DNA of 64,000 nucleotides. It comes from Rhizobacter sp. OV335. Its GTDB lineage: Bacteria; Pseudomonadota; Gammaproteobacteria; Burkholderiales; Burkholderiaceae_C. The notes below the pieces were generated by a model. The model searched no databases. It saw nothing but the letters and a program-made list of their open reading frames with translations, and had not been told where the DNA came from. Made by a program: the position numbers and the translations under genes. Where the stretch lies: the NCBI RefSeq assembly GCF_900142965.1, contig NZ_FRCQ01000013.1, forward strand, positions 62,001-126,000. Direction: 5' to 3'. Shown piece by piece: positions 1-64,000 of this stretch; positions within the stretch are counted from its first letter, which is position 1; each line of letters begins with the position of its first letter.

Positions 1-293
1 TTGCCGCGCTTGCAGGCGTCGGGCGGCACCAGCAGCTGGAACTGCGCGCTCGGCCAGGCTTCGAGCACCGCCTGCGCGCCGGCCGGCAGCGCGACGCTGT
101 CGCCGCGTTCCAGCCACACATCCTGGGCCGGCTCGTCGGCCGTGCCCGGCACCGTCAGCCACAGGCGGCCTTCGGTGACGCGCAGCCAGCGCGACCCGGG
201 TCCGATCTCCAGCGGGCGGGCCTCGCCGGGCGCCACGGTCCAGCTCGCGGCTTCGGATTGTTGAAAATTGCTCATCACCATCGGGCTTGCCAT
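1..293 (-). CDS. DUF2917 family protein (partial, C-terminus beyond window)
   Basis: The first 97 codons of a leftward gene run off the left edge. The start ATG at 293 is preceded by an AAGGAG Shine-Dalgarno about six bases upstream. The visible protein has the small beta-rich pattern of DUF2917, with the segment SRWLRVTEGRLWLTVPGT followed by an acidic and proline-rich stretch. DUF2917 proteins are short, cupin-like and of unknown function, and in Burkholderiales they often lie divergent from a LysR regulator, as here. The 92-base gap to the regulator probably holds both promoters. Family assignment is from pattern recognition; the role is unknown. Confidence 0.7.
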   Translation of the reverse strand, partial: MASPMVMSNFQQSEAASWTVAPGEARPLEIGPGSRWLRVTEGRLWLTVPGTADEPAQDVWLERGDSVALPAGAQAVLEAWPSAQFQLLVPPDACKRG

Positions 294-385
294 GTTGCTC
301 TCCTTGCAGGGCATGGGATGAACTTTAGGGGGCTGCAGGCCGGTGGTCCAATGACTTACGCGGCGCGCATTGATACCATTCGCGC

Positions 386-1420
386 ATGAATCAACCGCGT
401 CATCGGCCGCTCTCGGTCGGTCCGATCCGGGCCTTCGAGGCGGTGGCCCGCCACCTCAGCTTCAGCGCTGCCGCCGAAGAACTGCACCTGACCCAATCGG
501 CCGTCAGCCGGCAGATCAAGGGGCTGGAGGACGAACTCGGCGCGCCGCTCTTCAACCGCGGCACCCGCTCGGTCGAACTCACCGGCGACGGCCAGGTGCT
601 GCTGCGCGCCGTCGCCCCGTCGCTCGATCGGCTCGACACCGCGGTGCGGCAGATCCGCACCTCGCGCGGCCGGCGGCGCGTCACGGTGAACACCTTCGCG
701 TCGTTCGTGTCGCTGTGGCTGCTGCCGCGGCTCGAGGCCTTCCAGCGCGCGAACCCCGACATCGACATCCGCGTCTCGGCCACCGACATGGTGGTCGACC
801 TCGACGACCCCGAGATCGACATCGTGCTGCGCTACGGCGGTGACCACCTGGTGCCGGCCGGCACGCCGCGGCTGTTCGGCGAAACGCTGACGCCGGCCAT
901 CAGCCCGTGGCTGGCCGAACAGATCGCGCGCGGCCAGGCGCCGCCGCTGTCGACGCCGGCCGACCTGGCCGGCCACACGCTGGCCGAGGAAGACGACAAC
1001 CGCCCGACCGCCGAGTTCCTGAGCTGGCGGCGCTGGCTGACGCTGCACGGACAGGCCGGGCTGCAGCCGCGCCGATGGATGTACCTGAACTTCACCTACC
1101 AGCAGGTGCAGACGGCGCTGGCGGGGCAGGCGATCGCGCTGGCCCGCATGGCGCTGGTGGCCGACTCGCTGGAGCGCGGTGACCTGGTCGAGCCGTTCGG
1201 GCCGGCCGGGCGCATCGATGCACCGCATGCCTACTGGATGGTGGTCTCGCCGCAGTCGATCGCGCGGCCGGAGGTACAGCGCTTTCGCGACTGGCTGATC
1301 GAGCAGGGCGAGCGCACCAACGCGACGCTGACCGCGCAGTCGGCCAGCAGCGTGCAGCGCCTCGCGCAGGCGGTGCCGGAGCTGGTCAGCCCTGCGCCAC
1401 CCCGTTCTCGGTCACGATGA
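386..1420 (+). CDS. LysR-family transcriptional regulator (GcvA-like)
   Basis: This 344-residue protein has the standard LysR layout. An N-terminal winged helix-turn-helix covers about residues 8-66, including AFEAVARHLSFSAAAEELH and LTQSAVSRQIKGLEDELG. It is followed by a linker helix and a periplasmic-binding-like effector domain from about residue 95 to 300. The opening PIRAFEAVARHLSFSAAAE and the PLFNRGTRSVELT segment resemble the GcvA subgroup. The divergent DUF2917 gene is the most likely target by context. Its last 35 bases overlap the 3' end of the convergent cyclo-ligase gene. The effector is not predictable from sequence. Confidence 0.9.
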   Translation: MNQPRHRPLSVGPIRAFEAVARHLSFSAAAEELHLTQSAVSRQIKGLEDELGAPLFNRGTRSVELTGDGQVLLRAVAPSLDRLDTAVRQIRTSRGRRRVTVNTFASFVSLWLLPRLEAFQRANPDIDIRVSATDMVVDLDDPEIDIVLRYGGDHLVPAGTPRLFGETLTPAISPWLAEQIARGQAPPLSTPADLAGHTLAEEDDNRPTAEFLSWRRWLTLHGQAGLQPRRWMYLNFTYQQVQTALAGQAIALARMALVADSLERGDLVEPFGPAGRIDAPHAYWMVVSPQSIARPEVQRFRDWLIEQGERTNATLTAQSASSVQRLAQAVPELVSPAPPRSRSR

Positions 1421-1982
1421 GCGCGAGCGGCAGGTCGTGGGCCTGCGGCGCGAGTTCGGCCTCGCTGAGGCGCCCGGCCTCCCACGCGACGCCGATGGCC
1501 GTGACGTGCGGGTGCAGCGCGAGCCAGCGGTCGAAGAAGCCGCCGCCGTAGCCGAGCCGCCAGCCGCTGCCGGTGAAGCCGACGCAGGGCACCAGCACCA
1601 CGTCGGGCACCACCGCGGCGCCGGTCGCCGCCGGGATGTTGCACTCGTCCTTCAGCGCCGGCGCGCTGCCATCCCACAAGCGGTAGTGCATCTGCGGCGG
1701 CACGCGCTGCGTGAATGGCAACGCAAGCGGCAAGGCGGCATGCGATCCATCGCCATCCCACAGGGATGCTGCGTTAAATTCGGACCGGAGCGGCCAATAG
1801 ACCCCGAGGCACTCGGGTTCGAGTTGATCGAGAACCCGCCCGAGGTGATGGGCGAGCGACTCCGCTGCAACTTTTCCGGCGGGCGACGAGACAAACGCGG
1901 TGCGCGCGGCCAGCAAGCGTTGGCGCAGGGGATGTCGCAAGGGATGGCGGACGTCGGGGTCTGATGGCAAGGTCGGCACCAT
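1386..1982 (-). CDS. 5-formyltetrahydrofolate cyclo-ligase
   Basis: The enzyme converts 5-formyl-THF to 5,10-methenyl-THF with ATP and so recycles folate that escapes the one-carbon pool. The 198-residue protein shows the C-terminal family signature GSGWRLGYGGGFFDRWLA and the early LGVYWPLRSEFN segment. The start at 1982 is the only reasonable Met before the conserved region. It forms a shared CATG with the start of the divergent transglycosylase gene. No clear Shine-Dalgarno precedes it. The 3' end overlaps the LysR gene by 35 bases in convergent orientation. Confidence 0.9.
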   Translation of the reverse strand: MVPTLPSDPDVRHPLRHPLRQRLLAARTAFVSSPAGKVAAESLAHHLGRVLDQLEPECLGVYWPLRSEFNAASLWDGDGSHAALPLALPFTQRVPPQMHYRLWDGSAPALKDECNIPAATGAAVVPDVVLVPCVGFTGSGWRLGYGGGFFDRWLALHPHVTAIGVAWEAGRLSEAELAPQAHDLPLALIVTENGVAQG

Positions 1983-4026
1983 GAAGGACAGCGTGAACAA
2001 AGACAAATCATATGGCGCAGCGATGGTGAGGTGGGTGCTGAAGGCGTTGGCGGCCGCCGTGCTCCTGAACGCGATGCCCGCCTGCGCGCAGACCGGCAAC
2101 GACGCGGTGCTCGAAGCCCGCGAGGCGCTGCGCAAGAAAGACCGGGCCCGGCTCGCCGCACTGCGCGACAGCGCGATCGCCGAGCGCAACCCGCTTGCGA
2201 TGTGGATCGACTACTGGGAGATCGGCCAGCGCCTGCAGTTCGTGCAGGCCGACGAGATCGCGGCGTTCTACCAGCGCTGGCGCGGCACCTACGTCGAAGA
2301 CCGGCTGCGCAACGACTGGCTGCTCGAGCTCGGCCGCCGCCGTGATTTCAAGGCGCTGGCCGCCGATTTCCCGAGCTTCCGGATGAACGACGACCGCGAG
2401 GTCTCGTGCTACGCGCTGCTGGCCGATCACCTCGGCGGCAAGGACGTGCGCAGCGCCGCCCGCAGCGCCTGGTTCGCGCAGCGCGAGGCCGACGACGGCT
2501 GCGCGCTGCTGGCCGCCACGCTGTACGACGCGAAGCAGCTCACCGAAGCCGATGCCTGGCGCAAGGCGCGCCTGGCGATCGACGGCAACAAGCCGCGTGC
2601 GGCGCGCCAGGCCGCGCTGATGGTCAACACCCGGTCCGCCAGCGATGTCGACGACCTGGCCGACAACCCGGCGCGCTACCTGACCCGCGCGCTCGGGGGC
2701 CGCCAGGCCAACCAGCTGAACACGCTGGCGCTGATGCGCCTCGCGTCCACCGATCCCGAACTCGCCGCCAACCTGCTGAACGGCAAATGGGAAGCCGCGC
2801 TGCCGCCCGAGCTCGCGGCCTGGGCGTGGGCGGCGGTCGGCAAGCAGGCGGCGCTGAAGCTGCTGCCCGAGGCCTCCGGCTACTTCACGCGGGCCGCGCT
2901 GTTGTCGGCCAAGTCGTCGACGACCATCGACTGGGCCGACGAGACGCTCGCCTGGAAAGCGCGTGCCGCGCTGCGCGCCGGCGAGAACGCGCCGCGCTGG
3001 CAGCAGGTGGTGCAGGCGATCGATGCGATGAACCCGGTGGAGCAGCGCGATGCGACCTGGGTCTACTGGAAGGCGCGCGCGTTGCGGGCGCTGGCCAAGG
3101 AGTCGGCCGAGGGCGACGGGCTGCGGGCGCAGGCGACCGAGATGTTCGAGGGCATCTCGTCGCAGTTCGGCTTCTACGGCATGCTCGCCGCCGAGGAACT
3201 GGGCCGGCCGATCACGCTGCCGGTCGCGCCGCAGCCGCTGACGCAGGACGAGCGCGACGCCGCCGCGCGCCAGCCGGGCCTGGCGCGCGCGCTGACGCTG
3301 GTGTCGATCGGGCTGCGCAGCGAGGGCGTGCGCGAATGGAACTTCACGCTGCGCGGCATGGAAGAGCGCGAGCTGCTCGCCTCGGCGCAGCTCGCCTGCG
3401 ACCGGCACGTCTGGGACCGCTGCGTCAACACCAGCGACCGCACGCGCGGCGAGATCGACATCGCGCAGCGCTATCCGACGCCGTTCCGCGCCGAGGTGAT
3501 GGCGGCGTCGAAGACGACCGCGGTCGACCCGGCGCTGATCTACGGCGTGATGCGCCAGGAGTCGCGCTTCCAGCCCGACATCCGCTCCAGCGCGAATGCG
3601 TATGGGCTGATGCAGGTGATCCAGCCGACCGCGAAGAACGTCGCCAAGCGCATCGGCATGGCCTACGACCCGGCGCAGATCATGGACGTGCCGACCAACG
3701 TGCAGCTCGGCTCGAGCTACCTGCGGCTGCTGCTCGACGACTTCGGTGGCTCGCAGGTGCTGAGCGCCACCGCCTACAACGCCGGCCCGGGTCGGCCGCG
3801 GCGCTGGCGCGAGGGCCCGAAGCTGGAGCCGGCGATCTGGATCGAGAACATCCCGTTCAACGAGACGCGCGACTACGTGAAGAAGGTGATGGCCAACACC
3901 TTGCTCTACGCGACGCTGCTGAACGACCCGACGGCGCTGCAGACCGCGTCGCTGAAGGCGCGACTGGGCAAGCCGGTCGGCCCGCGCGAGCTGACCGCGC
4001 CGCCCCCCGACACCAACCTGCCGTAA
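1981..4026 (+). CDS. slt: soluble lytic murein transglycosylase
   Basis: A periplasmic enzyme that cleaves the MurNAc-GlcNAc bond of peptidoglycan to give 1,6-anhydromuropeptides. The 681-residue protein has a signal peptide (VRWVLKALAAAVLLNAMPAC, then AQ), a long alpha-superhelical region to about residue 490, and a C-terminal SLT domain. In that domain MRQESRF carries the catalytic Glu at residue 527, followed by ANAYGLMQVIQPTA and ATAYNAGPGR. The start at 1981 is chosen because AAGG lies upstream; a later Met at 2023 would give a shorter n-region and is possible. The NDUFA9-like gene follows after four bases, so they are probably co-transcribed. Confidence 0.92.
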   Translation: MKDSVNKDKSYGAAMVRWVLKALAAAVLLNAMPACAQTGNDAVLEAREALRKKDRARLAALRDSAIAERNPLAMWIDYWEIGQRLQFVQADEIAAFYQRWRGTYVEDRLRNDWLLELGRRRDFKALAADFPSFRMNDDREVSCYALLADHLGGKDVRSAARSAWFAQREADDGCALLAATLYDAKQLTEADAWRKARLAIDGNKPRAARQAALMVNTRSASDVDDLADNPARYLTRALGGRQANQLNTLALMRLASTDPELAANLLNGKWEAALPPELAAWAWAAVGKQAALKLLPEASGYFTRAALLSAKSSTTIDWADETLAWKARAALRAGENAPRWQQVVQAIDAMNPVEQRDATWVYWKARALRALAKESAEGDGLRAQATEMFEGISSQFGFYGMLAAEELGRPITLPVAPQPLTQDERDAAARQPGLARALTLVSIGLRSEGVREWNFTLRGMEERELLASAQLACDRHVWDRCVNTSDRTRGEIDIAQRYPTPFRAEVMAASKTTAVDPALIYGVMRQESRFQPDIRSSANAYGLMQVIQPTAKNVAKRIGMAYDPAQIMDVPTNVQLGSSYLRLLLDDFGGSQVLSATAYNAGPGRPRRWREGPKLEPAIWIENIPFNETRDYVKKVMANTLLYATLLNDPTALQTASLKARLGKPVGPRELTAPPPDTNLP

Positions 4027-4030
4027 TGCC

Positions 4031-4984
4031 ATGGACCTGCTGATCCTCGGCGGCAGCGGTTTTCTCGGCCGCGCCGTGTGTGCCGAACTGATCCAGCGCA
4101 ACGGTGCGGCCGGTGGCCGACTGACCGTCGCGAGCCGGCAGCCGCAGCGCGCGAAGGCGCTGCAGATGCTGCCGACCGTCGAGCTGGTCGGCGCCGACGT
4201 GCACGACGACGTGCAACTCGCGCGCATGGTTGCCGGCCGCAGTGCGGTGATCAACCTGGTCGGCATCCTCCACGGGAGCGAGGCGGATTTCCAGCGCGCC
4301 CATGTCGAGCTGCCGAACCGCATCGCACACGCCTGCCGGCAGGCAGGCGTGCGCCGGCTGGTGCACGTCAGCGCGCTCGGCGCGCAGGCCGGCACCCCGA
4401 GCATGTACCTGCGCTCGAAGGCCGCCGGCGAGGCGGTGCTGCAGCAGTCGGGGCTCGACGTGACGGTGCTGCGCCCGTCGGTGATGTTCGGCGAGGAGGA
4501 TCGGTTCATGAACCTGTTCGCCCGGCTGCAACGCGTGCTGCCGGTGCTGCCGCTGGGCGGGGACGATGCGCGCTTCCAGCCGGTGTGGGTGCAGGACGTG
4601 GCGGCGGCGATCGGGCAGGCATTGACGCGTGGCGCGGCGGCCGCGCGTTCGTACGAGTGCGCCGGCCCGAAGGTCTACACGCTGGAGCAGCTGGCGCGGC
4701 TGGCCGGGCGCTGGTCGGGCCACCCGCGGCCGGTGCTCGCGCTGCCCGACGGCCTGGCGCGGCTGCAGGCCGGGCTGATGGAATGGCTGCCCGGCACGCC
4801 GCTGATGTCGCGCGACAACCTCGATTCGATGAAGGTGCCGAACGTCGCGAACGAAGCGCTGCCAGGGCTCGATGCGCTCGGCGTGCGCCGCACCGGGCTC
4901 GAAGCGGTGGTGCCGGACTACCTCGGCGGCGTCGCCGGGCCGGCGCGGCTCGAAGGCTGGCGGCGGCAGGCCGGGCGCGGTTGA
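4031..4984 (+). CDS. NAD(P)-binding protein, complex I NDUFA9-like
   Basis: A 317-residue atypical short-chain dehydrogenase. The N-terminal Rossmann motif GGSGFLG is at residues 7-13, and a VHVSALGA stretch stands where classical epimerases have the active-site Ser/Tyr region. YLRSKAAGE supplies the YxxxK-like element. Related bacterial proteins are named NDUFA9-family after the mitochondrial complex I accessory subunit and are thought to bind NADPH, but no bacterial reaction is established. It lies four bases after slt and is followed by a GST gene. A MidA/NDUFAF7 homologue lies 3 kb away. Confidence 0.82.
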   Translation: MDLLILGGSGFLGRAVCAELIQRNGAAGGRLTVASRQPQRAKALQMLPTVELVGADVHDDVQLARMVAGRSAVINLVGILHGSEADFQRAHVELPNRIAHACRQAGVRRLVHVSALGAQAGTPSMYLRSKAAGEAVLQQSGLDVTVLRPSVMFGEEDRFMNLFARLQRVLPVLPLGGDDARFQPVWVQDVAAAIGQALTRGAAAARSYECAGPKVYTLEQLARLAGRWSGHPRPVLALPDGLARLQAGLMEWLPGTPLMSRDNLDSMKVPNVANEALPGLDALGVRRTGLEAVVPDYLGGVAGPARLEGWRRQAGRG

Positions 4985-5121
4985 GCGCGCGCGCCGGCAG
5001 CGAATGCGTGCCGGTCATTGATCTCATTCGCAAATCTCATCGGTGACCGGGTCGGCGGCGGCGCGGGGCTCGCCTACGATGCATGGCCCCCTCTGACCGA
5101 CTCGACAACCCGAGATCCTCC

Positions 5122-5802
5122 ATGCAGCTCTACATCGGCAACAAGAACTACTCGTCCTGGTCCATGCGCCCGTGGGTGCTGCTGAAGCAGGCCGGCATCG
5201 CGTTCGACGAGGTGATGGTCCGCTTCGATTCGTTCGAGCCCGACTCGAAGTTCAAGAGCGAGCTGGCGCGCCACTCGCCGACCGGCCGCGTGCCGCTGCT
5301 GGTCGACGACGGCTTCGCGGTGTGGGACACGCTGGCGATTGCCGAGTACCTGGCCGAGCGCTTTCCCGCCAAGCAGCTGTGGCCTGCCGATGCGAAGTCC
5401 CGGGCACGCGCCCGCAGCGTCTGCGCCGAGATGCATTCCGGCTTCGGTGCCTTGCGCAACCACTGCCCGATGAACATCGAGGCCGTGCTGCCCGAGGTCG
5501 GCGAGCGGCTGCTGCGCGAGCAGCCGGCGGTGCGCGCCGACCTCGACCGCCTGGTGCAGATGTGGAGCGAACTGCTCGAGCAGCACGGCGGCCCGCTGCT
5601 GTTCGGCGGCTTCACGATCGCCGATGCGTACTTCGCGCCGGTGGTGATGCGGCTGCTGAGCTACCGGCTGCCGCTGCCGCCGCAGATCGCGGCCTACGTG
5701 CAGCGGGTGCGCGCGCTGCCCGGGGTCGATGCCTGGTGCCGCGACGCGCTGGCCGAGCAGGACTTTCTTCCCTTCGAGGAGCCGTATCGCAGCGCGCGCT
5801 GA
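5122..5802 (+). CDS. glutathione S-transferase family protein
   Basis: A 226-residue cytosolic protein with an N-terminal thioredoxin-like glutathione-binding domain (IGNKNYSSWSMRPWVLL, then SPTGRVPLLVDDG with the cis-Pro and DTLAIAEYLAERFP) and an all-helical C-terminal domain ending near FLPFEEPY. The SSWSMRPW segment matches the bacterial GST subgroup in which Ser is the likely glutathione-activating residue. An earlier in-frame Met at 5083 exists, but homology begins at MQLYIGNK, so the start is set at 5122. Substrate is unknown. It lies 36 bases before cca. Confidence 0.88.
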   Translation: MQLYIGNKNYSSWSMRPWVLLKQAGIAFDEVMVRFDSFEPDSKFKSELARHSPTGRVPLLVDDGFAVWDTLAIAEYLAERFPAKQLWPADAKSRARARSVCAEMHSGFGALRNHCPMNIEAVLPEVGERLLREQPAVRADLDRLVQMWSELLEQHGGPLLFGGFTIADAYFAPVVMRLLSYRLPLPPQIAAYVQRVRALPGVDAWCRDALAEQDFLPFEEPYRSAR

Positions 5803-5838
5803 GGCCGTTCACCGCGCCGCGCCCCCTACACTGCGCCG

Positions 5839-7101
5839 ATGAAGAAGTGGATGGTAGGCGGCGCAGTCCGCGATGCGTTGTTGGGGCGGCCGGTCAACGA
5901 CCGCGACTGGGTGGTGGTCGGCGCGTCGCCGCTGCAGTTGCTCGAGGCCGGCTACCTGCCGGTCGGCAAGGACTTCCCGGTGTTCCTGCACCCGGAGACC
6001 AAGGACGAGGTGGCGCTGGCGCGCACCGAGCGCAAGACCGCGCCGGGCTACCACGGCTTCGCGTTCCATGCGGACCCCAGCGTCACGCTCGAGGAAGACC
6101 TGCAGCGCCGCGACCTGACGATCAACGCGATGGCGCAGGACGAAGACGGCCGCATCGTCGACCCCTGGGGTGGCAGGCGCGACCTGCAGGACAAGCTGCT
6201 GCGCCATGTGTCGCCGGCCTTCGCCGAGGACCCGGTGCGCATCCTGCGGCTCGCGCGCTTCGCGGCGCGCTTCGATGATTTCAGCGTCGCGCCGGAGACC
6301 GACGCGCTGATGCGCCACATGGTCGAGATCGGCGAGGTCGATGCGCTGGTGCCCGAGCGGGTCTGGCAGGAGCTGGCGCGCGGGCTGATGGAAGCGCGAC
6401 CGTCGCGCATGTTCGAGGTGCTGCGTGGGTGCGGCGCGCTGGCGCGCCTGCTGCCCGAGGTCGACCGGCTGTGGGGCGTGCCGCAGCCGCCGGAGCACCA
6501 TCCCGAGGTCGATACCGGGCTGCACCTGATGCTGGTGCTCGACATGGCGGCGCGGCTCGAGGCACCGCTCGAGGTGCGCTTCGCCTGCCTCGGCCACGAC
6601 CTCGGCAAGGGCACGACGCCGGTCGACGAACTGCCGCGCCACATCGCGCACGAGGCGCGCAGCGTGCAACTGGTGCAGGTGCTGGCGCAGCGGCTGAAGG
6701 TGCCGACCGACTGCCGCGAACTGGCCGAGGCGGTGGCGCGTGAGCACGGCAACATCCACCGCAGCCTGCAGCTCGACGGCTCGGCGGTGATGCGCCTGTT
6801 CGACCGCTGCGACGTGTGGCGGCGGCCGGTGCGGTTTTCAGAACTGCTGCTCGCCTGCGAGTGCGATGCGCGCGGGCGCACCGGCTTCGAGGAGCGGCCG
6901 TATCCGCAGCGGCCGCGCCTGCAGGGCGCGATGGACGCCGCTCTGGCGGTGGACACCGCGAAGGTGTCGTCCGATGCGCTGGCCCGCGGCTGGAAGGGCA
7001 CCGCGATCGGCTCGGCGATCCGGCATGCGCGCTACGTGGCGGTGTCGGAATTCCTCGCGTCGCAGTCTCAGTCGCAAGCTCAGCCTTCGACCGGCAACTG
7101 A
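5839..7101 (+). CDS. cca: multifunctional CCA-adding tRNA nucleotidyltransferase
   Basis: The enzyme adds or repairs the 3' CCA end of tRNAs using CTP and ATP. In proteobacteria an HD domain also gives phosphohydrolase activity. The 420-residue protein begins with the nucleotidyltransferase signature VGGAVRDALLGRPVNDRDW; the Asp pair in DRD is the metal-binding site. RRDLTINAMA and the PVRILRLARFAARF neck segment follow. The HD domain carries LGHDLGKGTTP around residues 254-264. Length and order match the class II proteobacterial enzyme. The genes downstream are on the opposite strand. Confidence 0.95.
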   Translation: MKKWMVGGAVRDALLGRPVNDRDWVVVGASPLQLLEAGYLPVGKDFPVFLHPETKDEVALARTERKTAPGYHGFAFHADPSVTLEEDLQRRDLTINAMAQDEDGRIVDPWGGRRDLQDKLLRHVSPAFAEDPVRILRLARFAARFDDFSVAPETDALMRHMVEIGEVDALVPERVWQELARGLMEARPSRMFEVLRGCGALARLLPEVDRLWGVPQPPEHHPEVDTGLHLMLVLDMAARLEAPLEVRFACLGHDLGKGTTPVDELPRHIAHEARSVQLVQVLAQRLKVPTDCRELAEAVAREHGNIHRSLQLDGSAVMRLFDRCDVWRRPVRFSELLLACECDARGRTGFEERPYPQRPRLQGAMDAALAVDTAKVSSDALARGWKGTAIGSAIRHARYVAVSEFLASQSQSQAQPSTGN

Positions 7102-7259
7102 CGATTCCGCACGTGGAGGGCGATGCGCCGGCGGGCCCGGTCATCGAGCATCAGCAACCAGCGCACCGCGCGCAACTCGTGCGCCACGAACACCGGGACC
7201 GACAAGCGCAACACGCCGGGCAGGTTGTGCAGGCCTGCCGGGCAGCCTGTGCGACGCAT
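7080..7259 (-). CDS. possible 59-codon small protein, unrecognised
   Basis: A leftward ATG-to-TGA frame fills the gap between cca and the 64-residue gene, and its last 22 bases overlap the 3' end of cca. It starts MRRTGCPAGLHNLPGVLRLS and ends in a basic segment RARRRIALHVRNRQLPVEG. It begins four bases after the stop of the 64-residue gene on the same strand, so the two could be translated together. I do not recognise it. The only supports are frame length, tight spacing and a plausible composition; it could equally be a decayed remnant. Confidence 0.3.
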   Translation of the reverse strand: MRRTGCPAGLHNLPGVLRLSVPVFVAHELRAVRWLLMLDDRARRRIALHVRNRQLPVEG

Positions 7260-7263
7260 CGCC

Positions 7264-7458
7264 TCAGGTGGCGAAGTAGCGCGACTCGAGCGCCCGGGCG
7301 TCGGTCAGGTGCAGCCGCAGCTTCACCCGGTCGAGCCAGCTGAGCGGGTGCATGCGGCCGTCGGGCATCGCGAGCACCGGGCCGAGGATCGGTTCTTCCT
7401 CGATGCGGGATTCCTGATAGTCCTGCTGCGTCGTCGGCGATTTCAGAGCTTCAGTCAT
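7264..7458 (-). CDS. small hypothetical protein (64 aa)
   Basis: A soluble 64-residue protein, acidic in its first half (QESRIEEEPILGPVLAMPDG) and ending in SWLDRVKLRLHLTDARALES. The start ATG at 7458 has a perfect AAGGAGG Shine-Dalgarno six bases upstream, which is the best evidence that it is expressed. A 7-bp inverted repeat lies just upstream of that site. I recognise no domain, signal peptide or membrane segment. It sits between cca and the DUF2905/MidA pair, without a clear functional link. Confidence 0.6.
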   Translation of the reverse strand: MTEALKSPTTQQDYQESRIEEEPILGPVLAMPDGRMHPLSWLDRVKLRLHLTDARALESRYFAT

Positions 7459-7473
7459 GCGGGCCTCCTTGTA

Positions 7474-7490
7474 CTCCCTCGAGGAGGGAG
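7474..7490 (-). repeat. 7-bp inverted repeat in the leader of the 64-aa gene
   Basis: CTCCCTC (7474-7480) and GAGGGAG (7484-7490) are perfect inverted arms with a three-base loop. On the minus strand the hairpin would lie just before the AAGGAGG ribosome site of the 64-residue gene. Its GAGGGAG arm also resembles a Shine-Dalgarno. It could be a translational control element, a cap on the mRNA 5' end or an operator. No poly-U follows, so it is not a terminator. Confidence 0.45.
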
Positions 7491-7563
7491 CGAGGCCGTT
7501 GTAACCAGTTGTAGGGGGCGGCGCAAGTCTGGTTTGTCCGTGCCCCTGCCGGCGGTGCAGCCT

Positions 7564-7761
7564 TCAGACCAGCTTCGTGATCAGCAGCGCCACCACGCTC
7601 AGCAGCACGCTGCTGGTGATCGGGATGAAGAACTCGCGCCCGAACAGCCGGAAGCGGAAGTCGCCGGGCAGCCGCCCGAGCCCGAGCTTCAGCAGCCAGC
7701 GCTGCAGCCCGCTGAACAGCAGCAGCGCGATCAGGATCACCAGCAGCCAGCGCAAGCCCAT
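7564..7761 (-). CDS. DUF2905 family membrane protein
   Basis: A 65-residue inner membrane protein with two hydrophobic helices, VILIALLLFSGL near residues 8-19 and TSSVLLSVVALLITKLV at the C-terminus. The family hallmark LGLGRLPGDFRF lies between them. DUF2905 proteins are common in bacteria but have no assigned function. The gene starts 16 bases after the MidA-like gene ends on the same strand, so the two are probably co-transcribed. Confidence 0.85.
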   Translation of the reverse strand: MGLRWLLVILIALLLFSGLQRWLLKLGLGRLPGDFRFRLFGREFFIPITSSVLLSVVALLITKLV

Positions 7762-7777
7762 GGTCGTCAGCCCCGCG

Positions 7778-8896
7778 TCAGAGCGTGTGGCTGCGGTCGC
7801 CGTGGGCGAAGCCGAGCGGCGCGTCGGTGAACGACGCGTCGCAGCCGCGCGCCAGCGCGATCACCTTGAACAACTCGCCCATCTCGTGCTCCAGCAACAG
7901 CTTCTGCGCATTCGCGCGGGTCTTCAGGTCGGCGTCGGCCAGCCGCTCGACGAGCCCGCAGTTGATCAGGAAATGGGCCTGCGTGGTGTAACCGACGACC
8001 TCCAGCCCGGCGTCCTGCGCGGCCAACGCGATGCCGGTGAAATCGACGTGGGCGGTGATGTCCTTGCGGCCGACCTCGACGAGCGGGTCGCCGTCGGCCT
8101 GGTGGCCCTGGTGGCACATCAGCGTGCCGCCATGGCGCTGCGGCAGGTAGTACTCGGCCTCGGGGAAGCCGTAGTCGATGAAGAAGGCCGCGCCGCGCTG
8201 CAGCCGGTCGGCCAGCGTCGCGATGAAGGCGCGCGCCTGCGGGTGGATCTCGGTGACGGTGCCCGGCACGAAGGGCGCGTCCAGCGGCGGGCGCAGCGCG
8301 GTCGGCCGGTCGCCCCAGGCGAGGCCGTCGCCGGACACAACCACGCCGCGCTCGTGCCACTGCGTGCCGTCGAAATGCAGCAACTGCACCGGCATCGCGT
8401 CCAGCACCTCGTTGCCGACGATCACGCCGTGCATCGTGTCGGGCAGCTCCGACACCCAGCGCACCTGCGTGCCGAAGCGCGCCAGCCGCGCCTGCTGGCG
8501 CTGCCGCAGCGCGCCGGACAGGTCGACGATGGTGTAGCGCGCGGGTGCGATGCCGTCGGCGGCCAGCGCGTCGAGCAACTGCTCGGCCAGCGCGCCGGAG
8601 CCGGCGCCGAACTCCCAGACCTCGCGGCCATCGCAGGCCCGCAGCGCCTGCGCGACCTGGCGCGCGAGCGCGGCGCCGAACAGCGGCGTCAGCTCCGGTG
8701 CGGTGACGAAATCGCTGCCGGACGACGGCAGCATGCCGAACTGCCGGTCGCCGGCCGCGTAGTAGCCGAGCCCGGGGGCGTACAACGCGAGCGCCATGAA
8801 GCGGTCGAAAGGCAGCCAATCGCCGTTGCGGGCGATGGCCTGGCGGATCAGCGACGAAAGCGCCGCCGATACACTGCCGGCTGGTGGGGTTTGCAT
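7778..8896 (-). CDS. SAM-dependent methyltransferase, MidA/NDUFAF7 family
   Basis: A 372-residue class I methyltransferase of the DUF185 family. The mitochondrial homologue NDUFAF7 methylates an arginine of complex I subunit NDUFS2; the bacterial substrate is less certain. Visible signatures are FMALALYAPGLGYY, SDFVTAPELTPLFG, the SAM-binding EFGAGSGALAEQLL and GNEVLDAMPVQ. The C-terminus carries FFIDYGFPEAEYY and GTLMCHQGHQ. The ATG at 8896 is preferred because a TACAAT -10 box at 8903-8908 would start transcription right there. An alternative ATG at 8917 would overlap the start of the divergent SDR gene in a CATG. Confidence 0.88.
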   Translation of the reverse strand: MQTPPAGSVSAALSSLIRQAIARNGDWLPFDRFMALALYAPGLGYYAAGDRQFGMLPSSGSDFVTAPELTPLFGAALARQVAQALRACDGREVWEFGAGSGALAEQLLDALAADGIAPARYTIVDLSGALRQRQQARLARFGTQVRWVSELPDTMHGVIVGNEVLDAMPVQLLHFDGTQWHERGVVVSGDGLAWGDRPTALRPPLDAPFVPGTVTEIHPQARAFIATLADRLQRGAAFFIDYGFPEAEYYLPQRHGGTLMCHQGHQADGDPLVEVGRKDITAHVDFTGIALAAQDAGLEVVGYTTQAHFLINCGLVERLADADLKTRANAQKLLLEHEMGELFKVIALARGCDASFTDAPLGFAHGDRSHTL

Positions 8897-8902
8897 GCCC
8901 CG

Positions 8903-8908
8903 ATTGTA
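8903..8908 (-). promoter_or_regulatory. candidate -10 box for the MidA-like gene, possibly leaderless
   Basis: The minus strand reads TACAAT here, five of six to the sigma70 -10 consensus. Transcription would begin about seven bases further, at or next to the A of the ATG at 8896, giving a leaderless message. No good -35 hexamer is seen, and the region upstream already encodes the divergent SDR protein. Confidence 0.35.
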
Positions 8909-8915
8909 GAAAGCC

Positions 8916-9695
8916 ATGTCCGCACGCCCCGTCACCCTGGTCACCGGCGCGGCCCGCCGCCTGGGCCGGGCGATCGCGCTCGAACTCGCCGCGCACGGCC
9001 ACGACCTCGCGATCCACTGCCGCGGCTCGCGCGACGAGGCGCAGGCCACCGCCGACGAGGCCGCGCGGCTCGGTGCCCGCGCCGCGGTGTTCGCCGCCGA
9101 CCTGGCCGACGAGGCCGCCTGCCGGGCGCTGGTGCCGGCCGTCTGCGAGCGCCTGGGCCGCCTCGACGCGGTCGTCAACAACGCCTCCACCTTCGCCTAC
9201 GACAACGCCGAGAGCTTCAGCTACGCGTCGATGGAGGCCCACTGGCGCGCCAACACCGGCCCGGCCGTGCTGCTCGCGCAGGCGCTGCACGCGCACCTGA
9301 CGGCCCGCGACGGCCGCGGCTGCGTCGTCAACCTGCTCGACCAGAAGCTGTGGAATCCGAACCCCGACTACCTGTCCTACACCTTGTCGAAGGCGGCATT
9401 GCAGTCGGCGACCGTGCTGCTGGCGCAGGCGCTGGCGCCGCGGCTGCGGGTGTGCGGCGTCGCGCCGGGCGTCACGCTGCTGTCGGGCGCGATGACCGAG
9501 GCAGAATTCGCCCAGGCGCACGGCCTGACGCCGCTGCAGCGCTCGTCGACGCCGGGCGACATCGCGCAGGCGGTGCGGTTCCTGATCGAGTCGCCGGCCA
9601 TCACCGGCAGCACGCTGCTGGTCGATGGCGGCCAGCACCTGCAGGGCCAGCCGCGCGACGTGATGTTCATTGCCAATCCCGAGAAGAAGACCTGA
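8916..9695 (+). CDS. pteridine-reductase-like SDR oxidoreductase
   Basis: A 259-residue short-chain dehydrogenase. The cofactor motif is TGAARRLG, which fits the TGX3RXG form typical of pteridine reductases (PTR1, FolM) rather than the common TGXXXGXG. NNASTF and the active-site YTLSK (YxxxK) follow, preceded by LLDQKLWNPNPDYLS, another pteridine-reductase feature. Likely reaction: NADPH-dependent reduction of dihydrofolate or dihydromonapterin. It lies one base before folB, which supports a role in pterin or folate metabolism. The start overlaps the alternative start of the divergent MidA-like gene. Confidence 0.82.
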   Translation: MSARPVTLVTGAARRLGRAIALELAAHGHDLAIHCRGSRDEAQATADEAARLGARAAVFAADLADEAACRALVPAVCERLGRLDAVVNNASTFAYDNAESFSYASMEAHWRANTGPAVLLAQALHAHLTARDGRGCVVNLLDQKLWNPNPDYLSYTLSKAALQSATVLLAQALAPRLRVCGVAPGVTLLSGAMTEAEFAQAHGLTPLQRSSTPGDIAQAVRFLIESPAITGSTLLVDGGQHLQGQPRDVMFIANPEKKT

Positions 9696-9696
9696 C

Positions 9697-10095
9697 ATGC
9701 ATTCCCTGCTCATCCACCCCGGCCTGATGGATTGCCGCCGGCTGTTCCTGCGCGACTACGAGGTGTGGATCAACATCGGCGTGCACGACTTCGAGAAGAA
9801 GGGCGAGCAGCGCGTGCTGATCAATGTCGACCTCTACATTCCGCTGGCAATGTCGACCCCGAAGGCCGACGAGCTCGACGAGGTGGTCGACTACGACTTC
9901 ATCCGCCGCACCATCGCCGGCCGCGTGAAGCAGGGCCACATCCACCTGCAGGAAACGCTGTGCGACGACGTGCTGGCGCTGATGATGGCCCACCCGCGCG
10001 TGCGGGCCGCGCGCGTGTCGACCGCCAAACCCGATGTGTACCCGGACTGCGAAGCCGTCGGCTGCGAAGTCTTTGCGATGAAGAAGGACCTGTGA
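9697..10095 (+). CDS. folB: dihydroneopterin aldolase
   Basis: The enzyme cleaves 7,8-dihydroneopterin to 6-hydroxymethyl-7,8-dihydropterin and glycolaldehyde in folate synthesis. The 132-residue protein shows [33 protein letters not shown] and CDDVLALMM, typical of FolB T-fold subunits. The start at MHSLLIHPG leaves one base after the SDR gene. An upstream in-frame ATG at 9670 would overlap that gene. Its TGA overlaps the ATG of ttcA (ATGA-type junction), so SDR, folB and ttcA form one operon with translational coupling. Confidence 0.92.
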
Positions 10096-11009
10096 TGAGT
10101 GCGGTACTGGACAACCCCAAGGACGAAGCGAAGAACGCCTTCGAGATCAACAAGCTCAGCAAGCGCCTGCATCGCCAGGTCGGCCAGGCGATCGCCGACT
10201 TCAACATGATCGAGGACGGCGACAAGGTGATGGTCTGCGTGTCCGGCGGCAAGGACAGCTACGCGCTGCTCGACATCCTGCTGAACCTGCAGCAGCGCGC
10301 GCCGATCCGCTTCACGCTGGTGGCGGTGAACCTCGACCAGAAGCAGCCGGGCTTCCCCGAGCACGTGCTGCCGGAGTACCTGAAGTCGCGCGGCGTGCCC
10401 TTCCACATCGAGAGCCAGGACACCTATTCGATCGTCAAGCGCCTGATCCCCGAGGGCAAGACGATGTGCAGCCTGTGCTCGCGGCTGCGCCGCGGTGCCC
10501 TGTACCGCGTGGCCGGCGAGCTCGGCGCGACCAAGGTGGCGCTCGGCCACCACCGCGACGACATGCTGCAGACGCTGTTCATGAACATGTTCTTCGGCAG
10601 CCGCATGAAGGGCATGCCGCCGAAGCTGGTCAGCGACGACGGCAAGAACATCGTGATCCGCCCGCTGGCCTACGTGGCCGAGCCCGACCTGGAGCGCTGG
10701 GCCGCGCACCGGCAGTTCCCGATCATCCCGTGCACGCTGTGCGGCAGCCAGGAGAACCTGCAGCGGGTGCAGACGAAGCAGATGCTGCGCGACTGGGACA
10801 AGCGCTTCCCCGGCCGCATCGAGAACATGTTCACCGCGATGGGCAACATCGTGCCGTCGCACATGATGGATCGGAACCTCTACCCGTTCACGACGCTCAA
10901 AACCACCGGGGTGCCCGATGCCGGTGGCGATCGGGCCTTCGATGACGACGAGAGCTGCGCCCCGGCGGAACCCGCCGGCGACGCGGTGCCCATCAAGCTG
11001 CACGTTTGA
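10095..11009 (+). CDS. ttcA: tRNA 2-thiocytidine synthetase
   Basis: The enzyme thiolates cytidine 32 of several tRNAs using ATP and a [4Fe-4S] cluster. The 304-residue protein has the PP-loop SGGKDS at residues 50-55, the cluster cysteines Cys125 and Cys128 (CSLC) and Cys216 of the CTLC pair, and [16 protein letters not shown] between them. The N-terminal [15 protein letters not shown] helix is typical. The start codon overlaps the folB stop. The last 45 residues are acidic and variable, as usual in Burkholderiales. Confidence 0.95.
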
Positions 11010-11026
11010 CCTGACGGAGGCCGACC

Positions 11027-11653
11027 ATGTGGAAACCTGCCCTGACCACCACCCTGCTGGCCGGCGCGTTGCTGGGCCTGGGGGGCTGCGCCGCGCTGAA
11101 CGCGGTCGACAGCAACGTCTCCACCTACAGCCAGTGGCCGGCCGGGCGCAGCGCATCGACCTACGCGTTCGAGCGCCTGCCGTCGCAGCAGGCGCGGGCG
11201 ATGGAGCAGGAGAAGCTGGAGTCGATGGCCCGGCACTCGCTGCAGGTGGCCGGTTTCAGCGAAGCGGGTGAGGCGAAGGCCGCCGATTTCACGGTGCAGG
11301 TCGGCGCGCGCATCAACCGCTACGACGTCTCGCCGTACGACGATCCGCTGTGGTGGCACGGCGGGCTGTACCGTTCGCGCTATGGCTACGGCTATGGCCG
11401 GGGGCCGTTCTGGGGCCCGCCCGGCTACTTCGGTCCGCGCTACTACGACACGACCTACTATGACCGCGAGGTGGCGGTGCTGATCCGGGACCGGCAGTCC
11501 GGGCAGGTGGTGTACGAGGCGCGCGCCGCCAACGACGGCACGACGATGGGCAGCGATGGGCTGATCGCCGCGATGTTCGACGCGGCGCTGAAGGACTTTC
11601 CGCAGACCGGCATCAATCCGCGCCGGGTGACGATCCAGTTGCCCCCAAGTTGA
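11027..11653 (+). CDS. DUF4136 lipoprotein
   Basis: A 208-residue secreted protein with a type II signal peptide; the lipobox LGLGGC gives lipidated Cys21. The mature part resembles DUF4136, ending with EVAVLIRDRQSGQVVYEARA and MFDAALKDFPQTG. The middle holds a Tyr/Gly/Pro-rich run (YRSRYGYGYGRGPFWGPPGY) that looks disordered and surface exposed. Members are envelope lipoproteins of unknown role. It starts 17 bases after ttcA and converges with the next lipoprotein gene with only six bases between stops. Confidence 0.85.
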   Translation: MWKPALTTTLLAGALLGLGGCAALNAVDSNVSTYSQWPAGRSASTYAFERLPSQQARAMEQEKLESMARHSLQVAGFSEAGEAKAADFTVQVGARINRYDVSPYDDPLWWHGGLYRSRYGYGYGRGPFWGPPGYFGPRYYDTTYYDREVAVLIRDRQSGQVVYEARAANDGTTMGSDGLIAAMFDAALKDFPQTGINPRRVTIQLPPS

Positions 11654-11659
11654 CGGGGG

Positions 11660-12541
11660 TCAGCGGCCGGCGTCCGCCGCCAGCGCGTGGAAGTCGCCGG
11701 CCCACCCCTTGAGCTTCTTCGCCGCGTACTGCCGCTGCACCGCGCTCGTCGTGTTGTGCAGCTGCGCGCCGAACTCGCAGTTGTAGCGCGTCAATTTTTC
11801 CTGGTAGCTGCGGAAGTTCTCGCGCGGCGAATGCTGCACCCGCTCGGCGATCGCGCGCAGCGCCGCCTGCACCTGGGCCTGCGGCGGCCGCTCCGCCAGC
11901 AGCCGGCGCAAGGTCTGCAGCACGTCCTGCTGGCGCGCCTTGCGCTCGGCCAGCCACAGCTCGGGGTCGAACGGCGACGCCGCCATCGCCCGCTTCACTT
12001 GCGCGGTCTGCGCGTCGTCCAGGTCGCCGTACAGCATCTCGGCGCGCTCCATCGTGCGCTTCATCGTGGCCTTCACGCGGTCCTGCGGATCGGGCTGCAG
12101 GTAGTCGTCGGCATAGTCGTCGTTGACCTTCGCGTAGCGCTTCTCGATGTGCTTGAGCTGCTCGGGCTTCAGCGACAGCGCCGTTTCGGCCAGCGCCGGC
12201 AGCGCCTGGTCGAGGCCGACGAACATGCGCGACTCGACCTCGTCGGTCCAGCGGCACACCTGGGCCGCGGTGACCGGCTGCTGCAGGTCGCCGGCCAGCT
12301 TGTCCAGCCAGCGCGCATAGTCCGGCAGCTGGGTGCTGCGGTTCCAGCGGAACCACGACGTGATCGCATCGCGCACACGCGGCGTCTGCTCGTCGTTGAA
12401 GTCGATGTACTTGTCCAGCCACCAATACCCCAGATCGGGGGCCTGGTTGTAGGCCAGCCGCATCGCGCCACACCCTGAAAGCAGGGTGGTCAACGCCAGC
12501 GCGACACCGATAATCACCGACCTGAAAAAAGGACGTTGCAT
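11660..12541 (-). CDS. DUF6279 family lipoprotein
   Basis: A 293-residue lipoprotein. The signal peptide [20 protein letters not shown] is followed by LSGC with lipidated Cys24. The mature chain is helical and charged, with the family's early [20 protein letters not shown] and many Gln/Arg/Glu helices after it. Function is unknown. The ATG at 12541 forms a CATG with the glmU start on the other strand. Upstream in-frame ATGs at 12553 and 12562 lie inside glmU, and none of the three has a good ribosome site. Confidence 0.82.
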
Positions 12542-13913
12542 GGCTCTCGACATCGTGATCATGGCCGCGGGCAAAGGCACCCGCATGAAATCCGGCCTGC
12601 CCAAGGTCTTGCACAAGCTGGCCGGGCGAAGCCTATTGCAGCATGTTCTGGGTACCGCAGCAGCGCTGGGGGCGACCCGCATCATCACGATCACCGGCCA
12701 CGGCGCCGAGCAGGTCGAGGCGGCGGTGCAGGCACCCGGATTGCTCTTCGTGCGGCAGATGCCGCAGCTGGGCACCGGCCATGCGGTGCAGCAGGCCGTG
12801 CCGCAGTTGCATGACGAGGGCACGACGCTGATCCTGAACGGCGACACGCCGCTGATCGACGCGGCCACGGTGCGCGCGCTGGTCGACGCCTGCGGCGGCG
12901 AGCGCTTCGCGCTGCTGACGATCACGCTGGCCGATGCCACCGGCTACGGCCGCATCGTGCGCGACGGCGAGCAGGTGCGCGCGATCGTCGAGCACAAGGA
13001 TGCGACGCCGGCGCAGCGCGAGATCCGCGAGGTCAACACCGGCGTGATGGCGGTGCCCACGAAGCGGCTGAAGGACTGGCTGGCCAGGCTGGACAACAAG
13101 AATGCCCAGGGCGAGTACTACCTGACCGACATCATCGCGATGGCGGTCGCCGACGGCGTGCCGGTCGTCACCGCGCAGCCGAAGAGCGAGACCGAGGTGC
13201 TGGGCGTCAACAGCCCGATGCAGCTGGCCGACCTGGAGCGCCGCTACCAGCGCAGCCGCGCCGAGGCGCTGATGGAAGCCGGCGTGCGGCTGGCCGACCC
13301 GGCGCGCTTCGACGTGCGCGGCAAGCTGAGCTGCGGCAGCGATGTCGAGATCGACGTCAACTGCGTGTTCGACGGCGAGGTCGAGTTGGGCGACGGCGTG
13401 CGCATCGGCGCGAACTGCGTGATCCGCAACGCGCGCATTGCGGCCGGCGCGGTGATCCACCCGTTCACGCACATTGATGGCGAGGCGCAGGGCGTGACGG
13501 TCGGCCGCGGATCGCTGGTCGGCCCGTTCGCGCGGCTGCGCCCCGGCGCACAACTGGGCGACGAGGTGCACATCGGCAACTTCGTCGAGGTGAAGAACTC
13601 GACGCTCGCGAAGGGCGCGAAGGCCAACCACCTGGCCTACCTGGGCGATGCGACGGTGGGCGAGCGCGTGAACTACGGCGCCGGCAGCATCACCGCCAAC
13701 TACGACGGCGCGAACAAGCACCGCACCGTGATCGGCGATGACGTGCACGTCGGCAGCAACTGCGTGCTGATCGCACCGGTCGTGATCGGCGCCGGCGCGA
13801 CCATCGGCGGCGGCTCGACGATCTCGAAGGATGCGCCGGCCGGCCAGCTGACGGTGTCGCGCGCGAAGCAGGTGTCGCTGGAAGGCTGGACGCGGCCGGT
13901 CAAGAAACGCTAG
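12540..13913 (+). CDS. glmU: bifunctional GlmU (GlcNAc-1-P uridyltransferase / GlcN-1-P acetyltransferase)
   Basis: The enzyme makes UDP-GlcNAc for peptidoglycan and LPS: it acetylates glucosamine-1-P with acetyl-CoA, then couples the product to UTP. The 457-residue protein has the N-terminal pyrophosphorylase motif [20 protein letters not shown] and LNGDTPLI. The C-terminal left-handed beta-helix shows hexapeptide repeats from about residue 250, plus [20 protein letters not shown] and [13 protein letters not shown]. An AAGGA ribosome site lies eight bases upstream. The start overlaps the divergent lipoprotein start. Confidence 0.96.
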
Positions 13914-13978
13914 CGAGGGAACCGATCTGCGTCCTGCGTCACTCAGGTCGGGTGCAACCGACAGCCTGAAGGACCGAC

Positions 13979-14329
13979 TTGACCACCCACCTGAAGAAGC
14001 AGATGAGCATCGCGGCGTTCGTCGATGAACTCCTGACGCAGGTCCCCGAACTGTCGCCCTTGCACCAGCGGCACATCGAGGCCCACCACGGCCTGGTGCC
14101 GGTGGCGCTGATGGCCGACGTCACCCGGCTGATGCTGCGCCTGATGAAGGACCCGGCCGGCGCCGAGCCGCTCACCCGCCTGATGCGGGCCATGGAGCGG
14201 GCGCTGCAATCGCCGGACACCGGCGTGCGCGAGCTGGTCGAATCCTCGCTGGTCGAGCGCCTGTCGACCCGCAGCGCCGAGCTGGCCGAGCGCTGGCTCG
14301 CCAACGACGACCTCGTCACTCGGCCCTGA
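13979..14329 (+). CDS. conserved-looking hypothetical protein (116 aa)
   Basis: A 116-residue helical protein without signal peptide or membrane segment. I do not recognise the family. Features are SIAAFVDELLTQVPELSPLH near the start, then LMADVTRLMLRLMKDPAGAE and a C-terminal VESSLVERLSTRSAELAERW helix. The TTG at 13979 is chosen because AAGGA lies five bases before it; an ATG at 14003 is a weaker alternative. It ends four bases before the stop of the convergent GGDEF-EAL gene. Confidence 0.6.
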   Translation: MTTHLKKQMSIAAFVDELLTQVPELSPLHQRHIEAHHGLVPVALMADVTRLMLRLMKDPAGAEPLTRLMRAMERALQSPDTGVRELVESSLVERLSTRSAELAERWLANDDLVTRP

Positions 14330-14332
14330 TGT

Positions 14333-16741
14333 TCACACCAGCGCCGGCCCCGCCAGCGCGATCGCCCAGGCCTCGAACGCCGCCGCCGGCAGCGGCGCGC
14401 TGACCAGCTCGCCCTGCAGCTCGTCGCAGCCGAGCCGCGTCAGGAACTCCTGCTGCGCGATCGTCTCGACGCCTTCGGCGATCACCGTGATGTCGAGGCT
14501 GCGCGCCAGCTGCACGATCGCGCGCGCGATCGCCGCCGAGTCGTGCTCGTCCGGCAGGTCCTTCACGAACGAGCGGTCGATCTTCATCTTGTCGATCGGC
14601 AGCTCCTTCAGGTGGCCGAGCGACGAGTAGCCGGTGCCGAAGTCGTCGACCGAGATGCGGATGCCCATCGCCTTCAGCTCGCCGAGCCGGGCCTTCACCT
14701 CGCCCAGGTCGTCCATCAGCATGCGCTCGGTCAGCTCCAGCTCGAGGAAATCGCCCGGCACGCCTTCCTCGCGCAGCATGTCGGCGATCAGCTGGATGAA
14801 ACCGACCGTCTGGAACTGCACGCTCGACAGGTTCACCGCCACCGGCACGCTGCTGATGCCGGCCTCGTGCCAGCGCCGCGCGCAGCGCAGCGCGTCGCGC
14901 AGCACCCACTGGCCGATCGGCAGCATCAGCCGCTGCTGCTCGGCCAGCGGGATGAAGTGGTCGGGCATCAGCAGCCCGCGCTCCGGGTGGTTCCAGCGGA
15001 TCAGCGCCTCGACGCCGACCAGCACGCCGTCGTGCGAGCGCACCTGCGGCTGGAAATGCAGCACGAACTCGCTGCGCTCCAGCGCCTGCGTCATCTGGCT
15101 TTCCATCACCAGCGCGGCATAGGCCGAGCGCGCCATCGCCGGTGTGAAGAACTGGTAGTTGGCCCGGCCGCGCGCCTTCGCGAGGTACATCGCGGTGTCG
15201 GCGTTCTTGATCAGCTCGTCGGCGGTCTGCCCGTCGTGCGGGAACATCGAGATGCCGACCGACGGCGTCACCGAGATCAGCCGCCCGTCGGCATTCACCG
15301 GCACCTCGATCGCCGCCAGCAGCTTCTGCGTGGCCTCCTCGACGTCGGCGCGCTGCAGCACGCCGGGCAGCAGCACGATGAACTCGTCGCCGCCGAAGCG
15401 TGCGACCAGGTCGGTCGAGCGCAGGCTCTGGATGATGCGCTGCGCGACGGTCTGCAGCAGCGTGTCGCCGATCAGGTGGCCGAGCGAGTCGTTGACGCGC
15501 TTGAAGTGGTCGAGGTCGATGAACAGCAGCGCGAGCTGCGAGTCGCTGGTGCGGGCGCCGGTGATGCGGTGCTCCAGCGTCTCCATGAAGCTCATCCGGT
15601 TCGGCAGCTGCGTCAGCGCGTCGTGGTGCGCCAGGTGATGGATGCGCTCCTGCGCCGCCTGCCGGTCGCGCAGGTCGCGCACCAGCGTCATGCGCATGCG
15701 CTCGCCGTTGCGCAGCATCGTGCGCACGGTGAACTCGACCGGGATGCGCCCGCCGTCCTTGTGCAGCGCGACGCTCTCGTAGGTGATCTCGGCGGCGGCG
15801 GCCTGCGTCGCGGCGGCGCGGGCCAGCTGGTCGGGCGCGATGAAATCCAGCGTCTGGCGGCCCTTCAGCTCCTCCAGCGTGTAGCCGATCAGCGCGAGCG
15901 CCGGCGGGTTGGCGTCGGTGATCACGCCATTCTTGTGGAACACGATGCCCTCGGCGCTCGCCTGCATGAACTTCGCGAGCCGCTCTTCCGATTCGCGCAC
16001 CGATTGCTCGGCCAGCCGGTGCTTCGTGATGTCGGAGATCAGCACGAAGGCGGCGGTCGCGTCGCCGTCGTTGACGACGTGCGGCAGCAGGTTCACCTCG
16101 ATCCAGCGGCGCGCGCCGTCGGCACCGATCAGCTCGCGCTCGTACGACGCGCCGCGCCGTTCGCGCAGCACCCGGTCGACCTGCGGCTGGATCAGCCGTG
16201 CGGCCGGCTCGCCGATGATCTCGGCGACGGTGTGGCCGACGATCGATTGCTCGTCCCAGCCGAAGGTCTGCGCGTAGCGCTTGTTCGCGAACAGGCAGCG
16301 CAGCGTGCTGGCCTGGTAGTAGGCGATCAGCACCGGCACGTTGTCGGCCAGCAGCTGGAACTGGTCGGCGCGGGCGCGTGCCGAGAGTTCCGCGCGCCGG
16401 CTGTCGGTCACGTCGTGCAGCACGCACAGGTAGTGGCCGAACGCCGGCAGCCAGCGCGCCTCCATGTCGAGCCAGCAGTAGCCGCCGGTCGACTGCGGCG
16501 CGCACTGCATGCGCAGGTTCAGCGCGAAGTCCTCGCGGCCGATCAGCCGCGTGGCGAGCGTGGCGCGCGATTCGGGGCCGAGCAGCGCCTGCCACAGCAG
16601 CCCGGCGTCGAGCACCGAGCCGGCGCCGCTGAACTCGACGAAGGCGCGGTTGCCTTGCAACAGCACGCATTCGGGCGTCAGCCGCAGCACCATGCACGGC
16701 AGGTCCTCGGTGTCGGGCCAGGCGGGCGTGGTGGCGTCCAT
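14333..16741 (-). CDS. PAS-PAS-PAS-GGDEF-EAL cyclic-di-GMP enzyme
   Basis: An 802-residue cytosolic protein without membrane segments. Three PAS-like sensor domains (roughly residues 10-115, 125-245 and 255-370) precede a GGDEF domain and an EAL domain. GGDEF is intact (VARFGGDEFIVLLPG), with an RSTD inhibitory site five residues before it. EAL is intact (VEALIRWNHPERG), as are DDFGTGYSSL and AEGVET. Both synthesis and hydrolysis of c-di-GMP are therefore possible. The start is two bases after the uracil-DNA glycosylase stop, so it belongs to the tsaB-rimI-UDG operon. Confidence 0.93.
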   Translation of the reverse strand: MDATTPAWPDTEDLPCMVLRLTPECVLLQGNRAFVEFSGAGSVLDAGLLWQALLGPESRATLATRLIGREDFALNLRMQCAPQSTGGYCWLDMEARWLPAFGHYLCVLHDVTDSRRAELSARARADQFQLLADNVPVLIAYYQASTLRCLFANKRYAQTFGWDEQSIVGHTVAEIIGEPAARLIQPQVDRVLRERRGASYERELIGADGARRWIEVNLLPHVVNDGDATAAFVLISDITKHRLAEQSVRESEERLAKFMQASAEGIVFHKNGVITDANPPALALIGYTLEELKGRQTLDFIAPDQLARAAATQAAAAEITYESVALHKDGGRIPVEFTVRTMLRNGERMRMTLVRDLRDRQAAQERIHHLAHHDALTQLPNRMSFMETLEHRITGARTSDSQLALLFIDLDHFKRVNDSLGHLIGDTLLQTVAQRIIQSLRSTDLVARFGGDEFIVLLPGVLQRADVEEATQKLLAAIEVPVNADGRLISVTPSVGISMFPHDGQTADELIKNADTAMYLAKARGRANYQFFTPAMARSAYAALVMESQMTQALERSEFVLHFQPQVRSHDGVLVGVEALIRWNHPERGLLMPDHFIPLAEQQRLMLPIGQWVLRDALRCARRWHEAGISSVPVAVNLSSVQFQTVGFIQLIADMLREEGVPGDFLELELTERMLMDDLGEVKARLGELKAMGIRISVDDFGTGYSSLGHLKELPIDKMKIDRSFVKDLPDEHDSAAIARAIVQLARSLDITVIAEGVETIAQQEFLTRLGCDELQGELVSAPLPAAAFEAWAIALAGPALV

Positions 16742-16743
16742 CG

Positions 16744-17532
16744 TCAGGTGGCCGCCGTTTTCATCTGTTCGGCCTTCATCTGCTCCAGCGCCAGGCACAG
16801 GTCGTCCCACGCCCGGGCCTTGTCTTCCGGATTGCGCAGCAGGTAGGCCGGGTGGTAGGTCACGACCAGCGGCACGCCCTGGTACTGGTGCACGCGGCCG
16901 CGCAGCCTGCCCACCGGCTCGTTGCTGCGCAGCAGGCTCTGCACCGCGAAGCGGCCCATCGCGAGGATCATGCGCGGCTTCACCAGCTCGATCTGGCGGA
17001 TCAGGAAGGGCTCGCACTGCGCCAGCTCGTCGGGCTCGGGGTTGCGGTTGCCGGGCGGGCGGCACTTCAGCGTGTTGGCGATGAAGACCTGGCGCGCCGG
17101 CTCGGCCTCGCCGCGCGTCAGCCCGAGCGCGCGCAGCATGCTGTCGAGCAACTGGCCCGATTTGCCGACGAAGGGCTCGCCCTGCCGGTCCTCCTGTTCG
17201 CCGGGCGCTTCGCCGACGACCATCCAGTGGGCCTGCGGGTTGCCGACGCCGAACACCGTCTGCGTGCGGCCGCTGCACAGCTTGCAGGCGGTGCAGCCCG
17301 CGACCGCCTCGCGCAGCGCGGGCCAGTCCATCGCGTCGACGCCGGTCGCGCGGGGGCCGCGCACGGGGGCGGCCGCGGCGGGCGAGGGCAGCGCAGGCGC
17401 CGACGCGGGCGGCGGGGTGTCGACCCCGGTGTCGGGCTCGGCGAGTGCCACCGCATCGTCCTGCGACGGCGTGTTCCACACGCGGATGCCCATCTCCTGC
17501 AGCATCGCGACCTGGCGTTCACTCCAGCGCAT
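16744..17532 (-). CDS. uracil-DNA glycosylase, family 4/5-like (Fe-S)
   Basis: The enzyme removes uracil from DNA at the start of base excision repair. The 262-residue protein has a variable Pro/Ala-rich N-terminus, then the Fe-S glycosylase core: CTACKLCSGRTQTVFGVG, GEAPGEQEDRQGEPFVGKSG, NTLKCRPPGNRNPEPDE with the further cysteines, and the C-terminal YHPAYLLRNP. Four cysteines are placed as in [4Fe-4S] family 4 enzymes. GGAGG lies six bases before the ATG at 17532; a GTG at 17538 is possible but overlaps that site. The start overlaps the end of rimI by 14 bases. Confidence 0.9.
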   Translation of the reverse strand: MRWSERQVAMLQEMGIRVWNTPSQDDAVALAEPDTGVDTPPPASAPALPSPAAAAPVRGPRATGVDAMDWPALREAVAGCTACKLCSGRTQTVFGVGNPQAHWMVVGEAPGEQEDRQGEPFVGKSGQLLDSMLRALGLTRGEAEPARQVFIANTLKCRPPGNRNPEPDELAQCEPFLIRQIELVKPRMILAMGRFAVQSLLRSNEPVGRLRGRVHQYQGVPLVVTYHPAYLLRNPEDKARAWDDLCLALEQMKAEQMKTAAT

Positions 17533-18019
17533 CGGCACCCTCCACCTGCAGGCTCATCACCGCCGCATCCTCGCGCCCGCTCGGGTGCGTGGTGCGCGAC
17601 GCCGGGTAGTAGCCGCGGCGCGTGCCGATCGCCTTGAAACCGTAGCGCAGGTACAGCGCCCGCGCGCGCTCGTTGCTCTGCCGCACCTCCAGCCACAGCT
17701 GGGCGGCGTGGCGCTCGCGGCACACGGCCACCAGCTCGTCGAGCAGGAAGCGCGCATGCCCCTGGCGCTGGAAGGCCGGGGCGACGGTCAGGTTCAGCAG
17801 GTGCATCTCGTCCACGCCGGGCATCGCGATGAAGTAGCCCAGCATCTCGCCGCGCTCGCCGTAGATCACGCGGGCCACGTAGCCGGCGGCCAGCGAGTCG
17901 ATGAAATTGCCATGGGTCCACGGGAATTCGTAGGCCTGGCGCTCGATCTCGAGCACCGCGTCGAGCTGCGTGACGCCCAGCGGCAGCAGCAGGCGCTTGT
18001 CCCTCAGCACGGCACTCAT
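17519..18019 (-). CDS. rimI: ribosomal protein bS18 (S18) N-acetyltransferase
   Basis: A GNAT acetyltransferase of 166 residues, predicted to acetylate the N-terminal Ala of S18. Visible are PWTHGNFIDSLAAGYVARVI, the acetyl-CoA loop LTVAPAFQRQGHARFLLDEL (V-x-x-x-x-Q-R-x-G-x-A form), WLEVRQSNERARALY and YGFKAIGTRRGYY, all typical of RimI. The start ATG overlaps the tsaB stop by four bases. TsaB-RimI neighbours are common in proteobacteria. Confidence 0.92.
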   Translation of the reverse strand: MSAVLRDKRLLLPLGVTQLDAVLEIERQAYEFPWTHGNFIDSLAAGYVARVIYGERGEMLGYFIAMPGVDEMHLLNLTVAPAFQRQGHARFLLDELVAVCRERHAAQLWLEVRQSNERARALYLRYGFKAIGTRRGYYPASRTTHPSGREDAAVMSLQVEGADALE

Positions 18020-18750
18020 GCAGCCGCCTTCGCTTTCATCGCCTGATCTTTCATCACCTTGTCGTGCGCGCGCTCGACGGTCGTCTGCGCCACCTTGTCG
18101 CGCAGGTAGACGGGCAGCGCGTGCGCGGCATCGACACGGACCCCTTGTGTCCACAGCTGGGTGGCAACGCGGGCCAGCGCCTCGGCTCGCGAGCGCGGCT
18201 GCGGCACACGCCGCGGCGAGGGCGCCAGGGCCAGCCGGTCGCCGAAGGCCTCGAGGGCCGAGCCGGCGATCACCGCGGGCGGGTGCTCATGCCACAGTGC
18301 GTTGAAGGCTTCGATGCGCAGCAACGCGGGCGCCGTGGTCACCGTCCAGCGCCCATCGCTCCAGCGGTAGCGGCCGGCGTAGATCTCGTCCATCCGCGCG
18401 TCCATCGCGACGCAGAGGTCGTCGGCACCGGTTTGCGCCCGCGCGTCGTCGGCCACCAGCATCAGGCTGTCGACCGGGATCACCGGCTTGTTCGCGCCGA
18501 ACGCCAGCCCCTGGGCCACCGAGCAGGCGGTGCGCAGGCCGGTGAACGCGCCGGGGCCGCAGCCGAAGGCGATCGCGTCGATGTCGGCGAGCGCGAGGCC
18601 GTGCGCGGCCAGCAAGGCCATCAGTTCAGGAATCAACGTGGCCGAGGCTTGCGGTCCACCGGCGCGATCGTGCGCAAGCTGCAGCCCGGGCGCGACCAGC
18701 CCGACGCTCATCGCGTCGGTGGAGGTGTCGAAAGCCAGCAGCGTGCCCAT
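18016..18750 (-). CDS. tsaB: threonylcarbamoyl-adenosine biosynthesis protein TsaB
   Basis: TsaB is the ATPase-fold partner of TsaD and TsaE in making the universal t6A37 modification of ANN-decoding tRNAs. The 244-residue protein has the ASKHA N-terminus LLAFDTSTDAMSVGL, ELMALLAAHGLALADIDAIA and the hallmark FGCGPGAFTGLRTACSVAQG. It is the first gene of the leftward operon tsaB-rimI-UDG-GGDEF/EAL. The t6A partner enzyme Sua5 is encoded 2.5 kb away on the same strand. Confidence 0.93.
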   Translation of the reverse strand: MGTLLAFDTSTDAMSVGLVAPGLQLAHDRAGGPQASATLIPELMALLAAHGLALADIDAIAFGCGPGAFTGLRTACSVAQGLAFGANKPVIPVDSLMLVADDARAQTGADDLCVAMDARMDEIYAGRYRWSDGRWTVTTAPALLRIEAFNALWHEHPPAVIAGSALEAFGDRLALAPSPRRVPQPRSRAEALARVATQLWTQGVRVDAAHALPVYLRDKVAQTTVERAHDKVMKDQAMKAKAAA

Positions 18751-18791
18751 GGCGAGAGTCTAAAGCCCGGGGTGCGTGCGATCATCAGGTG

Positions 18792-20216
18792 ATGGGGTAT
18801 CTAGGGAGACGCATCCTGTGGGGCGCGATCGGTCTGTGGGCCGGGATGCCGGCATGGGCCGTCCCGCTGCCGATCGAGGCCGAGGTCGCGCTCGACGCCG
18901 CCAAGGTGCCGCGCGAGGCGATGGTCGCCTGGGTGCAGGAGGTCGGCGCGAGCGCGCCGCGGCTCGACTGGCAGGCGCGCCAGTCGGTCAACCCGGCGTC
19001 GCTGATGAAGCTGCTGACCACCTCGGCCGCACTCGAGCTGCTGGGCCCGGCCTGGAGCTGGTCGACGCCGGTCTGGCTGCAGGGCACGGTGCGCAGGCCG
19101 GGACCGAACGGCGTGCTCGACGGCGATCTCGTGATCCGCGGCACCGGCGACCCGAAGCTCGTGCCCGAGCGGCTGTGGATGATGCTGCGCCGCGTGCAGC
19201 AGCTCGGCGTGCACGAGATCCGCGGCGACATCGTGCTCGACCGCAGCGCGTTCCGCCCGGCGCTGCAGAACCCGGGCGATTTCGACGGCGATCCGCTGCG
19301 GCCGTACAACGTGCAGCCCGATGCGCTAATGCTGAACTACAAGTCGCTGACGCTCACCTTCGCGCCCGACGCGCTGGCCGGCGTCGCCCGCATCACCGCC
19401 GACGTGCCGCTGTCCGGGCTGCAGCTCGACGACAGCGTGCCGCTGATCGCCGGTCCGTGCGACGACTGGCGGGCCCCGCTGATGCTCGACGTCGCCGATC
19501 CGGCGAAGCTGAAGGTGGCCGGCGGGTTCCGCAAGCTGTGCGGCGAGAAGTCGTGGTCGATCGCGTGGCCCGAGCCGCAGCGCTACAGCGAACGGCTGCT
19601 GCGCGGCCTGTGGAGCGAGATGGGCGGCAAGCTGGGCGGCAAGGTGCGCGATGGCACGGCGCCGTCGACGCCGCCGAGCTTCGAGCTGGTGTCGCCGCCG
19701 CTGGCCGAGGTGATCCGCGACATCAACAAGTTCAGCAACAACGTGATGGCGCAGCAGCTGTTCCTGACGCTCGGGCTGACGCAGCGCGGCCTCGGCTCCC
19801 CGGAACTCGCGCGCGAGGTGCTGCGCCAGTGGGTGGCCGAGCGGTATCCGGATGCGGCGCCGTCGGTCGTGGTCGACAACGGTTCGGGGCTGTCGCGCGA
19901 TTCGCGCGTCACCGCCCAGTTGCTCGGCCGCGTGCTGCAGGCCGACTGGGCCGGGCCGGTGATGCCGGAGCTGATGAGCTCGCTGCCGGTCAGCGGGCTC
20001 GACGGCACGATGAAGCGCTCGCGTGCGCCCTTGGGGCGGGCGCACCTGAAGACCGGCTCGCTGAAGGATGTGGCCGGCATCGCCGGCTATGTGCTGGGCA
20101 ACAGCGGCCGGCGCTACGTGGTGGTGGTGATCATCAACCACCCCAACGCCAACGCTGCCCGCCCGGCGCTCGACGCGATGACCCAGTGGGTGCTCAACGA
20201 CACGCTGACCCCGTAG
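18792..20216 (+). CDS. dacB: D-alanyl-D-alanine carboxypeptidase/endopeptidase, PBP4 type
   Basis: A 474-residue periplasmic class C penicillin-binding protein that trims peptide stems and crosslinks of peptidoglycan. A signal peptide ends near MPAWA. The active-site motifs are SLMK with Ser70 and Lys73, SNN at residues 315-317 and KTG at 420-422. The S13-family insert between the first two motifs is present (GDLVIRGTGDPKLV, PLRPYNVQPDALMLNYKS). An ATG at 18792 is chosen; the preceding GTG codon is in frame. No clear ribosome site is visible. Confidence 0.93.
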   Translation: MGYLGRRILWGAIGLWAGMPAWAVPLPIEAEVALDAAKVPREAMVAWVQEVGASAPRLDWQARQSVNPASLMKLLTTSAALELLGPAWSWSTPVWLQGTVRRPGPNGVLDGDLVIRGTGDPKLVPERLWMMLRRVQQLGVHEIRGDIVLDRSAFRPALQNPGDFDGDPLRPYNVQPDALMLNYKSLTLTFAPDALAGVARITADVPLSGLQLDDSVPLIAGPCDDWRAPLMLDVADPAKLKVAGGFRKLCGEKSWSIAWPEPQRYSERLLRGLWSEMGGKLGGKVRDGTAPSTPPSFELVSPPLAEVIRDINKFSNNVMAQQLFLTLGLTQRGLGSPELAREVLRQWVAERYPDAAPSVVVDNGSGLSRDSRVTAQLLGRVLQADWAGPVMPELMSSLPVSGLDGTMKRSRAPLGRAHLKTGSLKDVAGIAGYVLGNSGRRYVVVVIINHPNANAARPALDAMTQWVLNDTLTP

Positions 20217-20235
20217 GTTTCCATGTCTGGCAGTG

Positions 20236-21240
20236 TCAGAACGGGTTGTTGACGGCGCGGCTGGCCGCCATCGCCCCGAGCTGGGCCTGGGCGGCCGGGC
20301 CGAAGTGCAGGGGGTCGGCCCACAGCCAGCCGTAGGCGGTCGCGTCGGCGGCGCCCGATTCCGGCACCTTCTTCAGCGTCGACACGGTGCAGGTCGGCAG
20401 CGGGGCGCTGGCGAGGCAGGAGCCGTCGGTGATGTTCACCAGCCCGTAGCCCGGGTAGTTGCGCACCATGTCCTGCAGGCGCTCGTCGAACACCACCAGG
20501 CCGACCGACTTGCCGCCTTCCTTCACGTCTTCGAGCTTCAGCCGCAGCGCGGCGTTGAACTGGAAGCTGAGCGAAGACAGGAACGCGCCGCGTCCCGGAT
20601 CGTTCAGGTCCTGGGCGCCGGCATACGGCGTGAGGCCCTGGTCGGGCGCAGTCGACACGATGATCTTCGCGCCGAGATCGGCCAGCCGGATGATCTGCGC
20701 GCCCAGTGCCGTGCCGGCCGCGGCAGCGGCTGCCTGCAGGTCGGTCGTGCTCTGGCCGGGGTACTGCTGGTACAGCGCGATGATGTCGTTGGCGCCGGCC
20801 ATCACGGTGACGAGGTCGGTGGCCGACAGCGAGTCGCCGGAGGTGAACTGCGTGATCTGCGACGCGACGTCGCTGACGGTGGCGCCCGCCGTCGCCAGCG
20901 TGTGCGCGGTGACCGGGGCATTGTTGACGTTGCACTCCGCGAAGATCAGGCGGAAGGTGCCGGCCACGTTCTGGATCCAGATCGGGTTGTTGTTGCAGTC
21001 CAGGTCGGTTTTCGGCGTGTGCGGGTTGGTGGTCTCGTCGTAGAGCACCGCGTTGACGCTGTACTTGGCGCTGGTAACAGTGGTCATCACGCTGGCGTCG
21101 TCGCCGAACGCGATCAGGCGGCGCGGCGAGAAGCTCTCGACCTGCGTGCCGCCGCCGCACGACGCCAGCAGCGTGGCCGCCAGCAGTGCTGCGCCGATGC
21201 GCACCCAGCCGTTTTGCTTCGGATCAGCCTTGAAAATCAT
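20236..21240 (-). CDS. SGNH/GDSL-like lipoprotein with Asp at the nucleophile position
   Basis: A 334-residue lipoprotein; LLASC gives lipidated Cys28. The fold markers of SGNH hydrolases are present: a block I-like AFGDDASVM at residues 44-52, the block III AGANDI and the block V WADPLHFGPAAQ with the Asp-x-x-His pair. In block I the usual GDS is GDD, so the catalytic Ser position (residue 48) is Asp. The nearest Ser is two residues later. It may be inactive, use another nucleophile or be a binding protein. It sits convergent to dacB and 35 bases before sua5 on the same strand. Confidence 0.75.
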   Translation of the reverse strand: MIFKADPKQNGWVRIGAALLAATLLASCGGGTQVESFSPRRLIAFGDDASVMTTVTSAKYSVNAVLYDETTNPHTPKTDLDCNNNPIWIQNVAGTFRLIFAECNVNNAPVTAHTLATAGATVSDVASQITQFTSGDSLSATDLVTVMAGANDIIALYQQYPGQSTTDLQAAAAAAGTALGAQIIRLADLGAKIIVSTAPDQGLTPYAGAQDLNDPGRGAFLSSLSFQFNAALRLKLEDVKEGGKSVGLVVFDERLQDMVRNYPGYGLVNITDGSCLASAPLPTCTVSTLKKVPESGAADATAYGWLWADPLHFGPAAQAQLGAMAASRAVNNPF

Positions 21241-21275
21241 GAACACTCCAGACGGGAAACGGTAAGGGGAGGAAG

Positions 21276-22274
21276 TCAGGCGGCGGCAGCCCGTTGCAGG
21301 CGGTCGCGCACGCCGTCCCATTCGGGCTCGGCGGGCGGCTCTTCCACCCAGATCAGATGCACGCCCTCGGCATCGAGTTCGCGCAGCGCGGAAAAAAGTT
21401 CGTGTGCCGCCTGCGATGCCTGCGACGGCATCGCGCGGTGGCGCAGCCCGCGCACCGCCTTGGCGGGCACGGTCCGCGAATATACCGCCAGCTTCAATGT
21501 CGAGCCTTCGAGCATCTGCAACGCCGTATTCAGCATCGGGCCGGGCATCAGCCGCAGCTTGGCGCGCGGCGCGTAGTGGGCTTCCAGCGTGCCGGAAGCG
21601 CGCGGCGCGGCATCGTCGCGGTCGGCCAGCGGCTGGCCGGCGGCGGCTTCGAGCTGCCGGCGCGTCAGCACGCCGGGGCGCAGCAGCACCGGCCGGCCGC
21701 GCGAGCAGTCGACGATGCTCGATTCGATGCCGACCTCGCAATCGCCGCCGTCGAGCACCAGCAGCGCGTCGCCGAATTCGTCGACCACGTGGGCGGCGCG
21801 CGTCGGGCTGATGCGCCCGAAGCGGTTCGCGCTCGGCGCCGCGACGCCCGGCACGCCCAGCGCCTTGGCCTCGCGCAGCAGCGCCTGGGCGACCGGGTGC
21901 GACGGGCAGCGCAGCCCGATGCTGTCCTGGCCGCCGGCCGATGCGCCGGCGATGCCGGGTGCGCGCGGCACGATCAGCGTCAGCGGGCCGGGCCAGAAGC
22001 GGGCCGCCATCTGCTGCGCGACGGCCGGCCAGTCGGCCGCGAACACCTGGGCCGAGCCGACGTCGGGCACGTGGACGATCAGCGGGTGGTCGGCCGGCCG
22101 GCCCTTGGCGGCGAAGATCTTCGCGACCGCGGCGTCGTCGTCGGCACGGGCGGCCAGGCCGTAAACGGTCTCGGTCGGCATGCCGACCAGCTCGCCGTCG
22201 GCCAGCGCGCGGGCGGCCCGGGCCACGGCCTGGGCGGTGTCCGCACCGGCGGGATCGCGGGCATCGAGCAGCAC
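21276..22274 (-). CDS. L-threonylcarbamoyladenylate synthase, Sua5 type
   Basis: The enzyme makes threonylcarbamoyl-AMP from Thr, bicarbonate and ATP for t6A37 formation. The 332-residue protein has an N-terminal YrdC domain with PTETVYGLAARADDDAAVAK, AAKGRPADHPLIVHV and PSANRFGRISPT. LEAHYAPRAKLRLM begins the extra C-terminal Sua5 domain, so it is the long form rather than TsaC. The GTG at 22274 is chosen because GAGGA lies about seven bases upstream. It follows purK by 22 bases in the purE-purK-sua5 run. Confidence 0.92.
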   Translation of the reverse strand: MLLDARDPAGADTAQAVARAARALADGELVGMPTETVYGLAARADDDAAVAKIFAAKGRPADHPLIVHVPDVGSAQVFAADWPAVAQQMAARFWPGPLTLIVPRAPGIAGASAGGQDSIGLRCPSHPVAQALLREAKALGVPGVAAPSANRFGRISPTRAAHVVDEFGDALLVLDGGDCEVGIESSIVDCSRGRPVLLRPGVLTRRQLEAAAGQPLADRDDAAPRASGTLEAHYAPRAKLRLMPGPMLNTALQMLEGSTLKLAVYSRTVPAKAVRGLRHRAMPSQASQAAHELFSALRELDAEGVHLIWVEEPPAEPEWDGVRDRLQRAAAA

Positions 22275-22296
22275 GGCAGGTCCTCGGCTCAAGCGC

Positions 22297-23466
22297 TCAC
22301 CAGGCCGCGAGGCCCAGGTGCTCGGCGGCCTGCAGCGCGACCGCATTGGCCAACTCGGCCGTCGCGGCGGTGACCGTCAGGTGGCCCATCTTGCGGCCCG
22401 GGCGGGCGCTGGCCTTGCCGTAGAGGTGCAGGTGGGCGCCCGGCAGCGCGAGCACCGCGGCCCAGTCGGGCTCCGCCGGGGTTTCGGTTTCACCATCGCG
22501 GAACCACAGGTCGCCCAGCAGGTTCAGCATCACCGCCGGCGAGTGCAGGCGCGGCGCGGCCAGCGGGGCGCCGGCCAGCGTGCGCACCTGCAGGTCGAAC
22601 TGCGACTGGTCGCAGGCGTCGAGCGTGTAGTGGCCGGAGTTGTGCGGCCGCGGCGCCATCTCGTTGGCGACCAGCCGGCCATCCTTCAGCACGAAGAACT
22701 CGACGCACAGCACGCCGACGTAGCCGAGCGTCGCGGCGATGCGGCCGGCATGCGCGATGGCCTGCTGCTGCACGTCGGGCGTCACGTCGGGCGAGGGCAC
22801 GCGGGTCACCGCGAGGATGCCGTCGCGGTGCAGGTTCTGCTGCAGCGGGAAGTGCACGCTGGCGCCGTCGGCGCCGCGCGCGACGATCACGCTCACCTCG
22901 TAGGCCAGCGGCAGCATCTGCTCGAGCACGCAGGGCACCTGCTTCAGCATGTCCCAGGCGGCGGCGAGCGCGGCGCGGTCGGCCACGCGCACCTGGCCCT
23001 TGCCGTCGTAGCCGAGGCGGGCGGTCTTCAGGATGCCGGGCAGCAGCGCGGCGTCGACAGCGTCGAGCTGGGCGGGAGTCTCGATCAGCACGAAGGGGGC
23101 ACACGGCACGTTGCAGCGGCCGAAGTGCGCCTTCTCGGCGGCGCGGTCCTGGCATACCGCGACCGCATCGCCGGACGGCGCCACCGGCCGCATCGCGGCC
23201 AGCGTGCGCAGCGCGGCGGCCGGCACGTTCTCGAATTCGGTGGTGATGGCCGCGCTGATCGCGGCGAGCTGCGTGAGGCCGGTCGAGTCGAGGTAGTCGG
23301 CCTGCACATGGTGGTGCGCGACCAGGCCGGCCGGGCTCGCGGCGTCGGGGTCGAGCACCGCGGTGGCATAGCCCATCTGCTGCGCGGCATGCACGAACAT
23401 GCGGCCGAGCTGGCCGCCGCCCATCACGCCGAGCGTCTGGCCGGGGGGAATGAAGCGCAGGATCAT
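22297..23466 (-). CDS. purK: N5-carboxyaminoimidazole ribonucleotide synthase
   Basis: An ATP-grasp enzyme that carboxylates AIR with bicarbonate to N5-CAIR in purine synthesis. The 389-residue protein opens with [20 protein letters not shown], followed by [26 protein letters not shown] and [17 protein letters not shown], the PurK landmarks. Its ATG overlaps the purE stop by four bases, so purE and purK are translationally coupled. Together they supply CAIR to PurC, encoded 2.6 kb upstream on the same strand. Confidence 0.95.
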
Positions 23467-23957
23467 TTCAGGTCGGCACTCATGGCGCGGGCGACCTCGG
23501 TCTGGCGCGCACGGTAGGCCTCGAGCTGGGCGCGCAGCGCGGGCTGGTCGCAGGCCAGCATCGCGACGGCGAACAACGCGGCATTGGCCGCGCCGGCGCT
23601 GCCGATCGCGAAGGTCGCGACCGGAATGCCCTTGGGCATCTGCACGATGGAATGCAGCGAATCGACGCCCTGCAGGTGGCGGCTCGCGACCGGCACGCCG
23701 AGCACCGGCACGGTGGTCTTGGCGGCCAGCATGCCGGGCAGGTGGGCGGCCCCGCCGGCGCCGGCGATGATCGCGCGCAGGCCGCGCGGGGCGGCCGATT
23801 CGGCGTAGGCGAACATGTCGTCGGGCATGCGGTGGGCAGAGACCACGCGCGCCTCGTAGGGCACGCCGAACTCGGCGAGAATCTCGGTCGCGAGGCGCAG
23901 GGTCTCCCAGTCGCTGCTGGAACCCATCACCACGCCAACCACGGGGGCGCTGCTCAC
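23463..23957 (-). CDS. purE: N5-carboxyaminoimidazole ribonucleotide mutase
   Basis: The class I PurE moves the carboxylate of N5-CAIR to C4 to make CAIR. The 164-residue protein shows [26 protein letters not shown] with the catalytic His, and the [17 protein letters not shown] loop, then [15 protein letters not shown]. The GTG at 23957 has GGAG six bases upstream; a TTG at 23969 is the alternative. A TACAAT box about 30 bases upstream may be its promoter. Confidence 0.94.
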
Positions 23958-23986
23958 GGCTCGCTCCAAGGGCTGAACAACCTTGA

Positions 23987-23992
23987 ATTGTA
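23987..23992 (-). promoter_or_regulatory. candidate -10 box for purE-purK-sua5
   Basis: The minus strand reads TACAAT, five of six to the sigma70 -10 consensus. The start of transcription would fall near 23980 and leave a short leader of about 23 bases before the GTG of purE. The -35 region is not convincing. Confidence 0.4.
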
Positions 23993-24055
23993 GGCGGCGC
24001 GGCCCATCTGACTGATCGACCTCATTGCAGCATCGCCTGCCATTGCCGGAACACG

Positions 24056-24994
24056 ATGGACATCACGATTCAGAACTTCGAAACCGACCTGATCAACGCC
24101 TCGGTCGAGCAGCCGGTGCTGCTGGACATCTGGGCGCCGTGGTGCGGTCCCTGCAAGGCGCTGACGCCGGTGCTCGAGAAGATCGAGGTCGCCTATGCCG
24201 GGCGCTTCAAGCTGGCCAAGCTGAATGCCGACGAGCAGCCCGAGATCTCCGGCCAGCTGTCGCAGATGTTCGGCGTGCGCAGCATCCCGTTCTGCGTGCT
24301 CTTCAAGGGCGGCCAGCCGGTCGACGGCTTCGTCGGCGCGCTGCCCGAGGCGCAGGTGCGCGAGTTTCTCGACCGGCACGTGCCGAGCGCCGAGGAAGTG
24401 GCGGCCGATGAAGACGTGGCCGCTGCCGAAGAGCTGCTGGCCGAGGGCGATGCCGACAGCGCGCTGGAGCGCCTGCAGGAAGCGGTCGCGATCGATCCGG
24501 CCAATGACGTGGCGCGCTACGACTACCTGCGCGCGCTGCTGACGGTCGGGCGGGTCGACGATGCGCGCCGGGCGTTCGACCCGGTCGCGAGCAAGGTGAT
24601 GCTGGATGCGCGGCTGGCGGCGGCCGGCCATTGGCTGGCGGCCTGCGAGAAGGCCGCATCGGCGCGCAGCCCGGAGCAGCTGGCCGCGGCGATCGCCGCC
24701 AGCAAGCGCGATTTCGACGCCCGCTTCGAGCTCGCGCAGACCCACTTCGCGGCGCAGCGCTTCACGCAGGCGATGGATGAGCTGCTCGAGATCGTGATGC
24801 GCGACAAGGCCTGGAACGGCGAGCTGGCGCGCAAGACCTACGTCGCGATCCTCGAGCTGATGAGCAAGCCGGCACCCAAGGCCGAAGCCGCGGCGCCGAA
24901 GGGCGCGCTGGAGCTCACCGGCAAGGTCAACACCGCGCCGGCCGATCCGGTCATCGACCAGTACCGGCGCAAGCTGAGCATGGCGCTGTTCTGA
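24056..24994 (+). CDS. thioredoxin-TPR protein (CnoX/YbbN-like)
   Basis: A 312-residue cytosolic protein with an N-terminal thioredoxin domain and a C-terminal TPR-like helical domain, the CnoX (YbbN) architecture. CnoX proteins hold unfolded, oxidised clients and hand them to GroEL. The active site is a full WCGPCK with Cys30 and Cys33, unlike the E. coli protein that lacks the canonical pair. [20 protein letters not shown] supplies the cis-Pro loop. The helical part begins near [20 protein letters not shown]. It stands alone, between divergent purE and the convergent TPR gene. Confidence 0.88.
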
Positions 24995-25000
24995 TCCGGG

Positions 25001-26095
25001 CTATTTGAGCGCTGCGTCGAGCAGGCGCAGCACTTCCGCCTGCTCGTCGGCGAAGGCGCGCCATGCGGCCTCGGCCTGCTGCGAGTGCTTCTTCGCGGCA
25101 TCTTGCTGGCCCATCGCTGCATAAACCTGCGCCAGCCGGCTGTGCGTCGCGGCCCGGTCGTCGAGGTCGCAGTCGGAGCGGTTCGCGGCCTCGGCCGCCT
25201 GCGCATCCTCGCGCGCCTGGTCGAGCTGCTTCAGCTGGACCCGGCACCACGCCAGGTCGGCGCGCAGCCAGTTCGCCATGTGGGCCGCGCCCTGCGTCAA
25301 CGCATGGTCGAGGTGCTGCTCGTACAGCGGCAGGGCATCGGCATGCCGCCCCTGCAGCGACAGCAGTTGCGCCCGCAGGACCGGCGCCAGCGCTTCGAGC
25401 GCCGCGGTGCCGACCAGCGCATCGAAGTTCTGCGACGACTCGGCACCGAGCAGCGCCTGCCGCGTGGCCTGCGCCTCGCCGGGGCCGCTCAGCACGTTCT
25501 GGCGCGCCTGGCTGGTGTTCAGCCAGGCCATGTTGGCCAGCAGCGCGGCAAGCGTCGCTTCGTCGCCCTCGGCCGTGCCGTGCTGGCGGGTCAGCGCGTA
25601 CCAGGGCTGGGCGAGTTCGTAGCGGCCGGCGAAGTGGTAGGTCTGCGCGATCACCAGGCTGATGCGCGAATGGGCCGCATGGTGCTTGGCGTCGGCGAGC
25701 TTCAGCGTCTCGGCGACGCGGCGCGCCATCGACACGAAGTCGTGCTTCACGTAGTCGAGGTGGGCGAGCCAGGCGCAGCACAGCGCGTGCAGTGCCGGCT
25801 CGCGCGCGGCGCCGCTCATCGCGTAGGCGCGGTGGATCTTGTCGATCGCCTCGGCCGAGCCGAGCTTGCCGTAGTGCGCGATCAGCCCTTCGGCCAGGCT
25901 GATCCACGCGCTCAGCACCATGTTCGGTTGCCGCGCGTACTGCTGCTGCAGGCCGGTGAGCGTCTTGCGCGCGTCGTCGAAGTGGCCGTGGCGCGCCATC
26001 AGGCAGGCGCGTTCGGCGCGCAGGCAATCGGCCTTGACCGGGCTGCCGGCGGAATCGATGGCGGCGTCGAGCTGCTTCAGCAGGCGAGACTGCAT
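25001..26095 (-). CDS. TPR-like helical repeat protein, unknown function
   Basis: A 364-residue soluble protein made of helix pairs with TPR character, for example GHFDDARKTLTGLQQQYA, AGRYELAQPWYALTRQ, LQGRHADALPLYEQHLDHAL and the final RLAQVYAAMGQQDAAKKHSQ. There is no signal peptide, enzymatic motif or DNA-binding domain. I do not recognise a named family. The ATG at 26095 is five bases after the purC stop, so it is very likely co-transcribed with purC. Its 3' end meets the CnoX-like gene with six bases between. Confidence 0.75.
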   Translation of the reverse strand: MQSRLLKQLDAAIDSAGSPVKADCLRAERACLMARHGHFDDARKTLTGLQQQYARQPNMVLSAWISLAEGLIAHYGKLGSAEAIDKIHRAYAMSGAAREPALHALCCAWLAHLDYVKHDFVSMARRVAETLKLADAKHHAAHSRISLVIAQTYHFAGRYELAQPWYALTRQHGTAEGDEATLAALLANMAWLNTSQARQNVLSGPGEAQATRQALLGAESSQNFDALVGTAALEALAPVLRAQLLSLQGRHADALPLYEQHLDHALTQGAAHMANWLRADLAWCRVQLKQLDQAREDAQAAEAANRSDCDLDDRAATHSRLAQVYAAMGQQDAAKKHSQQAEAAWRAFADEQAEVLRLLDAALK

Positions 26096-26100
26096 GGCGC

Positions 26101-27006
26101 TCAGGAGGTCAGGCGTTGCAGGGCTTCGCGGTACTTGGCGGCGGTCTTCTCGACCACTTCGGCGGGCAGGGCCGGAGCCGGTGCACGCTTGCCCCAGGGC
26201 TGGCCGTCGACGCGGGCCTGCTCCAGCCAGTCGCGCACGAACTGCTTGTCGTAGCTCGGCGGGTTGCGGCCTTCGCGGAAGGCGGCGTCGTAGCCCTCGA
26301 CCGGCCAGAAGCGCGACGAATCGGGCGTCAGCACCTCGTCCATCAGCGTCAGCGTGCCGTCGCCGTCGAGGCCGAACTCGAACTTGGTGTCGGCGATGAT
26401 GATGCCCTTCTTCAGCGCGATGCCGGCGGCGCGGGTGTAGAGCTGGATCGCGGTGTCGCGCACGCGGGCGGCGAGGTCGGCGCCGATGATCTGCGCCATC
26501 CGGTCGAACGAGATGTTCTCGTCGTGGTCGCCCATCTCGGCCTTGGTGGCCGGCGTGAAGATCGGTGCCGGCAGCGGGCTCGCGTTCTTCAGCCCCGGCG
26601 GCAGCGCGACGCCGCACACCGACTGGCTCTGCTGGTACTCGGCCCAGCCGCTGCCGGCCAGGTAGCCGCGCACGACGGCCTCGACCGGCAGCGGCTTCAG
26701 GCGCTTGACCAGCATCGAGCGGCCGCGCACCTGCGGCCGTTCGGCGGCGGTGACGACGCTCTCGGGGTCGTCGCCGGTCAGGTGGTTCGGGATGATGCCT
26801 TCGAGGTGCGCGAACCAGAACAGCGCCATCTGCGTCAGCAGCTCGCCCTTGCCGGGGATCGGCTCGCCCATGATCACGTCGAAGGCGCTGAGCCGGTCGC
26901 TCGCGAGCATCAGGATGCGATCGGTGCCGACGGCGTAGTTGTCGCGAACCTTGCCGCGCGCGAGCAGCGGCAGGGAGCTGAGGGTCGAATTGAGGACGGC
27001 GTTCAT
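26101..27006 (-). CDS. purC: SAICAR synthase
   Basis: The enzyme joins aspartate to CAIR with ATP to give SAICAR, the step after PurE. The 301-residue protein has [39 protein letters not shown], the [17 protein letters not shown] segment and [12 protein letters not shown]. These match the longer PurC form of many proteobacteria. The ATG at 27006 is the only start consistent with [20 protein letters not shown]. An inverted repeat lies directly upstream and overlaps a TACAAT box. Confidence 0.95.
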
Positions 27007-27009
27007 GGA

Positions 27010-27041
27010 AATCCGGCGCAGGAGCTGAAGCGCCGGATTGT
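27010..27041 (-). promoter_or_regulatory. inverted repeat overlapping a -10 box upstream of purC
   Basis: AATCCGGCG (27010-27018) and CGCCGGATT (27031-27039) are perfect 9-base inverted arms separated by 12 bases, placed just before the purC ATG. The minus strand also reads TACAAT at 27036-27041, a good -10 box that overlaps the distal arm. If that promoter is used, transcription begins inside the loop and the repeat acts as DNA, as an operator would. If transcription begins further up, the RNA hairpin would abut the start codon and pair the only GGA near it. Confidence 0.45.
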
Positions 27042-27058
27042 AGTGAGCCACGAACGGC

Positions 27059-27081
27059 GAAGCCCGGCGTGGCCGGGCTTC
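27059..27081 (-). terminator. GC-rich hairpin after fba
   Basis: GAAGCCCGGC and GCCGGGCTTC form a perfect 10-bp stem with a three-base loop, 21 bases beyond the fba stop on the minus strand. It is not followed by a U-tract, so termination would be weak or factor-assisted. It may also protect the fba 3' end. Confidence 0.55.
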
Positions 27082-27102
27082 ATCAACACTGGGGATGCGG
27101 TG

Positions 27103-28167
27103 TCAGACCACCATCTGCGCCAGCTCGCCCTTCGCGTACCGCTGAGCCACGTGCTCCAGGCTCTGCGCCTTGATCTTGCCCGATTGCCCCTCGCAGCCGA
27201 ACTCCAGGTAGCGCTGCTTGCAGATCGCCTTGGCCGCCTCGCGCGCCGGCTTCAGGTACTCGCGCGGGTCGAACTTCTCGGGGTTCTGCATGAAGAACTT
27301 GCGGATCGCCGCCGTCATCGCCAGGCGGATGTCGGTGTCGATGTTGATCTTGCGCACGCCGTGCTTGATGGCTTCCTGGATCTCGCTGACCGGCACGCCG
27401 TAGGTTTCCTTCATGTCGCCGCCGAACTCGCGGATCGCCGCCAGCAGCTCCTGCGGCACGCTCGAGCTGCCGTGCATCACCAAATGGGTGTTCGGGATGC
27501 GGGCGTGGATTTCCTTGATGCGGCTGATCGCGAGGATATCGCCGGTGGGCTTGCGGGTGAACTTGTAGGCGCCGTGGCTGGTGCCGATCGCGATCGCCAG
27601 CGCGTCGAGCTGGGTGCGCTTGACGAAGTCGGCGGCCTGCTCCGGGTCGGTCAGCAGCTGGTCCATCGTCATCGTCGCGTCGGTGCCGTGGCCGTCTTCC
27701 TTGTCGCCCTTCATCGTCTCGAGCGAGCCGAGCACGCCCAGTTCACCCTCGACCGTGACGCCGACCCGGTGCGCGATGTCGACCACCTTGCGCGTCACGT
27801 CGACGTTGTAGTCGTAGCTGGCGATGGTCTTGCCGTCGGCCTGCAGCGAGCCGTCCATCATCACCGAGCTGAAGCCCAGGTTGATCGCGCCCTGGCAGAC
27901 GTCCGGGTTCTGGCCGTGGTCCTGGTGCATCACCAAGGGAACCCGGGGGTAACTTTCGACCGCCGCGAGGATCAGGTGCTTGATGAACGGCTCGCCGGCG
28001 TACTTGCGGGCACCGGCGCTGGCCTGCAGGATGACCGGGGCGCCGACCTCGTCGGCGGCGCTCATCACGGCCTGCACCTGCTCGAGGTTGTTGACGTTGA
28101 AGGCCGGAATTCCGTAGCCGTTCTCGGCGGCATGGTCCAGCAGCTGACGCATCGAAACGAGTGGCAT
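27103..28167 (-). CDS. fba: class II fructose-bisphosphate aldolase
   Basis: The zinc enzyme interconverts fructose-1,6-bisphosphate with DHAP and glyceraldehyde-3-P in glycolysis, gluconeogenesis and, in autotrophs, the Calvin cycle. The 354-residue protein shows [28 protein letters not shown] with zinc-binding His, [12 protein letters not shown] and HGSSSVPQE, with [18 protein letters not shown] near the end. It belongs to the CbbA-like subtype of class II. A TACAAT -10 box lies about 60 bases upstream and a hairpin follows the stop. Confidence 0.95.
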
Positions 28168-28229
28168 GGCGATGTCCTGGAAGTGAAGAAACCCTTCAGG
28201 CGGCATGAAACCGCGCTGTAACTCTCGGC

Positions 28230-28235
28230 ATTGTA
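28230..28235 (-). promoter_or_regulatory. candidate -10 box for fba
   Basis: The minus strand reads TACAAT, giving an expected leader of about 56 bases before the fba ATG. The -35 region falls in the hairpin-forming sequence at 28237-28267 and matches the consensus poorly, so a bound protein or the hairpin itself could modulate this promoter. Confidence 0.42.
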
Positions 28236-28236
28236 C

Positions 28237-28294
28237 TGAGGCCTTCCACGGGAAAACCCCGTGGCCTCCATGCCTTCCCCCCGAGCCCGGGGGG
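28237..28294. repeat. two adjacent hairpins between fba and the divergent regulator gene
   Basis: The first is CCACGGG (28246-28252) with CCCGTGG (28258-28264), extended by GAGG and CCTC across a four-base bulge. The second is CCCCCC (28277-28282) with GGGGGG (28289-28294) around a six-base loop. They occupy most of the 229-base gap between two divergent genes, which otherwise holds the fba promoter and the leader of the regulator. They could be bidirectional insulators or protein-binding sites. Neither has a following T-run. Confidence 0.5.
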
Positions 28295-28396
28295 CGGAAA
28301 TGGCGGGTGTTCCCGCCGCTTTTCGCGCTCAAGTCGTCCGACCTGCGCGGGACACTGATGGCAACAACCGACTGTCCCGCTGGAGGGAGACCCGTC

Positions 28397-29413
28397 ATGG
28401 CCCGACTCGACCTGAATGCACTCACGCTGTGGATCACCGCGGCGGCCCATCAACAGCCGCAAGACCTCGCGTCGCAGGTGGCGCAGCGGGCTGGCGTGTC
28501 GCGCGCGACCGCCAACAAGGCGCTGCGCCGGCTGGCCGAGATGAAATGGCTGGTTCGCGAAGGCAGCGCCTCGCGCCCGCTGTACCGGCCGGGCACGATG
28601 CGCCAGGTGGTGCAGCGCTACACGCTGGCCGGGCTCGGCGAGGACCTGCCGTGGTCGCGCGATTTCGCGCCCTGTTTCGAGTTGCCGGATGGCGTGCGCC
28701 GCATGGTGCACCACGCCTTCACCGAGCTGCTGAACAACGCGATCGACCACAGCGCCGGCCACAGCGTCACGGTGTCGATGCGCCAGACCGCCAGCCATGC
28801 GCAGCTGCTGGTGTCGGACGACGGCCGCGGCCTGTTCGACAAGATCAACGAATCCTTCGCGCTCGACGAGCCGCACCTCGCGATGCTCGAACTCAGCAAG
28901 GGCAAGCTGACCAGCGCGCCGGACCGCCATTGCGGCCGCGGGCTTTTCTTCACGTCGAAGCTGGCCGACGTGTTCGACCTGCATGCGAATGAATCGGCCT
29001 TCCAGCACCGCGGCTGGGAAGCCGGCCGCTGGCGCGAAGGCAAGCCGCTGAAGCACCAGGGCACCTCGATCTACGTGGCGTTCGCGCTGGACAGCACGCG
29101 CACGCTGGAGCAGGTGCTGCAGGCGCACAGTGCCGATGGTGCCGGCTACGACTTCGAGCGCACCGTGGTGCCGCTGCGCCTGCTGACGACGACGCAGTCG
29201 GGGCTGGAGTCGCGGGCCCAGGCGCGCCGCGTCGGCGCCCGCCTGAACCAGTTCCGCCGCGCCGAGGTCGATTTCAGCGGCGTGACCAGCGTCGGGCACA
29301 GCTTCGCGGACGAACTGTTCCGCGTGCTGGCCTCGGAGCAGGACGCGCTGGAGCTGGTGCCGATCAACATGCTGCCGGCGGTGGCAGCGATGGTCGGCAG
29401 CATCCGCCGCTAG
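28397..29413 (+). CDS. HTH - HATPase - DUF4325 (STAS-like) regulator
   Basis: A 338-residue soluble protein with three domains. Residues 1-75 look like a winged helix ([33 protein letters not shown]). Residues 95-215 form a GHKL ATPase related to the SpoIIAB/RsbW anti-sigma kinases: N-box [10 protein letters not shown], then [10 protein letters not shown] and [13 protein letters not shown]. Residues 255-335 match DUF4325, a STAS-like fold ([20 protein letters not shown]). The layout suggests a DNA-binding switch with an in-built kinase/antagonist pair; targets are unknown. GGAGG lies about ten bases before the ATG at 28397. Confidence 0.82.
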
Positions 29414-30615
29414 CCGATTCTTTCTGCGCGGTAGCCCTGGGCTCGCATCGCGGCCAGGATCTCCTCGATGTGGGCCACGCCGCGCGTGTGCACCACCACC
29501 TCGATCTCCGCGCGCTCCACCGACAGCGAGCTGAACGCCCGCTGGTGCTGCACCTCGTCGATGTTGGCGCCCAGCTTGCCGAGCAGCGTCGCGACGTCGG
29601 CCAGCGCACCGGGCACGTCGCGCACGTCCATGCGCAGGCGCGCCAGCCGGCCCGACTTCACCATGCCGCGCTGGATGATCTCGCCCAGCACCAGCGGCTC
29701 GATGTTGCCGCCGGAGAGGATCAGCCCGACCTTGCGCCCGGCGAAGCGCGCGCGGTGCTTCATCAGCGCCGCGAGGCCGACGGCGCCGGCGCCCTCGACC
29801 ACCGTCTTCTCGATCTCCAGCAGCATCAGGATCGCCTGCTCGATGTCGTCCTCGCCGACCAGCAGCACGTCATCGACATGCTGCTTGATCAGCGGCGCGG
29901 TCAGCACCCCGGGCACCTTGACGCCGATGCCGTCCGCGATGGTGGCCTGCGCGCTCTCGCGCTGCTGGTTGTGCACGACGTTCCAGACCGCGGGGAAGCG
30001 CTCGGTCTGCACGCCGATCACCTGGATGCCCGGCTTCAGCGCCTTGGCGGCGCTCGCGACGCCGCCGATCATGCCGCCGCCGCCGATCGCGACCACCAGC
30101 GTGTCGAGGCCCGGCTGCTGCGCCAGCATCTCGAGCGCGATCGTGCCCTGGCCGGCCGCGACATCGAGGTCGTCGTAGGGGTGCACCAGCGTCAGGCCGC
30201 GCTCTTGCGCGAGGCGCAGGCCGTGTGCGCGCGCATCGTCGAAGGTGTCGCCTTCGAGCACGACGGTGGCACCGAAGCCGCGCGTGCGCTCGACCTTCAC
30301 GGCCGGCGCGAAGCGCGGCATCACGATGGTGGCGGGAATGCCCAGGCGCTGCGCGTGGTACGCGACGCCCTGCGCATGGTTGCCGGCCGAGACGGCGAGC
30401 ACGCCGCGCGCGCGCTCGATGTCGCTCAGCTGGGCGATCTTGTTGAGGGCGCCGCGTTCCTTGAAGGAGGCGGTGAACTGCAGGTTCTCGAACTTCAGGA
30501 ACACCTCGCAGCCGGCGATGGCGGAGAGGGTTCGCGAGGGCACGCAGGGGGTGTCGAGGACCTGGCCGTGCAGGCGCTCGGCGGCGGCACGGATGTCGGA
30601 AAGGGCGAGCGTCAT
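29410..30615 (-). CDS. ilvA: threonine ammonia-lyase (threonine deaminase)
   Basis: A PLP enzyme turning threonine into 2-oxobutyrate, the entry to isoleucine synthesis or threonine catabolism. The 401-residue protein has the PLP site TASFKERGALNKI with Lys52, SAGNHAQGVAYHAQRLGI and the phosphate-binding GGGGMIGGVASA. A C-terminal ACT-like domain (MDVRDVPGALADVATLLGKL) gives the short, 400-residue form rather than the 500-residue IlvA with two ACT repeats. Its stop shares CTAG with the stop of the convergent regulator gene. Confidence 0.92.
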   Translation of the reverse strand: MTLALSDIRAAAERLHGQVLDTPCVPSRTLSAIAGCEVFLKFENLQFTASFKERGALNKIAQLSDIERARGVLAVSAGNHAQGVAYHAQRLGIPATIVMPRFAPAVKVERTRGFGATVVLEGDTFDDARAHGLRLAQERGLTLVHPYDDLDVAAGQGTIALEMLAQQPGLDTLVVAIGGGGMIGGVASAAKALKPGIQVIGVQTERFPAVWNVVHNQQRESAQATIADGIGVKVPGVLTAPLIKQHVDDVLLVGEDDIEQAILMLLEIEKTVVEGAGAVGLAALMKHRARFAGRKVGLILSGGNIEPLVLGEIIQRGMVKSGRLARLRMDVRDVPGALADVATLLGKLGANIDEVQHQRAFSSLSVERAEIEVVVHTRGVAHIEEILAAMRAQGYRAERIG

Positions 30616-30630
30616 CCCATGATTGTGGCC

Positions 30631-30657
30631 GGCTTCGACAAGCTCAGCCCGAACGGA
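30631..30657. repeat. dispersed-repeat-like element between ilvA and pyk
   Basis: The stretch containing TTCGACAAGCTCAG followed by CCCGAACGG closely resembles a short repeat found many times in intergenic regions of many beta- and gammaproteobacterial genomes. It has TTCG and CGAA at its ends, so it can fold weakly. It fills almost the whole gap between pyk and ilvA. I see no second copy in this window. Confidence 0.5.
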
Positions 30658-30663
30658 GGTCGT

Positions 30664-32094
30664 TCAGCCGACGCGGCACACCTTCAGCATGTTGGTGCCG
30701 CCCGGGTAGCCCATCGGCTCGCCGCAGGTGATCGCGTAGGTGTCGCCCGGCTTCAGCACGCCCTTCTCGACCAGCAGCAACTCGGCGCGCTTCAGCGCCT
30801 CGTCGCGGTCGCTGAAGTTCGGCATCAGCAGCGGGCGCACGTTGCGGTACAGCATCATCTTGCGCTGCGTGACCACCTGCGAGGTCAGCCCGTAGATCGG
30901 CACGTGGATCTTGTGGCGGCTCATCCACAGCGACGTGGAGCCGGATTCGGTCAGCGCGAGGATCGCCTTGCAGCCCAGGTGGTACGCGGTGAACAGCGCG
31001 CCCATCGCGATCGACTGGTCGATGCGGCCGAACTTCTTGTTCGTGAAGCCGGCGTCCAGCGAGATCTCCTCGGCGCGCTCGGCCTCGATGCAGATGGTGG
31101 ACATCATCTCGATCGTCTCGACCGGGTACTTGCCGGCAGCCGTCTCGGCGCTCAGCATCACCGCGTCGGTGCCGTCGAGCACCGCGTTGGCCACGTCGCT
31201 CACCTCGGCGCGCGTGGGCACCGGGTTGACGATCATCGACTCCATCATCTGCGTCGCGGTGATGACCACGCGGTCCATCTCGCGCGCCATCTTGATCATG
31301 CGCTTCTGCAGCGCCGGCACCGCGGCATTGCCGACCTCGACCGCGAGGTCGCCGCGGGCGACCATGATGCCGTCGCTCGCGCGCAGGATGCTCTCGAGCG
31401 CGGGGATGGCCTCGGTGCGCTCGATCTTCGCGATCAGCGCCGGCTTGTGGCGCCACGGCTCGCCGGCCACGTTGGCCAGCTGGCGCGCCATCTCCATGTC
31501 GGTCGCGTTCTTCGGGAAGCTCACCGCCAGGTACTCGCACTGGAAGCTCATCGCGGTCTTGATGTCCTCCATGTCCTTGGCGGTCAGCGCCGGGGCGGTC
31601 AGGCCGCCGCCTGCCTTGTTGATGCCCTTGTTGTTGGACAGCTCGCCACCGATCACCACGGTGGTGTGCACCTGGTCGCCGCGCACCGCGTCGACCGTCA
31701 GCTTCAGCAGGCCGTCGTTCAGCAGCAGCGTGTCGCCGGGCTTCACGTCGCGCGGCAGTTCCTTGTAGTCGAGGCTCACCATCTCGTTGGTACCGAGCGC
31801 GGTGCTGCTGGCATCGAGCACGAACTTCTGGCCCTGCTCGAGCATCGTCTTGCCGCCTTCGAACTTGCCGACACGGATCTTCGGGCCTTGCAGGTCGGCC
31901 ATGATGGCCACTTCCTTGCCGGCGGCGCGGGCGACCTCGCGCACCAGGGCGGCGCGGTCGATGTGGTCCTGCGCCTTGCCGTGCGAGAAGTTGAGCCGCA
32001 CCACGTCGACGCCGGCGCGGATCATCTGAGCCAGCACCTCCGGCGAACTGGAAGCGGGGCCGAGGGTGGCGACGATCTTGGTGGCGCGTGGCAT
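30664..32094 (-). CDS. pyk: pyruvate kinase
   Basis: The enzyme makes pyruvate and ATP from PEP and ADP. The 476-residue protein starts PRATKIVATLGPASSSPEVL and shows RLNFSHGKAQDH, ADLQGPKIRVGKF, the catalytic IAKIERTEAIPALESIL and the ATQMMESMIVNPVPTRAEVS signature, with VMLSAETAAGKYPVE after it. The C-terminal allosteric domain ends GGTNMLKVCRVG. It follows pgk by 82 bases, in the pgk-pyk order typical of Burkholderiales. Confidence 0.96.
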   Translation of the reverse strand: MPRATKIVATLGPASSSPEVLAQMIRAGVDVVRLNFSHGKAQDHIDRAALVREVARAAGKEVAIMADLQGPKIRVGKFEGGKTMLEQGQKFVLDASSTALGTNEMVSLDYKELPRDVKPGDTLLLNDGLLKLTVDAVRGDQVHTTVVIGGELSNNKGINKAGGGLTAPALTAKDMEDIKTAMSFQCEYLAVSFPKNATDMEMARQLANVAGEPWRHKPALIAKIERTEAIPALESILRASDGIMVARGDLAVEVGNAAVPALQKRMIKMAREMDRVVITATQMMESMIVNPVPTRAEVSDVANAVLDGTDAVMLSAETAAGKYPVETIEMMSTICIEAERAEEISLDAGFTNKKFGRIDQSIAMGALFTAYHLGCKAILALTESGSTSLWMSRHKIHVPIYGLTSQVVTQRKMMLYRNVRPLLMPNFSDRDEALKRAELLLVEKGVLKPGDTYAITCGEPMGYPGGTNMLKVCRVG

Positions 32095-32176
32095 GGTGGG
32101 TGTCTCCGGTCTTGTCGTTGTAGGTGCTGCAATCAGGGGTGCCGGCACGGGGTGGGCCGGCGCGCGGCCGGAACGG

Positions 32177-33370
32177 TCAGCCCTGGGCACGGCGCTGAAG
32201 GATCTCGAAAGCCGGAAGCGTTTTGCCTTCCAGCACTTCCAGGAAGGCGCCGCCGCCCGTGGAGATGTAGCCGACATCCTTCTCGATGCCGTACTTCGCG
32301 ATCGCGGCCAGCGTGTCGCCGCCGCCGGCGATGCTGAACGCATCGGAGTCGGCGATCGCGCGCGCCAGCGTCTCGGTGCCGTGCGCGAACGCATCGAACT
32401 CGAACACGCCGACCGGGCCGTTCCAGACGATGGTGCCGGCGGCCTTCAGCTGGGCCGCGAGCTTCGCCGAGGTCTCGGGACCGATGTCGAGGATCAGGTC
32501 GTCCGGCTCGACGGCCGAGGCCGCCTTCACGGTGGCCGGCGCATCGGCCGCGAAGGCCTTCGCGGTGACGACGTCGGTCGGGATCGGCACCGCGGCGCCG
32601 CGCGCCTTCATCGCCTCGATCACCGCCTTGGCCTCGCCGACCAGGTCGGCCTCGACCAGCGACTTGCCGATCGGCAGCCCGGCGGCCAGCAGGAAGGTGT
32701 TGGCGATGCCGCCGCCGACGATCAACTGGTCGACGTTCTTCGCCAGCGATTGCAGGATCGTCAGCTTGGTACTGACCTTGCTGCCGGCGACGATCGCCAC
32801 CAGCGGCCGCTTCGGATTGGCCAGCGCCTTCGTGATCGCGTCGATCTCGGCGGCCAGCAGCGGGCCGGCGCAGGCGATCTTCGCGAACTGCGCGATGCCG
32901 TAGGTCGAGGCCTCGGCGCGGTGCGCGGTGCCGAAGGCGTCGTGCACGAAGATGTCGCACAGCGCGGCCATCTTGCGCGAGAGTTCCTCGCTGTTCTTCT
33001 TCTCGCCCTTGTTGACGCGGCAGTTCTCGAGCAGCACCACCTGGCCGGGCGCGACCTGCACACCATCGACCCAGTTCGCGATCACCGGCACCTCGCGGCC
33101 GAGCAGCTCGCCCAGGCGCTTCGCGACCGGGGCCAGCGAATCCTCGGGCTTGAACTCGCCCTCGGTCGGGCGGCCCAGGTGCGAGGTGACCATCACGGCG
33201 GCGCCGGCCTTCAGGGCCAGTTCGATGCAGGGCACCGAGGCGCGGATGCGGGTGTCTTCGGTGATGCGGCCGGTGGCGTCCAGCGGCACATTGAGGTCGG
33301 CGCGGATGAACACGCGCTGGCCTGCAGCTTTGCCTTGGGCTGCAAGGTCTTCAAAACGGAGAACGTTCAT
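32177..33370 (-). CDS. pgk: phosphoglycerate kinase
   Basis: The enzyme transfers phosphate between 1,3-bisphosphoglycerate and ADP. The 397-residue protein carries [32 protein letters not shown], the hinge-region [19 protein letters not shown] and the nucleotide-binding [17 protein letters not shown] and GGGDTLAAI. The ATG at 33370 fits the family N-terminus [21 protein letters not shown] element at 33395-33400 on the minus strand may be its -10 box, but I find no matching -35. Confidence 0.96.
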
Positions 33371-33495
33371 GGGCGGCCAAAGTTTAGAGGGGGAATTCTA
33401 GGGATGCCGCGGGCGCAAAAGTTACGAAGCGGTTCCGAGATCCATTGGACACCAGCCGGGCATTCCAACGCCAGCGCCAATGGGGTCCGTCAACC

Positions 33496-33825
33496 CTACC
33501 AGCCCAGCAGCAGTTTCAGCGGCACCAGCACGGCCATGCCGACGACGATGGTGCCGAGGATGCCGCGGCGCCAGAAGAAATACGCCGTGGCGGCCGGCAC
33601 GGCGTACAGGCGGGCGTCCTGCCAGGTGCTGATCAGCTGGCCCTGGCTCATCAGCAGTTCCGGCACGACGACGGCCGCCAGCGCGGCCAGCGGGGCGTAG
33701 CGCAGGCCGCGCTGCACCCAGCCCGGCAGGCGCAGCTCGCGCTCGGGGATCAGGAAGAAGCAGCGCGTGACGACGGTGATCACCGTCAGGCCGATGATCG
33801 TGATCAGTGATTCGAGTTCGCTCAT
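33496..33825 (-). CDS. azlD: AzlD-family branched-chain amino acid exporter subunit
   Basis: A 109-residue inner membrane protein with three or four helices (ESLITIIGLTVITVVTRCFF, LAALAAVVVPELLM, AYFFWRRGILGTIVVGMAVL). The RLPGWVQRGLRYAPLAALAA segment is the AzlD hallmark. AzlC and AzlD together are reported to export branched-chain amino acids. Its ATG overlaps the azlC stop by four bases. The 125 bases between its stop and pgk hold a long-looped inverted repeat (33442-33483) and nothing else recognised. Confidence 0.88.
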   Translation of the reverse strand: MSELESLITIIGLTVITVVTRCFFLIPERELRLPGWVQRGLRYAPLAALAAVVVPELLMSQGQLISTWQDARLYAVPAATAYFFWRRGILGTIVVGMAVLVPLKLLLGW

Positions 33826-34586
33826 CCGGTGACTCCATCGCGCGGCTTCGTGCGCATCAGCGACGCGAGCACGCGACGCCCCGCATCGCCGCCGCCGTCG
33901 ATCATCAGCCCGACGCACACCGCGGCGGCGATCGCGACCACGATGTTGAGCCGGTACGGCAACGCGAAGGCGGCCACCGCGGCCGCGCCGGCCACGACCG
34001 CCGCGAAGCTGGTCGCCTTGTCGGACAGCAGCGAGTAGCCCAGCCCCAGCAGCGCCAGCACGCCGGCGAAACCGAGGCCCCAGTGCGTCGGCACCACGTC
34101 GGCCAGCACGATGCCGAGCACCGACGGCGCCTGCCAGGCCACCCAGCTCATGAAGCTGCTGCCGAGGAAGTATTCGATCTGGCCCTCGTCGTCGCTCGGC
34201 TCCTTGAACTTCTTCATGAAGAGCACGTAGTTCAGGTCGGCCGTCAGGTAGCCGAACAGCATCCGCTGGCCGCGCGGGAAGCGCATGAAGAAGGGCCGCC
34301 AGTGGGCGCTGAAGATCACGAAGCGCAGGTTCACGCACAGCGCAGTGGCCCAGATCACCCAGGCCGGCGAGCCGGCGCCCATCAGCGGAATCGCCGCGAG
34401 CTGTGCGCTGCCGGCGAACACCGCGAAGGTCATCAGCAGCGACAGCGGGATCGAGAGGCCGGCCTTCACCATCGCGACACCGGTCACCAGGCCCCAGGCG
34501 GCGATGCCCAGGCTGACGCCGGACATCTCGCGCGCGCCGGTGGCGAACTGGGGGTGGCGGACGAGGGCGCGCAGCGAGGAACTCAT
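33822..34586 (-). CDS. azlC: AzlC-family branched-chain amino acid exporter
   Basis: A 254-residue integral membrane protein, the large subunit of the AzlCD pair. The conserved segments SLGIAAWGLVTGVAMVKAGL, FAVFAGSAQLAAIPLMGAG and NLRFVIFSAHWRPFF are visible, followed by LTADLNYVLFMKKF and several further membrane helices. Expected role: efflux of leucine, isoleucine, valine or analogues. It starts at 34586 and overlaps azlD, so the two are made together. No dedicated Lrp/AsnC regulator is adjacent. Confidence 0.9.
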   Translation of the reverse strand: MSSSLRALVRHPQFATGAREMSGVSLGIAAWGLVTGVAMVKAGLSIPLSLLMTFAVFAGSAQLAAIPLMGAGSPAWVIWATALCVNLRFVIFSAHWRPFFMRFPRGQRMLFGYLTADLNYVLFMKKFKEPSDDEGQIEYFLGSSFMSWVAWQAPSVLGIVLADVVPTHWGLGFAGVLALLGLGYSLLSDKATSFAAVVAGAAAVAAFALPYRLNIVVAIAAAVCVGLMIDGGGDAGRRVLASLMRTKPRDGVTG

Positions 34587-34621
34587 GCGGGCATTGTCAC
34601 CGCATGCGGGTTATCCCGCTG

Positions 34622-35071
34622 TCAGGTGTCGCTGTGCTTGGCGGGCTTCGTGCCCGACGCCTTCGCCGGCCGCTTCTCGGGAGCAGGAGCGGCCGCCTCG
34701 GCCGGGGCCTCGCCTTCGGGGGCGGCCTTGGCCTCGGCTTTCACGTCGGCGCGCATCTCGGCCTTGGTGTCTGCCTTGCTCTCCGCCTTGGCACCGCCTG
34801 CGATCTGCGGCACCACCGGCTCGATCTTGTTCTCGCGCATGTAGTCGTTCATGTCGCGCCAGCCGGCGAACACCGAGGCCTTGTCGGCCTTCTTGTTCAG
34901 CGTGTAGCAGTCCTCGATGGCCCGGTTGGCGTGACGGCACGCGCCGCCGATCGCGCGGCCATCGGCCTCGCGCGCCGCGGCCAGCTTCTCGGCCGAATCG
35001 ACGCCCAGCATGTCGCAGCCGGCGAGGGCGGCGGTGCTGAGCAGGAGCGCGGAGATCAGGTGGCGTGGCAT
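34622..35071 (-). CDS. lipoprotein with Ala/Lys/Glu-rich tail
   Basis: A 149-residue lipoprotein with signal peptide and ALAGC lipobox (Cys19). The first part of the mature chain has three cysteines counting the lipidated one (ACRHANRAIEDCYTLNKKAD) and a helical WRDMNDYMRENKIEP. From about residue 90 on it is low complexity, built of Lys-Ala-Glu/Asp units, then Pro/Ala/Glu and a Lys-rich end. The tail resembles histone H1-like or cell-wall-contacting tails. I do not recognise a named family. It may span from membrane to peptidoglycan; that is inference. Confidence 0.72.
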   Translation of the reverse strand: MPRHLISALLLSTAALAGCDMLGVDSAEKLAAAREADGRAIGGACRHANRAIEDCYTLNKKADKASVFAGWRDMNDYMRENKIEPVVPQIAGGAKAESKADTKAEMRADVKAEAKAAPEGEAPAEAAAPAPEKRPAKASGTKPAKHSDT

Positions 35072-35139
35072 GGCGGGCAGTGGTCGGAGGACGGGTCTGT
35101 GGTCGCAGTGTCCGCTGCTTCGCGGCCGGGGCAGGCGTG

Positions 35140-35161
35140 AAAAAGCCCCTCGAAGAGGGGC
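35140..35161 (-). terminator. intrinsic terminator after htpX
   Basis: On the minus strand a 7-bp stem (GCCCCTC with GAGGGGC, three-base loop, 35145-35161) is followed directly by a run of five T. It lies 26 bases beyond the htpX stop and before the next leftward gene. Stem plus U-run is the standard factor-independent form. Confidence 0.85.
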
Positions 35162-35186
35162 CAGTTCGGGGCTTTGGCGATGCGGC

Positions 35187-36032
35187 TCAGGCGGGCCGCA
35201 TCGCCATCAGGCGTGCGACGCGTTCTTCGGTCGACGGATGGGTCGAGAACAGCCCCCGCAGCCCGCCGCCGGACAGCGGGTTCATGATCATCATCTGCGC
35301 CGTCTCCGGGTGGCGCTCGGCGGCCTCGAGCGGCGTGCCTTGCGCGTAGCGGTGGATCTTCTGCAGCGCGCTCGCCAGCGCCTGCGGGTCGCCGGAGATC
35401 TCGGCACCGCCGCGGTCGGCCTCGAACTCGCGGGCCCGGCTGATCGCCATCTGGATCAGGCTCGCCGCCAGCGGCGCGAGCAGCATCACCAGCAGCCCGA
35501 CGATCGGGTTGTGCGGCCGGCCTTCGCTGTCGCGTCCGCCGAAGAACATCGCGAAGTTCGCGAGCATCGAGATCGCGCCGGCCATCGTCGCGCTGACGGT
35601 GCTGATCAGGATGTCGCGGTGGCGCACGTGGGCGAGTTCATGGGCCATCACGCCGCGCAGCTCGCGCTCGCTCAGCACGCGCAGGATGCCGGTGGTGGCC
35701 GCCACCGCGGCGTGCTCCGGGTTGCGGCCGGTCGCGAAGGCGTTCGGTGCGTCTTCGTTGATCAGGTAGACGCGCGGCATCGGCAGCTGCGCACGCTGCG
35801 CGAGCTCGCGCACCATCCGGTAGAACTGCGGCGCCGAGGTCTCGTCGACCTCCTGCGCGTTGTACATGCGCAGCACCATCTTGTCGGAGAACCAGTAGCT
35901 GAAGAAGTTCATGCCGACGGCCACGACCAGCGCGATCATCATGCCGGCGCGGCCGCCGATCATCGCGCCGATGGCCATGAACAGCGCCGTGATGGCAGCC
36001 ATCAGCACCGCGGTCTTCAACAGGTTGAACAT
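35187..36032 (-). CDS. htpX: membrane zinc metalloprotease HtpX
   Basis: An M48 protease of the inner membrane that, with FtsH, degrades misfolded membrane proteins. The 281-residue protein has two N-terminal membrane helices ([20 protein letters not shown] and [14 protein letters not shown]) and the zinc site [12 protein letters not shown] (HEXXH). A second hydrophobic pair follows ([35 protein letters not shown]). [14 protein letters not shown] supplies the third ligand Glu, and the C-terminus ends in [15 protein letters not shown] terminator follows it. Confidence 0.95.
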
Positions 36033-36086
36033 GGGGAAACCCTTTCTCTTGCTACAGGGCCTCAGATGAGGTCCGCTGCCCCAAGT

Positions 36087-37052
36087 TCAATCGATGTGCC
36101 CGAAGGCGCTGCCGGGGGCGACCGGCCGCGACTGCAGCCAGGCCGAGGCCGCCAGCCGCTTGCCGCCGGGGCGCTGCAGCTCGGTCAGCAGCAGCGAGCC
36201 GGTGCCGCACGCGACCTCCAGGCCCTCGGCGCCGCTGGCCAGCACGCGGCCGGGCTGGCCGCTGCCGGCACGAACCTCGCCGCGCCAGAGCTTCACGGTC
36301 TCGCCGTCCAGCAGGCCGGTGGCGCCGGGGAACGGGTCGAAGGCGCGCAGCCGGCGCTCGAGCTGGTCGGCGGGCAGCGCCCAGTCGACGGCCGCCTCCG
36401 CCTTGTCGATCTTGTGCGCATAGCTGACGCCCTCGGCCGGCTGCGGCGTGCGCGGCATGCCGCCGCAGGTGGCCAGCTCGAGCGCCTCGACGATCAGGCG
36501 CCCGCCGAGCGGTGCCAGCCGGTCGTGCAGGCTGGCGGTGGTGTCGGCCGGCAGGATCGGCAGCGTCTCGACCAGCAGCATGTCGCCGGTGTCGAGCCCG
36601 GCGTCCATCTGCATGATCGTGATGCCGGTCTGGGCGTCGCCGGCCTCGATCGCGCGGTGGATGGGCGCAGCACCGCGCCAGCGCGGCAACAGCGAGGCGT
36701 GGATGTTCAGGCAGCCGCGCGCCGGCAGGTCGAGCACCCACTGCGGCAGGATCAGCCCGTAGGCAGCGACGACCATCAGGTCCGGGCGGGCCGCCTGCAG
36801 CGCGGCCCGAGCCGCGGCCGCATCGTCGGGGTACTTGCCGTCCAGCCGCAGGCTGCGCGGCTGGGCGACCGCGATGCCGTGGCTTTCGGCGAAGGCCTTC
36901 ACCGGCGACGGTTGCAGCTTCATGCCGCGGCCGGCCGGGCGGTCGGGCTGCGTCAGCACCAGCGGGATCTCGAATCCGGCGGCATGCAATCGGGCCAGCG
37001 CGATCTGCGCGAACTCGGGGGTGCCGGCGAAGACGACGCGCATCGCAGTCAT
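36087..37052 (-). CDS. fmt: methionyl-tRNA formyltransferase
   Basis: The enzyme formylates Met on initiator tRNA using 10-formyl-THF. The 321-residue protein shows [37 protein letters not shown] and the catalytic region [20 protein letters not shown] with [19 protein letters not shown]-terminal OB-like domain covers the last 100 residues. It lies 13 bases after def on the same strand. The initiator tRNA it acts on is encoded at 59655-59731 in this window. Confidence 0.96.
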
Positions 37053-37065
37053 CGGTTCGCGCGGC

Positions 37066-37578
37066 TCAAGGCCGCTGCTCGTCGCGCGTGCGCTTCAGCA
37101 TCTTGGTCTTGATGCGGTCGCGCTTCAGCGGGCTCAGGTACTCGACGAACACCTTGCCGAGCAGGTGGTCCATCTCGTGCTGCACGCACACCGCGAGCAG
37201 CCCTTCGGCGTCGAACTCGACGCTTTCGCCAGCGCGGTTCAGCGCGCGCACGCTGACGCGCGCGTGGCGGGGCACCTTGTCGTAGACCTGCGGCACCGAC
37301 AGGCAGCCTTCGTCGCCGGTCAGCATCTCGTCGCTGAGCGCCGTCAGCTCGGGGTTGATCAACACGTGCGGTTCGTCACGGCGTTCCGAGGTGTCGATCA
37401 CGATCACCCGTTCGTGGACGTCGACCTGCGTCGCCGCGAGGCCGACGCCGTCGGCCTGGTACATGGTCTCCAGCATGTCGTCGACAAGCTGTCGGATGCG
37501 TGCGTCCACTTGCGTGACAGCCTTCGCAACGGTGTGCAGGCGGGGATCGGGGTAACGAAGGATCGAGAGCTTGGCCAT
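37066..37578 (-). CDS. def: peptide deformylase
   Basis: A ferrous metalloenzyme that removes the formyl group from new proteins. The 170-residue protein has all three motifs: [17 protein letters not shown] with the metal Cys, and [12 protein letters not shown] with two metal His and catalytic Glu. The ATG at 37578 gives the family N-terminus [18 protein letters not shown]; a Met five residues earlier is unlikely. def and fmt form the classical pair for N-terminal formyl handling. Confidence 0.96.
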
Positions 37579-37645
37579 GTGGGAAACGCGCAACGCCGGA
37601 CGGCGTGACAGGACGCACGCGAGGTGTGTCCGGAAGTCAATTTCG

Positions 37646-37674
37646 TTGCGATATCAAGGGTTTAGGGGCAGAAT
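37646..37674 (+). promoter_or_regulatory. candidate sigma70 promoter for the LysM gene
   Basis: TTGCGA (37646-37651) and CAGAAT (37669-37674) are separated by exactly 17 bases in an AT-richer stretch of the 208-base gap between the divergent def and LysM genes. Each hexamer matches the consensus at four positions. The leader would be about 105 bases. Confidence 0.45.
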
Positions 37675-37786
37675 CTGTGAAACTGAATGAAGATTTTCGC
37701 TGAGTCGCAGGCGTCGTGCCGCGGCCCGGTTCAGTTAACCGCACAACGCAGCATTGTGCTGCCTGAGCGCCCGGAGACTTACCTTC

Positions 37787-38956
37787 ATGACCCGAAGCCA
37801 CCGTATCGCCCTGTCGTTCCCCCGGGCTGCCGCCATCACCGTTGCGCTGGGCGTCTGCTTCGGTTCCGCGACCGCGAACGCAGAAGCCGGCAACTTCCCG
37901 ATCACGCCCAAGCAGCGCAGCACCGCCAAGCAGGTGGCCGAAGCCGGTGTCGCACTGTCCGAGCTGTCGCCCAACGCGCCCGATTCGTACACCGTGAAGA
38001 CCGGCGACACGCTGTGGGGCATCTCCAGCATGTTCCTCGTCAGCCCGTGGCGCTGGCCCGAGCTGTGGGGCATGAACCTCGACCAGATCCGCAATCCCCA
38101 CCTGATCTACCCGGGCCAGGTGCTGTTCCTCGACAAGGCCAATGGGCGTGCGCGGCTGCGCGTCGGCAGCGGCGAGCAGGGCGGCGTCGTCAAGCTGTCG
38201 CCGCGCGTGCGTGAAGGCGATCTGTCGCGCGACGGCATCCCGGCCATCGCGCTGAACCTGATCGAGCCGTTCCTGAACGAGGCGCTGATCCTCGACGAGA
38301 ACGAACTCGCAAAGGCGCCGCGCGTCGTCGCGACGCCCGAGGGCCGCGTGCTGCTGGCCCGTGGCGACAAGGCCTACGTGCGCGGCGACCTGGGCGGCGT
38401 GCGCAACTTCCGCTTCTTCCGCGAGCCGCAGCCTTTGCGCGACCCGACCACCAATGAAGTGCTGGGCTACGAGGCCTTCTACCTCGGCACCGGCGAGCTG
38501 ATCCGCCAAGGCGACACCAGCGGCGCCGCGCGGGCCGACGACATCGTCCCCGACACGTTCATGCTGAACAACATCCGCCAGGAAGTGCGTGTCGGCGACA
38601 AGCTGTCGCCGGTGCCTCCGCGCGAATTCCAGAACTACGTGCCGCGTGCGCCGCAGTCGCCGATCACCGGGCAGATCGTGTCGGTGTACGGCGAGGCGGT
38701 GGCAGCCGGCCAGAACCAGATCGTGTCGCTGAACAAGGGCGCACGCGACGGGCTCGAGAAGGGCAACGTGCTGGCGCTGTGGAAAGACGGCGCACGCACC
38801 GTCGACAAGACCGAAGCAGGTTCACCAGCGATCAAGCTGCCGGACGAGCGCCACGGCTTCCTGTTTGTCTTCCGCGTGTTCGACCGCATGTCGTACGCGC
38901 TGATCCTGTCGGTGCAGGAACCGGTTCGCCGCGGCGACCGCTTCACGCAGCCCTGA
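37787..38956 (+). CDS. LysM-domain peptidoglycan-binding protein
   Basis: A 389-residue secreted protein. The signal peptide ends near SATANAEA at residues 32-36. One LysM domain (YTVKTGDTLWGISSMFL to IYPGQVLFL, about residues 65-115) follows. A long C-terminal region resembles a set of beta-rich segments (GYEAFYLGTGELIRQGD, ITGQIVSVYGEAVAAGQN) seen in Burkholderiales proteins of this type and in BamE- or SH3-like folds. LysM binds GlcNAc of peptidoglycan. The neighbouring order def-LysM-dprA-smg is typical of the order. GGAG lies 12 bases before the ATG. Confidence 0.88.
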   Translation: MTRSHRIALSFPRAAAITVALGVCFGSATANAEAGNFPITPKQRSTAKQVAEAGVALSELSPNAPDSYTVKTGDTLWGISSMFLVSPWRWPELWGMNLDQIRNPHLIYPGQVLFLDKANGRARLRVGSGEQGGVVKLSPRVREGDLSRDGIPAIALNLIEPFLNEALILDENELAKAPRVVATPEGRVLLARGDKAYVRGDLGGVRNFRFFREPQPLRDPTTNEVLGYEAFYLGTGELIRQGDTSGAARADDIVPDTFMLNNIRQEVRVGDKLSPVPPREFQNYVPRAPQSPITGQIVSVYGEAVAAGQNQIVSLNKGARDGLEKGNVLALWKDGARTVDKTEAGSPAIKLPDERHGFLFVFRVFDRMSYALILSVQEPVRRGDRFTQP

Positions 38957-39012
38957 ACGCCCTGCGCTGACCGCGACTGCCGCGTTGTTGTTGTCGGGCA
39001 GTCGCCGGTCGG

Positions 39013-40179
39013 ATGACCGGCATGGGTGCTTCCCCCGCGTTCCATGGGTCCGCCCCGATCGATGATTGGGCGGCCTGGGTTCGGCTGACCGAAACTCCCG
39101 ACGTCGGGCGCGAGGCAGCACGCAAGCTGCTGGCGGCGTTCGGCTCGCCCCAGGCGGTGCTGCAGGCGGGATCTGCCGCGCGCCGGCAGGTCGTCGCGCC
39201 GGCCATCGCCGATGCGTTGAATGAGGTGCCGGCGGAACTCTCCGATCTGCTGGACACCACGCAGCGCTGGCTTGCCTCGGCCCCGGCCGATGCACCGCGC
39301 CGCATCGTCACGCTGGGCGATCCCCACTATCCGGCAGCGTTGCTGCAGACCGCCGACCCGCCGTTGATGTTCTATGCCGAGGGGCGCATCGAACTGCTGG
39401 CCGCGCCCTGCGTGGCCATCGTCGGCAGCCGGCAGGCGACGCCCCAGGGGCTGGCGAATGCGAAGGCCTTTGCGCGCGCGTTGGGCGAGGCCGGCATGAC
39501 GGTCGTGTCCGGACTCGCCCAGGGCATCGACGGCGCGGCGCACGAAGGCGCGCTGCAGGGGCCTTCGAGCACCATCGCGGTGGTCGGCACCGGCCTGGAC
39601 CAGGTCTTCCCGAAACGCCATGCCGCGCTGGCGCAGCGGATCAGCGTCGAGGGGCTGATGCTCAGCGAATACGCGCTCGGCATGCCGCCGCTGCCGCACA
39701 ACTTCCCTCAGCGCAATCGCATCATCGCCGGGCTGTCGCGAGGCACGCTGGTCGTCGAGGCGGCGCTGCAATCGGGGTCGCTGATCAGCGCCCGACTGGC
39801 CAGCGAGGCGGGGCGCGAGGTGTTCGCGATTCCCGGGTCGATCCATTCGCCGCAGTCGCGCGGTTGCCACGGCCTCATCAAGCAGGGCGCCAAGCTGGTC
39901 GAGAGCGCGGCCGACGTGCTGGAGGAGATCCAGTTCCCTCTGCACACGGCCGCCGGCGCGAATGCCGAGGTGGGTGCTCACGCGGACGCTACTTCCGACG
40001 ATGCCGTCGAAGATGCGGTGCTGGCTGCCCTCGGCTTCGAGCCGGCCAACCTGGATGCGCTGGTGGCGCGCACCGGATGGTCGGCGCAGCAGCTCAACAT
40101 CCGACTGCTGGAGCTCGAACTGGAGGGCCGCGTCAACCGCCTTCCGGGGCAGCTGTTTCAGAGGGTTTCAGCCGCCTGA
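39013..40179 (+). CDS. dprA: DNA-processing protein DprA
   Basis: DprA binds incoming single-stranded DNA in natural transformation and loads RecA. The 388-residue protein has an N-terminal SAM-like helical region, then the Rossmann core with YPAALLQTADPPLMFYAEG, CVAIVGSRQATPQGLANAKA, SGLAQGIDGAAHEGAL and FPQRNRIIAGLSRGTLVVEA. A C-terminal winged-helix (LGFEPANLDALVARTGW) completes the usual long form. A second Met three codons in could also serve. It precedes smg by 63 bases. Confidence 0.94.
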   Translation: MTGMGASPAFHGSAPIDDWAAWVRLTETPDVGREAARKLLAAFGSPQAVLQAGSAARRQVVAPAIADALNEVPAELSDLLDTTQRWLASAPADAPRRIVTLGDPHYPAALLQTADPPLMFYAEGRIELLAAPCVAIVGSRQATPQGLANAKAFARALGEAGMTVVSGLAQGIDGAAHEGALQGPSSTIAVVGTGLDQVFPKRHAALAQRISVEGLMLSEYALGMPPLPHNFPQRNRIIAGLSRGTLVVEAALQSGSLISARLASEAGREVFAIPGSIHSPQSRGCHGLIKQGAKLVESAADVLEEIQFPLHTAAGANAEVGAHADATSDDAVEDAVLAALGFEPANLDALVARTGWSAQQLNIRLLELELEGRVNRLPGQLFQRVSAA

Positions 40180-40242
40180 GCCACCCCGAACGCAGGGCTT
40201 TTTGCCGCTCATCCAGCAGTGACGCTGCGGTATAGTGGGTTC

Positions 40243-40695
40243 ATGTTCGACGTGCTTGTCTACCTGTACGAAAACTACTGGCGGCCGGACGCATGTCCCG
40301 ACCACGCCCAGTTGACGCGCAAGCTGTCGGCGATGGGCTTCGAGTCGGACGAGATCGAAGAAGCCTTGTCCTGGCTCGACGGTCTGGCCACTGCGGCGCA
40401 GTCCCATGCCGGCGAGCAGAGCGCCGACAGCCTGCGCGTGTACTCCCCGGCCGAGCAAGAGCACCTGGGCGAGGCATCGATCGGCTTCGTCAGCTTCCTC
40501 GAATCCGCCGGCGTGCTGCCGCCGCCGATGCGCGAGATGGTCATCGACCGTGCCACGGCGATTTCCGGCGGGCCGGTCGACCTCGAAGACCTGAAGATCA
40601 TCGTGCTGATGGTGTTCTGGAGCCTGGGCGAAGAACCCGATGCGCTGATCCTGGACGAGTTGTTCGTCGACGAAGCGGACCGGCTGATCCACTGA
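40243..40695 (+). CDS. smg: Smg family protein (DUF494)
   Basis: A 150-residue soluble acidic protein of the Smg/DUF494 family, which regularly follows dprA in beta- and gammaproteobacteria. The family N-terminus MFDVLVYLYENYW and the middle FESDEIEEALSWLDGL are clear, and the C-terminus ends EADRLIH. The name comes from 'suppressor of merodiploid growth' in early work; no biochemical role is established. The upstream in-frame ATG at 40219 precedes the conserved start and is rejected. A strong terminator follows. Confidence 0.9.
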   Translation: MFDVLVYLYENYWRPDACPDHAQLTRKLSAMGFESDEIEEALSWLDGLATAAQSHAGEQSADSLRVYSPAEQEHLGEASIGFVSFLESAGVLPPPMREMVIDRATAISGGPVDLEDLKIIVLMVFWSLGEEPDALILDELFVDEADRLIH

Positions 40696-40718
40696 GCACC
40701 GGCTTCGCACCAAGCAGA

Positions 40719-40745
40719 AGGCCACCGCATGCGGTGGCCTTTTTG
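40719..40745 (+). terminator. intrinsic terminator after smg
   Basis: AGGCCACCGC and GCGGTGGCCT form a perfect 10-bp stem with a two-base loop (40719-40740), followed by TTTTG. It ends the dprA-smg transcript. On the other strand it lies 17 bases beyond the DUF1631 gene stop, but with a shorter T-run, so it may act in both directions. Confidence 0.88.
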
Positions 40746-40761
40746 TTGGGTGGCGGCAGCC

Positions 40762-43041
40762 TCAGTTCAGCAGCCGGCTCGGATCGACATCGAGCTTCGC
40801 CAGTGCGCTGCGGGTGGCCCGCACGGTCAGCGATTCGTCCTGCGCCGGCACCAGCAGCCCGGCCTGCAGGAAGGCGGCCAGTCGGTGCTGCTGGAACAGG
40901 ATGCCCCGCCCGTGCGGCGACACGAACAACGCCAGCTGGCGCCGCAGCCCCTGCCACGCCAACTGCACCGCTTCGTTGCGGTTGCGGTAGTCGAGCATGT
41001 ACCAGCCGCCCACCTGGAGTTCGCGTGCCCAGGTCATCATCGCCGGCGTCGGCATCGAACCGCCTTCGCCGACCACCTCGAGTTCGGCGCTCTCATGGCC
41101 TGACAGGTCGAGCACCATCGCTTCGTCGATGTCGACGTCCGCGGAGTCGGGCAGCATCTCCTCGAGCGTCTCGAGGCGCACCATCAGTTCCTCGAGCCGC
41201 TCCTGCGGGATCGCGGCGGTCTTCGCGGTGAACGCCGCGGCGAGCGAGTTGTTCAGCCGCTGGATGTGTTCGTCCTGGCGCTCCGGCGAGACACCGGCGT
41301 GGTCCATGCCTTCGCGCAGCGTCTTCAGCAGCGGCGGCAGGCGGCGGATCACCTCGGCGCGCTCCTCGCGCGAGACCTTCGCGCTCGCCGACCAGATCAG
41401 GTCGGCCGCCGCGCGCTTCATCGTCTTGGTTTCCTGGCCCTGCGCGCCGCTCTTCACGGCCGTCATCGCCATCACGTCGGCCCAGACCTGGAACAGGAAG
41501 TCGCGCACGCCTTCCTGCACCGGCACCTCGTTGAGCATCTTGCGCAGCTCGATCGTGTACTGGATCGCGAGCGTCTCTCGCTGCTCGACCTGCTGCGCCA
41601 GCGAGACGCCCTTGCGGGTCGCTTCGTTCTCGTTCTGGAAATAGTTCTCGAGGAACTTCTCGAACTCGGTCAGCACCGTCTGGAACACGCGGCGCCCGGT
41701 GTCCGGGTAGGCCTCGACGACCTGCACGACGCGCTTGATCTCGCGCTCGAGCGCATCGCCGACGGCGCGGCTGGTGGAGTCGAAGCCCATCACGCAGGCA
41801 CCCATGCGGTCGATCAGCCGGCGCGCCGGGTGGTCGACGGTCGCGAAGAAGTCGGGCTCGCTGACGGCGACGCGCAGCACCGGCATCTGCAGCCGGGCGA
41901 ACCAGACGCGCACGACGGCCGGGATGCGCTCCTCGGTCAGGATGCTCTGGAACAGCAGCGCGACGATCTCGATCGTCGCGCGCTCGACTGGCGTCGACGC
42001 GGCCTTCTTCAGCGCCTGCTTGCGCTGGTGCAGCTCTTCGAGCAGGGCCGGCGTGCTGACCTGGCCCGGCCCGGTGCGCGGGGAATCTTGCGAACCCAGC
42101 CGCCGCTGGATGCCTTGCTGGGCATCCGAGATCGCGGCCTTCAGCTCGGGCGAGGTCGAATTCATCGGCGCCGTGCGGCTGAAATCGGGCAGCTGCCGAC
42201 CGATCAGCCGGTTCAGGCGCCCGAGCACGGCTTCGGCATGGTCCGACCCGCGGGCAAAGCCGCCGGCCCGGGTCATCATGCGGGTTTCTTCGCCGACCCC
42301 GGTGCGGCCGAAGCCGGTGGCCGGCTGCGCGGCGGTGGCCGATGCGCCACCCGAGCCGCCTCCCGCAGCGCTCTGGGAATTGCGCGTGCGGCGGATGAAC
42401 GGGCGCAGGTCGATGTCGGGCAGCACGCCCTTCTGCACGAGCCAGCGGTTGGTCTCGTGGTACGCCTCTTCGGCGAAATGGGCGAACTCTTCGTGGATCA
42501 CGCCTTGCAGCGTGCGCCACAGGTCATGGTTGAGCGAGGCACCGCGCCATGCGGCGGTGACGATGCGCGCGAGCACATGGGGCCGCAGCACGTCGTTGGT
42601 GTCGAGCTCGTCGCGGCGCTCCATCGCCGACATGCGCGAGCGCAGGTCGGTGAACTCCCACGACGACTTGTCCATCATCGCCAGCGCCAGCCGGGAACTC
42701 AGGATCTCGACCTCGATGGTGTCGTCGTCGACCAGCGTCATGCTGGCGGCGCGCCCCGGCGGCGGCAGGTCGCCCGGGCGGGATGCCGACACCATGCCGC
42801 TGCCGAGCGACGCACGCAGTGCCGTCGTCATGCCGCTGACCCACAGCGGCGCAGCACGGCGCAGGTCGGCCGCGGCGTCGCGGCGCTTGTACTGGATGCC
42901 GTGCTCGGCCGTCTGGGCGGCAAGCAAGCGGGCACCTTCTTCGACGGCCTGGACGATGCCCGGCACGCCGTACAGCAGCCGCTCGACGTAGGAGCGGCGC
43001 GCCTGGGCGGCCAGGGCCAACGAATCGGCGGCGGTCGCCAT
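40762..43041 (-). CDS. DUF1631 family protein
   Basis: A 759-residue cytosolic helical protein matching DUF1631, a family found mainly in beta- and gammaproteobacteria. Landmarks include LRASLGSGMVSASRPG near residue 80, DEIEVEILSSRLALAMMDK-like and VLRPHVLARIVTAAWRGASL in the first third, and long charged helices to about residue 640. The last 110 residues (MTWARELQVGGWYMLDYRNR, RGILFQQHRLAAFLQAGL) look like a PilZ-related beta domain, so c-di-GMP-linked control is possible but not shown. The gene starts 41 bases after secF ends and may be its distal co-transcribed neighbour. Confidence 0.83.
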   Translation of the reverse strand: MATAADSLALAAQARRSYVERLLYGVPGIVQAVEEGARLLAAQTAEHGIQYKRRDAAADLRRAAPLWVSGMTTALRASLGSGMVSASRPGDLPPPGRAASMTLVDDDTIEVEILSSRLALAMMDKSSWEFTDLRSRMSAMERRDELDTNDVLRPHVLARIVTAAWRGASLNHDLWRTLQGVIHEEFAHFAEEAYHETNRWLVQKGVLPDIDLRPFIRRTRNSQSAAGGGSGGASATAAQPATGFGRTGVGEETRMMTRAGGFARGSDHAEAVLGRLNRLIGRQLPDFSRTAPMNSTSPELKAAISDAQQGIQRRLGSQDSPRTGPGQVSTPALLEELHQRKQALKKAASTPVERATIEIVALLFQSILTEERIPAVVRVWFARLQMPVLRVAVSEPDFFATVDHPARRLIDRMGACVMGFDSTSRAVGDALEREIKRVVQVVEAYPDTGRRVFQTVLTEFEKFLENYFQNENEATRKGVSLAQQVEQRETLAIQYTIELRKMLNEVPVQEGVRDFLFQVWADVMAMTAVKSGAQGQETKTMKRAAADLIWSASAKVSREERAEVIRRLPPLLKTLREGMDHAGVSPERQDEHIQRLNNSLAAAFTAKTAAIPQERLEELMVRLETLEEMLPDSADVDIDEAMVLDLSGHESAELEVVGEGGSMPTPAMMTWARELQVGGWYMLDYRNRNEAVQLAWQGLRRQLALFVSPHGRGILFQQHRLAAFLQAGLLVPAQDESLTVRATRSALAKLDVDPSRLLN

Positions 43042-43081
43042 GAAGGTGTCGGATAGCGCTCGAGTGGGGGAAGCCCTTACT

Positions 43082-44113
43082 CTACACCACCGCTCCGGCG
43101 TTCGGGTCGTCCGGATCGGTCTCTTTGGCGGTCGCTTTCATCAGGTCTTCACGCTTCACGCCCAGCCACATCGCGATGGCAGCGGCGACGAAAACCGACG
43201 AGTAGATGCCGAACAGGATGCCGATCGTCAGCGCCACGGCGAAGTAATGCAGCGTCTGGCCACCGAAGATCAGCATCGACAGCACCATCATCTGCGTGCT
43301 GCCGTGCGTGATGATGGTGCGGCTCATCGTGCTGGTGATCGCGTGGTCGATGACCTCGTGCGTCGACATCTTGCGGTACCTGCGGAAGGCTTCGCGGATC
43401 CGGTCGAAGATCACGACCGATTCGTTGACCGAGTAGCCCAGCACCGCGAGCACGGCGGCCAGCACCGACAGGCTGAACTCCCACTGGAAGAACGCGAAGA
43501 AGCCCAGGATGATGATCACGTCGTGCAGGTTGGCGACGATCGCGGCGACCGAGAACTTCCACTCGAAGCGGAAGGCGAGGTACAGCATGATCCCGGCGAT
43601 CACGAAGACCAGCGCCTTGGCGCCGTCTTCAGCCAGCTCGCGGCCGACCTGCGGGCCGACGAACTCGTTGCGGCGCAGCGTCACCGGCTCGGCGTCGCCG
43701 GCGGTGCAGACCGGCCGTGAGACGGCCTCGCCCTTGTCGCTGACGAACTGCTTGGTCGAGACCGTGCCCTTCTCGGCTGTGCACAGCGCGCCGAACACCC
43801 GCTCGACGACCACGTCCTGCTTGACGTCGGGCCGCACCGGCAGGCGGATCAGCACATCGCGCGCGCTGCCGAAGTTCTGAACCTGGGCCTCACCCAGCTG
43901 CAGCGTCTCGACGATGCCGCGCACCCGGTTGATGTCGGCCGACTGCGAATATGCCGTCTCGATCAGCGTGCCGCCGGTGAACTCGACCGACAGGTGCAGG
44001 CCGCGGGTCACGAGGAAGAACACCGCGGCCAGGAAGGTCAGCAGCGACACGATGTTGAACACCAGCGCGTGCCGCATGAACGGGATGTCGCGCTTGATCC
44101 GGAAGAATTCCAT
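43082..44113 (-). CDS. secF: protein translocase subunit SecF
   Basis: SecF works with SecD and YajC at the periplasmic side of SecYEG and uses the proton gradient to complete export. The 343-residue protein has the N-terminal helix FNIVSLLTFLAAVFFLV, the periplasmic LSVEFTGGTLIETAYSQSAD and five further membrane helices, with SVNESVVIFDRIREAFRRYR typical of the SecF RND-like core. It lies 32 bases after secD. The periplasmic loop is longer than in E. coli SecF, with a Cys pair (ALCTAEKG and RPVCTAGD) that could form a disulfide. Confidence 0.95.
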   Translation of the reverse strand: MEFFRIKRDIPFMRHALVFNIVSLLTFLAAVFFLVTRGLHLSVEFTGGTLIETAYSQSADINRVRGIVETLQLGEAQVQNFGSARDVLIRLPVRPDVKQDVVVERVFGALCTAEKGTVSTKQFVSDKGEAVSRPVCTAGDAEPVTLRRNEFVGPQVGRELAEDGAKALVFVIAGIMLYLAFRFEWKFSVAAIVANLHDVIIILGFFAFFQWEFSLSVLAAVLAVLGYSVNESVVIFDRIREAFRRYRKMSTHEVIDHAITSTMSRTIITHGSTQMMVLSMLIFGGQTLHYFAVALTIGILFGIYSSVFVAAAIAMWLGVKREDLMKATAKETDPDDPNAGAVV

Positions 44114-44145
44114 GGAGATGCCTGCTTGTTCTGGTGTTGCGTGGA

Positions 44146-46041
44146 TCAGCCTTGCGACGGCTGGTCGCCCGGCGCGGCCGGTGCTGCGCCTTGCGGACGC
44201 CAGACCTGGCCGATCGACACGCCCTTGAGCTTCTTCTTGCTGCCGTACCAGAGGTTCACCAGGCCACGCGAGAACATCACGGCCGAGAACATCGACGTCA
44301 GGATGCCGAGGCAGTGCACGACCGCGAAGCCCTTGATCGGGCCGGAGCCGAAGGCCAGCAGCGCGACGCCGGCGATCAGCGTCGTGACGTTCGAGTCGAG
44401 GATGGTCGCGAACGCGCGCTCGTAGCCGGCGTTGATCGCCGTCTGCGGCGCTGCGCCGTTGCGCAATTCTTCACGCACCCGCTCGTTGATCAGCACGTTG
44501 GCGTCGATCGCCATGCCCAGCGTCAGCGCGATGGCGGCCACGCCCGGCAGCGTCAGCGTGGCCTGCAGCATCGACAGCACCGCCACCAGCAGCAGCAGGT
44601 TGAAGGCCAGCGCCAGTGTCGAGAACACGCCGAACAGCATGTAGTAGCAGCACATGAACAGCGCGATCGCGGCGAACCCGCCCATCACGCTGTGGAAGCC
44701 CTTGGCGATGTTGTCGGCGCCGAGCGTCGGGCCGATCGTGCTCTCTTCGATGATGTCCATCGGCGCGGCCAGCGAGCCGGCGCGCAGCAGCAGCGCGGTG
44801 TCGGTGGCCTCGGACGGCGTCATCGAGCCGGAGATCTGGAAGCGGTTGCCCAGTTCGCCCTGGATCACCGGGGCGGTCACGACCTCGCCCTTGCCCTTCT
44901 CGAACAGGATGATCGCCATGCGCTTGCCGATGTTCTCGCGCGAGGTGTCGCGCATGATGCGCGCGCCCTTGGCGTCGACGGTCAGGTCGACCTTCGGCTG
45001 CTGGGTCTGGCTGTCGAAGCCGGGTTGCGCATCGGTCAGGCTGTCGCCGGTCAGCACGACGTTGCGCTTGACGATGATCGAGCGGCCGCCGCGTTCGACG
45101 AAGCGCTCGGTGCCGAACGGCACCGGCCCGCTGCCATTGGCCGCGGCGCTCGCCTCGGCGCTGTCGTCGACCATGCGCAGCTCGAGCGTCGCGGTGCGGC
45201 CGAGCGTCTGCTTCGCCCGTGCCGTGTCCTGCACGCCGGGCAGCTCGACGACGACGCGATCGATGCCCTGCTGCTGGATCACCGGTTCGGCGACGCCGAG
45301 TTCGTTGACGCGGTTGTGCAGCGTCGTGATGTTCTGCTTGATCGCGGCATCCTGGACCAGGCGGGCGGCCGCCGGTTTCAGCACGCCGGACATGCGGATC
45401 TCGGTCCCGTCGGGCGTCTCGGTCCACTGCAGGTCGGGCAGCTGTTCAGTCAGCAGCGCGCGCGCCGCATTCACCGTCTCGCGATCGCGGAAGCGCACGT
45501 CGACGGTGTTGCCGTCGCGCGTGATGCCGGCGTGGCGCAGGTTCTTGTCGCGCAACAGCGTGCGGATGTCGCCGGTCAGCGCCTCGGCCTTCTTGGTCAG
45601 CGCCGACTTCATGTCGACCTGCATCAGGAAGTGCACGCCGCCGCGCAGGTCGAGGCCGAGGTACATCGGCAGCGCATGGATCGCGCTCAGCCAGTGCGGC
45701 GAGCGCGACAGCAGGTTCAGCGCGACGACATAGCTCGGGTCGTTCTCGTTGGGGTTCAGCGCGCGGCTGATCGCATCCTTGGCCTTGGCCTGGGTGTCGA
45801 GGTCGCTGAAGCGGGCGCGCACCGAGCTACCGTCGAACTCGACGAAGTCGGGCTGGATGCCGGCGGTTGCCAGCACCTGCGACACGCGCTGCGTCATCGA
45901 CGAATCGAGCTTCAGCGTCGGCTTGCCGCTGCTGATCTGCACCGCCGGTGCTTCACCGAATACATTGGGCAGCGTGTACAACAGGCCGACCACCAGTGCG
46001 ATCGCGAGGATCGCGTACTTCCACCACGGATAGCGATTCAT
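44146..46041 (-). CDS. secD: protein translocase subunit SecD
   Basis: A 631-residue inner membrane protein with one N-terminal helix (WKYAILAIALVVGLLYTLPN), a large periplasmic P1 domain and five C-terminal helices. Landmarks are GLDLRGGVHFLMQVD, RVNELGVAEPVIQQQGIDRV with VVELPGVQDTARAK, and TLPGVAAIALTLGMAIDANV followed by LINERVREEL. The last are the SecD signatures of the proton path. It forms an operon with yajC and secF. No tgt or queA gene precedes yajC, unlike the usual order. Confidence 0.96.
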   Translation of the reverse strand: MNRYPWWKYAILAIALVVGLLYTLPNVFGEAPAVQISSGKPTLKLDSSMTQRVSQVLATAGIQPDFVEFDGSSVRARFSDLDTQAKAKDAISRALNPNENDPSYVVALNLLSRSPHWLSAIHALPMYLGLDLRGGVHFLMQVDMKSALTKKAEALTGDIRTLLRDKNLRHAGITRDGNTVDVRFRDRETVNAARALLTEQLPDLQWTETPDGTEIRMSGVLKPAAARLVQDAAIKQNITTLHNRVNELGVAEPVIQQQGIDRVVVELPGVQDTARAKQTLGRTATLELRMVDDSAEASAAANGSGPVPFGTERFVERGGRSIIVKRNVVLTGDSLTDAQPGFDSQTQQPKVDLTVDAKGARIMRDTSRENIGKRMAIILFEKGKGEVVTAPVIQGELGNRFQISGSMTPSEATDTALLLRAGSLAAPMDIIEESTIGPTLGADNIAKGFHSVMGGFAAIALFMCCYYMLFGVFSTLALAFNLLLLVAVLSMLQATLTLPGVAAIALTLGMAIDANVLINERVREELRNGAAPQTAINAGYERAFATILDSNVTTLIAGVALLAFGSGPIKGFAVVHCLGILTSMFSAVMFSRGLVNLWYGSKKKLKGVSIGQVWRPQGAAPAAPGDQPSQG

Positions 46042-46051
46042 GGCGCGCTGC

Positions 46052-46384
46052 TTACTTGACCGTGCCCTTGGGCAGCACTTGCACGACGGAGCTGCGCTGC
46101 ACCTGCACCTCGACGCCGTTGGCGATCTCGACGTGGATGAAGGTCTCGCCCAGCTTGGCGACCTTGCCGAGCAGCCCGCCGGCGATCACGACCTCGTCGC
46201 CCTTGGCGATGGCCTCGATCATCGCCTTGTGCTCTTTCTGCCGCTTCATCTGCGGACGGATCATCACGAAGTACATCACCACGAACAGCAGCACGAACGG
46301 CAGCATGCCGGTGATGCCGCCGCCAAACGGCGACTGGGCGCCTGCAGCGGGAGCGGCCTGGGCAAAAGCTTCGGAAATGAACAC
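46052..46384 (-). CDS. yajC: Sec translocon accessory protein YajC
   Basis: A 110-residue single-pass inner membrane protein. MLPFVLLFVVMYFVMIRPQM is the membrane helix and family signature, followed by the cytoplasmic KRQKEHKAMIEAIAKGDEVV, GGLLGKVAKLGE and VEVQVQRSSVVQVL. The GTG at 46384 is preferred over a Met 30 codons upstream because homology begins at FISEAFAQA and a GAGG site lies upstream. It is the first gene of yajC-secD-secF and is divergent from rplN. Confidence 0.92.
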   Translation of the reverse strand: MFISEAFAQAAPAAGAQSPFGGGITGMLPFVLLFVVMYFVMIRPQMKRQKEHKAMIEAIAKGDEVVIAGGLLGKVAKLGETFIHVEIANGVEVQVQRSSVVQVLPKGTVK

Positions 46385-46449
46385 GTGAGAACCCTCAGTG
46401 GACGCCCCTGCGTGCCAGACGGCCCCGGGGCAGAAATGAAAAGTCCGCG

Positions 46450-46455
46450 ATTGTA
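46450..46455 (-). promoter_or_regulatory. candidate -10 box for yajC-secD-secF
   Basis: The minus strand reads TACAAT. It would start transcription near 46443 and give a leader of about 60 bases before the GTG of yajC. The -35 region is poor. It lies back to back with the rplN promoter, 59 bases away. Confidence 0.42.
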
Positions 46456-46513
46456 GGTTGTGGCGCGAGCGCAAAGTCCTGGCGCTGCGCCCGGTTTCTT
46501 TTGGCGGGCCTTG

Positions 46514-46543
46514 TTGACAGCGCCTTCAGAAGTCCTCCATAAT
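46514..46543 (+). promoter_or_regulatory. strong sigma70-like promoter for the spc operon
   Basis: A perfect -35 hexamer TTGACA (46514-46519) and a -10 hexamer CATAAT (46538-46543, five of six) stand 18 bases apart, the best promoter match in the window. Transcription would begin near 46550 and give a leader of about 143 bases before rplN. Since no S10-operon gene lies upstream, this must drive rplN and the genes after it. Confidence 0.8.
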
Positions 46544-46658
46544 CCGCAGCTTCGCCGAAACGCCCGTTTGGCCTCATGTCGAAATGGTTGCAAGAGCACC
46601 AGATCGATGCGAGAGCAAAACGAGCTCCGGCTCCGCCCACACCACGGGCCCAAGACTG

Positions 46659-46674
46659 ACTGCGCTTGCGCAGT
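46659..46674 (+). promoter_or_regulatory. hairpin in the rplN leader
   Basis: ACTGCGC (46659-46665) and GCGCAGT (46668-46674) form a 7-bp stem with a two-base loop, in practice a five- or six-bp stem with a tetraloop. It lies just before the GGGGA ribosome site of rplN. A role in translational control is possible. It is too close to the gene and lacks a T-run to be a terminator. The rest of the 308-base gap 46385-46692 holds only the two promoters. Confidence 0.4.
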
Positions 46675-46692
46675 ACAAGTTGGGGACAGAAC

Positions 46693-47061
46693 ATGATTCA
46701 AATGCAATCGCGGCTTGATGTCGCGGACAACACTGGCGCGAAATCCGTCATGTGCATCAAGGTGCTCGGCGGCTCGAAGCGTCGTTACGCCGGCATCGGT
46801 GACGTGATCAAGGTCAGCATCAAGGAAGCTGCGCCGCGTGGTCGCGTGAAGAAGGGCGAGGTCTACAGTGCCGTCGTCGTTCGCACCGCCAAGGGCGTTC
46901 GCCGCCAGGACGGCTCGCTGGTCAAGTTCGACGGCAATGCCGCCGTCCTGCTGAACGCCAAGCTCGAGCCCATCGGCACCCGCATCTTCGGCCCGGTCAC
47001 GCGTGAACTGCGTACCGAGCGCTTCATGAAGATCGTTTCGCTCGCACCTGAAGTGCTCTGA
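46693..47061 (+). CDS. rplN: 50S ribosomal protein uL14
   Basis: The 122-residue L14 binds 23S rRNA at the subunit interface, next to L19. [20 protein letters not shown] and [20 protein letters not shown] are the family signatures and length is normal. Here it is the first gene of the transcript, preceded by its own promoter and by divergent yajC instead of rpsQ. An in-frame ATG at 46666 lies inside the leader hairpin and is rejected. Confidence 0.97.
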
Positions 47062-47086
47062 GCTGAGACAAGTCAAAGGACGAGCC

Positions 47087-47404
47087 ATGAACAAGATTCG
47101 TACAGGCGACGAGGTCATCGTGTTGACCGGTCGCGACAAGGGCAAGCGCGGCAAGGTGATCGCGCGCATCGATGCTGACCACCTGACGGTCGACGGCGTG
47201 AACGTCGTCAAGAAGCATGTGAAGCCGAACCCGATGAAGGGCGCCACCGGCGGCATCGTCGACAAGGTCATGCCGATCCACCAGTCGAACATCGCCATCT
47301 TCAATGCGGCGACCGGCAAGGGCGAGCGCGTGGGCATCAAGTTGCTGTCTGACGGCAAGAAGGTCCGCGTGTTCAAGTCCAGCGGCGAAGAAATCAAGGC
47401 ATAA
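47087..47404 (+). CDS. rplX: 50S ribosomal protein uL24
   Basis: L24 is an early assembly protein of the large subunit. The 105-residue chain starts [19 protein letters not shown] with the KOW motif ([15 protein letters not shown]) and shows [20 protein letters not shown]. Length and order are normal for the spc operon. It follows rplN by 25 bases and precedes rplE by 10. Confidence 0.97.
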
Positions 47405-47414
47405 GAGGTCAGCC

Positions 47415-47954
47415 ATGGCACGTTTGCAACAGTTTTACCGCGAGAAGGTCGTTCCCGATCTCGTGACGAAGTTCGGCTACGTCTCGACGATGCAGGTTCC
47501 CCGCATCACGAAGATCACGCTCAACATGGGCGTGAGCGAGGCAGTCTCCGACAAGAAGGTCATGGAACACGCCGTCAGCGACCTGACCAAGATCGCCGGC
47601 CAGAAGCCCGTGGTCACCAAGTCGAAGAAGGCGATTGCCGGCTTCAAGATTCGTGACGGCGTGCCCATCGGCTGCATGGTCACGCTGCGCGGCGTCCAGA
47701 TGTATGAATTCCTCGACCGGTTCGTGACGATCGCGCTGCCGCGCGTTCGTGACTTCCGCGGCATCTCGGGTCGTTCGTTCGATGGCCGTGGCAACTACAA
47801 CATCGGCGTCAAGGAACAGATCATCTTCCCCGAGATCGAGTACGACAAGGTCGATGCGCTGCGTGGTCTGAACATCAGCATCACGACGACTGCCAAGAGC
47901 GACGATGAAGCCAAGGCGCTCCTCGCTTCGTTCAAATTCCCGTTCAAGAACTGA
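47415..47954 (+). CDS. rplE: 50S ribosomal protein uL5
   Basis: L5 binds 5S rRNA in the central protuberance. The 179-residue protein shows [17 protein letters not shown], the signature [39 protein letters not shown] and the C-terminal [20 protein letters not shown]. In E. coli, S8 represses the operon by binding near the start of this gene; no such structure is asserted here. Confidence 0.97.
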
Positions 47955-47962
47955 GGTGGCCC

Positions 47963-48268
47963 GTGGCTAAGACATCCCTCATCCAGCGTGAACTGAAGCG
48001 CGAGCAACTGGTTGCCAAGTTCGCGAAGAAGTACACCGAGCTGAAGTCCACCGCGAACGACGCGAAGAAGTCCGACGAAGAGCGTTACGCCGCGCGCCTG
48101 GAGCTGCAAAAGCTGCCGCGCAACGCGTACCCGACCCGTCAACGCAATCGTTGCGAGCTGACCGGCCGCCCGCGTGGCACCTTCCGCAAGTTCGGCCTGG
48201 GCCGCAACAAGATCCGCGAACTCGCGTTCAAGGGCGACATCCCCGGTGTCGTCAAGGCCAGCTGGTAA
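47963..48268 (+). CDS. rpsN: 30S ribosomal protein uS14
   Basis: S14 helps assemble the head of the small subunit. The 101-residue chain is the longer, zinc-independent form: [20 protein letters not shown] then [16 protein letters not shown], without the CxxC pairs of the short form. The start is GTG at 47963, within the normal spacing after rplE. Confidence 0.96.
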
Positions 48269-48295
48269 TCGGCAGGACGATCAGGAGATATTCGA

Positions 48296-48691
48296 ATGAG
48301 CATGAGTGATCCTATCGCCGATCTGCTGACGCGCATCCGCAACGCACAGATGGTCCAGAAGACCTCCGTGACGATGCCGGCGTCGAAGCTGAAAGTGGCG
48401 ATCACACAAGTCCTGAAGGACGAGGGCTACATCGAGAGCTTTGCAGTGGTGGGCGAAAAGTCCAAGCCGCAGCTCGAGATCACGCTGAAGTACTACGCCG
48501 GCCGCCCGGTGATCGAACACATCGAGCGCGTCAGCCGCCCGGGTCTTCGGATCTACAAGGGCCGCCACGATATTCCGAGCGTGATGAACGGCCTCGGTGT
48601 CGCCATCGTGACCACGCCGAAGGGCGTGATGACGGATCGCAAGGCTCGCCAGGCCGGTATCGGCGGCGAAGTCCTTTGCTACGTCGCCTAA
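48296..48691 (+). CDS. rpsH: 30S ribosomal protein uS8
   Basis: S8 binds the central domain of 16S rRNA and in E. coli is the translational repressor of the spc operon. The 131-residue protein has [20 protein letters not shown] near the start, [20 protein letters not shown] and the C-terminal [18 protein letters not shown]. An AGGAG ribosome site precedes the ATG. Confidence 0.97.
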
Positions 48692-48706
48692 GGAACGGAG
48701 AAGCGA

Positions 48707-49240
48707 ATGTCCCGCGTAGGAAAAATGCCGATCACCGTCCCGCAAGGCGTGGACGTGTCGATCACCGCTGAGAAGATCAGCGTCAAGGGTTCGCTCGGCA
48801 CGCTGGTGCGCCAGGTGAACGGCCTGGTGGCCGTGAAGAACGAAGGCGGCAAGCTGATGTTCACGCCGGCCAACGACAGCGTCGAAGCCGATGCGATGTC
48901 GGGCACGATGCGCGCGCTGGTGGCCAACATGGTCAACGGCGTCAGCAAGGGCTTCGAGAAGAAGCTGACGCTGGTGGGCGTGGGCTTTCGTGCCCAGGCT
49001 GCTGGCTCGAAGCTGAACCTGCAGATCGGTTTCTCGCACCCGGTGGGGAAGGACATGCCGGCCGGCATCACGGTCACCTGCCCGACGCAGACCGAGATCT
49101 TGATCAAGGGATCCGACCGCCAGGTCGTCGGACAGATCGCCGCCGAAGTGCGCGCGATCCGGCCGCCCGAGCCCTACAAGGGCAAGGGCATCCGGTATGC
49201 CGACGAGAAGGTCGCCCTCAAAGAGACCAAGAAGAAGTAA
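48707..49240 (+). CDS. rplF: 50S ribosomal protein uL6
   Basis: L6 lies near the GTPase-associated centre of the large subunit. The 177-residue protein begins [19 protein letters not shown] and has the two-domain duplication of the family; the C-terminal signature [18 protein letters not shown] is complete. It follows rpsH by 15 bases. Confidence 0.97.
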
Positions 49241-49252
49241 GGAGCGAACGAC

Positions 49253-49618
49253 ATGTTGAACAAAAAAGATCAGCGCATCCGTCGCTCCCGCCAGACCCGT
49301 GCACGCATTGCGACGCAACGCGTGGCGCGCCTGACGGTCTTCCGCACCAACCTGCACATCTACGCCAGCGTCATTTCCGACGACGGCCAGAAGGTGCTCG
49401 CCACCGCCTCGACCGCCGAAGCCGATGTCCGCAAGGAACTGGGCGCCGCCGGCAAGGGTGGCAACGTGGCCGCTGCCACCGTCATCGGCAAGCGCATCGC
49501 CGAAAAGGCGAAGGCGGCTGGTGTCGAGAAGGTGGCGTTCGACCGCGCCGGTTTCGCATACCACGGCCGCATCAAGGCGCTGGCAGACGCGGCTCGCGAA
49601 GCCGGCCTGCAGTTCTGA
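49253..49618 (+). CDS. rplR: 50S ribosomal protein uL18
   Basis: L18 is the main 5S rRNA-binding protein. The 121-residue chain starts [19 protein letters not shown], with an Arg-rich RNA-binding N-terminus, and shows [20 protein letters not shown] and the C-terminal [20 protein letters not shown]. Length is normal. It precedes rpsE by 44 bases, the largest gap in this part of the operon. Confidence 0.97.
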
Positions 49619-49662
49619 TGCCCTCGGGCGTCTGAGAATCGGCGAAGACAAGGAATTCGACA

Positions 49663-50181
49663 ATGGCAAAGTTTCAACCCCGCGCTCAAACCGAAGGCAA
49701 CGACGACGGCCTGAAGGAGAAGATGATCGCGGTCAACCGCGTCACCAAGGTCGTCAAGGGTGGTCGCACGCTGAGCTTCGCGGCACTGACCGTGGTCGGT
49801 GATGGCGATGGCCGCATCGGCATGGGCAAGGGCAAGGCGAAGGAAGTTCCGGTCGCCGTGCAGAAGGCGATGGAATCTGCCCGTCGCAACATGGTCAAGG
49901 TCTCGCTGAAGAACGGCTCGATCCACCACAAGGTGATCGGCGAGCACGGTGCTTCGCGCGTCCTGATGGCGCCGGCGAAGCCGGGTGACGGCATCATCGC
50001 CGGCGGCCCGATGCGCGCGGTGTTCGAAGTGATGGGCGTGACCGACATCGTCTGCAAGAGCCTCGGTTCGACCAACCCGTACAACCTCGTTCGTGCCACG
50101 CTGAATGCCCTGAAGCATGTCAGCACGCCGGCTGAGATCGCCGCCAAGCGTGGCCTGTCCGTCGAGCAGATCCTCGGCTGA
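49663..50181 (+). CDS. rpsE: 30S ribosomal protein uS5
   Basis: S5 acts in decoding fidelity and helicase activity at the mRNA entry. The 172-residue protein shows the S5 domain [20 protein letters not shown] then [20 protein letters not shown], and the C-terminal [20 protein letters not shown]. All key segments are present. Confidence 0.97.
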
Positions 50182-50201
50182 ACGGCACGCGGAGAAACAT
50201 C

Positions 50202-50384
50202 ATGGCTGACAAGAAAACCGTCAAGATCAAGCTGGTCCGCAGCATCGCCGGCACGCGCGAGTCGCACCGCGCGACCGTGCGCGGCCTGGGCCTGCGCAAG
50301 CTGAACAGCGAATCGACGCTGGAAGACACGCCGGCAGTGCGCGGCATGATCACCAAGGTCCAGTACCTGGTCAAAGTGCTCTGA
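50202..50384 (+). CDS. rpmD: 50S ribosomal protein uL30
   Basis: A 60-residue small large-subunit protein. The signatures [20 protein letters not shown] and [20 protein letters not shown] are complete. It keeps the normal position between rpsE and rplO and is followed by the latter after 14 bases. Confidence 0.96.
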
Positions 50385-50398
50385 GCCGAGGAACGAAC

Positions 50399-50830
50399 AT
50401 GGAACTCAACAACATCAAGCCCGCCACGGGTGCCAAGCATGCCAAGCGCCGTGTCGGCCGTGGCATCGGCTCCGGCCTGGGCAAGACGGCCGGTCGCGGC
50501 CACAAGGGCCAGAAGTCGCGTTCGGGCGGCTATCACAAGGTCGGCTTCGAAGGCGGCCAGATGCCGCTGCAACGTCGCCTGCCGAAGCGCGGCTTCAAGT
50601 CAGCGCTGCTGAAGTACAACGCCGAAATCACGCTGGCCGACCTCGAGGTGCTGGCCGCCGATGAAGTCGACATGCTGACGCTGAAGCAAGCGGGCCTCGT
50701 CGGCCAGCTGGCCAAGGTGGTCAAGGTCATCAAGACCGGCGAGCTGACCAAGAAGGTCGTGCTCAAGGGCATTGGTGCGACCGCCGGCGCGAAGGCCGTG
50801 ATCGAAGCCGCTGGCGGCTCGGTGGCGTAA
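50399..50830 (+). CDS. rplO: 50S ribosomal protein uL15
   Basis: L15 joins late in large-subunit assembly. The 143-residue protein begins [20 protein letters not shown] and has the Gly-rich signature [20 protein letters not shown] with [15 protein letters not shown]. The C-terminal [20 protein letters not shown] is typical. It precedes secY by 48 bases. Confidence 0.97.
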
Positions 50831-50878
50831 GCCTTTTCGAACAGACTCAACCCACCCACTCACTCGGGACACGCTTCA

Positions 50879-52189
50879 GTGGCAACCAACGCGAATCAGC
50901 TGGCCAAGAGCGGCAAGTTCGGCGACCTCCGTCGCCGGCTCGTCTTCCTGGTGTTGGCGCTCGTCGTGTACCGCATCGGCGCGCACATCCCGGTGCCGGG
51001 CATCGATCCGAACCAACTGCAGGCGCTGTTCAAGGGCCAGCAGGGCGGGATCCTGAGCCTGTTCAACATGTTCTCGGGCGGAGCACTGTCGCGCTTCACC
51101 GTGTTCGCGCTGGGCATCATGCCGTACATCTCGGCGTCGATCATCATGCAACTGATGACCTACGTGGTGCCGAGCCTGGAAGCGCTGAAGAAGGAAGGCG
51201 AGTCGGGCCGCCGCAAGATCACGCAGTACACCCGCTACGGCACGCTGGGTCTCGCGGTGTTCCAGTCGCTGAGCATCGCGCTCGCACTGGAAGGCTCGCC
51301 TGGCCTGGTGGTCTCGCCCGGCTTCGGCTTCCGGATGACGGCGGTCGTGAGCCTGGTGGCCGGTACGATGTTCCTGATGTGGCTGGGTGAGCAGATCACC
51401 GAGCGCGGTCTGGGCAACGGCATCTCGATCCTGATCTTCGGTGGCATCGCGGCCGGTCTGCCGAATGCGATCGGCGGCCTGCTCGAGCTGGTGCGAACCG
51501 GCGCGATGGGTGTTCCGGTGATGCTGTTCATCCTGATCGTGATCGGCGCGGTGACCTATGCCGTGGTGTTCGTCGAGCGGGGCCAGCGCAAGATCCTCGT
51601 GAACTATGCGAAGCGCCAGGTCGGCAACAAGGTCTACGGCGGCCAGTCGTCGCACCTGCCGCTGAAGCTGAACATGTCGGGCGTGATCCCGCCGATCTTC
51701 GCGTCGTCGATCATCCTGCTGCCGGCCACCGTGGTGAGCTGGTTCGCAACGGGCGAAAGCCTGCGCTGGCTGAAGGACCTGGCCGGCCTGCTGTCCCCGG
51801 GCCAGCCGATCTACGTGATGCTGTATGCGGCCGCGATCGTGTTCTTCTGCTTCTTCTACACGGCGCTGGTGTTCAACAGCCGCGAGACGGCAGACAACCT
51901 GAAGAAGAGCGGCGCGTTCATTCCGGGCATCCGCCCGGGTGACCAGACGGCCAAGCACATCGACCGCATCCTGTCCCGCCTGACGCTGGCCGGTGCGATC
52001 TACATCACGCTGGTCTGCCTGCTCCCCGAATTTTTGGTGCTGAAGTACAACGTTCCGTTCTACTTCGGTGGAACCTCGCTGCTGATCATCGTGGTTGTCA
52101 CGATGGACTTCTGGGCGCAGGTGCAGTCTTATGTGATGAGTCAGCAGTACGAGTCGCTGCTCAAGAAGGCGAATTTCAAGGCCAGCTGA
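50879..52189 (+). CDS. secY: preprotein translocase subunit SecY
   Basis: SecY is the channel of the Sec translocon in the inner membrane. The 436-residue protein starts at GTG ([20 protein letters not shown]) and has ten membrane helices. [40 protein letters not shown] and the cytoplasmic loop [20 protein letters not shown] are family signatures, as is [20 protein letters not shown]. It lies 4.5 kb from secD-secF-yajC, so most of the membrane export machinery except secE and secG is encoded here. Confidence 0.97.
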
Positions 52190-52228
52190 TGCTGGTGATC
52201 GACGAAGACAGTCACGAAACAGACAGGC

Positions 52229-52447
52229 ATGGCGAAAGACGACGTCATTCAGATGCAAGGCGAGATTCTGGAGAATCTGCCGAATGCCACGTTTCGTGTG
52301 AAGTTGGAAAACGGGCACATCGTGCTGGGCCACATCTCCGGAAAAATGCGGATGCACTACATCCGCATCCTGCCCGGCGACAAGGTGACAGTCGAGTTGA
52401 CGCCCTACGATTTGACGCGGGCCCGCATCGTGTTCCGGGCCAAGTGA
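52229..52447 (+). CDS. infA: translation initiation factor IF-1
   Basis: IF-1 is a 72-residue OB-fold protein that binds the A site during initiation. The chain [20 protein letters not shown] with [20 protein letters not shown] and the C-terminal RARIVFRAK is complete. Its position between secY and rpmJ is usual for betaproteobacteria. Confidence 0.97.
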
Positions 52448-52507
52448 TTGTTCGGAACACGACGAGTTTGAATCAGGAAGCGCTCGAAAAGGGCCTAGGA
52501 GAAGAGT

Positions 52508-52621
52508 ATGAAAGTTGCAGCATCGGTCAAGAAGATGTGCCGGAATTGCAAGGTCATCCGTCGCAAGGGCGTTGTGCGCGTGATCTGCACTGATCCGCGC
52601 CACAAGCAGCGCCAAGGCTGA
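52508..52621 (+). CDS. rpmJ: 50S ribosomal protein bL36
   Basis: A 37-residue basic protein, [20 protein letters not shown] onward. It is the zinc-binding form: Cys11, Cys14, Cys27 and His32 are all present. It starts at ATG 52508 and ends with the TGA at 52619-52621. The spacing to infA (60 bases) and rpsM (36 bases) is normal. Confidence 0.96.
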
Positions 52622-52657
52622 ACCTGGCCTTCGACGACAAGCGAATAGAGGAAGCAC

Positions 52658-53023
52658 ATGGCACGTATTGCTGGTATCAACATTCCGCCGCAAAAACACG
52701 CGGAGATCGGCCTGACGGCGATTTACGGCATCGGTCGCAGCACCGCGCAAAAGATTTGCGCAGTCTGCAATGTTCCGTTTGATCGCAAGATCAAGGACCT
52801 GACCGACACCGACCTGGAGAAAATCCGGGAAGAAATCGGCCGCATGACGATCGAAGGCGACCTGCGCCGCGAGATGTCCATCAACATCAAGCGATTGATG
52901 GACCTCGGGTGCTACCGTGGTTTCCGTCATCGCCGTGGCCTGCCGGTTCGCGGCCAGCGCACGAAGACGAATGCGCGCACTCGCAAGGGCCCGCGCAAGT
53001 CCGGCGCCCTGGTCAAGAAGTGA
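52658..53023 (+). CDS. rpsM: 30S ribosomal protein uS13
   Basis: S13 contacts the P-site tRNA and the large subunit at the head of 30S. The 121-residue protein shows [36 protein letters not shown] and the C-terminal signature [20 protein letters not shown]. This is the first gene of the alpha operon in E. coli; here no separate promoter is evident, and it seems continuous with spc. Confidence 0.97.
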
Positions 53024-53040
53024 TTTGAGAGAAGGTCGAT

Positions 53041-53442
53041 ATGGCTAAAGCACCGAATACCGCTGCCCAGCGCGTGCGCAAGAAGGTCCGCAAGAATGTT
53101 GCGGACGGCATTGCCCACGTTCACGCATCGTTCAACAACACGATCATCACGATCACCGATCGTCAGGGCGGCGCGCTGTCCTGGGCTTCGAGCGGCGGCC
53201 AGGGCTTCAAGGGCTCGCGCAAGTCGACCCCCTTCGCAGCCCAGGTGGCAGCTGAAGTCGCCGGTCGTGCTGCCCAGGAACAGGGCATCAAGAACCTCGA
53301 CGTGCGGATCAAGGGCCCCGGCCCGGGTCGTGAATCGTCGGTGCGCGCCCTGGCTTCGCTGGGCATCCGCATCAACTCGATTTCCGACGTGACGCCGGTG
53401 CCGCACAACGGCTGCCGTCCGCAGAAGCGTCGTCGCATCTGA
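53041..53442 (+). CDS. rpsK: 30S ribosomal protein uS11
   Basis: S11 lies on the 30S platform near the mRNA exit. The 133-residue protein has [20 protein letters not shown], the [20 protein letters not shown] segment and the signature [18 protein letters not shown] at its end. It is followed by an unusually long 162-base gap before rpsD. Confidence 0.97.
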
Positions 53443-53462
53443 TCGTTGAAGTTTTTCTCGTC

Positions 53463-53490
53463 GCCGGCGGGTGCCCAGCACCGCGCCGGC
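53463..53490 (+). promoter_or_regulatory. GC-rich hairpin between rpsK and rpsD
   Basis: GCCGGCG plus GGTGC and the returning GCACC plus GCGCCGGC pair into a long stem with one bulge and a short loop. It is the main feature of the 162-base gap between rpsK and rpsD; a smaller AGGCC/GGCCT hairpin follows near 53500. No T-run follows, so it is not a terminator. In E. coli, S4 represses the alpha operon through an RNA structure, but that lies before rpsM. A role here as an S4-responsive or processing element is only a possibility. Confidence 0.4.
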
Positions 53491-53604
53491 GCATTCGTTA
53501 GGCCATCAGGCCTCAAGCCCACCGTCCGAGCGCCCAGAACAACACTCGCCGGACTCGCATGAGCTTCAAGAGAAGCCCATGTCAGATTGACCAAAGGAAG
53601 CAAC

Positions 53605-54228
53605 GTGGCACGTTATCTTGGCCCCAAGGGCAAACTCGCCCGCCGTGAAGGCACCGACCTGTTCCTGAAGAGCGCCCGTCGCGCCATCGGTGACAAGGTC
53701 AAGTTCGACAGCAAGCCCGGCCAGCATGGCCGCACCTCCGGCTCGCGCACCTCCGACTTCGGCCTGCAGCTTCGCGAGAAGCAGAAGGTCAAGCGCATGT
53801 ACGGCGTGCTGGAGCGCCAGTTCCGCCGCTACTTCGCCGAGGCCGAGCGCCGCAAGGGCAACACCGGTGCCAACCTGCTGCTGCTGCTGGAATCGCGCCT
53901 GGACAATGTCGTCTACCGCATGGGCTTCGGCTCGACCCGCGCCGAAGCGCGCCAGCTGGTGTCGCACAAGGCGATCACGGTGAACGGCGCCACGGTCAAC
54001 ATCGCGTCGTACCTGGTCAAGGCCGGCGACACGGTGGCAGTGCGCGACAAGTCGAAGAAGCAGCTGCGCATCACCGACTCGGTCAAGCTGGCCGAATCGC
54101 AAGGCATGCCGAACTGGGTGCAGGTCGATGCGAGCAAGCTGGAAGGCGTGTTCAAGAAGGCGCCGGACCGCGACGAATTCGGCGCGGACATCAAGGAAGC
54201 GCTGATCGTTGAGTTGTATTCGCGTTGA
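53605..54228 (+). CDS. rpsD: 30S ribosomal protein uS4
   Basis: S4 nucleates assembly of the 30S body and takes part in translational fidelity. The 207-residue protein begins [20 protein letters not shown] at a GTG, with AAGGAAG just upstream, and has the S4 RNA-binding domain [20 protein letters not shown] with [11 protein letters not shown]. An upstream TTG is rejected because the ribosome site lies after it. Cysteines of the zinc-binding S4 form are absent. Confidence 0.96.
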
Positions 54229-54394
54229 TGCCCGTCCTGGCCGCGCCGACGCCGCCTGTGCAGGTGGCGTGGGGCGGCCCGTCCGCGTTTCGCGCGTCCC
54301 TCGATTTCCCTGGTGCGGCCGTGGCACCCGCCGTGGCCGTTGGTCCCTCAGCCTTATCGGTGTAACGAACCGAGGGTATTGAAAGAAAGACCTC

Positions 54395-55381
54395 ATGCAA
54401 ACAAATCTGCTCAAACCCAAAGCCATCAATGTGGAGCCGCTGGGCGGCAACCGCGCCAAGGTCACGCTCGAACCGTTCGAGCGCGGCTACGGCCACACGC
54501 TGGGCAATGCGCTGCGTCGCGTGCTGCTGTCGTCGATGGTGGGGTATGCGCCGACCGAAGTGACGATCGCCGGCGTGCTCCACGAGTACTCGACCGTCGA
54601 TGGCGTCCAGGAAGACGTGGTTCACATCATGCTGAACCTGAAGGGCGTCGTGTTCCGCCTGCACAACCGCGACGAAGTGACGCTGGTGCTGCGCAAGGAA
54701 GGTGAAGGCCCCGTCACCGCCGGCGACATCCAGACGCCGCACGACGTGGAAATCATCAACCCGGATCACGTCATCGCCCACCTGTCGCAAGGCGGCAAGC
54801 TGGACATGCAGATCAAGGTCGAGAAGGGCCGCGGCTACGTGCCGGGCACGCTGCGCCGTTATGGCGACGAGCCGACCAAGTCGATCGGCCGCATCGTGCT
54901 GGACGCGTCGTTCTCGCCGGTCGCCCGCGTCAGCTACACGGTCGAGAGCGCCCGCGTCGAGCAGCGCACCGACCTGGACAAGCTGGTGATGGAGATCATC
55001 ACGAACGGCGCGATCACGCCGGAAGAAGCGATCCGCGCCTCGGCGAAGATCCTGGTGGAACAGCTGGCCGTGTTCGCGCAGCTGGAAGGCAGCGAGATCG
55101 CCGCGTTCGACCAGCCGGCCCAGCGCAGCACGCAGTTCGATCCGATCCTGCTGCGCCCGGTCGACGAGCTCGAGCTGACGGTGCGTTCGGCCAACTGCCT
55201 GAAGGCCGAAAACATCTACTACATCGGCGACCTGATCCAGCGCACCGAGACCGAGCTGCTGAAGACCCCGAACCTGGGTCGCAAGTCGCTGAACGAAATC
55301 AAGGAAGTGCTTGCCTCGCGTGGTCTCACGCTCGGCGCACGCCTGGAGAACTGGCCCCCGCAGGGCCTGGACAAACGCTGA
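54395..55381 (+). CDS. rpoA: RNA polymerase subunit alpha
   Basis: The 328-residue alpha subunit dimerises to nucleate RNA polymerase and contacts UP elements and activators with its C-terminal domain. [20 protein letters not shown] and [20 protein letters not shown] mark the N-terminal domain. [20 protein letters not shown] with [12 protein letters not shown] and the final [18 protein letters not shown] mark the C-terminal domain. It lies 166 bases after rpsD with no recognised element in the gap. Confidence 0.97.
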
Positions 55382-55399
55382 GGCGTTTGATCGTGCAAG

Positions 55400-55423
55400 C
55401 CCCAGTACCTGATACGGCTGGGG
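55400..55423 (+). promoter_or_regulatory. hairpin between rpoA and rplQ
   Basis: CCCCAG (55400-55405) and CTGGGG (55418-55423) form a 6-bp stem with a 12-base loop, followed by TTCTAT. It is a weak intercistronic hairpin that could attenuate or stabilise; the T-run is too poor for a full terminator, and rplQ follows at 55455. Confidence 0.38.
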
Positions 55424-55454
55424 TTCTATAAGTCAGTCAAGAAAGGAAAGCACC

Positions 55455-55844
55455 ATGCGCCACCGTAACGGCCTACGCAAACTCAACCGCACTTCGGAGC
55501 ACCGCGCCGCGATGCTGCGCAACATGTGCAACTCGCTGCTGCAGCACGAAGCGATCAAGACCACGGTCCCCAAGGCCAAGGAACTGCGCCGCGTCGTCGA
55601 GCCGCTGATCACGCTGGCCAAGGAGCCGACGCTGGCAAACCGCCGCCTCGCCTTCGACCGCACGCGCGACCGCGACATCGTCACGAAGCTCTTCAACGAA
55701 CTGGGCCCGCGCTACAAGGCGCGCCCGGGCGGCTACACCCGCATCCTGAAGATGGGCTTCCGCATCGGCGACAACGCGCCGATGGCGTTCGTCGAGCTGG
55801 TCGACCGCCCGGAAGTGGCTGACGAGGCGACCGCCGAAGCCTGA
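55455..55844 (+). CDS. rplQ: 50S ribosomal protein bL17
   Basis: L17 lies near the polypeptide exit. The 129-residue protein begins [20 protein letters not shown], with [20 protein letters not shown] and [15 protein letters not shown], and ends its conserved part [20 protein letters not shown]. It is the last gene of the spc-alpha transcript; a terminator follows 24 bases on. Confidence 0.97.
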
Positions 55845-55867
55845 GCTTTCACGCGTTGAACCGAGAA

Positions 55868-55898
55868 GGGCTGGCCGTTTCGATGGCTGGCCCTTTTT
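55868..55898 (+). terminator. intrinsic terminator of the spc-alpha operon
   Basis: GGGCTGGCC (55868-55876) pairs with GGCTGGCCC (55885-55893), nine pairs with two G-U, around an eight-base loop, and five T follow directly. It lies 24 bases after rplQ and before the ABC transporter gene. Confidence 0.82.
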
Positions 55899-55958
55899 CA
55901 TTGGGGCCACCGATCGTCGCCCGCCCGCGACCCGCGGGGCTTTGGCACACTGCAGCCC

Positions 55959-56876
55959 ATGCCCGAGCCGATCTTCCGCATCTCCCACCTGTTCAAGAAG
56001 TTCGGCGACAACCAGGTCGTCAATGACCTGTCGCTGGAGATCCGTCCCGGCGAATGCCTCGGTGTGATCGGCCCCAACGGTGCCGGCAAGACCACCACGA
56101 TCCGCATGTGCCTCGGCCTGGTGGGCCCCGATTCGGGCGAGGTCGAGGCCTTCGGCCTGCCGATCCCGCAGGAAGTGCGCGAGGCGAAGAAGCGCATCGG
56201 TGTCGTCACGCAGTTCGACAGCCTCGATCCCGACTTCAGCTGTGCCGAGAACCTGCGGGTGTACGGCCGCTACTTCGGGCTGTCGAAGGCGGTGATCGAC
56301 GCGCGCATTCCCAAGCTGCTCGAGTTTTCGGCGCTGCAGGCCAAGGCCGATGCGAAACCCGGCGAACTGTCCGGCGGCATGCGGCGGCGTCTGAGCCTGG
56401 GCCGGGCGCTGATCAACGACCCCGACCTGTTGCTGCTGGACGAGCCGACCACCGGTCTCGACCCGCAGGCGCGCCACCTGATGTGGGAACGGCTGCAGAA
56501 CCTGCTGCAGCAGGGCAAGGCCATCCTGCTGACCACGCACTTCATGGACGAGGCCGAGCGCCTGTGCGACCGCTTGCTGGTGCTCGACCACGGCCGCAAG
56601 ATCGCCGAAGGCACGCCGCGCGGGCTGATCGGCGAGCACCTCGAGAGCGACGTCGTCGAGGTCTTCGGCGACGGGGCGCTCGCGACGGCGCAGCAGCATG
56701 GGGCGCTGGCCGAGCGGGTCGAGACGAGTGGCGAAACGGTGTTCTTCTACCTGAGCCGACCGCAGCCGCTGCTGCAGGCGCTGGCGCAGCACCACGACAT
56801 CCGCACGCTGCACCGGCCGGCCAACCTCGAGGACCTGTTCCTCAAGCTCACCGGCCGGCAGATCCGCGATGAATGA
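55959..56876 (+). CDS. ABC transporter ATP-binding protein, NodI-like
   Basis: The 305-residue ATPase of an ABC-2 type exporter. Walker A is GPNGAGKTTTIRM, the signature LSGGMRRRLSLGRALINDPD, and Walker B LLLLDEPTTGLDPQARHLMW. The C-terminal extension (LESDVVEVFGDGALATAQQH) is that of the DRA/NodI group. With the next gene it forms a two-component exporter related to NodIJ, which exports Nod factors in rhizobia; in non-nodulating Burkholderiales the substrate is unknown, perhaps a lipid or glycan. Confidence 0.9.
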   Translation: MPEPIFRISHLFKKFGDNQVVNDLSLEIRPGECLGVIGPNGAGKTTTIRMCLGLVGPDSGEVEAFGLPIPQEVREAKKRIGVVTQFDSLDPDFSCAENLRVYGRYFGLSKAVIDARIPKLLEFSALQAKADAKPGELSGGMRRRLSLGRALINDPDLLLLDEPTTGLDPQARHLMWERLQNLLQQGKAILLTTHFMDEAERLCDRLLVLDHGRKIAEGTPRGLIGEHLESDVVEVFGDGALATAQQHGALAERVETSGETVFFYLSRPQPLLQALAQHHDIRTLHRPANLEDLFLKLTGRQIRDE

Positions 56877-56909
56877 CGACCGCCGACCCCGCCGCACCGG
56901 AGCCCCGAC

Positions 56910-57695
56910 ATGCTGATCTCGTTCTACGCCGCCCCGCGCATCACCGCCCGCTTCTGGCCGGTGGTGCTGCGCAACCTGCTGGTGTGGCGCAAGCTGGCGG
57001 TGCCAAGCGTGCTGGGCAACATCGCCGAGCCGCTGATCACGCTGGTGGCCTTCGGCTACGGGCTCGGCTCGATGATCGGCCAGGTGCAGGGCCTGCCGTA
57101 CATCGAGTACCTGGCGTCGGGCAGCATTGCCGTCAGCGGTGCGCTCGCGGCGACCTTCGAGGCGCTGTACTCGGCGTACTCGCGCATGCAGGTGCAGCGC
57201 ACCTGGGACAGCATCATGAACGCGCCGATCGCGCTCGACGACATCGTGTTCGCCGAGATGCTGTGGGCCGCGATGAAGTCGGTGTTCACGGTGGCGGCGA
57301 TCATGGCGGTGATCTTCGTGCTGGGCATCAGCCGGGCGCCGACGATGCTGCTGGCGCTGCCGCTGCTGTGCTTCGTCGGCGTGACCTTCGCGTCGATCGC
57401 GCTGGTGTTCAACGCGCTCGCGCAGGGCTACGACTTCTTCACCTACTACTTCACGCTGGTGATGACGCCGATGACCTTCCTGTCGGGCGTGTACTTCCCG
57501 ATCGAGCAGATGCCCGGCTGGCTGCAGGTGATTGCGCACGTGCTGCCGCTCACCGCGGCGGTCGACCTGGTGCGGCCGCTGATCCTCGGGCAATGGCCGC
57601 AGCAGGTGTGGGGTCCGATGCTGGTGCTCGCCGCCTATGCACTCGGCGGCTATTACCTGGCATTGGTGCTCACCCGGCGCCGATTCTTCAAGTAG
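56910..57695 (+). CDS. ABC-2 type permease, NodJ-like
   Basis: A 261-residue inner membrane protein with six helices, the partner of the preceding ATPase. NLLVWRKLAVPSVLGNIAEP, YIEYLASGSIAVSGALAATF and the FFTYYFTLVMTPMTFLSGVY segment followed by FPIEQMPGWLQVIAHVLPLT are typical of NodJ and other ABC-2 permeases. It starts 33 bases after the ATPase gene. Direction: export. Confidence 0.9.
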   Translation: MLISFYAAPRITARFWPVVLRNLLVWRKLAVPSVLGNIAEPLITLVAFGYGLGSMIGQVQGLPYIEYLASGSIAVSGALAATFEALYSAYSRMQVQRTWDSIMNAPIALDDIVFAEMLWAAMKSVFTVAAIMAVIFVLGISRAPTMLLALPLLCFVGVTFASIALVFNALAQGYDFFTYYFTLVMTPMTFLSGVYFPIEQMPGWLQVIAHVLPLTAAVDLVRPLILGQWPQQVWGPMLVLAAYALGGYYLALVLTRRRFFK

Positions 57696-57734
57696 CGGCA
57701 CGGAACCTGTCGCGTGCCTTCGACTCCCCACCCC

Positions 57735-59609
57735 ATGCGTGCACTGAACACTTTCACCGTCTGGTACCGATTGGCGGCCGTGCTGATGATGGCCGCGGCG
57801 CTCTCGGTGGCGCCCGCTGCCGTGCGCGCCGCGGACGATTTTCTCGATCCGGAAGTGGCGTTTCGCTTCGATGCGAAGCCGCTCGACGCGAAGAGCGTCG
57901 AGGTCAGCTTCGCGATCGCGCCGGGCTACTACCTCTATCGCGAGCAGTTCCGGTTTGCGGCCGAAGGCGCGACGCTCGGCGAGCCGGTCATCCCGGCGGG
58001 CAAGGTGAAGTTCGACGAGACCTTCCAGAAGAACGTCGAGACCTACCGCGACGTGATCCGCATCGTCGTGCCGGTGCAGCAGGCGTCGCCGCGCTTCACG
58101 CTCGCGGTGACGAGCCAGGGCTGTGCCGACAAGGGGCTGTGCTACCCGCCGCGCGAATCGCGTGCGGAAGTAGGGCTGAGCGGATTCGGCGGTGACGGCT
58201 CGATCCGCCTGGTGGCCGCCGGCGGCGGCGGTGCGCTGTCTTCGGGTGCGGTGCTGTCCACCAGCGCAGCGGCCACCGCGCCGACGCCTTCGGTGACGTC
58301 TACCACGTCAACCTCCACCGACAGCGCCGGCATCGACGCCGCATTGCGTGGCGGCCGATTCTGGACGGTCGTCGGTGTGTTCTTCCTGGCCGGCGTGCTG
58401 CTGTCGCTGACACCGTGCGTGCTGCCGATGCTGCCGATCCTGTCGTCGATCATCGTCGGGCAAGGGCACAGCGTGACGCGCTCGAGAGGCCTGGCGCTGG
58501 CGGCGAGCTACTCGCTCGGCATGGCGCTGGTCTACACCGCGTTCGGCGTGGCCGCCGGGCTGGCCGGTGTCGGGCTCGCCGCGGCACTGCAGAACCCGTG
58601 GGTGCTGGGCACGTTCGCGCTGGGGCTGGTGGCACTCGCGGTGTCGATGTTCGGCGTCTACGAATTGCAGTTGCCAGCGGCGCTGACCGGGCGGCTCACC
58701 GAAGCCTCGCAGCAATTGCCGGCCGGCCGAATGGCCAGCGTGTTCGCGATGGGTGGCGTGTCGGCGTTGATCGTGAGCCCCTGCGTGGCGGCGCCATTGG
58801 CCGGCGCGCTGGTGTACCTGAGCCAGACGCGCGATGTCCTGCTGGGCGGCACGGCGCTGTTCTCGCTCGCGGCCGGCATGAGCATCCCGCTGCTGCTGGT
58901 GGGTGCCTCGGCCGGCACCTTGCTGCCGCGGGCCGGCGCGTGGATGGACGGCGTGAAGCGCCTCTTCGGGCTGATGCTGCTCGCGGTCGCGCTGTACACG
59001 GTGCAGCCGGTGCTGCCGTCGACGCTGGCGCTCGCGCTGTGGGGTGCGTTGCTGATCGGTGCAGCGGTGGTGGCCCTGGCTGGCGGTGCGCATGCGGCCG
59101 CGACGGCACCGGGCACGCTGTTGCGCAAGTCGGGTGCGGCGGTACTGGCGTTGCTGGGCACCTTGCAGCTGGTGGGCGCGGCCTCGGGCGGAACGGATCC
59201 GCTGCAGCCGCTCGGGCATCTGCGTGGCGGCGGCACGGTCGCCGCATCGCACGGACCGGTGTTCGGATCGGTGCGCAGCGTGGCCGAGCTCGATGCCGCG
59301 CTGCGCAGCGCGGGGCGACCGGTGATGCTCGATTTCTATGCCGACTGGTGCGTGTCGTGCAAGGAGATGGAGCGTTTCACGTTCACCGATGCGGCCGTGC
59401 AGGCGAAGCTGTCGAACGCGCTGCTGTTGAAGGCCGACGTGACGAAGAACGACGACGACGACCGTGCGCTGCTGAAGCGCTTCAGCCTGTTCGGCCCGCC
59501 GGGCACGATCTTCTTCGGTGCCGATGGGCGCGAATTGCAAGGCACCCGCGTGATCGGCTTCCAGAAGGCCGAAGAGTTTCTCGTGACATTGCAGCGGGCC
59601 GGTCTGTAA
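57735..59609 (+). CDS. dsbD: thiol:disulfide interchange protein DsbD
   Basis: A 624-residue inner membrane protein that carries electrons from cytosolic thioredoxin to periplasmic DsbC and cytochrome c maturation. The signal peptide is followed by an alpha domain with TSQGCADKGLCYPP, whose two Cys form the first pair. The membrane domain has LTPCVLPMLPILSSIIVGQG and VSPCVAAPLAGALVYL, supplying the second pair, and eight helices. The gamma domain ends with the thioredoxin-like YADWCVSCKEMERF. The ATG at 57735 is chosen over a GTG seven codons earlier. A tRNA gene follows. Confidence 0.94.
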   Translation: MRALNTFTVWYRLAAVLMMAAALSVAPAAVRAADDFLDPEVAFRFDAKPLDAKSVEVSFAIAPGYYLYREQFRFAAEGATLGEPVIPAGKVKFDETFQKNVETYRDVIRIVVPVQQASPRFTLAVTSQGCADKGLCYPPRESRAEVGLSGFGGDGSIRLVAAGGGGALSSGAVLSTSAAATAPTPSVTSTTSTSTDSAGIDAALRGGRFWTVVGVFFLAGVLLSLTPCVLPMLPILSSIIVGQGHSVTRSRGLALAASYSLGMALVYTAFGVAAGLAGVGLAAALQNPWVLGTFALGLVALAVSMFGVYELQLPAALTGRLTEASQQLPAGRMASVFAMGGVSALIVSPCVAAPLAGALVYLSQTRDVLLGGTALFSLAAGMSIPLLLVGASAGTLLPRAGAWMDGVKRLFGLMLLAVALYTVQPVLPSTLALALWGALLIGAAVVALAGGAHAAATAPGTLLRKSGAAVLALLGTLQLVGAASGGTDPLQPLGHLRGGGTVAASHGPVFGSVRSVAELDAALRSAGRPVMLDFYADWCVSCKEMERFTFTDAAVQAKLSNALLLKADVTKNDDDDRALLKRFSLFGPPGTIFFGADGRELQGTRVIGFQKAEEFLVTLQRAGL

Positions 59610-59636
59610 ACCTCGCAATGTCCCCATCTCTTGTGC

Positions 59637-59642
59637 TATAGT
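59637..59642 (+). promoter_or_regulatory. candidate -10 box for the tRNA-fMet gene
   Basis: TATAGT lies 13 bases before the mature tRNA and matches the -10 consensus at five of six positions. The -35 region is weak (three of six at best). It sits 28 bases beyond the dsbD stop, so the tRNA may have its own transcript. Confidence 0.5.
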
Positions 59643-59654
59643 CACAGGCTCAGT

Positions 59655-59731
<77 letters not shown>

Positions 59732-59739
59732 AAATAGTC

Positions 59740-59775
59740 ATGCAAAACGCCCACGCCATGTGGGCGTTTTGCATT
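59740..59775 (+). terminator. intrinsic terminator after tRNA-fMet
   Basis: A perfect 15-bp stem: the arm 59740-59754 (ATGCAAAACGCCCAC) pairs with 59760-59774 around a five-base loop. The returning arm contains GTTTT, so the T-run is part of the stem and the A-run opposite it makes it active on the other strand as well. It lies nine bases after the tRNA CCA. Confidence 0.9.
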
Positions 59776-59838
59776 GAGCGCAAGCTTCTGTCCATTGGGC
59801 GCCAAGCTTCCGCAGAAGGTGTGCCGACAGGAACCCTC

Positions 59839-60945
59839 GTGCCGATCAAGACCCTCCATTGCGCTGCCAGCGGCTTCGAATCCGCATGTGAAGTGAGCCT
59901 GCTGCCGGCTGGCCATCGCTCGCGGCGGCTGCACGGCCACAGCTTCCTCGCGACGCTGCGCGCCGAACTGCCGCCCGGCTGGGCCGCGTTCGAAGGCGGC
60001 GAGGTCGAACGCCTGCGCGCGGACCTCGAATCGCGCACCGCCCAGCTCGACTACCGCCTGCTCAACGACATCGTCGCGCAGCCGACCGACGAGAACCTCG
60101 CGCGCTGGATCCGCTCGCAGCTCGACGCCCCCGGCATCACGCAGCTCGGTATCCAGAGCACCGCGCACGGCGGTGTCGACCTCGATGCCGCCGGCCAGGC
60201 GCACGTCTGGCGCCGCTACCTCTTCCAGGCCGCCCACCAGCTGCCGAACGTGCCGCTCGGCCACAAGTGCGGCCGCATGCATGGCCACGGGTTCGAGGTC
60301 ATCGTGCATGCCAACCAGGACCTCGGCGCACGCGACCTCAGCATCGACTACGACCACCTCGACGACTGCTGGGCGCCGCTGCACCATGAGCTGAACTACG
60401 GCTGCCTGAACGACCTGCCGGGCCTGCAGAACCCGACCAGCGAGCTGATGTCGAGCTGGATCTGGGAGCGCCTGAAGCCCACGCTGCCCGAGCTCTCGTG
60501 GATCACCGTCTACGAAACCGCGTCGTGCGGCGCCAACTTCGACGGCCGCCACCACCGCATCTGGAAAGAGTTCACGCTCGACAGCGCGCTGCAGCTCAAG
60601 CACGCACCCGACGGCAGCCCGCTGCGCCGCATCCACGGCCACACCTACACGCTGCGGCTGCACCTCGCCGCGCCGCTCGACACGCTGATGGGCTGGACGG
60701 TCGATTTCGGCGATGTGAAGACGCTCTTCGATCCGATCTTCAAGGCGCTGGACCACCGGCCGCTGCACGAGATCGATGGCCTCGCCGACTGCGACACCGC
60801 CACGCTCGCCGCGTGGATCCTCCAGCAAGCCCGCGCCGTGCTGCCGATGGTCGACCGCGTCGACCTCTACGAAACGCGCGGCTGCGGCGCGATCGTGATC
60901 GCCGACCAGGCCGAGGCGCAGGCCGGCCTCGCGATCCCGATCTGA
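59839..60945 (+). CDS. QueD-like protein with three T-fold repeats
   Basis: A 368-residue protein carrying three 6-carboxytetrahydropterin synthase-like repeats, against about 120 residues for ordinary QueD. Repeat 1 (about 8-125): HGH at 32-34, but Cys17 replaces the first zinc His and Ser28 the catalytic Cys. Repeat 2 (125-245): intact zinc site (AAHQLP, H148, H150) and Cys144 in KCGRMHGHG, but LNYG where QueD has LDHH. Repeat 3 (245-360): HGH at 266-268, Leu for the first zinc His and Leu262 for Cys, but LDH intact. YET occurs in repeats 2 and 3. The GTG at 59839 has AGGA upstream. It lies 35 bases before queE, so a 7-deazaguanine role is likely. Confidence 0.85.
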   Translation: MPIKTLHCAASGFESACEVSLLPAGHRSRRLHGHSFLATLRAELPPGWAAFEGGEVERLRADLESRTAQLDYRLLNDIVAQPTDENLARWIRSQLDAPGITQLGIQSTAHGGVDLDAAGQAHVWRRYLFQAAHQLPNVPLGHKCGRMHGHGFEVIVHANQDLGARDLSIDYDHLDDCWAPLHHELNYGCLNDLPGLQNPTSELMSSWIWERLKPTLPELSWITVYETASCGANFDGRHHRIWKEFTLDSALQLKHAPDGSPLRRIHGHTYTLRLHLAAPLDTLMGWTVDFGDVKTLFDPIFKALDHRPLHEIDGLADCDTATLAAWILQQARAVLPMVDRVDLYETRGCGAIVIADQAEAQAGLAIPI

Positions 60946-60980
60946 AGTTGCCTACGCAAGAACGAACGGAAGGACGCGGC

Positions 60981-61616
60981 ATGACCTACGCGGTCAAGGA
61001 AATCTTCTACACGCTGCAGGGCGAGGGCGCACAGGCCGGCCGCCCCGCGGTGTTCTGCCGCTTCGCCGGCTGCAACCTGTGGTCCGGCCGCGAGCAGGAC
61101 CGCGCGAGCGCCGTCTGCCAGTTCTGCGACACCGACTTCGTCGGCACCAACGGCGTCGGCGGCGGCAAGTTCGACACCGCGCTCGCGCTGGCGCAGGCGG
61201 TCGCGTCGCACTGGCCGGTGCCGCACACGGGCCGGCCGTTCGTCGTCTGCACCGGGGGCGAGCCGCTGCTGCAGCTCGATGACGCGCTGGTCGATGCCTT
61301 CCATGCGCAGGGCTTCGAGATCGCGGTCGAGACCAACGGCACGCAGCCCGCGCCGAAGGGCCTCGACTGGATCTGCGTCAGCCCGAAGGCCGACGCCGAA
61401 CTGGTGTTGACGCACGGCCACGAGCTGAAGCTCGTTTTCCCACAGGCGAAGGCGATGCCCGAGCGCTTCACGTCGCTCCAGTTCGAGCACTTCTTCCTGC
61501 AGCCGATGGACGGCCTCGAGCGCAAGCGCAACACCGAGCAGGCGGTCGCCTACTGCCTGGCGCATCCGCTGTGGCACCTGAGCGTGCAGACGCACAAGTA
61601 CATCGGCATCGCCTGA
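60981..61616 (+). CDS. queE: 7-carboxy-7-deazaguanine synthase
   Basis: A radical-SAM enzyme that contracts 6-carboxytetrahydropterin to 7-carboxy-7-deazaguanine, the QueD product being its substrate. The 211-residue protein begins TYAVKEIFYTLQGEGAQAGR. Its cluster motif is C-N-L-W then eleven residues to CQFC, that is CX14CX2C, as in the Burkholderia multivorans enzyme, not the usual CX3CX2C. CTGGEPLLQ and VETNGTQPAP bind SAM and substrate. AAGGA precedes the ATG. queC, queF and tgt are not in this window. Confidence 0.95.
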   Translation: MTYAVKEIFYTLQGEGAQAGRPAVFCRFAGCNLWSGREQDRASAVCQFCDTDFVGTNGVGGGKFDTALALAQAVASHWPVPHTGRPFVVCTGGEPLLQLDDALVDAFHAQGFEIAVETNGTQPAPKGLDWICVSPKADAELVLTHGHELKLVFPQAKAMPERFTSLQFEHFFLQPMDGLERKRNTEQAVAYCLAHPLWHLSVQTHKYIGIA

Positions 61617-61630
61617 CGCGACGTGATGCG

Positions 61631-62176
61631 ATGAGCCCGCGCTACGCCGTGTTCGCCACCGCCATCGGTCCGTGCGCGATCGCGTGGGGCGAGCAGGGCA
61701 TCGTCGGCGCGTGGCTGCCCGATGCCGACGAGGCGGCCTTGCGCCGGCGCATCCAGCGGCGCCTGGCCGCATCGATCGAAGACACGGCACCCACGATGAT
61801 CCAGGCCGTCATCGAGCGCCTGCAGGCCTTGATGGAAGGCGAGCGTGTCGACCTGTCCGGCTCGCCGCTCGACATGACCGGGCAACCCGATTTCCACCGC
61901 CGCGCGTACGCCATCGCGCTGGCGATCCCGCCGGGCCAGACCCGCAGCTACGGCGAGATCGCGCAGCAGCTCGGCGAGCCCGGCAGCGCCCGTGCGGTCG
62001 GCCAGGCGATGGGCAGCAACCCGTTCCCGCCGATCGTGCCATGCCACCGGGTGCTGGCAGCCGGTGGGCGCTCGGGCGGCTTCTCGTCGCCGGGCGGCCT
62101 CGACATGAAGCGGCGCTTGCTCGGCATCGAGCGCGCGCGCATCGGTCGTGAGCCCGGCCTGTTCGACGATCTGTAG
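61631..62176 (+). CDS. ogt: methylated-DNA-[protein]-cysteine S-methyltransferase
   Basis: A suicide repair protein that takes alkyl groups from O6-alkylguanine or O4-alkylthymine. The 181-residue protein has AYAIALAIPPGQTRSYGEIA, the active site PPIVPCHRVLAAGG and GFSSPGGLDMKRRLLGIE, the standard C-terminal domain. The N-terminal half is the shorter Ogt type; no Ada domain. The ATG at 61631 is 14 bases after queE, so it may be read through from the queD-queE transcript. Confidence 0.92.
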   Translation: MSPRYAVFATAIGPCAIAWGEQGIVGAWLPDADEAALRRRIQRRLAASIEDTAPTMIQAVIERLQALMEGERVDLSGSPLDMTGQPDFHRRAYAIALAIPPGQTRSYGEIAQQLGEPGSARAVGQAMGSNPFPPIVPCHRVLAAGGRSGGFSSPGGLDMKRRLLGIERARIGREPGLFDDL

Positions 62177-62214
62177 CGCCCGTTGCCGCCGCGAAGGCTG
62201 GCATCATCGGCGCG

Positions 62215-62538
62215 ATGTCCGATGAGTATCAAATCCACGTCCCGCCGAGCTTCTACGCGCTGTACACCGACGCACGCCAGCGCCTGACGGTGCCGCTGGC
62301 CGAGTTGCGCGAGCGATCCGAACTGTGCGAAGACTTGGCGCAGCACCTGAGCGAGCGCGCGAGTGCGCAGCATTTCGGCACCGGTGCCTCTCACGCGTCG
62401 GTGCTCGGCGATTGCCTGCGTGGCCTTCAGGCCGGCCCGGTGGTCACCCCTGACGAAGCGGTGTGGGTCGTGCACCGCCTGGCGGAGCTGCTGGGCTGGC
62501 CGTTCCTCGAACCCGAGGGCCCGACGAACGGCGACTGA
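62215..62538 (+). CDS. small conserved-looking protein (107 aa)
   Basis: A 107-residue soluble protein: EYQIHVPPSFYALYTDARQR, LRERSELCEDLAQHLSERAS and a C-terminal VTPDEAVWVVHRLAELLGWP. The arrangement resembles short Burkholderiales proteins sometimes labelled 'ATPase with chaperone activity', but no Walker motif is visible and that label is not supported by what I see. It lies 38 bases after ogt and converges on the next gene. Confidence 0.65.
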   Translation: MSDEYQIHVPPSFYALYTDARQRLTVPLAELRERSELCEDLAQHLSERASAQHFGTGASHASVLGDCLRGLQAGPVVTPDEAVWVVHRLAELLGWPFLEPEGPTNGD

Positions 62539-62594
62539 GCCCGATCTCGAGCCGACCTCTCGCGCGAGAAACCCCGCGCGACCTATCGCTCCGA

Positions 62595-63683
62595 CTATTC
62601 CGCCTGGCCGCCGACAGCGGCGCTGTTGGCCACCACGGTCGCCGCTGCGGGCGTCACTTTCGGCGCCTCCAGCAACGCGACCGTCGGGCTCTTCAGCGTC
62701 TTCGCGAAGCCCACCACCGTCTGGGTCGGCTGGTACGGCAACGGCTGCCACGGGTTCGCGCCGTGGCTCATCAGAAAGCTCACCATCTGCGCCTGCGCGC
62801 GCTCGTCGTTCATGAACGTCGGCACGACGACGCGGGCCAGCGGGATCCACGGCAGCTGCTGCCCCTGCGTCGACGGCACCTTGTCGACCAGCTTCGGCTC
62901 GCGCTTGAACCACCATTCGAGCGCCGCATAGTCGGCGGTGCGCAGCGCCTCTTCGAAGCCGGCGGGCGTCTTGCCCTGGTACGGGCCGAGGCCCGCCTTC
63001 GCGGTGTGGCCGGCAGCTTCCAGCTTGGCCGCGAGCGGCGTCTGCAACGCACTCGGGTGCAGCGCGCTCAGCGGGCTGAAGGCCAGCTGGCCGACCGCCA
63101 GGCCGCCCTGGTCGACCCACTGCGCGATCACGTCGTCAAGGCCGGCGGCGCGCGCGCTCGGCGAGCTCAGCAGCCGCACCACGTCATGGTTGACCGCCCG
63201 CGAATCGACCTCGGCCAGGAAGCGCAGCGAACGCAGCGCCTGCGGCGAGGCCTTCGAGAAATCGACCGGGTTCGGCGAACGCGCCAGCGCGACCATCGGC
63301 GGCTGGTAGCAGGTCTCGGGCTGGGCACCCTTGTCGAGCAGCTCCGGCAGCACCGGCCAGAACTGCGGATCGCGCGCAGCGATCGTCAGCGTGCATTCCT
63401 GGAAGCCGCTGGCACGGATGTCGGCCACCTTCAGGCTGCCCGGCTGGAACGGCAGGCAGCGTGCGGTCAGCGCGCGCTGGGCCGAGTTCAGTGATGCGCA
63501 GGATTGCGGGTCGCCCTCGGTCAGCTTGGCGTGGAAGTGCTTGATGATCTCCCAGGTCGGGCTGGTATCCGTCGCGATGCCGGTGGCGCTCATGATCGCG
63601 CTGGCCGTGGTGGTGCAGCCGCTGGTCAACAGCAGGCCCGAGATCGCGGCGCTGAGCAGCGCCAGCCGTGGCAAGAAGTTCAT
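62595..63683 (-). CDS. lipoprotein with ankyrin-like C-terminal motif, unknown function
   Basis: A 362-residue lipoprotein; the signal peptide leads to LLLTSGC with lipidated Cys23. There are four further Cys in the first third of the mature chain (SCASLN, ARCLPFQ, QECTLT, ETCYQPP), enough for two disulfides. Segments such as LRTADYAALEWWFKREPKLV and MVSFLMSHGANPWQPLPYQP resemble single ankyrin repeats, without a full array. I do not recognise a named family. The ATG at 63683 is the Met right before the hydrophobic core. Confidence 0.7.
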   Translation of the reverse strand: MNFLPRLALLSAAISGLLLTSGCTTTASAIMSATGIATDTSPTWEIIKHFHAKLTEGDPQSCASLNSAQRALTARCLPFQPGSLKVADIRASGFQECTLTIAARDPQFWPVLPELLDKGAQPETCYQPPMVALARSPNPVDFSKASPQALRSLRFLAEVDSRAVNHDVVRLLSSPSARAAGLDDVIAQWVDQGGLAVGQLAFSPLSALHPSALQTPLAAKLEAAGHTAKAGLGPYQGKTPAGFEEALRTADYAALEWWFKREPKLVDKVPSTQGQQLPWIPLARVVVPTFMNDERAQAQMVSFLMSHGANPWQPLPYQPTQTVVGFAKTLKSPTVALLEAPKVTPAAATVVANSAAVGGQAE

Positions 63684-64000
63684 GAGGTGGCGCTCCCAAC
63701 GCACAGCCGCCCGGCTCGTGGCCGGAATGCTCTTCTCAGCGCAAAAAACAAGCCATCGCCGAATCACGCTTCCAGGCTGGTGCGCAACCGGATGGCGAAC
63801 TGGTGCATGGCTGCACGAAGCGAGAATCGGCGCGGGTTGCGGGCGATGTTGGGAAGCACTCGCCCACCGAGCGCCAGTGAAACGGATGCTGACGCACCTG
63901 ACACAAATGGGAAGCCCGCGCCTGCGCAGGGGTCAAGCCGGGCAAAAAACGGCAGCGCTGGCGACAGGCGGTAACGCCGCGTGTGCTGGTGTTCGACCCG
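63684..64000. other. 317 bases with no assignable gene (window end)
   Basis: Nothing here can be called with confidence. On the minus strand a frame without a start is open from the window edge to a TGA at 63764-63766, coding for 78 residues whose end, ARNPRRFSLRAAMHQFAIRL, reads like a natural protein C-terminus. On the plus strand the last bases read TPRVLVFDP in an open frame, as the N-terminus of a response-regulator-like protein might. Neither is decided by this window. No repeat or terminator is seen. Confidence 0.4.

Follow-up and report, generated by a model that had tools for sequence, protein, structure and literature searches.

The window analyzed here, a 64,000-nucleotide stretch of the genome of Rhizobacter sp. 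OV335, contains one open frame whose 368-aa product resembles QueD, a tRNA-modification enzyme of queuosine synthesis, in three successive repeats. How could such a chain form a working active site, when the residues that a single QueD carries are divided among its repeats? In the reading that we favor, with a probability of roughly 0.78, the protein is a trimodular QueD, probably a covalent pseudo-trimer in which one composite site is assembled from repeats 2 and 3 and repeat 1 is catalytically incomplete.

The gene and its surroundings

The trimodular queD gene is located directly 5' of a putative queE on the same strand (Table 1). The latter was named by sequence recognition and by its recurrent neighborhood, and in the open reading frame (ORF) list of the window this frame is given a start further upstream. 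Rfam at the gathering threshold detected only tRNA in the whole window and no riboswitch upstream of the trimodular queD. A Pfam PTPS search of the strain's genome listed no second match, leaving the three-repeat gene as the only locus found. The genome also has QueC, QueF (elsewhere, on C36), TGT, and QueA. A chance or broken gene was considered and rejected because full-length triple homologs are common and strongly constrained.

Table 1. Features of the trimodular queD locus (positions in the window)
Feature	Position	Strand	Description and basis
tRNA-Met (context only)	59655..59731	+	Upstream of trimodular queD; tRNA/Rfam annotation
Trimodular queD gene	59839..60945	+	Open frame, 368 aa, GTG start, stop included; ORF list, translation, Pfam, NCBIfam
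Repeat 1, residues 1-119	59839..60195	+	T-fold; Pfam (25.3 bits), predicted fold, alignment
H32-G33-H34, repeat 1	59932..59940	+	Alignment
Repeat 2, residues 120-236	60196..60546	+	Pfam, predicted fold, alignment, conservation
C144-G-R-M-H-G-H150, repeat 2	60268..60288	+	CxxxHGH signature of QueD; translation, signature as described in PMC5041015
N186-Y187, repeat 2	60394..60399	+	Place of the catalytic Asp-His; alignment with E. coli QueD
Repeat 3, residues 237-353	60547..60897	+	Pfam, predicted fold, alignment, conservation
D305-H306, repeat 3	60751..60756	+	Invariant Asp-His, 132/132 homologs
queE (putative)	60981..61616	+	Next pathway gene, 211 aa, stop included; ORF read

Three T-folds in one QueD-like chain

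The Pfam PTPS family matched three stretches of the protein, and no other Pfam family did, including the QueF profile (PF14489). In the search of the strain's own genome, repeats 2, 3, and 1 scored 83.8, 71.7, and 25.3 bits, respectively, against a cut-off of 22.4. The NCBIfam equivalog for QueD (TIGR03367) reached 142 bits (cut-off, 89.25) over three stretches, while the broader NCBIfam model TIGR00039 remained under its cut-off (105 versus 125.5 bits), which counts against our reading.

The AlphaFold2 model of the monomer, computed from an alignment of 80 sequences, was confident (mean pLDDT, 92.3; pTM, 0.90) and predicts three beta-beta-alpha-alpha-beta-beta units, with 4-residue linkers between the listed strands. 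Three Pfam matches over the cut-off and three predicted T-fold units thus uphold the proposal of the sequence-only reading that three repeats lie in one QueD-like chain. That repeats 1 and 3 are T-folds, a point on which that reading had agreed beforehand to stand or fall, is borne out by both lines of evidence. In a fold search of the PDB, rows 1 to 18 were QueD chains from E. coli and P. aeruginosa (target TM score, 0.87 to 0.94; identity, 36 to 42%), followed by PTPS chains and then, weakly, by urate oxidase and GTP cyclohydrolase IB. The last two share the T-fold but have longer chains and another chemistry (TM score by query, 0.17 to 0.33; identity, 6 to 11%).

The product is probably the queuosine-pathway enzyme 6-carboxy-5,6,7,8-tetrahydropterin synthase, which would convert dihydroneopterin triphosphate to 6-carboxytetrahydropterin; PMC13329287 describes the latter compound as the product of QueD. 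The PTPS family has several functions, and PMC5041015 describes CxxxHGH as the signature of QueD, CxxxxxHGH as that of PTPS-II, and ExxHGH as that of PTPS-III. An enzyme of the PTPS-II or PTPS-III type in place of QueD is nevertheless extremely improbable: repeat 2 reads HKCGRMHGH (i.e., CxxxHGH), CxxxxxHGH and ExxHGH are absent, the QueD equivalog is over its cut-off, queC and queE form the neighborhood, and no PTPS locus other than this gene was found in the genome. PTPS-II from rat and human shares the T-fold and zinc triad with the window protein and differs in its CxxxxxHGH, in its single T-fold per chain, and in making 6-pyruvoyl-tetrahydropterin.

Active-site residues divided between repeats 2 and 3

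Each repeat was aligned with E. coli QueD at the places H16/C27/H31/H33/D70/H71/E86/E110, which we take to comprise the zinc His, the catalytic Cys, the Asp-His, and the Glu residues. In the same order, the equivalents are C17/S28/H32/H34/D71/Y72/E85/S107 in repeat 1, H133/C144/H148/H150/N186/Y187/E202/E226 in repeat 2, and L251/L262/H266/H268/D305/H306/A321/E345 in repeat 3. The chain therefore has the full set of zinc triad, Cys, Asp-His, and Glu places, distributed over repeats 2 and 3. Repeat 2 has the three His residues that would bind zinc (H133, H148, and H150) as well as Cys144, with Asn-Tyr in place of Asp-His; repeat 3 retains D305-H306 and has Leu in place of one zinc His (L251) and of the Cys (L262). 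The sequence-only reading had described both repeats in these terms, and all of its residue statements hold for the window protein. The alignment adds that the equivalent of Glu110 is missing from repeat 1 (S107) and that of Glu86 from repeat 3 (Ala321).

Conservation of the split

We examined the split in two sets of homologs. The first set consisted of 55 distinct full-length triple proteins found without motif patterns; the wider set comprised 132 distinct triple proteins (i.e., the first set and 79 of 80 named loci). The named loci were found with patterns that cover places 142 to 149 and the linker between repeats 2 and 3, so that these places are partly conditioned in that part of the data, while H133, H150, E202, E226, D305, and H306 are not conditioned by the patterns. 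H133, H142, C144, H148, H150, E202, E226, D305, and H306 were each present in 55/55 proteins of the first set and 132/132 of the wider set. Repeat 3 also retained D289, K294, and P299 (E. coli D54, K59, and P64) in all 132 proteins; the K59 place has drifted in repeat 2 (D175 in the window protein).

The Asp-His place of repeat 2 drifts. Residue 186 was His in 49, Asn in 46, Asp in 33, Gln in 3, and Glu in 1 of the 132 proteins; residue 187 was His in 70 and Tyr in 41, with the rest spread over at most 10 other residue types. Both Asp and His occurred at this place in 29/132 proteins, where repeat 2 alone therefore carries all eight residues, and this counts against a composite site. The loss seen in the window protein is thus tolerated but not universal. 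The first zinc His was missing from repeats 1 and 3 in 132/132 proteins, Cys occurred at the catalytic place in 0/132 (repeat 3) and 8/132 (repeat 1), and a second complete zinc/Cys side was found in none of the 132 homologs.

Repeat 1 is the least conserved (mean pairwise identity over the 132 proteins, 0.46; repeat 3, 0.56; repeat 2, 0.62). The sequence-only reading had placed Cys17 at a zinc-ligand position and noted the absence of the catalytic Cys from this repeat. Cys17 is indeed at the place of the first zinc His, with S28 at the catalytic place, but its position varies among the homologs (Arg, 77; Cys, 49; other or gap, 6; n = 132). Cys17 as a special zinc ligand was discarded because the position is mostly Arg. 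Although repeat 1 changes fastest, the His residues of its HGH are invariant, and Arg or Cys occupies position 17 in nearly all homologs.

The invariance of H32 and H34 (132/132) has no explanation under our preferred reading and counts against it; we know of no role for H32-G33-H34. Along with D71 (114/132) and Y72 (102/132), and with the invariant D305-H306, it would accord with the opposite handedness, in which D71-Y72 of repeat 1 would lie opposite the zinc site of repeat 2, and the HGH of repeat 1 opposite the Asp-His of repeat 3; the working site would then have no His or use Tyr. We consider this arrangement very unlikely. It would leave the complete zinc/Cys/Glu side without a His, although H71 is present in 16/16 single-domain relatives, and would set the invariant Asp-His opposite a side that has neither the first zinc His nor Glu110. 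Mean-field direct coupling analysis of the 132 sequences (effective number, 80.4) gave conflicting signals: pairs 28-186 and 28-187 (rank, 98.7 to 98.8%) side with the pairing of the repeat 1 site and repeat 2, and pair 251-186 (99.3%) sides with that of the repeat 3 site and repeat 2.

A proposed composite site in a probable covalent pseudo-trimer

PTPS is described in PMC7546909 as binding zinc by three His residues, with its active sites between adjacent monomers and with two trimers stacked head to head. In our preferred reading, the three T-folds, which are identical subunits of a trimer in ordinary QueD, would have been fused into one chain, and the copies would then have specialized. 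Repeat 2 would retain the residues that bind zinc, together with the Cys and both conserved Glu residues, and repeat 3 the Asp-His that activates the Cys, presumably by contact of D305-H306 with C144; repeat 1 would retain the fold and complete the ring. Of the site pairs between neighboring subunits, one would have been kept, namely, the zinc/Cys/Glu side of repeat 2 with the Asp-His side of repeat 3, giving one working site per chain. None of the 132 homologs examined has either of the remaining zinc sides complete. The pseudo-trimer probably pairs with a second chain, mimicking the usual hexamer.

PTPS-II is described, in the title of a 1995 paper, as having an "intersubunit catalytic triad." In rat PTPS, the Cys and the pterin-anchoring Glu reportedly lie in one chain and the Asp-His in another. 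The composite site could also be formed in trans, by repeat 2 of one chain and repeat 3 of its partner across the face between two pseudo-trimers; the dimer would then be obligate and a lone chain inactive. The location of PTPS sites between adjacent monomers and the head-to-head trimers (PMC7546909) are in keeping with such an arrangement, and the invariant split between repeats 2 and 3 fits it as well as it fits a site in cis. The AlphaFold2 monomer is already confident, but this does not discriminate between cis and trans. Overall, we regard the trans arrangement as possible but doubtful. It is unlikely that a homotrimeric T-fold enzyme has turned into a natural single-chain pseudo-heterotrimer that retains one site of three and functions as a dimer with cross-chain sites (repeat 2 with the partner's repeat 3), in which the invariant HGH and Arg/Cys17 of repeat 1 serve a separate ligand or a regulatory role.

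The core of the sequence-only reading is thereby retained, with three T-folds, a split that is invariant in both sets, and repeat 1 as the most diverged copy; its pseudo-trimer geometry is a proposal, and the Cys17 ligand has been dropped from it.

Relation to known enzymes

The window protein is a trimodular variant of a known enzyme. With QueD/PTPS-I (TIGR03367; E. coli QueD, PDB 4ntm, 4ntk, and 4ntn), it shares the T-fold, CxxxHGH, the zinc His, Glu, and Asp-His places once per chain, and the pathway neighbors queC and queE. Ordinary QueD, however, has one T-fold per chain and forms a homohexamer, whereas the window protein has three fused T-folds, with the residues divided between repeats 2 and 3 and one site per chain expected. 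We call the trimodular form a variant because the one-T-fold architecture belongs to the known members and not to the family profile. T-fold enzymes are known in one- and two-module forms. Among described systems, bimodular QueF (V. cholerae, PDB 3S19; PMC5372742) comes nearest, as an enzyme of the same pathway in which one active site is divided between two fused T-folds; it differs in its reaction and family, in having two modules, and in forming a homodimer without the central tunnel. The trimodular case would join such two-module enzymes (QueF, PMC5372742). We found no description of a fused or triplicated QueD in the literature searched, where our reach into subscription papers was limited.

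If our reading is correct, nature has run a complementation experiment in this family: the sequence indicates which QueD/PTPS residues cooperate across subunits, and a half-site needs to be mutated only once per chain rather than in every subunit of a hexamer. Evolution would have preserved the halves of a single active site in two different copies, revealing the interdependence of the enzyme's parts. It could then be asked why these lineages retained one site, compared with the three per ring of the ordinary assembly.

Distribution and origin of the trimodular form

The trimodular form is spread over Beta- and Gammaproteobacteria. Of the 399 genomes sampled in the order (own genome included), 59 had a match over nearly the whole query, under 15 family labels (hand count), and the form reaches beyond Burkholderiales. 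In the other 58 triple-gene genomes, the Pfam PTPS matches listed were all inside triple genes, as judged by eye, except in G050. A class-wide sample had the full-length form in at least 16 of 276 genomes (own genome included); nearly all other matches listed covered repeat 2 only, as would ordinary QueD. For the best 80 of 546 related loci, the named hosts include Ideonella, Roseateles, Paucibacter, Rubrivivax, Thiocapsa, Marichromatium, Methylolobus, Candidatus Competibacter, and Thiothrix. Among these 80 loci, triple genes also occurred in metagenome bins labeled Nitrospinaceae (L179) and Magnetococcales (L178), outside Beta- and Gammaproteobacteria, reflecting either lateral transfer or a mis-binned contig.

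For a tree of the repeats, 27 representatives were cut into repeats and combined with 16 single domains (97 rows; 121 columns). All copies of repeat 1, of repeat 2, and of repeat 3 each fell on one side of a branch (support, 100/100, 95/91, and 100/99, respectively; the columns are few and the bootstrap is unsettled). Since each repeat forms one clade, the triplication looks like a single ancient event.

Within the window's genus, 3 of the 11 genomes searched (G000, G002, and G006) have the triple form, and two others (G007 and G009) encode a single QueD-like protein next to queE. The triple and single forms therefore appear to take the same place.

No triple protein was seen in phages, where 6 of 50,697 phage records matched. 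A phage origin was discarded; in record H1 (Salmonella houtenae contig), the one with 89% coverage, the match was approximately 350 bases in three pieces, which we read as a single domain aligning with each of the three repeats.

Genome G135 carries a pair of triple genes (L089 and L090), of which one adjoins queE and the second a weak queC match. At L082 (G327:C61:7500-16500, ~4000-5000), which adjoins queC and queE, the triple gene appears as two ORFs that match residues 7 to 159 and 216 to 365, leaving the middle of the protein unmatched.

Pathway neighborhood and loss

At 119 triple-gene loci, which are not independent genomes (some genomes occur twice, and short contigs can hide neighbors), queE was present within 3 kb on the same strand at 106, queC at 64, both at 61, and neither at 10. 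QueC was found in 384 of the 399 genomes of the order, and its presence alone consequently says little.

A replacement enzyme in QueD-free relatives was also considered and rejected. With the window's QueE as the query, no QueE match was found in 11/11 PTPS-free genomes tested (G001, G003, G004, G010, G084, G126, G252, G280, G307, G331, and G397), and this part of the pathway has therefore probably been lost there; QueD and QueE seem to have been lost together. The test left out G005, the sixth PTPS-free genome of the same genus. Seven PTPS-free genomes of the same family have QueC; the four of the same genus were outside the QueC search.

Single-domain relatives

The single-domain set consisted of E. 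coli QueD and 15 proteins picked from 23 single-type loci (n = 16). H16, H31, H33, D70, H71, and E86 were present in 16/16, all in one chain. Places 27 (Cys, 9; Ser, 7) and 110 (Glu, 9; Arg, 7) varied; 7 of the 16 have Ser for the Cys and Arg for Glu110, so that single relatives do not all keep these two residues.

Single QueD-like proteins of the window's genus and family (L012, L015 to L024, and L026) had Ser at the catalytic Cys place in 12/12 cases (SRRIHGH type), and the Glu110 equivalent was missing from all seven that were aligned. These Ser-type proteins are possibly a Cys-free QueD, judging from their residues. In 11 of the 12 cases (not found in L022), queE is located at most ~100 bases upstream of the Ser-type gene on the same strand.
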